In this document: positions 1-23,479 of the stretch, in pieces
Layout of the letters: the number at the start of each line of letters is the position of its first letter
How positions within the stretch are numbered: the first letter of the stretch is position 1
Source of the DNA: a virus
IMG/VR virus record: IMGVR_UViG_3300010149_000182
Coordinates: 1 to 23,479 of that record
Reading direction: 5' to 3' (one strand)
DNA length: 23,479 bases
The notes under the pieces: generated by a model
What the model was told of the DNA's origin: nothing
Seen by the model: only the letters and a program-made list of their open reading frames with translations
Database searches by the model: none
Position numbers and translations under genes: made by a program

Positions 1-1689
1 AATGTAGATATTATCGAACACTCGCAAGAGATTGTGATAGAGGTTGATGAGTTTGGTCTTGATGTTGAGCAGAATCGTCACAGCATGAAGGTTGCCCATA
101 AGCGCGAAGAAGGCGATATGTGCATTGAGAACGTCCCACCAGAGGAGTTCTTTGTAAACAGTTCTGCTAAGTCTCTTGATGACTTCCTTGTTTGTGGTCA
201 CACTACCGAGAAGGTAGTAGGTGACATGGTAGCAATGGGATACGATTATGATATTCTGATGCGTCATGCCGGCACAGATGGTAATGTTGATGACGAAGAA
301 AAGTATCTACGTCATGGCGAATACCTAGATGGTGATGACCAGACCAATGACCCTTCTATGATGCCTATTGTTGTTACAGAGGCATATATGCGTATAGACG
401 TTGATGGAACTGGCGTACCTGTTATGCACAAGTTTGTATGCGTAGGCACTAACCATGAGATACTAGATTTTGAGCCTTGGGATCTTGCACCATTTGCAGT
501 ATTCCAAGTAGACCCAGAGCCGCACGCATTCTTTGGTCGCTCACTAGCTGAGTTAATTATGAACGATCAGGACACAGCTACCAGCGTATTGCGTGGCATT
601 CTTGATAACGTAGCTCTTGTTAATAATCCTCGTAAGGTTGTTAATGATGAGTTTGTCGAGATGGAAGATTTACTTAATAACGAGATTGGCAGCATTATTC
701 GTGCTGACGATATTAGCCAGATCCGTGATGAAATAACACCTTTTGTGGCAGGCCAAACACTAACAGCGTTACAGTATTTAGATAACTTGGTTGAAGAAAA
801 GACTGGCATCACAAAAGCGTCTATGGGCTTAGATCCTGATGCTTTACAGAACACTACCGCTACAGCCGCACAGCTAACTGCACAGCAAGGAGCTGGTCAG
901 GTAGAGGTTATGGCTCGCAATCTTGCAGAAACAGGCTTTAAGCGTCTGTTTAAGCTGGTTTTACATATCTTAAAGACCAATAGCCCAGAAGAAACATTGA
1001 TGCGCTTAAATGGTCAGTTTGTACCTGTTACACCTGATGTATGGGACGCTGACATGGATGTGGAGGTCAATGTAGGTTTAGGCACAGGACAGGAAGATAC
1101 TAAGATTGCTGCACTAATGCAGACCTTCCAGACACAGCGTGAAATATATCAAGGCTATGGTCCTAACAATGGCTTTGTTAGCTTAACCCAGATGCGTAAC
1201 ACGTTGGCTGATATGCTGGCTATCTCAGGAATCCGTAATACAGATCGCTATTACAGACCTATGAATGAGCAAACTGAACAGGCTCTAATGCAGCAGCAGC
1301 AAGCACTAGCTGAACAGCAGCAGCAACAGCCACAGCAAGACCAGATGGCACAGGCTATGATTCAGGCGGAGCAGATCAAGGCACAGGCTCGCATCCAGTC
1401 TGACCAGATGAAAGCACAAGCTAAGTTGCAAGGCGATCAGATTAAGCTACAAGCTGATATGCAAGTGAAGGCTGAAGAACTACGCAGTAAGCAAGGTCAA
1501 GAGCTAGGTAAGTTGCAGAGAGATTATGCAGAGCTACAAGCAGCCGATGACCGCAAGCGTGATGAAATGGCACAAGATTTATTGATACAAGCTGCAAAAA
1601 TACTAGGTGAATATGGTACAGCAGTAGACGTTGAGCGTGTAAGAGCGATACAATCAGCTCCAAGAGACGTTAATGGAAATATTCAATAA
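1..1689 (+). CDS. Portal protein, P22-like (5' end missing)
   Basis: The reading frame is open to the first base, so the gene begins upstream; the GTG at 34 is probably internal. At least 562 residues are present. The portal forms the ring at the head vertex through which DNA is packaged and ejected and to which the tail joins. The middle part (FFGRSLAEL, then a helical stretch with NNPRKVV, VEEKTGITKASMGLDPDAL and TAAQLTAQQGAGQVE) has the character of P22-type portals. The last 150 residues are a Gln-rich run followed by a long predicted coiled coil rich in K, Q and D, as often seen in portals of this kind. Its stop overlaps the next start by one base (TAATG). The function rests on family resemblance and on position directly before scaffold and capsid. 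Confidence 0.85.
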   Translation, partial: NVDIIEHSQEIVIEVDEFGLDVEQNRHSMKVAHKREEGDMCIENVPPEEFFVNSSAKSLDDFLVCGHTTEKVVGDMVAMGYDYDILMRHAGTDGNVDDEEKYLRHGEYLDGDDQTNDPSMMPIVVTEAYMRIDVDGTGVPVMHKFVCVGTNHEILDFEPWDLAPFAVFQVDPEPHAFFGRSLAELIMNDQDTATSVLRGILDNVALVNNPRKVVNDEFVEMEDLLNNEIGSIIRADDISQIRDEITPFVAGQTLTALQYLDNLVEEKTGITKASMGLDPDALQNTTATAAQLTAQQGAGQVEVMARNLAETGFKRLFKLVLHILKTNSPEETLMRLNGQFVPVTPDVWDADMDVEVNVGLGTGQEDTKIAALMQTFQTQREIYQGYGPNNGFVSLTQMRNTLADMLAISGIRNTDRYYRPMNEQTEQALMQQQQALAEQQQQQPQQDQMAQAMIQAEQIKAQARIQSDQMKAQAKLQGDQIKLQADMQVKAEELRSKQGQELGKLQRDYAELQAADDRKRDEMAQDLLIQAAKILGEYGTAVDVERVRAIQSAPRDVNGNIQ

Positions 1690-1913
1690 TGAAAATATCA
1701 AAGTCTGAATCAGAGTTTTTGTTAAAAAATGAAACTTTTATCAAAGTTTGTGATAAAATCAGACAAGAGCAGGTCAAAGTCTTTTTAGGCTCTACATTAG
1801 ATGATTCTGATGCTAGAGAAGAATCCTACAGGACTGTGCGCTTGCTTGATAAGTTCGAGCGTATCCTCAAAAACGCTATTGTTGATGAGGAGCGCAAAGA
1901 TAAACGCAAATAA
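1689..1913 (+). CDS. Small helical protein between portal and scaffold
   Basis: A 74-residue charged, helix-prone protein with no signal peptide or membrane segment. The start ATG shares its A with the portal stop codon, so translation is probably coupled. The C-terminus is strongly charged (DEERKDKRK). Small open frames at this place are common in marine podoviruses, but I do not recognise a family. Its position in the head operon suggests a role in head assembly; that is inference from context only. Confidence 0.75.
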   Translation: MKISKSESEFLLKNETFIKVCDKIRQEQVKVFLGSTLDDSDAREESYRTVRLLDKFERILKNAIVDEERKDKRK

Positions 1914-1931
1914 CTGAGAGGTAGTACCGCT

Positions 1932-2921
1932 ATGGAAGCGACTACAGTAGATCAAGCAGTAGAGGCGTTATTGGCCCCTAGTGAGCCAGCCGAAGAAGTA
2001 GTAACTGAGCAGGAGTCGAATGAGACAGAAGCGCAGTTGGATGAAACCGAGGCAGAATCGTCCGAAGTCGAGCAAGGCTACGATGAAGGCGAAGAAGTTT
2101 CTGAAGGTGAAGCAGACGCTGAACTAGATGAACAAGAATATGAAGCAGAGGATGAACAGGAAGCCGATCAAAGTGGGCCTGATACATTCGTCGTTAAAGT
2201 AGATGGCGAACAAGTAGAAGTAACCCTTGATGATCTAAAGCGAGACTATTCAGGACAGGCTTATATTCAAAAAGGCATGAGAGAAGCCGCAGAAGCGAAG
2301 AAGCAAGCTGAACAAGCATATGCCCATTTGGGTGAGCAACAGCAAAATCTTCAGGCGCTAATGCAAAACTTGCAGCAAAATGGTGTTATGGCGCAACCTA
2401 ACCCACCATCTGCTCAAATGGCACAAGATGATCCGCTAGGATACATGGAAGCCAAAGCGAAGTATGATGAGGATTTGATTGCGTTCCAGACACAGCGTAG
2501 AGAGATCGCGCAACAACAGCATAGTATGCAAGCTGCACAGCAACAAGCTCAACAGGGCTACTTGCAAGAGCAGATGAGTGTACTAGTTAAGGCTATTCCA
2601 GAATTTGGGGACGCTGAGAAAGCACCTAAGCTGAAAGAGTCTTTAATTAAGCAAGGTACGAAGCTGGGTTATACCCCAGAAGAAATAGGCGCTGTTACTG
2701 ACAGTCGTGCTATGGTTGCCCTGCATAAAGCTATGTTGTACGATCAAATGATGGCTAGTTCTGATAAGGTTCAGACTAAGGTCAAGAAGGCCAAGCCACT
2801 CATGAAGTCGGGTGCTAAAAAACCTGTCAATACTGCTGCAAAGAAGAAGCAATCTCAAATGTCTAAACTGAAGAAGTCGGGTAGCGTGGCTGATGCAGCC
2901 GCATTGCTATTCCAAGGTTAA
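1932..2921 (+). CDS. Capsid scaffolding protein
   Basis: A 329-residue protein with the usual build of a podovirus scaffold. About the first 75 residues are extremely acidic. A short folded part follows (TFVVKVDGEQVEVTLDDL, around residues 85-105), then a long Gln/Ala-rich coiled coil (about 110-220), and finally a Lys-rich tail that could bind the acidic inner capsid surface. It lies directly before the major capsid gene, where scaffolds normally sit. GAGAGGTAG at 1914-1922 serves as ribosome binding site. Scaffolds diverge fast, so the call rests on composition, length and position rather than on sequence motifs. Confidence 0.8.
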   Translation: MEATTVDQAVEALLAPSEPAEEVVTEQESNETEAQLDETEAESSEVEQGYDEGEEVSEGEADAELDEQEYEAEDEQEADQSGPDTFVVKVDGEQVEVTLDDLKRDYSGQAYIQKGMREAAEAKKQAEQAYAHLGEQQQNLQALMQNLQQNGVMAQPNPPSAQMAQDDPLGYMEAKAKYDEDLIAFQTQRREIAQQQHSMQAAQQQAQQGYLQEQMSVLVKAIPEFGDAEKAPKLKESLIKQGTKLGYTPEEIGAVTDSRAMVALHKAMLYDQMMASSDKVQTKVKKAKPLMKSGAKKPVNTAAKKKQSQMSKLKKSGSVADAAALLFQG

Positions 2922-2961
2922 GTATAGTTAAGTTTAAACATGATTATTGAGGTAATTTAAA

Positions 2962-3906
2962 ATGACACAACCAACTAACACTTTTGACAGCTATGATGCT
3001 AATGGCATTCGTGAAGATCTGTCTGATGTAATTTTTAACGTTTCTCCTGAAGAAACTCCTTTACTATCCTCCATTGCAAAAGTTAGCGCGTCTAACACTT
3101 TGCATGAGTGGCAAACTGACACATTACGTAGTTCTACTACTAACGCTCACATTGAAGGCGATGACACTGCTGCTGAGTCTCGTGCTGCTACTAGTCGTCT
3201 AGGTAACTACACGCAGATCTTTAAGAATGCTGTTGTGACTCCTGACACTTCTGTGGCTCTTGATAATGCTGGTCGTGGTAAAGAAATGTCTTACCAGATC
3301 GTTAAAGTAGGTGCTGAACAGAAGCTAGACATTGAGAAGGCTTTGATGGACAACCAAGCTAAAGTAGCTGGTAGTTCTACTGCTGCTCGTCGCATGGCTG
3401 GTCTAGGCGCTTGGATCACTACTAACGTAAACAACGTTGGTACTGGTGGTGCAAACCCTACTGGTAATGGTTCTAACGCTCGTACAGATGGTGCTAAAAC
3501 TGCTTTTACTCAAGCTGACTTTGACACCACTATGCAAGAGATCTGGGCAGAAGGCGGTAAGCCTGACATGGTTATCTTGTCTGCTTCTCAGATGAACTTA
3601 GCTCTAGGCTTTACTGGTAACAACAACCAGCGTTCCACCATTGGTGCTGCTGATGGTAAAGTTGCTAACCTAATGAACATCTACATGACTCCTTGGGGTT
3701 CTGTTGAGTTTGTTCCTGCTCGTGAAAACCGTTCTCGTGACGTATTCATCATTGAGAAAGATAAGTTGGCATTTGCTGAGTTGCGCAAGATGAAGAACGT
3801 TGCACTTGCTAAGACCGGTGACAACGAGAAGCGTCAAGTAGTATGTGAAGGTACTCTTGTTGTTCGTAACGAGAAGGCTCTAGGCGCAGTAGTTGACTGC
3901 TCTTAA
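2962..3906 (+). CDS. Major capsid protein (SU10/DUF5309 type)
   Basis: A 314-residue protein that should form the shell of the head. The N-terminus (a Thr/Asn-rich start, then GIREDLSDVIFNVSPEETPLL, about residues 14-34) and the following HEWQTDTL are typical of SU10-family/DUF5309 major capsid proteins. The central part contains GGKPDMVILSASQ and PWGSVEFVPARENRSRDVFI, also characteristic of that fold. Codon use is more biased (many GCT, ACT, GGT) than in neighbouring genes, as expected for the most highly expressed protein. GAGGT at 2949-2953 is the ribosome binding site. A strong terminator follows the stop codon. Confidence 0.9.
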   Translation: MTQPTNTFDSYDANGIREDLSDVIFNVSPEETPLLSSIAKVSASNTLHEWQTDTLRSSTTNAHIEGDDTAAESRAATSRLGNYTQIFKNAVVTPDTSVALDNAGRGKEMSYQIVKVGAEQKLDIEKALMDNQAKVAGSSTAARRMAGLGAWITTNVNNVGTGGANPTGNGSNARTDGAKTAFTQADFDTTMQEIWAEGGKPDMVILSASQMNLALGFTGNNNQRSTIGAADGKVANLMNIYMTPWGSVEFVPARENRSRDVFIIEKDKLAFAELRKMKNVALAKTGDNEKRQVVCEGTLVVRNEKALGAVVDCS

Positions 3907-3937
3907 TTAGCCATTTAGCGTTTAAAGCGTTATAATC

Positions 3938-3972
3938 AAAGGGGTTTACTAATTATGGTAAGCCCCTTTTTT
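3938..3972 (+). terminator. Rho-independent terminator after the capsid gene
   Basis: A 10-bp stem, AGGGGTTTAC (3940-3949) with GTAAGCCCCT (3958-3967), contains one G-U pair and an 8-base loop. A run of T to 3972 follows directly. It ends the head operon. Transcription of the next genes must come from read-through, since I see no clear promoter between 3973 and 3988. Confidence 0.9.
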
Positions 3973-3988
3973 AATTTATGGAGGTCAC

Positions 3989-4174
3989 ATGGCAAAGGTT
4001 AAGTTAGAAGTTCTGGCTGATAACATCATGTTAGATGACTGGGCTTATAAGGGCGATATTGTCGAGGTCGATCAAAAGATTGTCGATATTATCAATGCTC
4101 AAGATGAAGGGTATGGTTCACATAGAATCAAGGTCATACCAAAGCGTACTCGAAAGAAAAAGGCTGAAGAATGA
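3989..4174 (+). CDS. Small hypothetical protein
   Basis: A 61-residue protein with a basic C-terminus (KRTRKKKAEE). GGAGGT just before ATG 3989 is a strong ribosome binding site. The N-terminal part alternates hydrophobic and charged residues (KVKLEVLADNIMLDD), which suggests a small beta-rich domain. It overlaps the next gene by four bases (ATGA). I recognise no family. It lies right after the capsid gene, where head-completion or accessory proteins are often found, but the sequence shows no function. Confidence 0.75.
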   Translation: MAKVKLEVLADNIMLDDWAYKGDIVEVDQKIVDIINAQDEGYGSHRIKVIPKRTRKKKAEE

Positions 4175-4452
4175 AAGTAGGCGAGAAGTGGGTACAGGAA
4201 GGTGATCAGCTAATACATATAAAAAAGCAGGATTGGACTCCTAACCTAGAACACGCAAAAATGCTACGAGAAGCAGGATGCGCTGAGTTTGGCGAATCGC
4301 GTCTTGTTGGCACAGTAGATGCTGCTCTTATTAATGAGTGGCTAAAAGAAGCTGGTATAAGCTGGGATGATCCAGCTCGCAGCGAAGTTATTAAACGAAA
4401 AATGCTGTCAGGCGAATTTGACAAGCTAAGGGTTTGGAAAGGAACGTACTAA
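4171..4452 (+). CDS. Hypothetical protein of 93 residues
   Basis: A soluble 93-residue protein with many Trp and charged residues and no membrane segment. It starts within the stop of the preceding gene (ATGA), so the two are probably translated together. The middle part (ALINEWLKEAGISWDD, SEVIKRKML) is predicted helical. I recognise no family. Position between capsid and metallophosphoesterase genes is the only context. Confidence 0.75.
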   Translation: MKVGEKWVQEGDQLIHIKKQDWTPNLEHAKMLREAGCAEFGESRLVGTVDAALINEWLKEAGISWDDPARSEVIKRKMLSGEFDKLRVWKGTY

Positions 4453-4468
4453 ACACTAGGAGGCAGGA

Positions 4469-5632
4469 ATGCAGGATTTAGAGGCACTGAAACAGTGGGC
4501 TACAGATCGTCAAAAAGAAATTATTGATACTCTTATCTACTCAAGCTCACAGCGTAAAGCAGCAGAAAGTCTTGGAATATCAATAAGAGCCTTACAGCGA
4601 GCATTAGAAAGGGCAAAGAAAAACGCAGCTAAACATGGATGGTCGCCAGAGCATGATATGGCATATCCAGCACCAGAGACTCACCTAGTCAAAGGTGTAT
4701 CAACTCTATATGGGCCGAATGGTCTAGTAAAGCAGCAATGGGTAAAGACTGACCTGAAAAAAGAGGAGCTAACAGAGTGCCTCAAACAAGTTGCAGATGA
4801 TCTATGCCAAACACTTCCCAGATATGAACCTAAAGAAGACCAACTAACACTCACAACAGATGCCTTAACAGCTTATGTTATTGGTGATGCTCATGTGGGT
4901 ATGCTGGTTCGTGATCGTTATAACATGGGTCAAGGTGACTGGAATCTTGATATGGCAGAGAAGGCTACGTTATCAGCTATAAAGTGGCTTGTTGATTGCA
5001 GTGGAAATACAGACGTAGGAACGCTGGTTGATATCGGTGACTTCATGCACAACAACGACTCCACTAACCTTACTCAGTCTGGCAACGTCCTAGATGTAGA
5101 TGGCGACTTGAGCGATATAGTGTCTGCAACAGTACGCATCTATCGTGCAGCTATTGAGTATATGCTAGAGAAGCATCATCATGTGGTACTTATGAAAGTA
5201 CGAGGCAATCATGATCGTGACGCTGCTCTTATTATCAACACCATGCTGACTGTCTTTTACGAAAACGAGCCGCGTGTAACTATTCTTGATAATCGACATA
5301 AATTCATGGTTTACGAATATGGCAAAAACCTTCTGGTTGCACATCATGGAGATAGAATGAAGCCAGATCGTGCCTATCAATTTATCACCAATACATTGTC
5401 AGAGGAGTGGGGTCGGACTAAGCATAGACACCTTCTACTGGGTCACATACACCACAACAATGCAAAAGAGATTGGTGGGCTACAAACAGAGAGCTTCAAT
5501 ACACTTGCGCCACCTGACCAGTGGCACTCACACTCTGGATATGGGGCAAAGCGTAGTATGACAGCTATCATATTTGATAAAGAGCATGGTGAGGTTCAGC
5601 GTCACAAAGTCGGTATTAATCAATTGCAATAA
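4469..5632 (+). CDS. Metallophosphoesterase with N-terminal helix-turn-helix
   Basis: A 387-residue two-domain protein. Residues about 15-50 form a helix-turn-helix of the Fis/resolvase type (SSQRKAAESLGISIRALQRA). A calcineurin-like metallophosphoesterase domain with all metal-binding blocks follows: GDAHVG, GDFMHNND, GNHDRD, HHGD and GHIHHN. Such domains hydrolyse phosphodiester bonds with two metal ions; relatives include Mre11/SbcD nucleases, but specificity cannot be read from sequence. The DNA-binding domain suggests a DNA substrate, such as repair, processing or host DNA breakdown; this is inference. AGGAGG before the ATG sets the start. Confidence 0.88.
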   Translation: MQDLEALKQWATDRQKEIIDTLIYSSSQRKAAESLGISIRALQRALERAKKNAAKHGWSPEHDMAYPAPETHLVKGVSTLYGPNGLVKQQWVKTDLKKEELTECLKQVADDLCQTLPRYEPKEDQLTLTTDALTAYVIGDAHVGMLVRDRYNMGQGDWNLDMAEKATLSAIKWLVDCSGNTDVGTLVDIGDFMHNNDSTNLTQSGNVLDVDGDLSDIVSATVRIYRAAIEYMLEKHHHVVLMKVRGNHDRDAALIINTMLTVFYENEPRVTILDNRHKFMVYEYGKNLLVAHHGDRMKPDRAYQFITNTLSEEWGRTKHRHLLLGHIHHNNAKEIGGLQTESFNTLAPPDQWHSHSGYGAKRSMTAIIFDKEHGEVQRHKVGINQLQ

Positions 5633-5661
5633 ATGGTAAAATGTAAAAAGGACAATAGCAC

Positions 5662-5958
5662 TTGGTATGGACAATGCAGATGGCAGACCACAGATTAGAT
5701 AGAATTGAAGATAAGTTGGATAAATTGACCGAACTTGTTGGCTCTGTCATTCGCATTGAAGAAAAGCAGGCTGCTGTTTCTGATCGACTAGATACGCAAG
5801 AAAGACGCTTGAATCGTCAGTCAGAAAAGGTTGAAAGCATAGATATACGAGTCACAAGGGTAGAAGGATCTTCCAAGCGAAATAGTTGGTTTGTACAGCT
5901 AATACAAGGCAGTGTACTCACAGGCGTTGTTGGCCTTATGTTTTACTTTTTACGATAG
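5662..5958 (+). CDS. Coiled-coil protein with C-terminal membrane anchor
   Basis: A 98-residue protein. Residues about 10-72 form a heptad-rich coiled coil (RLDRIEDKLDKLTELV and onwards), and a single hydrophobic span lies at the C-terminus (VQLIQGSVLTGVVGLMFYFL). This build resembles XhlA-type lysis-associated proteins and other small phage coiled-coil membrane proteins. I chose TTG 5662 because AAGGA at 5648-5652 is correctly spaced for it; ATG 5674 and ATG 5680 lie too far from that site but remain possible. The 3' end overlaps the end of the opposite-strand DUF3310 gene by 16 bases. Confidence 0.7.
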   Translation: MVWTMQMADHRLDRIEDKLDKLTELVGSVIRIEEKQAAVSDRLDTQERRLNRQSEKVESIDIRVTRVEGSSKRNSWFVQLIQGSVLTGVVGLMFYFLR

Positions 5959-6173
5959 TCCTTAGATCTTTTCTTTATCTCACATTCCAAGTACCAGCGA
6001 GCCTTGGCAAGATCCTCAATGCCATTATCTTGATGCTTTAGGTCAGCTCGCCAGATATACTTTATAGCATTGCCCAGCGTAAAAGACATATGCTGGGTTA
6101 TTTCAATACACTCTACGCCACTGGGATGACTCTTGTAGTGGCTAGGGTTAATGCTATCCTGCTTACTTGCCAT
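5943..6173 (-). CDS. DUF3310 protein (T7 gp1.7-like domain)
   Basis: A 76-residue protein with the DUF3310 pattern: NPSHYKSHPSGVECIEITQHM, then LGNAIKYIWRADLKHQDNGIEDLAKARWYLE. In T7 the domain is part of gp1.7, a nucleotide kinase. This copy is little more than the domain, so enzyme activity is uncertain. The start is ATG 6173, because upstream in-frame sequence falls inside the preceding gene and lacks the family pattern. It overlaps that gene by 11 bases and is the last gene of the leftward operon, converging on and overlapping the rightward gene ending at 5958. Confidence 0.85.
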   Translation of the reverse strand: MASKQDSINPSHYKSHPSGVECIEITQHMSFTLGNAIKYIWRADLKHQDNGIEDLAKARWYLECEIKKRSKDYRKK

Positions 6174-6627
6174 CTTTATCCTTCCATACCATCTGAGGTA
6201 GACCACTTGGGCGACTAGCAAACCACCAGCTTGTGGCCAGTGAAGCAAGGCTTAAAATAGATAGTATAATAATCTTATAAAGTTCCATTAATTCAGCCTG
6301 ATCTATAAAGTCTAAGCCACCAGTAAGTTGCTCTATTGACACGATAAGAACATATACTTGATAGTACAGTATAGCGGTTAAAATAGGCCGTACAGCACTC
6401 TTTATAATACCACCTATACTTGGATCAGGCTTTTGCGAATGTTCAAATGCTCGTGCTTCTGACGTTGCTACACCAGCAACAGACTGATGCTTGATACGCT
6501 CTAGCTCGAACTTGTTTTGCAGATCTTGATACTTTCTATCTTCCCTGCGTTGGAAGATACCTAATACACCACCTACTATACCACCTACAGTAGATGATCC
6601 TAATATAGTCATGATTGCTTCTATCAT
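6163..6627 (-). CDS. Three-span membrane protein, likely holin (3TM type)
   Basis: A 154-residue membrane protein. It has an N-terminal Gly-rich hydrophobic segment (about 8-25), a charged helical linker (26-65), and two further spans (about 78-103, starting KSAVRPILT, and 115-140, ending WWFASR). The order of spans and the VRPILT signature resemble the 'holin of 3TMs' family known from gene transfer agents and marine phages. Holins let endolysin reach the cell wall. Start ATG 6627 is fixed by GGAGG six bases before it and by an ATGA overlap with the preceding gene. Two upstream neighbours are lysis-like, which supports the role. Confidence 0.7.
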   Translation of the reverse strand: MIEAIMTILGSSTVGGIVGGVLGIFQRREDRKYQDLQNKFELERIKHQSVAGVATSEARAFEHSQKPDPSIGGIIKSAVRPILTAILYYQVYVLIVSIEQLTGGLDFIDQAELMELYKIIILSILSLASLATSWWFASRPSGLPQMVWKDKDGK

Positions 6628-6830
6628 TTCTTGCCTCCAAGATATAATCCAAACCATGCAGCACCAGCACCAGTAACGACAGAAACAAGGCCAGCTTGCT
6701 CTAGGCTAGGTGAGGGTAATTGCATGAACCAGTTTATAGTCTGATACCAGACTACTGTATAAGTAACCAGCATTATGCGTGGTACTACACGAAGATCATT
6801 TAGTATTTGGGCTAGTTTAAACCAATCCAT
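6624..6830 (-). CDS. Small two-span membrane protein, possible holin
   Basis: A 68-residue protein with two hydrophobic segments (about 17-37 and 44-64) separated by a short turn with PSPSLEQ. Length and build match small class II holins. It begins MDWFKLAQILNDLR and ends AAWFGLYLGGKK, a pattern I associate with small proteins of lysis regions in marine podoviruses. It overlaps the next gene by four bases and shares one base with the preceding stop codon. Which of this and the 154-residue neighbour is the true holin cannot be decided from sequence. Confidence 0.7.
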   Translation of the reverse strand: MDWFKLAQILNDLRVVPRIMLVTYTVVWYQTINWFMQLPSPSLEQAGLVSVVTGAGAAWFGLYLGGKK

Positions 6831-7165
6831 TATGCGTCCATTTTTTCTGCTAGGTCAGGGTTTATACAGTTCCATTCTTTTAGGTCTAAGTACCAGCGTT
6901 GATTGCCTTCTACCCTAAGTATCTTATCACCTCTAGTGACAACACCACTAACAAACTCTTTGCCATAGATAGTGCGAAGTAAAACATCAACGTATGCAAC
7001 AGATTCTTTGGGTACTTGATATGAGCCTTCATCTTCTGCATAAAAGTTTGTATAAACAGTTGCTATGTTTGGATTTAAACAAACAACTGGCTTTATCTCT
7101 GCAAAAGCGTTTGTCGAAAACAGAAGCACAGCCGACAATGCGACTGCATATATAGATTTGCTCAT
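6830..7165 (-). CDS. Secreted/periplasmic protein in the lysis operon
   Basis: A 111-residue protein with a clear Sec signal peptide: MSKSIY, a hydrophobic core, and a likely cut after AFA at residue 22. The mature part is about 89 residues with two Cys (VVCLNPN and WNCINPD) that could form a disulphide in the periplasm. The middle (GDKILRVEGNQRWYLDL) looks beta-rich. There is no lipobox, so it is not a typical outer-membrane spanin. It lies between endolysin and holin-like genes, which suggests a periplasmic role in lysis or exclusion of other phages; neither is shown directly. Confidence 0.75.
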   Translation of the reverse strand: MSKSIYAVALSAVLLFSTNAFAEIKPVVCLNPNIATVYTNFYAEDEGSYQVPKESVAYVDVLLRTIYGKEFVSGVVTRGDKILRVEGNQRWYLDLKEWNCINPDLAEKMDA

Positions 7166-7187
7166 AATGTTAACCTTTTGTTACACG

Positions 7188-7610
7188 TTAATACTTTCCT
7201 TCTTTCATCATTCGTGCCAGCTTTAACGCCCTGCCTTTTACTTGCTCTGCATATTTGCTATTTAGAAGCTCATCAGACGCACGATCATATAAACCTAACT
7301 CAACAGCAGCAAGCATCTTCCTGAAGCTAAGTAGGCGACTTATACCCATATTAAAGCACATATCCTGCAAAACGTCTTGCCTAACATCATCTAGGTCTTT
7401 AAACCAAGGCAAATTGCTGTCTAATTCGCCGTATACGCGCTTTATATCGTTTCTGAGCATATAGAGTATCTCATCATCAGAAAGCCCTATACCGCCCTTA
7501 TTAGGGTCTATATTACGCCCTACACCTATTGTCAGTGCATTAGAGGTGCAGCGATAAACAAAACGCTTTTTGCCTTCATGCACTAACAACATATCTTCTA
7601 GTTTACTCAT
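7188..7610 (-). CDS. Endolysin, GH24 (T4-type) lysozyme
   Basis: A 140-residue phage lysozyme that should cut the glycan strands of peptidoglycan. The N-terminus carries the catalytic block: VHEG with Glu12, then YRCTSNALTIGVGRNID with Cys21 and Thr27. Aligned to T4 lysozyme (Glu11, Asp20, Thr26), Cys stands in place of Asp20, as in a subgroup of phage lysozymes with the YxC...LTIGVGRN pattern. The conserved FNMG block follows near residue 87. There is no signal peptide, so release depends on a holin. The start overlaps the preceding gene by eight bases; AAAGGG lies upstream. Confidence 0.93.
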   Translation of the reverse strand: MSKLEDMLLVHEGKKRFVYRCTSNALTIGVGRNIDPNKGGIGLSDDEILYMLRNDIKRVYGELDSNLPWFKDLDDVRQDVLQDMCFNMGISRLLSFRKMLAAVELGLYDRASDELLNSKYAEQVKGRALKLARMMKEGKY

Positions 7611-7905
7611 CTTTTTTTAGCCCTTTCGTTATTTGCTCAATGATGCCTTTTCGCCTTTCTTTGACCTTGTTGGCTATGCCATTTTTCTCAATCAACGTAG
7701 CAACCATGCCTGTGCTTGTTGCTAGGTGCTTGGCAATGTCTTTGTAAGTTTCGCCTACTAAGCGTAAATCTTCAATAGCCTTTAGGTCTGTGTTTTTCCA
7801 TTTACGATACTTCTTTTTTTCCTTCTTAAACTCTTTTTGCACAAAACTGTTATTGTCTTTTATTTTATTGATCTTAGCTAGATCAGGCTTAAAGGCTAGA
7901 TTCAT
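7603..7905 (-). CDS. Basic protein with probable helix-turn-helix
   Basis: A 100-residue, strongly basic protein. Residues 1-45 are Lys-rich and unstructured-looking. Residues about 50-75 (GETYKDIAKHLATSTGMVATLI) match a helix-turn-helix pattern, and a basic tail follows. It most likely binds nucleic acid and could regulate the leftward operon. It overlaps the preceding gene by four bases and the endolysin start by eight, so it is co-translated with both. I do not recognise a named family. Confidence 0.75.
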   Translation of the reverse strand: MNLAFKPDLAKINKIKDNNSFVQKEFKKEKKKYRKWKNTDLKAIEDLRLVGETYKDIAKHLATSTGMVATLIEKNGIANKVKERRKGIIEQITKGLKKDE

Positions 7906-8138
7906 ATTTCACTTACCATTGTACTAGGCGATACCGCCATTTTAACACGATCTTTAGGGATTACTGGCGCAACGTATATTCTATTTTGCCAGTAAGCATA
8001 AATATTTTCTGCCTCTACTGGGCAGTTGATACGCACATGGAATTGCAGCGCACCACAATCACCATATACCATAAACTGACCCTTACTCTTATACAAGGAT
8101 ACTTGACCTTTTACTGTGTGATGATTTTTGAATTTCAT
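7902..8138 (-). CDS. Small hypothetical protein
   Basis: A 78-residue soluble protein with no recognised domain. It looks beta-rich (VSLYKSKGQFMVYGDCGALQF), with single Cys residues in GDCGA and NCPVE. GGAGG lies before ATG 8138, inside the end of the upstream gene. It overlaps the next gene by four bases. It is probably an early accessory protein of the leftward operon. Confidence 0.72.
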   Translation of the reverse strand: MKFKNHHTVKGQVSLYKSKGQFMVYGDCGALQFHVRINCPVEAENIYAYWQNRIYVAPVIPKDRVKMAVSPSTMVSEI

Positions 8139-8140
8139 AA

Positions 8141-8536
8141 CTAATCCTCCAAGTATTCTAAATATTCGTCTTTATAGTCAAGGTACAAATCGTTATCGAA
8201 GAAGTACCATTCAACTGCCTCAGACATAAAGTCATTTAGATTCTGCATTGCCATATCTTTGTCTTTGGCATAAGTAACAGCAGCAGCCAGCATGTTTAAG
8301 TCATACTGCTTACAGTCTTGCTCAAAGTTAGATAGGTAATCTTCAATAACCTCATCTAAGTATAGATGAAAGTCGTTACCTTGAATCGAATCAATTACTA
8401 CTTTGCCTTCCTGTAGAATCTCATCTACATAGTATTGCTGAACAAAGTCGCGTAGCTTTTCGTCAAAGTCATCATCCTGTGCCAATGCATTATAATAGGC
8501 GTTAGTGCTTGCTGTTACAGCGCATAAATTAGTCAT
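8141..8536 (-). CDS. Highly acidic hypothetical protein, first of leftward operon
   Basis: A 131-residue protein with about 31 Asp/Glu against about 8 Lys/Arg, giving a net charge near -24. Acidic residues are spread along predicted helices together with many Tyr and Phe. There is no signal peptide or membrane span. AGGAG ahead of ATG 8536 is the ribosome binding site, and a divergent promoter region lies upstream. I recognise no family. First-position, very acidic phage proteins sometimes act as DNA mimics against restriction or CRISPR, but nothing here proves that. Confidence 0.75.
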   Translation of the reverse strand: MTNLCAVTASTNAYYNALAQDDDFDEKLRDFVQQYYVDEILQEGKVVIDSIQGNDFHLYLDEVIEDYLSNFEQDCKQYDLNMLAAAVTYAKDKDMAMQNLNDFMSEAVEWYFFDNDLYLDYKDEYLEYLED

Positions 8537-8550
8537 GTTGTTCTCCTGTT

Positions 8551-8565
8551 TTTGTGTTACACAAA
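8551..8565. promoter_or_regulatory. Inverted repeat at the leftward transcription start
   Basis: TTTGTG-TTA-CACAAA is a perfect 6-bp inverted repeat with a 3-base centre. It sits where the leftward transcript should begin, just after its predicted -10 box, which is a natural place for an operator. A hairpin in the leader RNA is the alternative reading. Confidence 0.45.
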
Positions 8566-8567
8566 CT

Positions 8568-8595
8568 ATAATACATTAATAAAAATATAACGCAA
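8568..8595 (-). promoter_or_regulatory. Predicted sigma70-type promoter for the leftward operon
   Basis: On the minus strand TTGCGT (8595-8590) and TATTAT (8573-8568) are separated by 16 bases, giving a start near 8561. The -10 box matches the consensus at five of six positions; the -35 box is weaker. It would drive the acidic-protein-to-DUF3310 operon. TAACGCAAGTGTTA (8588-8601), an imperfect dyad, overlaps the -35 box and could be an operator. Confidence 0.5.
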
Positions 8596-8608
8596 GTGTT
8601 ATTTATAG

Positions 8609-8637
8609 TTGTCATTTGTTAATAGATATATTACTAT
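8609..8637 (+). promoter_or_regulatory. Predicted promoter for the rightward early operon
   Basis: TTGTCA (8609-8614) and TACTAT (8632-8637) are 17 bases apart. The -35 box is five of six to consensus, the -10 box four of six. It lies 28 bases before the Sak gene, whose ribosome binding site is AGAGGAGGAG. Together with the leftward promoter this makes 8537-8664 a divergent early control region. Confidence 0.45.
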
Positions 8638-8664
8638 ATACATTCTTAACCAAGAGGAGGAGCT

Positions 8665-9306
8665 ATGAGCTTACATAAGAAAGTCTGGCAAACACTGTCA
8701 GCTATAAACGTAAATGACAATACACAAAAGAAGGGCAACCTGACATACCTGTCATGGGCATGGGCTTGGTCTACCCTTATGGAGTATTTTCCAGAATCCG
8801 TATATGGGTTTAATGATCGGACATTATCAGACGGCACAATGGAGGTTACTTGCACACTTATTATAAGTGAAGGTGAGGAGAGCGTTGTGCGTGAAATGTG
8901 GTTGCCAGTTATGGACTATCGTAACAAGGCTATTGCTAACCCTGATGCCTTTCAGGTAAATACAGCCAAGATGCGCTGCTTAACAAAATGTATAAGTATG
9001 ATGGGTCTAGGTATGTATATATATGCTGGTGAAGATTTACCAGATCAGGCAGCAGAGGAACGCTATAAGGCGTTAAAGGCTGAAGATGAGCTGAAAGCAT
9101 ATCAGGAATTATGTGCAGAGCATCAGGATAGCATAGACGCTATTAAGATGGGTATTGTGGACGATGACTATAGTAGCGCCTATGAAGCATGGCGTGAACT
9201 AGGTGAGGATCTACAGAGAGCGTTGTGGAGAGCGCCTACTAAGGGTGGCTGCTTTACAACTGAAGAAAGAAATATTATGAAAACGCCTGAGTTCCGTCAG
9301 GCATAA
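8665..9306 (+). CDS. Sak-type single-strand annealing protein (DUF1071)
   Basis: A 213-residue protein with the DUF1071/Sak signature KKGNLTYLSWAWAW at about residues 22-35. The conserved block around residues 88-120 follows (MDYRNKAIANPDAFQVNTAKMRCLTKCISMMGLGMYIY is its extent in the gene at about 8920-9020). These proteins are Rad52-like annealers that pair complementary single strands in phage recombination. The C-terminal part is acidic and helical and varies between phages. It opens the rightward early operon and is followed by an SSB-like gene and, further on, NinB and NinG, forming a recombination set. Confidence 0.9.
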   Translation: MSLHKKVWQTLSAINVNDNTQKKGNLTYLSWAWAWSTLMEYFPESVYGFNDRTLSDGTMEVTCTLIISEGEESVVREMWLPVMDYRNKAIANPDAFQVNTAKMRCLTKCISMMGLGMYIYAGEDLPDQAAEERYKALKAEDELKAYQELCAEHQDSIDAIKMGIVDDDYSSAYEAWRELGEDLQRALWRAPTKGGCFTTEERNIMKTPEFRQA

Positions 9307-9320
9307 TTGGAGAAGTAAAA

Positions 9321-9566
9321 ATGCAATACGACAACACAAACAGTGGTGCTTTATTTAAGAACGATCGTAAGGAGACTGACCGCCATCCTGATTACAGAGG
9401 CGATGCTAATATCAATGGTAAAGATGTATGGGTAGCTGCTTGGATTAAAGAAAGCAAGAATGGCAAGAAGTTTATGTCACTGTCTTTTACTGAGAAAGAT
9501 GAGCAGAAGCAGAAGCCTGTACCAGCCAATGATAATGTAAACGTCCTAGAAGATGTGCCGTTTTAA
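9321..9566 (+). CDS. Small SSB-like protein with acidic PF tail
   Basis: An 81-residue protein. The N-terminal half (NSGALFKNDRKETDRHPDYRG, DVWVAAWIKESKNGKKFMSL) resembles small phage proteins thought to bind single-stranded DNA. The last residues, VLEDVPF, match the acidic Asp-x-Pro-Phe tip of bacterial SSB proteins, which docks other repair proteins. Its place right after the annealing protein fits a role in presenting single strands to Sak. It is much shorter than classical SSB, so an OB fold is uncertain. Confidence 0.7.
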   Translation: MQYDNTNSGALFKNDRKETDRHPDYRGDANINGKDVWVAAWIKESKNGKKFMSLSFTEKDEQKQKPVPANDNVNVLEDVPF

Positions 9567-9571
9567 TTAGG

Positions 9572-9601
9572 TAAAAAAAAGAGCCAGTGGAGTGCTGGCT
9601 C
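9572..9601 (-). terminator. Hairpin with terminator features on the minus strand
   Basis: GAGCCAG (9581-9587) pairs perfectly with CTGGCTC (9595-9601) around a 7-base loop. The U-rich tail needed for termination is present only on the minus strand, because A8 lies at 9573-9580; on the plus strand AAATC follows. It would stop leftward transcription, or act as an intercistronic hairpin in the rightward mRNA. Confidence 0.5.
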
Positions 9602-9622
9602 AAATCAGTCTAAGGAGGAGAC

Positions 9623-9670
9623 ATGAATAAACCAATGATAACACACTTAAAGGGTGAGAAAAATGTTTAA
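9623..9670 (+). CDS. Possible 15-codon leader peptide
   Basis: A very strong ribosome binding site, AAGGAGG (9612-9618), precedes ATG 9623. The frame encodes MNKPMITHLKGEKNV and stops at 9670. It overlaps the start of the Cro-like regulator (ATG 9663) by eight bases, so its translation could control the regulator by coupling. A strong Shine-Dalgarno sequence with no other gene to serve supports it; the short length keeps it uncertain. Confidence 0.4.
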   Translation: MNKPMITHLKGEKNV

Positions 9671-9872
9671 TGCAGGAAAGGCACTAAAGAAGGCTATGGT
9701 AAATCGTGATATGAGCAATATAGAGCTAGCTCAGATAACTGGATTGAGTCGAACACGCATATCACATATTAGAGCCAATCAGCATATGTCTACAGAATCA
9801 GTTGTAAAGTTTGCTAAGATACTGGGCTATAGTCCCAGCGAGTTTATTAAGCTAGGAGAGAATGATGTTTGA
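9663..9872 (+). CDS. Cro/CI-type helix-turn-helix regulator
   Basis: A 69-residue protein consisting of one HTH_3-type domain: NIELAQITGLSRTRISHIRA (about 19-38) is the helix-turn-helix, followed by STESVVKFAKILGYSPSEF. Such proteins bind operator DNA as dimers. ATG 9663 is preferred over GTG 9654 because AGGGTGAG lies just before it. It is a candidate regulator for the divergent region at 8537-8664. With no integrase or larger CI-like repressor seen, it need not imply lysogeny. Confidence 0.85.
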   Translation: MFNAGKALKKAMVNRDMSNIELAQITGLSRTRISHIRANQHMSTESVVKFAKILGYSPSEFIKLGENDV

Positions 9873-9957
9873 CAGCGAAGAAGAAGTTATTGCTTTTTGG
9901 GGTAGTGCGATTATTTTCGGTTTAATTTTGTGGGGATTTAGCGATGTCTGGGTATAG
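9862..9957 (+). CDS. 31-residue single-span membrane peptide
   Basis: MMFDSEEEVIAFWG is followed by a hydrophobic span (SAIIFGLILWGF) and a short polar end. AGGAGAG precedes the two adjacent ATG codons (9862 and 9865). It begins inside the end of the regulator gene and ends inside the start of NinB. Overlap on both sides, plus a good ribosome binding site, suggests a real small gene. Function is unknown. Confidence 0.5.
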   Translation: MMFDSEEEVIAFWGSAIIFGLILWGFSDVWV

Positions 9958-10423
9958 TACAAAAATAACAGATATAAATATTGATCAAATGATGCCTAAC
10001 TTAGTCTCTTTCATCAAGAAAGGTGTGGAAAAGTATGGCGCTGTACAGGTAGACCTAACAAGGGTAAATAGGTCTATCGCGCAGAATAGTTTATTCCATG
10101 CTCAAATAGCTGAGATAGCAAAGCAGACTAAATTTAATGGGACTGAGTTAAGTGCTGATGGCGCAAAAGAATACCTAGTGTTGCTGTTTGCTTTTGAGCT
10201 AGAACAGGAACAAAGGCCACTCAGTCAAGGTTTGCAATACATACCTAGCAGAAAGACAGAAGGTGGCTGGATGCCTGTACCGCCAAAGACAAGTCGCTTC
10301 AAGATAGAGGAAGGTACTGAGTTTATTGACTGGTTGTTTGCCTATGGCGCAGAGCGTAACGTCAGGTTTAATGATGATGTTACTAGACAATATGAAGCAT
10401 ATTTGGCAATGATAGATGGCTAA
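9944..10423 (+). CDS. ninB: NinB (Orf-family) recombination protein
   Basis: A 159-residue protein of the NinB/Orf family. The hallmark RSIAQNSLFHAQIAEIAKQT lies at about residues 43-62, and SRFKIEEGTEFIDWLFAYGAE near the C-terminus. Lambda Orf is a recombination mediator that binds single-stranded DNA and helps load annealing proteins. Usual length is about 145-160, so this copy is complete. It overlaps the next gene, NinG, by eight bases, the same pairing as in the lambda nin region. Confidence 0.9.
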   Translation: MSGYSTKITDINIDQMMPNLVSFIKKGVEKYGAVQVDLTRVNRSIAQNSLFHAQIAEIAKQTKFNGTELSADGAKEYLVLLFAFELEQEQRPLSQGLQYIPSRKTEGGWMPVPPKTSRFKIEEGTEFIDWLFAYGAERNVRFNDDVTRQYEAYLAMIDG

Positions 10424-10991
10424 CAGTAAGAAGCGTTGTCGCCACTGCAAAGAATATTTCCCTGCTGCCCAAGGTGTCACTGTACCCTTGGGTTTTTTTT
10501 GTTCATATGACCATGCTACTAAACATGGCTTAGAGAAGGCCAAAAAAGAGCGTCAGAAGCAGAACAGGAAAGAGCTAACCGAATATAGGGAGAGAACTAA
10601 AAATGCAGCACAATGGAAGAAAGAGGCTCAAGCGTCTTTTAACAGCTATATTAGATACCGCGATAGGGGTAGGGATTGCATTAGTTGCGGCAGGGCTTGG
10701 CGTGATTGTTATGGCGGGGCTGTTGACGCTGGCCATTACAGAAGTAGGGGATCAGCTTCCCACTTGGCTTTTAATATGCACAACTGCCATAGCCAGTGCG
10801 TACATTGTAACCGCCATCTTTCGGGCAATGTTGTAGAGTATCGAAAAGGTTTGATTGATCGTATAGGGCTAGACAAGGTAGAGGCGCTTGAGAACGATAA
10901 CGAAGTCAGAAGATTTGACATAGATTACTATAAAAGAATTAAGTCTATATTTTCTCGAAAACTACGACACAAGAAAAAGTTAATAGAATAG
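10416..10991 (+). CDS. ninG: NinG (Rap-family) recombination nuclease
   Basis: A 191-residue protein of the NinG/Rap family. An N-terminal zinc finger is formed by Cys8, Cys11, Cys29 and His33. A helical basic stretch (40-75) leads to an HNH-like core with Cys88/Cys91, DAGHY (His107) and HNCHSQCVHCNRH (122-134). Lambda Rap is a Holliday-junction and D-loop nuclease; all matching metal-binding residues seem present. It directly follows NinB. The run of eight T around 10493-10500 inside the gene is a possible slippage or sequencing-error site, but the frame is intact. Confidence 0.92.
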   Translation: MANSKKRCRHCKEYFPAAQGVTVPLGFFCSYDHATKHGLEKAKKERQKQNRKELTEYRERTKNAAQWKKEAQASFNSYIRYRDRGRDCISCGRAWRDCYGGAVDAGHYRSRGSASHLAFNMHNCHSQCVHCNRHLSGNVVEYRKGLIDRIGLDKVEALENDNEVRRFDIDYYKRIKSIFSRKLRHKKKLIE

Positions 10992-11003
10992 TTAATAAAG
11001 TTG

Positions 11004-11032
11004 TTGCACTAAGTTAATAGTATTGTTATTAT
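11004..11032 (+). promoter_or_regulatory. Possible promoter for the small-protein cluster
   Basis: TTGCAC (11004-11009) and TATTAT (11027-11032) are 17 bases apart in the 73-base gap after NinG. The -10 box is five of six to consensus; the -35 box is weak. It would start the run of small genes 11065-12237. Confidence 0.4.
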
Positions 11033-11064
11033 ATACCTGTAAGTTAAATAAACGGAGAGAAAAA

Positions 11065-11241
11065 ATGCAATACGAAATAGGTCAAAAAGTTTGGGTAAAG
11101 TGTCAAGGAACTAATGTGTATGGCTCTGGCGTTGTGATGGGCTTTACTAAAAAAAGAATTAAATGCACCAATGAGGGTTCTGGTGATGACCGAATCAAAG
11201 CCTACTCTTACAACAGTGTTATGCCAAGAGATAGAGACTAA
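11065..11241 (+). CDS. Small hypothetical protein, beta-rich
   Basis: A 58-residue protein (QYEIGQKVWVKCQG, GSGVVMGFTKKRIKC). The pattern resembles a small SH3-like or KOW-like barrel, but that is only a guess from strand pattern. ATG 11065 was chosen because GGAGAG lies six bases upstream, whereas the longer frame from 11023 would begin inside the promoter. It is the first gene after a possible promoter. Confidence 0.65.
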   Translation: MQYEIGQKVWVKCQGTNVYGSGVVMGFTKKRIKCTNEGSGDDRIKAYSYNSVMPRDRD

Positions 11242-11254
11242 TTAATTTATTTAT

Positions 11255-11273
11255 GAGCCGCCTAGTGCGGCTC
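11255..11273 (+). other. Intercistronic RNA hairpin
   Basis: GAGCCGC (11255-11261) pairs perfectly with GCGGCTC (11267-11273) around the 5-base loop CTAGT. No T run follows; instead the next ribosome binding site (TAGGAG) abuts it. It looks like a processing or translation-control hairpin rather than a terminator. The GAGCC...GGCTC ends match the hairpin at 9581-9601. Confidence 0.55.
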
Positions 11274-11287
11274 TAGGAGATACAGTT

Positions 11288-11530
11288 ATGTCAAAATTAG
11301 CAAACCTTTATCACGGACACACAGTTTTGGGTACTTATATTCAAGTCGCTGAATCAGTAACAGGACACTGGTTTGGTCGCAAAGAGGCTTACTATTATGG
11401 CAATAAAGGTATGACTAAATGGCTAGAGCGTGAGCCGCCTGCTGCCAGTTTTGATAGAGACAGTATTGATTTGGGCTGGGTAACTTTGACTCGTGAAACA
11501 GATAAACCCAACTTTAGGCTACCACACTAA
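11288..11530 (+). CDS. Hypothetical protein of 80 residues
   Basis: An 80-residue soluble protein with several aromatic residues (TGHWFGRKEAYYYGNKGMTKWL). No signal peptide, membrane span or known motif. AGGAG lies right after the hairpin at 11255-11273, 15 bases before the start. It belongs to a run of small early genes of unknown role. Confidence 0.65.
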   Translation: MSKLANLYHGHTVLGTYIQVAESVTGHWFGRKEAYYYGNKGMTKWLEREPPAASFDRDSIDLGWVTLTRETDKPNFRLPH

Positions 11531-11541
11531 TAGGAGGAGTT

Positions 11542-11754
11542 ATGAGTAAGCCAGATATGACAGGCCGTAATTGGCAAGCAAGAATACCAGCAGACCTTAT
11601 GAGTATTAAGAAGGCTATTAGGATCGAGCGTGATAGGCTTTTTGAGCTTGAGTTATCTACTGGTAAAGAGCCTGAAGATTGTGAGACCTTTCATCTTGAA
11701 TGGTTAGAGCAAGAACGCGCCAGAGGCGTACAACAGATAGTCACTAACTTTTAG
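11542..11754 (+). CDS. Hypothetical protein of 70 residues
   Basis: A 70-residue helix-rich protein (IPADLMSIKKAIRIERDRLFELEL). TAGGAGGAG precedes the ATG at normal spacing. No family recognised. Arg and Glu alternate in a way that suggests a short coiled coil. It is followed after nine bases by a tiny membrane protein. Confidence 0.65.
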   Translation: MSKPDMTGRNWQARIPADLMSIKKAIRIERDRLFELELSTGKEPEDCETFHLEWLEQERARGVQQIVTNF

Positions 11755-11763
11755 GAGAATAAA

Positions 11764-11862
11764 ATGACTACAAAAGAAAAAATAAAAGATTGGGTAATTG
11801 GTTTAGCTGGTATGTTTTTTTTCTGGCTATTTCTAATGTACATGGTAACGGAGGCACTATGA
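11764..11862 (+). CDS. 32-residue membrane peptide
   Basis: MTTKEKIKDW is followed by one hydrophobic span (VIGLAGMFFFWLFLMYMV) and TEAL. TAGGAG before ATG 11764 is a good ribosome binding site. It overlaps the next gene's start (ATGATG at 11859). Tiny single-span proteins are common in phage early regions; function unknown. Confidence 0.55.
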   Translation: MTTKEKIKDWVIGLAGMFFFWLFLMYMVTEAL

Positions 11863-11990
11863 TGTATTTTAACACTGACTTAGGCGAAGCAGCCACACAG
11901 AAGCACTGGGTAGACGTAATGGGACACGTTGCATTTTACCTAGCAGTCACACAAGGCGTAATGTATTTAATAGGTGATGACAGTGAATGA
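11859..11990 (+). CDS. 43-residue membrane protein
   Basis: MMYFNTDLGEAATQKHW, then a hydrophobic segment (VAFYLAVTQGVMYLI) and an acidic end. GGAGG at 11850-11854 fits ATG 11859 or ATG 11862. The longer frame from 11790 would need a poor start inside the previous gene, so I reject it. It overlaps its neighbours on both sides. Confidence 0.55.
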   Translation: MMYFNTDLGEAATQKHWVDVMGHVAFYLAVTQGVMYLIGDDSE

Positions 11991-12081
11991 TGTAGAATGG
12001 TTTGATGTTTTATTATTTATGGTATTCGCTGGTGCTTTTATAGCGCCAGTGGCTATCGTCATTTCAGAAGTTTTACTATAG
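11977..12081 (+). CDS. 34-residue membrane peptide
   Basis: MTVNDVEWFDV followed by a hydrophobic span (LLFMVFAGAFIAPVAIVI). It starts inside the end of the preceding gene. The ribosome binding site is weak (AATAGGTG). It is the fourth tiny membrane protein in this early region. Function unknown. Confidence 0.45.
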   Translation: MTVNDVEWFDVLLFMVFAGAFIAPVAIVISEVLL

Positions 12082-12090
12082 AGGTTTATT

Positions 12091-12237
12091 ATGGCTACTA
12101 CTAATCCAACAACAGGTGATGCGTTACGAAGCAGAGCGCCTACTAAGAAATATGACGATGGCTGGGATCGTATCTTTGGTAAGAAGGATAAGCCAAAGTC
12201 AGATAAAAAAGATGACAGTCAAAAAAAATCGAAGTAA
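12091..12237 (+). CDS. Small charged protein (ATTNPTTGD type)
   Basis: A 48-residue protein that begins MATTNPTTGDALRSRAPTKK, continues YDDGWDRIFGKK and ends in a Lys/Asp-rich tail. I associate this pattern with short conserved proteins of marine podoviruses, but no function is known to me. GAGG precedes the start by six bases. Its stop codon lies in the A9 run that starts the non-coding region. Confidence 0.6.
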   Translation: MATTNPTTGDALRSRAPTKKYDDGWDRIFGKKDKPKSDKKDDSQKKSK

Positions 12238-12271
12238 AAAAAAATCCCTGCTTGACGTAATCAGGCAGGGA
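12236..12271 (-). terminator. Hairpin with minus-strand U tract at the edge of the gap
   Basis: TCCCTGC (12245-12251) pairs with GCAGGGA (12265-12271). Extra pairing inside gives an 11-bp stem with one G-U pair on the plus strand, but a C-A mismatch on the minus strand. A9 at 12236-12244 supplies nine U only for minus-strand RNA. It may stop leftward transcription, or cap the 3' end of the rightward operon. Confidence 0.5.
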
Positions 12272-12280
12272 CTATAGAAT
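12252..12280 (+). promoter_or_regulatory. Strong sigma70-like promoter of the RNA gene
   Basis: TTGACG (12252-12257) and TAGAAT (12275-12280) are exactly 17 bases apart, each five of six to consensus. This is the best promoter match I found in the window. The start would fall near 12286, at the first base pairs of the TGAGTCGG helix. The -35 box lies inside the hairpin 12245-12271. Confidence 0.65.
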
Positions 12281-12285
12281 AAAGT

Positions 12286-12397
12286 GAGTCGGGTGATGGG
12301 AACGCAATCCCAGCAACAGCCGACAAGAGAACAGAAAATTCGACTAGCCGACTCAGTGCTAAGTTTATCAAATGTTACCTTGTAACACAATTTTTTT
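12286..12397 (+). ncRNA. Candidate structured small RNA of unknown class
   Basis: About 110 bases with the parts of a complete RNA gene. The upstream promoter (12252-12280) places the start near 12286. TGAGTCGG (12285-12292) pairs perfectly with CCGACTCA (12348-12355), closing a domain that contains the hairpin TGGGA-ACGCAA-TCCCA (12297-12312). A second CCGAC at 12320-12324 could compete for GTCGG, allowing two folds. The 3' end is a terminator: TGTTAC (12373-12378) with GTAACA (12382-12387), CAA, then T7 (12391-12397). Local GC is about 50% against about 40% around it. No open frame fits. It is not a tRNA: the arms and T loop are absent. It may act as a trans-acting RNA or as an attenuating leader of the downstream modification operon; both are inference. 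Confidence 0.55.
12373..12397 (+). terminator. Rho-independent terminator of the small RNA
   Basis: TGTTAC-CTT-GTAACA forms a perfect 6-bp stem with a 3-base loop. CAA separates it from seven T (12391-12397). The stem is short and AU-rich, so read-through into the downstream region is likely. Confidence 0.55.
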
Positions 12398-12401
12398 GAC
12401 T

Positions 12402-12411
12402 CTTGTTGGTA
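12402..12411 (+). repeat. Direct repeat, left copy
   Basis: CTTGTTGGTA, identical to 12654-12663. The surrounding bases (GACTCTTGTTGGTA against GACTTGTTGGTA) extend the match to 12 bases if a 2-base insertion is allowed. Confidence 0.6.
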
Positions 12412-12653
12412 CTGTTTGGGACATCCTGACCCAAGGTGTTAATCAGTGCTGACCAAAACTCAAGCATTATGCCCAGCGCAATGGCTTTAAACGCGCGATA
12501 GTAATACGCCACAGGTATGATGGGACTGACCAACCGCAACTCAGGCGCAAGGTACAAACCGAGACAGTGGACACAATTAGGGGCTTGTCGCAGCAATCAC
12601 GGAATGATGAAGCGATTCGGCAAATTGGCGTATTAGACTAGAGTAATAGAAGA

Positions 12654-12663
12654 CTTGTTGGTA
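12654..12663 (+). repeat. Direct repeat, right copy
   Basis: CTTGTTGGTA, second copy of 12402-12411. It closes the GC-rich segment. Its TTGGT part again forms one side of a hairpin (12659-12679), as in the left copy. Confidence 0.6.
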
Positions 12664-12721
12664 TAGGTGTCCCTAACCATCTAATGACTACTATTGCCTA
12701 AAATAAACAGGAGAAGAAGAA

Positions 12722-13429
12722 ATGAAGTACATGGGTAGTAAAACGAGAATAGCAAAGCATATATTGCCAATTATCCTCAAAGATCGGAAAGATGGTCAGG
12801 CGTGGGTTGAGCCGTTTGTAGGTGGTGGTAATATGATTGATAAGGTTGATGGTATTCGCTATGGGTTTGATCTTAACAAATATGCTATTGCTGGGCTTGT
12901 GTCTATACGAGACTGTCTTTATGACTTGCCTAAAAACAATAGTCAATTTACTGAAGATATGTACAAGGAGTTAAGGTCTAATGATGATTACAATCATAAA
13001 GGATACGCATCATTTGCATTAAGCTATGGTGGTAAGTTTATGGGTGGCTGGTGTCGAGGCAATAAACCTAATGGAGAGCCAAGGGATTACGTTAGAGAGG
13101 CGTACAATAATGCTGTAAAGCAAAGCCCAAAGTTGCAAGGTGTTACGTTGTATAGTTGCAGCTACAGTGACATATCTATACCCCATAACTCAATTATCTA
13201 TTGTGATCCACCATATCAGAACACAACTTCATATAAAGACGGTTTTAGTCATGATGGGTTTTGGCAATGGTGTCGAGATATGGCTAATAAGGGTCACACT
13301 GTATTTGTTAGTGAGTATGTCGCACCTAGTGATTTTGAGTGTGTATGGGAAAAAGAAATAGTATCAAGTCTAACTGTCAATACTGGCAACAAAAAAGGGG
13401 TTGAGAGATTGTTTAGGGTGGCAAAATGA
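12722..13429 (+). CDS. D12-class N6-adenine DNA methyltransferase
   Basis: A 235-residue Dam-like enzyme that transfers methyl from S-adenosylmethionine to N6 of adenine. The N-terminal KYMGSKTRIAKHILP is typical of the class. Motif I is VEPFVGGGN (29-37) and the catalytic motif is DPPY (162-165, in YCDPPYQNT). Length is near that of Dam-type enzymes. Target sequence cannot be read from the gene; GATC is only a possibility. AGGAGAAG lies before the start. It overlaps the helicase by four bases and opens a five-gene coupled operon with a Mom-like gene, so protection of phage DNA is the likely role. Confidence 0.9.
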   Translation: MKYMGSKTRIAKHILPIILKDRKDGQAWVEPFVGGGNMIDKVDGIRYGFDLNKYAIAGLVSIRDCLYDLPKNNSQFTEDMYKELRSNDDYNHKGYASFALSYGGKFMGGWCRGNKPNGEPRDYVREAYNNAVKQSPKLQGVTLYSCSYSDISIPHNSIIYCDPPYQNTTSYKDGFSHDGFWQWCRDMANKGHTVFVSEYVAPSDFECVWEKEIVSSLTVNTGNKKGVERLFRVAK

Positions 13430-14907
13430 TTGAGCTAAGACCACATCAAACAAGAGCTATTGAGATGCTGCGCCACTCACTAAAGGCAGGCAACAAGCGT
13501 CCAGTATTAGCCGCACCAACAGGGTTTGGTAAAACGATAGTAGGAGCATGGTTAGCATTATCAGCAGTAGCAAAGGGCAAGCGAGTATTGTTTGTCTGTG
13601 ATCGAATTAAGTTAGTACAGCAATCACTAGAAGCCTTTGACTCTTTCGGTATAGAAGTTGGTGTTATTCAGGGTAAGCATGAGCGAACTCGTTACTCTGC
13701 TCCTGTACAGATAGCATCTATACAAACACTAGCTAAAAAGCCAAAGATGCCTGTATTTGACGTCTGCATCATTGATGAATGCCAAGTGTTGTATAAGGCT
13801 CACATTGCTATGATGAATGCATACAACAACATTCCGTTTATTGGCTTATCAGCCACACCTTACAGTAAGGGTCTAGGTAAATACTTTGATGATCTACTAG
13901 TGCCAATCACTACACGACAGCTACAAGACCAGACCTACTTAGCAAAAGCTAAATACTATGGCGGAGCAAAGGTTAATCTATCTGGTGTAAAGACTAAGGC
14001 ATTACCAACTGGCGGTACAGACTACGATCCAAAGAGCTTGGCTAGTAACATAGAGAAAGACGATAAGCTCACAGGAGACATCATTAAGAACTGGCAGCGT
14101 TATGGCGAAGGCAGACAGACAATTGCATTTACTCCTAGCATTAAGCACAGTAAAGAGCTTGTGCGACAGTTTAACGAGGCTGGTATAGCTGCTGAACACA
14201 TAGATGGCTATATGGATCAGGAAGAACGTCAGATGCTGTATAAAGCGCACGACAATGGCGAGTTTATGATCCTGTCATGCTCACAGTTGCTTAACACTGG
14301 TTATGATGCTCCAAAGGTATCATGTATGATTGACTGCTACCCTACCAAGAGTCTTATCACATGGGTGCAGCGCGTAGGTCGAGTTATCAGGTCTCATAAA
14401 GATAAAGACTACGCTGTAATCTTAGATCATGCTGGTAATACATCTAAGTTAGGTTTTGCAGAGGACGTTGTACCTGATGAGCTAGATGATGGCGATAAGC
14501 GTTACAATGAAAAGTCGCTTACAAAAGACAAAGACAAAGAACCTAATGTAAAAGAATGTCCACAATGTCATGGCCACTTTGTAGGATTACGTTGTGCTTG
14601 TGGTTACGAGATACCTGTAAGTCAGCAGCTAGAGTCTACAGATGAGATGCTAGTAGAGCTTACTGCCAGCCAAAAGCGTAACAGAAAAACAAGCATGGAA
14701 GAAAAGTCGCAATTTTACTCAGAACTTATGGCTTATGCTTCAATCAAGGGTTATAGTCAGGGTTGGGCAGCGCATAAATACAGAGATAGATTTAGCGTTT
14801 GGCCTAACAAGGTAAAAGCACATACTATAAGTAATGGTATAAGCGATGAAGTGCTAAAGTTTATTACCAGTCAGAATATTAGAAATGCAAAAAGGAGAGC
14901 AGCATGA
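13426..14907 (+). CDS. SF2 DEAD-like DNA helicase with zinc ribbon
   Basis: A 493-residue superfamily 2 helicase. Motifs in order: RPHQ near the start, Walker A APTGFGKT (30-37), DECQ (117-120), SATP (142-145), and motif VI QRVGRVIR (315-322). A zinc ribbon follows, CPQC (378-381) with CAC (390-392), then a helical C-terminus containing GYSQGWAAHKYRDRF. It should unwind DNA with ATP in replication or recombination. Motif II is DECQ rather than DEAH/DECH. It is joined to its neighbours on both sides by ATGA overlaps. Confidence 0.92.
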   Translation: MIELRPHQTRAIEMLRHSLKAGNKRPVLAAPTGFGKTIVGAWLALSAVAKGKRVLFVCDRIKLVQQSLEAFDSFGIEVGVIQGKHERTRYSAPVQIASIQTLAKKPKMPVFDVCIIDECQVLYKAHIAMMNAYNNIPFIGLSATPYSKGLGKYFDDLLVPITTRQLQDQTYLAKAKYYGGAKVNLSGVKTKALPTGGTDYDPKSLASNIEKDDKLTGDIIKNWQRYGEGRQTIAFTPSIKHSKELVRQFNEAGIAAEHIDGYMDQEERQMLYKAHDNGEFMILSCSQLLNTGYDAPKVSCMIDCYPTKSLITWVQRVGRVIRSHKDKDYAVILDHAGNTSKLGFAEDVVPDELDDGDKRYNEKSLTKDKDKEPNVKECPQCHGHFVGLRCACGYEIPVSQQLESTDEMLVELTASQKRNRKTSMEEKSQFYSELMAYASIKGYSQGWAAHKYRDRFSVWPNKVKAHTISNGISDEVLKFITSQNIRNAKRRAA

Positions 14908-15506
14908 GTTTGCGTGACTGGACAGTGCAAAGGGTATCTAGGCAGGACGTAAGTTCATTTATAGAAAGTAATCACTATTCTGGCAATATTAATGGCTGTA
15001 TATCAGACTTCTGTTATGCTTTGTATGACACTATAGGAGAGATGAAAGGCGCATTGTTTTATGGCCGCATGGCTATGGCTAATCAATGGAAGCGATTTTC
15101 TGATAATCCTGAAAATGTAATAGAGCTAAGAAGATTGTGTTGTGTAGATGATACACCTAAAAATACTGAAAGTTATTTTATAGGAAGGTCTTTAAAACTG
15201 TTAGAGTCTGATTGGATGAAAGGTATTGTGGTGTCGTATGCTGATAAGGAGTATGGTCACAATGGCACAATATACAAAGCAAGTAACTTTACAATGGTTG
15301 GTGAGGTTGCTGGTGCAAAGGTCATTATATACAATGGAAAGCAATACCATGATAAGGCCATTAGAACAAAGTATAAGGGTCAGCTAAAGCCATTTGCAAA
15401 ACGTATCAAAGACGCTTTAGATAGTGGTGATGCTTACTATAAAAAAACTGCTGGTAAATACACTTACATATATCAGTTAGAAAAAAACAAAAGGAGATTA
15501 AAATGA
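14904..15506 (+). CDS. mom: Mom-like adenine modification enzyme (GNAT-type fold)
   Basis: A 200-residue protein resembling the Mom family, whose phage Mu member converts adenine to N6-carbamoylmethyladenine and so protects DNA from many restriction enzymes. Family-like blocks: ESNHYSG (21-27), ELRRLCCVDDTPKNTESYF (74-92) and SYADKEYGHNGTIYKASNF (111-129). These resemble the acetyltransferase-related core of Mom. The exact chemistry here is inferred. It overlaps the helicase start-to-stop by four bases and sits two genes after an adenine methyltransferase, as expected for a modification module. In Mu, mom expression depends on host Dam; here the phage carries its own methyltransferase. Confidence 0.78.
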   Translation: MSLRDWTVQRVSRQDVSSFIESNHYSGNINGCISDFCYALYDTIGEMKGALFYGRMAMANQWKRFSDNPENVIELRRLCCVDDTPKNTESYFIGRSLKLLESDWMKGIVVSYADKEYGHNGTIYKASNFTMVGEVAGAKVIIYNGKQYHDKAIRTKYKGQLKPFAKRIKDALDSGDAYYKKTAGKYTYIYQLEKNKRRLK

Positions 15507-15913
15507 TTGAACGTATAGCAGAACAATTAGGTATGAAGCGCAGAGGTAGAACATATGCAGGCGCTTGCCCTTGTTGTGGTGGTGATGATAGGTTTACATT
15601 ATCTAAAGGCAAGAAACACGATGTACTGTATCATTGCCGACATGGTTGCACCTATGCACAGATAATCAAAGAGCTTGAGTATCGTGGTGTAGTAGACAAG
15701 AAGAAGTTTGATAAGCCAGACCAGTACGTCAGCAGGCACGAAAAGAATAGACTAATTAAAGACAGGTTTATTGTAGCCATGTATGAAGAAGAAGCTAAGA
15801 AAGATAAACACGTATCACTATCTGACTGGCGTAAATATAAAGAGGCTAGGGAGCGCAAGAAGAATTTAGAAGCCAAGATGGGGCTTTGTAAACCATCATG
15901 GGGAACTGTATGA
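15503..15913 (+). CDS. Stand-alone primase-type zinc-ribbon protein
   Basis: A 136-residue protein. The N-terminal 50 residues match the zinc-binding domain of phage primases (T7 gp4/P4 type): ACPCCGGDDRFTLS with Cys22 and Cys25, and YHCRHGC with Cys45 and Cys49. Such domains recognise the priming site on single-stranded template. The rest is charged and helical, with no TOPRIM or polymerase domain and no helicase. It could work with a separate catalytic subunit elsewhere, or with the neighbouring helicase. Both ends overlap neighbours as ATGA. Confidence 0.85.
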   Translation: MIERIAEQLGMKRRGRTYAGACPCCGGDDRFTLSKGKKHDVLYHCRHGCTYAQIIKELEYRGVVDKKKFDKPDQYVSRHEKNRLIKDRFIVAMYEEEAKKDKHVSLSDWRKYKEARERKKNLEAKMGLCKPSWGTV

Positions 15914-16155
15914 GTGTAACTAAAATTGGTGATACGAGCAGCTCTATTAGTCAGCGTTTACGAATGTTGGCTGATGAGCATGATGCAACTGATGGAGATG
16001 ACAGGACAGAGTTTTTGTTAGTAGCAATGCGTGAAGATGGTGCTATAGAGAGTGGTGGTTATATTGTAGATATTGCTGCTGCAATGGGCGCACTAGAGAT
16101 AGCTAAGATAGATTTACTTGACTCTTACTATGCTAGTCTTGAGCCTATTCACTAA
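15910..16155 (+). CDS. Small hypothetical protein, end of modification operon
   Basis: An 81-residue protein beginning MSVTKIGDTSSSISQRLRML and ending in a helical, hydrophobic part (YIVDIAAAMGALEIAKIDLL). ATG 15910 is preferred over ATG 15898 because it overlaps the preceding stop as ATGA, like the four genes before it, and GGGGA lies six bases upstream. No family is recognised. It ends the coupled operon; a 119-base gap follows before the small terminase gene. Confidence 0.65.
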   Translation: MSVTKIGDTSSSISQRLRMLADEHDATDGDDRTEFLLVAMREDGAIESGGYIVDIAAAMGALEIAKIDLLDSYYASLEPIH

Positions 16156-16166
16156 ACACAAACAAT

Positions 16167-16196
16167 ACAGGCAGTAGGTTTAGGCTTGCTGTCTGT
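16167..16196 (+). other. Hairpin after the modification operon
   Basis: ACAGGCAG (16167-16174) pairs with CTGTCTGT (16189-16196), eight pairs with one G-U. No T run follows, so it is at best a weak or factor-dependent terminator separating early and packaging genes. Confidence 0.35.
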
Positions 16197-16203
16197 AATA
16201 GTA

Positions 16204-16240
16204 TTACCAGTTTGTGCAATTTAATGTTAAAATATAACAT
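16204..16240 (+). promoter_or_regulatory. Possible promoter and operator for packaging genes
   Basis: TTACCA (16204-16209) and TAAAAT (16228-16233) are 18 bases apart. The perfect inverted repeat ATGTTA-AAATA-TAACAT-like dyad (TGTTA 16225-16229, TAACA 16235-16239) overlaps the -10 box, as an operator would. It lies 35 bases before the small terminase start. Confidence 0.4.
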
Positions 16241-16274
16241 ATGATTAATTGATCGACCCCTAGTGGAGATTGAT

Positions 16275-16667
16275 ATGCCAGCAGGTAGACCTACAAAGTA
16301 CGATGAGGATATGCAAGCAAAGGCTGAAGCATACCTTGAAGATTACCCAACTGCCATTCCCAGTAAGCAGGGACTAGCCCTTTATCTAAAAGTTTCAGAT
16401 GTAACTATCGACAATTGGTCGGCAAAGTTTCCTGAATTTCTTGGTACGTTAGAGACTATTAAGCATATACAGTTCGTAAAGGCTCTTGATGGCGGCTTAA
16501 CAGGTGACTATAACTCTACTATAGCCAAGCTGGTATTACACAATCACGGCCTATCTGATAAGACTGAGGTAGACAATAAGTCTAGTGATGGCACAATGAC
16601 ACCTATAGCGCCTACCAAGATAGAACTGGTAGCATACGAGGGCGATAGTGCCGTCAGCTCAGATTAA
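16275..16667 (+). CDS. terS: Terminase small subunit
   Basis: A 130-residue protein that should recognise the packaging site and guide the large terminase. The start PAGRPTKYDEDM is typical of small terminases of the gp3-package/terminase type. A helix-turn-helix-like segment follows (KQGLALYLKVSDVTIDNWSAKFPEF, about 33-57), then KALDGGLTGDYNSTIAKLVLHNHGLSDKTE, also common in the family. ATG 16275 was chosen over GTG 16263 because GGAG lies six bases before it and conserved sequence begins there. The 3' end overlaps the large terminase by 20 bases. Confidence 0.88.
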   Translation: MPAGRPTKYDEDMQAKAEAYLEDYPTAIPSKQGLALYLKVSDVTIDNWSAKFPEFLGTLETIKHIQFVKALDGGLTGDYNSTIAKLVLHNHGLSDKTEVDNKSSDGTMTPIAPTKIELVAYEGDSAVSSD

Positions 16668-17958
16668 GCTACCACCAAAGCTAGTACCTGTATTTAAGGG
16701 CGAAGCTCGATACAGAGGCTCATGGGGTGGTCGTGGATCAGGTAAGACTAGATCCTTTGCACTGATGACTGCTGTAGAGGGTTATCGTTATGGTAAGTCT
16801 GGTATCTCTGGTCAGATACTATGCGCTCGTGAACATCTTAACTCCCTAGACGAATCCTCACTAGAAGAAGTAAAATCAGCCATTCGATCTGTAGACTGGC
16901 TAGAAGATTACTATGAGATTGGTGAGCGTTATATACGTAGTAAGGACGGCAACATCAAATACGTCTTTGCTGGATTACGTCATAACCTTGATAGCATCAA
17001 GTCTAAGGCTAAGTTACTCCTATGCTGGGTAGACGAAGCAGAGAGCGTATCTGAGTCTGCATGGCGTAAGCTAGTACCTACTGTGCGTGAAGAAGGCTCA
17101 GAGATATGGGTAACATGGAATCCAGAGAAAAAGGATTCAGCTACGCACCAGCGATTCCGTTTAGAAGCTCCTGAGAATAGTAAGATAGTAAAAGTAAACT
17201 GGTCTGATAACCCTTGGTTTCCTGATGTACTAGATCAAGAGCGTAAAGAGGACTTAGAGCGCAGACCAGATACCTATGGTCATGTTTGGGAAGGTGACTT
17301 CCTAGAGTTCCCAGAAGGCGCATTTTGGCTACGAGAGATTAATAAGTCTTATGCTGATGGTCGTATAGGTAGTATGCCAGTTGTTGAGTCACAGCCTTGT
17401 ATGACGTTCTGGGATATAGGTAACAGTGATGGTACTGCTATCTGGGTAGTGCAAAAGGTAGGCATGGAGTTTCGCTGCATACACTTTTATGAGTCATGGG
17501 GTGAGCCATACAATCATGCTGTTAAGTGGTTAAAGTCATTAGACCTTATCTATGAGGATATGTACTTGCCACATGATGCTGACCACACACGACAGGGCCA
17601 GAATAGTAACAAGTCACCTAGACAGATGCTTAAAGAGCTTATGCCTAGTGCTAAGTGGCACATAGTTCCCCGTATCCCAGAGCTTAACTGGGGTATTCAA
17701 CAAACTTCTGATATGTTCCCATATATCTACATTGATGATGTATCCTGTGCTGCTGGCTTAGATCATCTCAAATCATATAGACGTAAGTGGTCTAATAGTG
17801 AGCAGAGATGGAGTCATGTGCCTGATAAGTCTGAAGGTCATTCTGAGGCTGCTGACGCACTCAGACAGATGGCACAGGCATTTACTTCAGGCGACTTAGG
17901 CAGACATGGTAATCGTCAGCGCAGACCTATTAGGCGAGGACTTAAAGGCGTGGTATAA
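16648..17958 (+). CDS. terL: Terminase large subunit (ATPase and nuclease)
   Basis: A 436-residue DNA-packaging motor of the PBSX/Sf6-like group. The ATPase half has Walker A GGRGSGKT (27-34) and Walker B LLLCWVDEAE with Asp129 and Glu130. The RNase H-like nuclease half has the three acidic blocks: FWDIGNSDG (Asp256), HDAD (Asp310/Asp312) and HSEAADALRQ (Asp403). It cuts concatemers and pumps DNA into the head. It starts at GTG 16648 inside the small terminase gene; GAGGG lies upstream and no suitable ATG exists before Walker A. Confidence 0.95.
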   Translation: MPSAQIKLPPKLVPVFKGEARYRGSWGGRGSGKTRSFALMTAVEGYRYGKSGISGQILCAREHLNSLDESSLEEVKSAIRSVDWLEDYYEIGERYIRSKDGNIKYVFAGLRHNLDSIKSKAKLLLCWVDEAESVSESAWRKLVPTVREEGSEIWVTWNPEKKDSATHQRFRLEAPENSKIVKVNWSDNPWFPDVLDQERKEDLERRPDTYGHVWEGDFLEFPEGAFWLREINKSYADGRIGSMPVVESQPCMTFWDIGNSDGTAIWVVQKVGMEFRCIHFYESWGEPYNHAVKWLKSLDLIYEDMYLPHDADHTRQGQNSNKSPRQMLKELMPSAKWHIVPRIPELNWGIQQTSDMFPYIYIDDVSCAAGLDHLKSYRRKWSNSEQRWSHVPDKSEGHSEAADALRQMAQAFTSGDLGRHGNRQRRPIRRGLKGVV

Positions 17959-17988
17959 TTGACCTAATTTAATTTGTTAGGTTGTATC

Positions 17989-19335
17989 ATGGGTTTACTT
18001 AGCGCAGGCGCAAAAGGTGGAAAGAAGGCAGTCAAGGGCTTGTTAGATCAGCCTATAAAGCCGACACAAGAAAGAATGCGTGATGCTGGCCTTATGTCAT
18101 TTGATGATGATGCTTTTCACGGATCAACCTACAATATAGAAGATTTTAGTTTAGCTCAAACCTTAAATCCAGAGGGTCACTTTGGCGCTTCTCATTATTT
18201 TACGAGTAGTGCTGATGACGCTAGCAGACATTATGCTGGCATGGGGCCAGACCTTACAAGCAGGATTGAGCAAAGGATGGATGAGCTTGATTCAATGCTT
18301 GATGGATACGAGATTGATGATCTTCTTGAATCTTACCCAGAAATGAGCAAAAAAGAAGCAGAGAAAATAGCTTCTGGTAATTCTGAAGTTTTTGATAACT
18401 TTAAACGTAGGGTTGCTACAAAAGAGCTTGCTGGCGACAATCTAGGTTCTATGTACCCTGTAAAGCTAAAAACAGGCAAGACTTATGATTTAGGCACAAA
18501 CGATGACACGTTTATGCGTTATGAGCGAGACCTGCCTGATAGGGATGACTTAGCTGATGAGATCAGAGATGAGATAGATAGAGCTGACTATGAAGATGAT
18601 GATGCTTTTGAGGATGCTATAGAGGAGCTTGTTGACGAGCGTTACCATGATGCTATGTCGTATGAAGATCCGCAAGGAGAGCTTGTTGATTTTATATCAT
18701 CTTTGCAGCGTCAGGCAGATGATTATGGGTTTGAGTCTGATGAGTTAATTGAAAATATTGTTATGACTGCTCAAGATTTTGATGGTATAACCGCAACAAA
18801 GCTAGATGATATTATGCGCTCTACACAATGGTACGCTGATGACGATATGGGTCGGCTTATCAATAATGAAGTATATAGACAAGCTGTAGAGGATGCAGGC
18901 TTTGATAGCATTAAGCATAAAGGTGACATTTTTAGGGGCATGGAAGTAGATCCTGATACAATTCATACTATTGTATTTGACCCTAAAAACATTCGATCAA
19001 AGTACGCTCAATTTGACCCAACAAAACAAGCATCTTCTAGCATACTAGCATCCAGATTCCTACCTACAACTGGATCAGGTTTACTTGCTATGTACGCCTT
19101 GAGTCCTGATGATGCCAGAGCAGCGCAGATAGCCGCAACAGATACTAGGGATGTAGGTAGTATACAAGCTGCTAGAAACCCAAGACTGCAACGTGCTGCT
19201 GGTTTACTAGGCTCTATTGATACACCAATAGGGTCTCTGTTTGAGTCTACTCCTAATGTCTTGAATCGCTGGGCTTATGGTGAAGAAGCAGACGCTATGG
19301 ATAAATTAGGTATGGCTTTAGAGCTGATGCCATAG
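17989..19335 (+). CDS. ADP-ribosyltransferase-like protein (ART-PolyVal type)
   Basis: A 448-residue protein. A split ADP-ribosyltransferase pattern, as in the ART domains of phage polyvalent proteins, can be traced. FHGSTYNIEDF (His44) is followed by GHFGASHYFTSSADDASRHY (63-82), MYPVKLKTGKTYDLG (155-169), GFDSIKHKG (304-312) and IVFDPKNIRSKYAQFDP (328-344). An acidic helical insert (about 95-290) separates the blocks. The C-terminal 100 residues are of unknown fold. It could modify host proteins, perhaps after ejection with the DNA, since it lies among virion genes; that is inference. The start is ATG 17989 with weak upstream AGGTTG. Confidence 0.7.
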   Translation: MGLLSAGAKGGKKAVKGLLDQPIKPTQERMRDAGLMSFDDDAFHGSTYNIEDFSLAQTLNPEGHFGASHYFTSSADDASRHYAGMGPDLTSRIEQRMDELDSMLDGYEIDDLLESYPEMSKKEAEKIASGNSEVFDNFKRRVATKELAGDNLGSMYPVKLKTGKTYDLGTNDDTFMRYERDLPDRDDLADEIRDEIDRADYEDDDAFEDAIEELVDERYHDAMSYEDPQGELVDFISSLQRQADDYGFESDELIENIVMTAQDFDGITATKLDDIMRSTQWYADDDMGRLINNEVYRQAVEDAGFDSIKHKGDIFRGMEVDPDTIHTIVFDPKNIRSKYAQFDPTKQASSSILASRFLPTTGSGLLAMYALSPDDARAAQIAATDTRDVGSIQAARNPRLQRAAGLLGSIDTPIGSLFESTPNVLNRWAYGEEADAMDKLGMALELMP

Positions 19336-19343
19336 AGGTTACT

Positions 19344-19775
19344 ATGCAACAAGATCCTTTCAAAGACTATGGTTTATTACAGTATCTTTCTGATATGCAG
19401 TTGCAGGAAGTTATCAAGCGTCCGTTAGAGTCAGCAAAGCATGGTGGCTTCCCTGAGCATTTCTCTAATTACTATAAGCGCATGAACCCTGATGACAAGC
19501 GTACAGATAGATCTATTATGGATATGGCAATTAATTTTGCTGGCGGCTATGATGCAGCAGCAAGAGGATTCCCAAAAGATTCTCTTATGCGTATGGCTCG
19601 TCATTACCAGTCTCGTGATTATGATGAGCGTCCACAGGACTCTATACAAGACTACTACGAGAATATAGCAGGGGTTGAAGCATACGATGCCAATGTAGGC
19701 AGACTAAGCATGGAAGATTTATATAGATTATCTATGCAGTATGCCAAAGAAAAACATGGATCAATAGGGCAGTAA
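19344..19775 (+). CDS. Hypothetical protein after the ART-like gene
   Basis: A 143-residue soluble, mostly helical protein rich in Tyr, Arg and Asp (YYKRMNPDDKRTDRS, GGYDAAARGFPKDSLMRMARHY). GAGGT precedes the start. It lies eight bases after the ART-like gene and one base before the adaptor gene. The tight spacing links it to the virion operon. It might be an ejected or head-internal protein, but I recognise no family. Confidence 0.75.
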   Translation: MQQDPFKDYGLLQYLSDMQLQEVIKRPLESAKHGGFPEHFSNYYKRMNPDDKRTDRSIMDMAINFAGGYDAAARGFPKDSLMRMARHYQSRDYDERPQDSIQDYYENIAGVEAYDANVGRLSMEDLYRLSMQYAKEKHGSIGQ

Positions 19776-19776
19776 C

Positions 19777-20397
19777 ATGGCTATTACTAATTACACAGAA
19801 TTAAAGAGTTCGGTATCTGGTTGGTTAAATCGTGATGACTTGGACACACAGATTCCAGACTTTATCCGACTAGCAGAGTCTTTTATTAGCGATGAGTTAC
19901 GTCATTGGCGTGGTGAGAAGCGAGCAGAGACTACGTTAGATGGTCAGTTTATTGGCTTACCTAGTGACTGGGTAGAGACAATACGAATACATACTAATGC
20001 TGGCGGTACAGGTGATATGCGTTACTTGTCACGCGCACAAATGCAAAGCATGAGAGCAGCTAACGAAGATGCCTCTGGCGCTCCTGAGTTCTACACTCAC
20101 AATGCAGGCCAGTTAGAGCTATACCCTACTCCTGATGGTAACTATTCTGCTGACCTTGCTTACTTTGCTGATGCTGGTGCATTGTCTGACTCAAATACAA
20201 CTAACTGGGTTCTGACTAAATACCCAGATATATACCTTTATGGTACACTACTACAAGCTGGTATGTACTTAATGGATACTGAGATGGAGCAGCGTTGGGC
20301 AGCTCTATATCGTGCTGCGGTTGATCGTGCTAACCGCAACAGCAGGAAATCGGTTGCTAGTGGTAGCGGCCTTAAAATGACTATTAGAGGTTACTAA
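19777..20397 (+). CDS. Head-tail adaptor protein (SU10-type)
   Basis: A 206-residue protein that should form the ring beneath the portal. The N-terminal YTELKSSVSGWLNRDDLDTQIPDFIRLAE is typical of this adaptor family. LDGQFIGLPSDWVE, QLELYPTPDG and the C-terminal helix with YLYGTLLQAGMYLMD also fit. Related adaptors accompany SU10/DUF5309 capsid proteins, agreeing with the capsid gene here. Confidence 0.85.
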   Translation: MAITNYTELKSSVSGWLNRDDLDTQIPDFIRLAESFISDELRHWRGEKRAETTLDGQFIGLPSDWVETIRIHTNAGGTGDMRYLSRAQMQSMRAANEDASGAPEFYTHNAGQLELYPTPDGNYSADLAYFADAGALSDSNTTNWVLTKYPDIYLYGTLLQAGMYLMDTEMEQRWAALYRAAVDRANRNSRKSVASGSGLKMTIRGY

Positions 20398-20398
20398 T

Positions 20399-20782
20399 AT
20401 GAGCCAAGCTACTAACTACTTGGAAAACAAGATTGCTGGTCACGTCTTTGGCGGCACAGCATATACTGCTCCTACTACTTTGTATGTAGGTCTATACAAA
20501 ACTGCACCTAATGACACTGGCGCTGGTACTGAGGTATCTGGTGGCTCTTATGCTCGTCAGTCTATGGCATTTACTGTAACAGGTGACACTGCAAGCAATA
20601 CTGCAAATGTCGAGTTCCCAAAGGCTACTGGCTCTTGGGGTACTGTTACACACTTTGCTATCTCTGATGCTGTAAGTGGTGGCAATATGCTTTGTTATGG
20701 CACTTTGACTGCATCCAAGACTGTTGCATCTGGTGACACACTACGCTTCAATGCTGGTGAGCTAGACATTACAGTAGCTTAA
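20399..20782 (+). CDS. Gp80-like virion protein (tail or decoration)
   Basis: A 127-residue protein with the pattern of the Gp80-like group: SQATNYLENKIAGHVFGG, TTLYVGLYKTAPNDTGAGTE, VSGGSYARQSM, then a beta-rich end with TLRFNAGELDITV. Members are small beta proteins found near tail or fibre genes and are often called tail fibre or head decoration proteins; the exact place in the virion is not settled. It is followed after one base by the repeat-rich protein. Confidence 0.82.
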   Translation: MSQATNYLENKIAGHVFGGTAYTAPTTLYVGLYKTAPNDTGAGTEVSGGSYARQSMAFTVTGDTASNTANVEFPKATGSWGTVTHFAISDAVSGGNMLCYGTLTASKTVASGDTLRFNAGELDITVA

Positions 20783-20783
20783 T

Positions 20784-21497
20784 ATGCCAGTAAATAACGG
20801 ATATGGTGCTGCGCTATATGGCGTAGCTTCTTATGGCTCTGAGAACTATGTAGATGCGTCTGCAAGTAGTAGTGTATCCGTTAGCACTTCTGCTGATTCT
20901 GACCTGATAGAAGGTATTACTTCTACAGCTAGTATCAGTGTTACTACTTCTGGTAGTACGTTGTTGGTAAATGGTGGTACAGGTCAATCAAGTATCACGT
21001 TATCGACAGCAGGAGAAGGTCAGCTAATTGCATTGCCTGATGGTAGCTCTAGCATATCTATCAGTACCTATGGCGATCTGCTTGGTGTACGCTTATCTGG
21101 TGGTGCTGCTGTTGCTACAGTAGAGACTGAGGGTAGTGCTACTGGTATCAAGTTAGGTGATGGCTCTGTTAGTATAGAGGTTACAACAAATGGAGTTGCT
21201 AATGTTGTTGCTGGTATTGGTGGTAACTCTAGTATTGAGTTCACTACTAGCAGTGATGTTTTGCGTATATTTGATGGTGTTGGTGCTTCTAGTATCAGTA
21301 TTATTCCTAATGGAAACATACGCTATAGGTACGAATCTATTGATAAAGATGACCAATCATGGTCAGACAAGGTAGTAGATTTACAGGCTTGGGTAGAGCA
21401 AGCAAAAGACGAGCAATCTTATGCTGAGATAGCAAAAGATGAGCAGAATTGGAACAATTTAACACAAGATACAGAATCTTGGGTAAATATAGTATAA
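20784..21497 (+). CDS. Repeat-rich beta-type virion protein
   Basis: A 237-residue protein. After NGYGAALYGVASYGSENY, about eight imperfect repeats of roughly 22-23 residues cover 25-185, each with a [ST]S[ISV]x[VIL]xT[SAT]-like strand followed by a Gly-rich turn. The C-terminal 50 residues hold spaced Trp in D-x-Q-x-W-like units (DDQSWSD, DLQAWVE, DEQNWNN, DTESWVN). The build suggests a beta-stacked fibre or tail protein. It lies between the Gp80-like gene and the tail fibre. Confidence 0.78.
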   Translation: MPVNNGYGAALYGVASYGSENYVDASASSSVSVSTSADSDLIEGITSTASISVTTSGSTLLVNGGTGQSSITLSTAGEGQLIALPDGSSSISISTYGDLLGVRLSGGAAVATVETEGSATGIKLGDGSVSIEVTTNGVANVVAGIGGNSSIEFTTSSDVLRIFDGVGASSISIIPNGNIRYRYESIDKDDQSWSDKVVDLQAWVEQAKDEQSYAEIAKDEQNWNNLTQDTESWVNIV

Positions 21498-21527
21498 TTG
21501 GGTTATACCAACTAAGAGGTCTCACAA

Positions 21528-23479
21528 ATGGCTGACACTAACACTACAAACTATTCTTTGACTAAGCCAGAGGTGGGTGCTTCTGACGATACTTGGGGTA
21601 CTAAGTTAAACACTAACTTAGATACGCTAGATAGCAAGATTGATGACATAGAGGGCAAGTCTGGCGCTGCTACTCTAAAGCACACTGGCTCTACCAAGCT
21701 AAAGACCACTTCTACTGGTGTAGATATTACAGGAGACCTATCTCTAGCTGACAATGGTAAGGCTAAGTTCGGTGCGTCTGATGATCTACAGATTTATCAT
21801 GATGGAACACATAGCTATATTGCAGATGTAGGCTCTGGTGTTCTTTTCCTTCGTGGTGAAAGTAATGTTGTTTTAGAAAGCAATAGTGGCTCTAACTATT
21901 TTGAAGGCACTTCTGGTGGAGCTTCAACCATATATCATGCAGGAAACGCAAAGCTTGCCACTACTTCTTCTGGCGTAGACGTATCAGGCACAGCCACGAT
22001 GGATGGGCTTAGTGTTGAGAACAATACTACTGATGTTAAAGGTACTGTTAAAAACACATTAACTTCGGGAACAAGGACTGCAACTTTAGACATCCTTCCG
22101 CAAAATGACGGCGCTTACGGAGTTTCTATACAAGCGTCGGGCGGCTCTGGAACAGGCACGTTTCAGTTCAATAACAAGAACATAATGAAGTTTGACTTTA
22201 GCAATGACATCAGCTTCTACGAGGACACAGGCACAACTGCTAAGTTCTTCTGGGATGCTAGTGCTGAGAGCTTGGGTATAGGTAAAACACCTCAGTTTCT
22301 TTTAGATGTAAACGGTAATACAAATATACAAGGAAATGTCGCACCTACTGGTAATGGAATTGGCATAGGTGATTACGGAACTACTGGTGGTTACAAATGG
22401 ATTCAAACTTTCAGTAGCCAACCTTTATCTATTAATCCTTTAGGTAACAACGTAGGTATTGGGATTAGCTCGCCTAGTGCTAAATTGCATATCAATAACG
22501 CAAGTGGCTGGGGCAGTGAGATACTTGACGGAAGCTCAGGTGCGGACATAACTTTGCGTCACGGGGGTACTAATTACGCAGGCATTTACTCAACTTCAGC
22601 ACATGGGCTGACGCAATGGGCTAATAGTCATATTGCACTTAGAACTAACAACTCCGAGCGACTCAGGGTGGATAGTAGCGGTAATGTACTTGTTGGTACT
22701 ACTGTAAGTAACCCAGCTGGGGATAACTCTGAGGGTGTTGCTATTTCCTCTGGTTCATATGGTGGATTCATTGGTGTTACGAGAGATGGTAATACACCTG
22801 TTGAGATTAACAGGAAATCCTCAGACGGAACACTTATTACACTCCGCAAGGATGGCAGCACTGTTGGTAGTATTGGTACGTTGAGTGGCAGAACCTATAT
22901 GCAAGGTTCTGGAGCATCATCTAGTGGGTTGCAGTTTGCGCCAAATCAGGTAGTACCCTTTAGAAATGGCACTTATGCGGATAACCAAATTGATTTGGGT
23001 AACATAGGTTCAGGCCGTTTCGATGACATATACGCCACCAACGGCTCTATCCAGACTTCTGACCGCAACGAAAAGCAAGATATTGAAGAACTATCTGATG
23101 CTGAACAACGTGTCGCTATAGCCTGTAAAGGACTAATGCGTAAGTTCCGTTGGAAAGATGCTGTTGAAGAAAAAGGTGATGATGCTCGTATTCACTTCGG
23201 TATCATTGCCCAAGACTTGAAAGCGGCCTTTGAAGCTGAGGGCTTAGACGCTGGCAGATACGCCATGTTTATCTCAACTACATGGTGGGAAGAAAAGCGT
23301 GTTATCCCTGCTGTTGAAGCTGTAGAAGCTCAAGATGCTGTGTACGAAGAAGTTATTATTCCTGCTGTACTAGACGAAGATGGTAATGAAGTTGAGCCAG
23401 AACGTACTGAGCAAACCTTAATTTCTGAGGCTGTTGAAGCCGTTGAAGCAGTTGAAGAACACACTGTAACAGACACATT
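21528..23479 (+). CDS. Tail fibre with S74 intramolecular chaperone (3' end missing)
   Basis: The frame runs open from ATG 21528 to the window edge (650 codons visible), with GAGGT upstream. The N-terminus ([21 protein letters not shown]) is a typical virion-attachment start for fibres of marine phages. Beta-rich repeats follow ([35 protein letters not shown]). From about residue 500 the peptidase S74 domain appears: [17 protein letters not shown], with the self-cleaving Ser at residue 511 and Lys after it, then LRKFRWKD-like and HFGIIAQDL blocks. This domain folds the trimer and cuts itself off. The last visible part is acidic, with repeated EAVEA. Host recognition is the likely role. Confidence 0.88.

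Follow-up and report, generated by a model that had tools for sequence, protein, structure and literature searches.

The locus and its relatives

The window, which is the whole stretch of 23,479 nucleotides analysed here, is the IMG/VR virus record IMGVR_UViG_3300010149_000182. It contains genes for portal, scaffold and head proteins, a Sak-like annealing protein, NinB, NinG, an SF2 helicase, a Mom-like protein and terminase. A block of minus-strand genes at 6163–8536 lies inside an otherwise plus-strand stretch; it includes an endolysin-like protein (7188–7610), and the GC skew reverses there. A 453-aa protein encoded at 17974–19335, between the terminase and structural genes, matches no PHROG, and ART-PolyVal only weakly. 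The Mom-like DNA modification gene (14904–15506; PF25680, E = 1e-32) is close to a Dam-type adenine methylase gene, which suggests that the phage DNA may be modified.

The initial annotation described a self-contained small-RNA gene at 12252–12397. Based on the comparison with homologs, this hairpin cluster is predicted to be the 5' domain of an RNA of ~413 nt with several pseudoknots. The features of the locus are as follows.

12245–12271, minus strand: hairpin TCCCTGC/GCAGGGA (12245–12251 with 12265–12271) beside a run of nine A (12236–12244)
12252–12280, plus strand: sigma70-like promoter TTGACG-17-TAGAAT, scoring 10/12
12285–12697, plus strand: whole structured RNA, ~413 nt
about 12285–12410, plus strand: 5' domain
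12285–12355, plus strand: helix P1, TGAGTCGG (12285–12292) with CCGACTCA (12348–12355), closing the first loop
12297–12312, plus strand: hairpin P2, TGGGA/TCCCA (12297–12301 with 12308–12312), inside P1
12319–12410, plus strand: pseudoknot P3, 12319–12329 with 12400–12410 (11 bp) and 12333–12339 with 12390–12396
12373–12387, plus strand: hairpin P4, TGTTAC/GTAACA (12373–12378 with 12382–12387)
about 12459–12697, plus strand: 3' domain
12502–12635, plus strand: central helix Hc, TAATACGCCA (12502–12511) with TGGCGTATTA (12626–12635), 10 bp, perfect
12519–12681, plus strand: helix Hd, GATGG (12519–12523) with CCATC (12677–12681), crossing Hc as a pseudoknot
12569–12672, plus strand: helix Hf, GGACAC (12569–12574) with GTGTCC (12667–12672), crossing Hc
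12682–12698, plus strand: conserved 3' tail TAATGACTACTATTGCC
12722–13429, plus strand: Dam-type adenine methylase gene (PF02086), just downstream of the RNA and outside it

The stretch 12280–12720 is also seen in contigs whose helicase is 97–100% identical to that of the window. In L039, whose helicase is 84% identical, the 5' domain is kept and its helices are changed yet complementary. More distant phages share the 3' end TAATGACNACTATTGCC of the RNA. The tail TAATGACTACTATTGCC served as a search pattern and stands at the RNA 3' end in many viral contigs; a second motif, CGGGA..AAACRGCG...GCTGATNAC, taken from the distant phages that bear TAATGACNACTATTGCC, added 84 stretches. With chance matches set aside, 111 loci were used, some of which overlap on the same contig and many of which are near-identical. 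Eighty-six of them are long enough for comparison and give 56 non-redundant sequences. Pattern matches without the remainder of the RNA, those in L053, L054, L069, L071, L145, L149, L157 and L158, were regarded as chance. One bacterial contig matched, in an Anaerolineales MAG. The divergent members L153, L147, L150 and L152 are recognised mainly by the 3' tail. In L155 (about 2949–3042, minus strand) the 3' domain seems to lack its middle part, either as a natural variant or by assembly error.

The window is recovered at 12573–12693, with E = 6e-4 when its own record is searched, by a covariance model made from 44 sequences that all lie outside its subfamily; L153 is recovered at 7e-11. The subfamily of the window scores low with this model, 14–19 bits, so its link to the other members also rests on the shared gene position, promoter, helix layout and 3' tail.

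The RNA starts at P1 or close to it and finishes with the conserved tail TAATGACNACTAT, which is followed by ribosome-binding sites and start codons of unrelated genes; in the window the RNA ends (~12697) just before the ribosome-binding site of the Dam methylase gene. Homology continues to 12697, and the gene is not complete within the ~145 bases, or the transcript of ~110 nt, first proposed; the RNA is about three times longer. A long reading frame is absent from both strands of the locus, in line with the first reading, and the longest open stretch is 73 codons. The GC content is raised only slightly (0.458 against 0.419). The RNA does not fit the ARAGORN model for tRNA and tmRNA, in agreement with the original view that it is not a tRNA.

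The promoter at 12252–12280 was considered the best of the window. It is present, but five other sites equal its score of 10/12, and promoter-like sites in the window are no commoner than in shuffled sequences. The promoter match alone therefore proves little. A sigma70-like promoter is, however, found just upstream of P1 in 42 family members from many lineages, with a mean score of 8.4/12 against 6.2 (sd 1.0) at random positions. Since these members carry one upstream of the same helix, the promoter in the window is credible, and the proposal of an RNA gene with its own promoter holds.

Just before the RNA, the minus strand has a hairpin shaped like an intrinsic terminator (12245–12271), and the -35 box of the RNA promoter lies within the hairpin loop. 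Similar minus-strand terminator shapes occur near the RNA start in 26 loci; the stem sequence in L039 is different.

Conserved pairing in the two domains

The evidence for structure is comparative. Single-sequence folding of the 121-nt piece 12280–12400 is unremarkable: it is slightly better than shuffles (z = -1.7), and P1 is absent from the fold. For P1, P3 and Hc the counts come from pairing of the strands, since the MAFFT alignment of the 5' domain (A2) misplaces P1 in some rows and takes in a wrong stretch of L146.

The 8-bp helix of the initial annotation, here P1, is perfect in the sequence and is a true RNA helix, to judge from its many compensated versions in relatives. Perfect versions include TGAGTCGG/CCGACTCA, TGTGTTGG/CCAACACA, GTGTCGG/CCGACAC, TGTTCCGGA/TCCGGAACA and CGTACCGGA/TCCGGTACG. 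The inner hairpin P2 is likewise present as described, and relatives have a hairpin of different sequence at the same place. The compensatory changes in related phages that were suggested as a check are found; the refuting condition named with it, helices broken uncompensated in relatives, was checked, and the helices passed.

The rest of the P1 loop is paired with a stretch downstream of P1, forming the pseudoknot P3. The controls for P3 are weakly separated in RNAduplex energy (-21.0 against -17.5 kcal/mol) and moderately separated when partners are swapped (7.5 against 5.4 bp), so that the support for P3 is less firm than that for P1 and Hc. The 3' hairpin with its T7 run, which had been taken for a terminator, corresponds to P4 and one strand of this long-range conserved helix P3. 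The hairpin has two GC pairs and was not called by the terminator scan. P4 is GTTAC/GTAAC in L039 and GCGTTA/TAACGC in L062, and both keep the hairpin without the T-run. Because the T-run pairs in P3 and is absent from these relatives, the terminator is rejected. The first observation is therefore partly confirmed, right in the helix and wrong in the terminator and the size. Its interpretation is partly supported, since an RNA gene with its own promoter and of a class outside Rfam 15 stands, and a terminated sRNA of ~110–145 nt does not.

The 5' domain contains two GTYGG and two CCGAC strands (12288–12292, 12320–12324, 12348–12352 and 12405–12409). These permit two simple hairpins as an alternative to P1 plus P3, one of which is used by the minimum-energy single-sequence fold. 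A folding switch is a possible meaning of this alternative pairing.

In the 3' domain, Hc has 40 distinct versions among the relatives, with a mean of 7.45 perfect bp against 4.10 when partners are swapped, and all seven of its pairs (7/7) covary in alignment A1. Hd is seen as GAGGAC/GTCCTC and variants in relatives, and five of its six pairs covary. Hf is GGATAC/GTATCC in L146; both-side changes are found in 7/8 of its pairs, but only 69% of its cells pair. The strongest single covariation belongs to a small loop pseudoknot of other subfamilies (column pair 38–59). No conserved pairing partner for the 3' tail TAATGACTACTATTGCC was found.

For 36 pairs compared across 44 sequences, paired cells amount to 87.6%, and both-side changes occur in 28 of the 36. 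The covariation score of this set is 0.432, against 0.148 for shuffled and at most 0.121 for slid alignments. Strand, register and end are all kept, which argues for an RNA and not a DNA motif. Taken from these comparisons, a promoter-driven, multiply pseudoknotted RNA of ~413 nt is almost certainly a real class.

No known class was recognised in the first reading, and the covariance search of Rfam 15 gives the same answer. The window has no match at the gathering threshold. Permissive scans returned only sub-threshold chance matches for the window region and L039 and nothing for L042, and scans of eight further carrier loci returned only a tRNA elsewhere. Group I and group II introns, RNase P, tmRNA and 6S RNA were considered from the pseudoknot layout and have no model match. 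By blastn against cultured phages, with three members and the window region as queries, the RNA is unmatched, and the window-region matches listed fall in the methylase gene. The R1 model has no match in the whole records of 16 annotated phages picked by helicase, terminase and portal similarity, apart from one at chance level (E = 0.14). No description of this RNA was found in the open-access literature; the literature search was confined to such papers, and novelty thus rests mainly on Rfam 15. The RNA appears to represent a previously undescribed class, with no relative that could be found.

The genomic neighbourhood

Each of the 23 records with a match has exactly one copy of the RNA. The carriers are uncultivated phages, and the annotated phage records yielded no cultured carrier. 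Its neighbours are genes for a Sak-like annealing protein, exonuclease, NinB, NinG, helicase, a primase zinc ribbon and terminase. This neighbourhood is the replication and recombination module, in at least three gene orders. In L079, L081, L087, L095 and their relatives, the RNA separates two divergent operons, that of the helicase and that of the annealing protein. The first downstream gene varies among relatives: it is the Dam methylase, the helicase, or a member of several unknown families. In L037 and L038, whose helicases are 97–98% identical, the Dam methylase is missing at this place and the helicase gene comes directly after the RNA. The methylase gene was gained or lost exactly at the 3' edge of the RNA between these loci and the window.

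In most loci there is no terminator before the gene that follows the RNA. The RNA of L079/L116 and L087 has an intrinsic terminator directly behind it, and then comes promoter-like sequence for the next operon; the RNA there, at least, looks like a complete transcription unit. Elsewhere, to judge from sequence, it may be either a leader or a stand-alone RNA.

Phage PolA, DnaB and TOPRIM primase are absent from all but three (G002, G003 and G016) of 25 carrier records. PolA is seen in two of the 25, DnaB in three, and Toprim_2 above the cut-off in one, with a weak Toprim match in one. RepL and Phage_rep_O, the two initiator families searched for, are seen in 0/25 of these incomplete contigs. 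Because the contigs are incomplete, these absences are soft. Among the divergent members, DnaB is also present in the records of L147 and L150, and PolA in that of L150. The "primase" of the window is a zinc ribbon only (weak PF08273 match), and the primase-like gene is reduced to a zinc ribbon in both carriers examined (2/2).

In cultured relatives that lack the RNA, a primase is retained next to a helicase of this type. The RNA-less phages PS-1 and YA3 have a Toprim_3 primase, that of PS-1 being composed of a zinc ribbon, DUF7146 and Toprim_3. In Vibrio phage 1.233 and phage HS5, also RNA-less, the slot just upstream of the helicase, or a place near it, is taken by a gene whose annotation is replication protein or RepL (confirmed for 1.233). 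Carriers thus have the RNA where these two phages have a replication-initiator-type gene.

Possible roles of the RNA

The reading preferred here, tentative and drawn by analogy with known systems, is that the RNA helps to start replication of the phage DNA with no initiator protein involved. This possibility comes from the single copy, the position in the replication module, the missing PolA, DnaB, TOPRIM, RepL and Phage_rep_O, the initiator gene or primase in RNA-less relatives, and the precedent of T4. The RNA would be transcribed early and fold into its pseudoknotted form. In the form of an R-loop or preprimer, it would then interact with DNA or with the replication machinery of the host close to its own gene, and would provide the first primer or put it in position. 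The UvsW-like SF2 helicase and the primase zinc-ribbon protein of the phage might handle the structure formed by the RNA, and the host would supply the polymerase, DnaB and the lagging-strand primase.

T4 has its own polymerase and primosome. Its origins oriF and oriG are similar to the present case in that a promoter transcript lies at the phage origin, and a UvsW-like SF2 helicase is here in the same module as the RNA. The R-loop RNA at T4 oriF primes replication, and UvsW unwinds such R-loops (PMC3016281). The T4 origin R-loops are independent of specific sequences (PMC3016281). Differing from the T4 origins, the RNA here is highly structured and its carriers mostly lack polymerase and primosome.

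The RNA II preprimer of ColE1 forms an RNA–DNA hybrid, is cleaved by RNase H and is extended by DNA polymerase, and it is controlled by the antisense RNA I. Like RNA II, the present RNA is promoter-driven, structured and several hundred bases long. RNA II belongs to an element without an initiator protein, and the carriers may be of that kind, with neither RepL nor Phage_rep_O in the 25 incomplete records. The minus-strand terminator shape near the RNA start lies where an antisense RNA could end. No convincing minus-strand promoter was found in the window, nor a conserved one. Unlike RNA II, the present RNA is followed by a terminator in one clade.

Several facts count against a role in replication start. 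No GC-skew switch, a weak proxy for an origin, is seen at the RNA in loci where the flanking genes are co-oriented. A read-through preprimer is less easily reconciled than a finished RNA with the terminator directly after the RNA in L079/L116 and L087. Primase and polymerase are commonly missing where a phage relies on the replisome of its host, as lambda does, and the three carriers with replication enzymes do not conform to the pattern.

A serious rival, of only slightly lower probability, is that the RNA instead acts in trans as a large RNA or RNA-only assembly of the GOLLD and ROOL kind, abundant in infection and sequestering or enclosing something, with the proximity to replication genes being incidental to timing. 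GOLLD and ROOL are ~600–900 nt long, are often near tRNA islands, and form a homo-oligomeric RNA cage. They resemble this RNA in being large, pseudoknotted, phage-borne and noncoding; the own promoter, and in one clade the own terminator, would suit such an RNA. It has multiple pseudoknots, and its 3' domain is conserved while its 5' domain varies more, a split also seen in GOLLD (PMC12286853). Both GOLLD and ROOL have Rfam families (PMC12286853) and are hence covered by the scans above, which returned no GOLLD, ROOL or OLE match. The RNA is clearly shorter at ~413 nt, the window has no tRNA, and the tie to the replication module survives rearrangements. A cis-acting leader of an early operon, staying on the mRNA and controlling downstream genes by antitermination, attenuation or ribosome-binding-site access, is the other serious rival and a little less probable again. 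The 5' position before an operon is shared with the riboswitches and leaders of Rfam, the next same-strand gene mostly starts at most a few tens of bases beyond the RNA, no terminator intervening, and the hairpin with its A-run, possibly a transcription-unit boundary, is often just before the promoter. Such a leader has to be reconciled with the changing first downstream gene, with the loci between divergent operons, with the own terminator and following promoter-like sequence in L079/L116 and L087, and with a size and number of pseudoknots that are much for a leader. A riboswitch or gene-specific leader was rejected, as the RNA has no such Rfam match and precedes different genes and operons.

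Two other explanations are far less probable. A conserved DNA element, such as origin repeats or a packaging or attachment site, whose transcript is functionless, would suit the intergenic position in the replication module; the compensatory changes in crossing helices, with G–U allowed and in register behind a promoter on one strand, make it very improbable. A stand-alone sRNA of ~110 nt ending at the T7 run has promoter, helix and hairpin with T-run in the proper order. This reading is hardly credible, as the T-run is unconserved and paired in P3, and the conserved structure continues for 300 nt.

Large structured RNA classes are rare in bacteria and phages, and several of those that are understood are central machines or regulators. 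The present RNA, known from more than 100 viral loci, occurs in single copy under strong constraint and is tied to the phage replication module; its broad type, the large structured phage RNA, has precedents in GOLLD and ROOL. If the RNA does act in replication start, it would explain how DNA synthesis starts in tailed phages without a recognised initiator or catalytic primase. The wider proposal is that a large group of tailed phages, which recruit the host replisome, uses a new ornate RNA class in place of an initiator protein and a catalytic primase; it is put forward with considerable doubt. Even with another role, the RNA class is new, and its clear consensus structure makes it fit for an Rfam entry and for searches.

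The RNA-less Pseudomonas phages PS-1 and YA3 have 614 and 472 noncoding bases, respectively, in the region upstream of the helicase. Neither Rfam nor the R1 model matches these noncoding stretches. The stretches (L160 4388–5000 for PS-1 and L161 4260–4730 for YA3) have ATCGGCCAGTGATGGTTAAAGCG in common, and they are possibly another structured RNA in the same slot.
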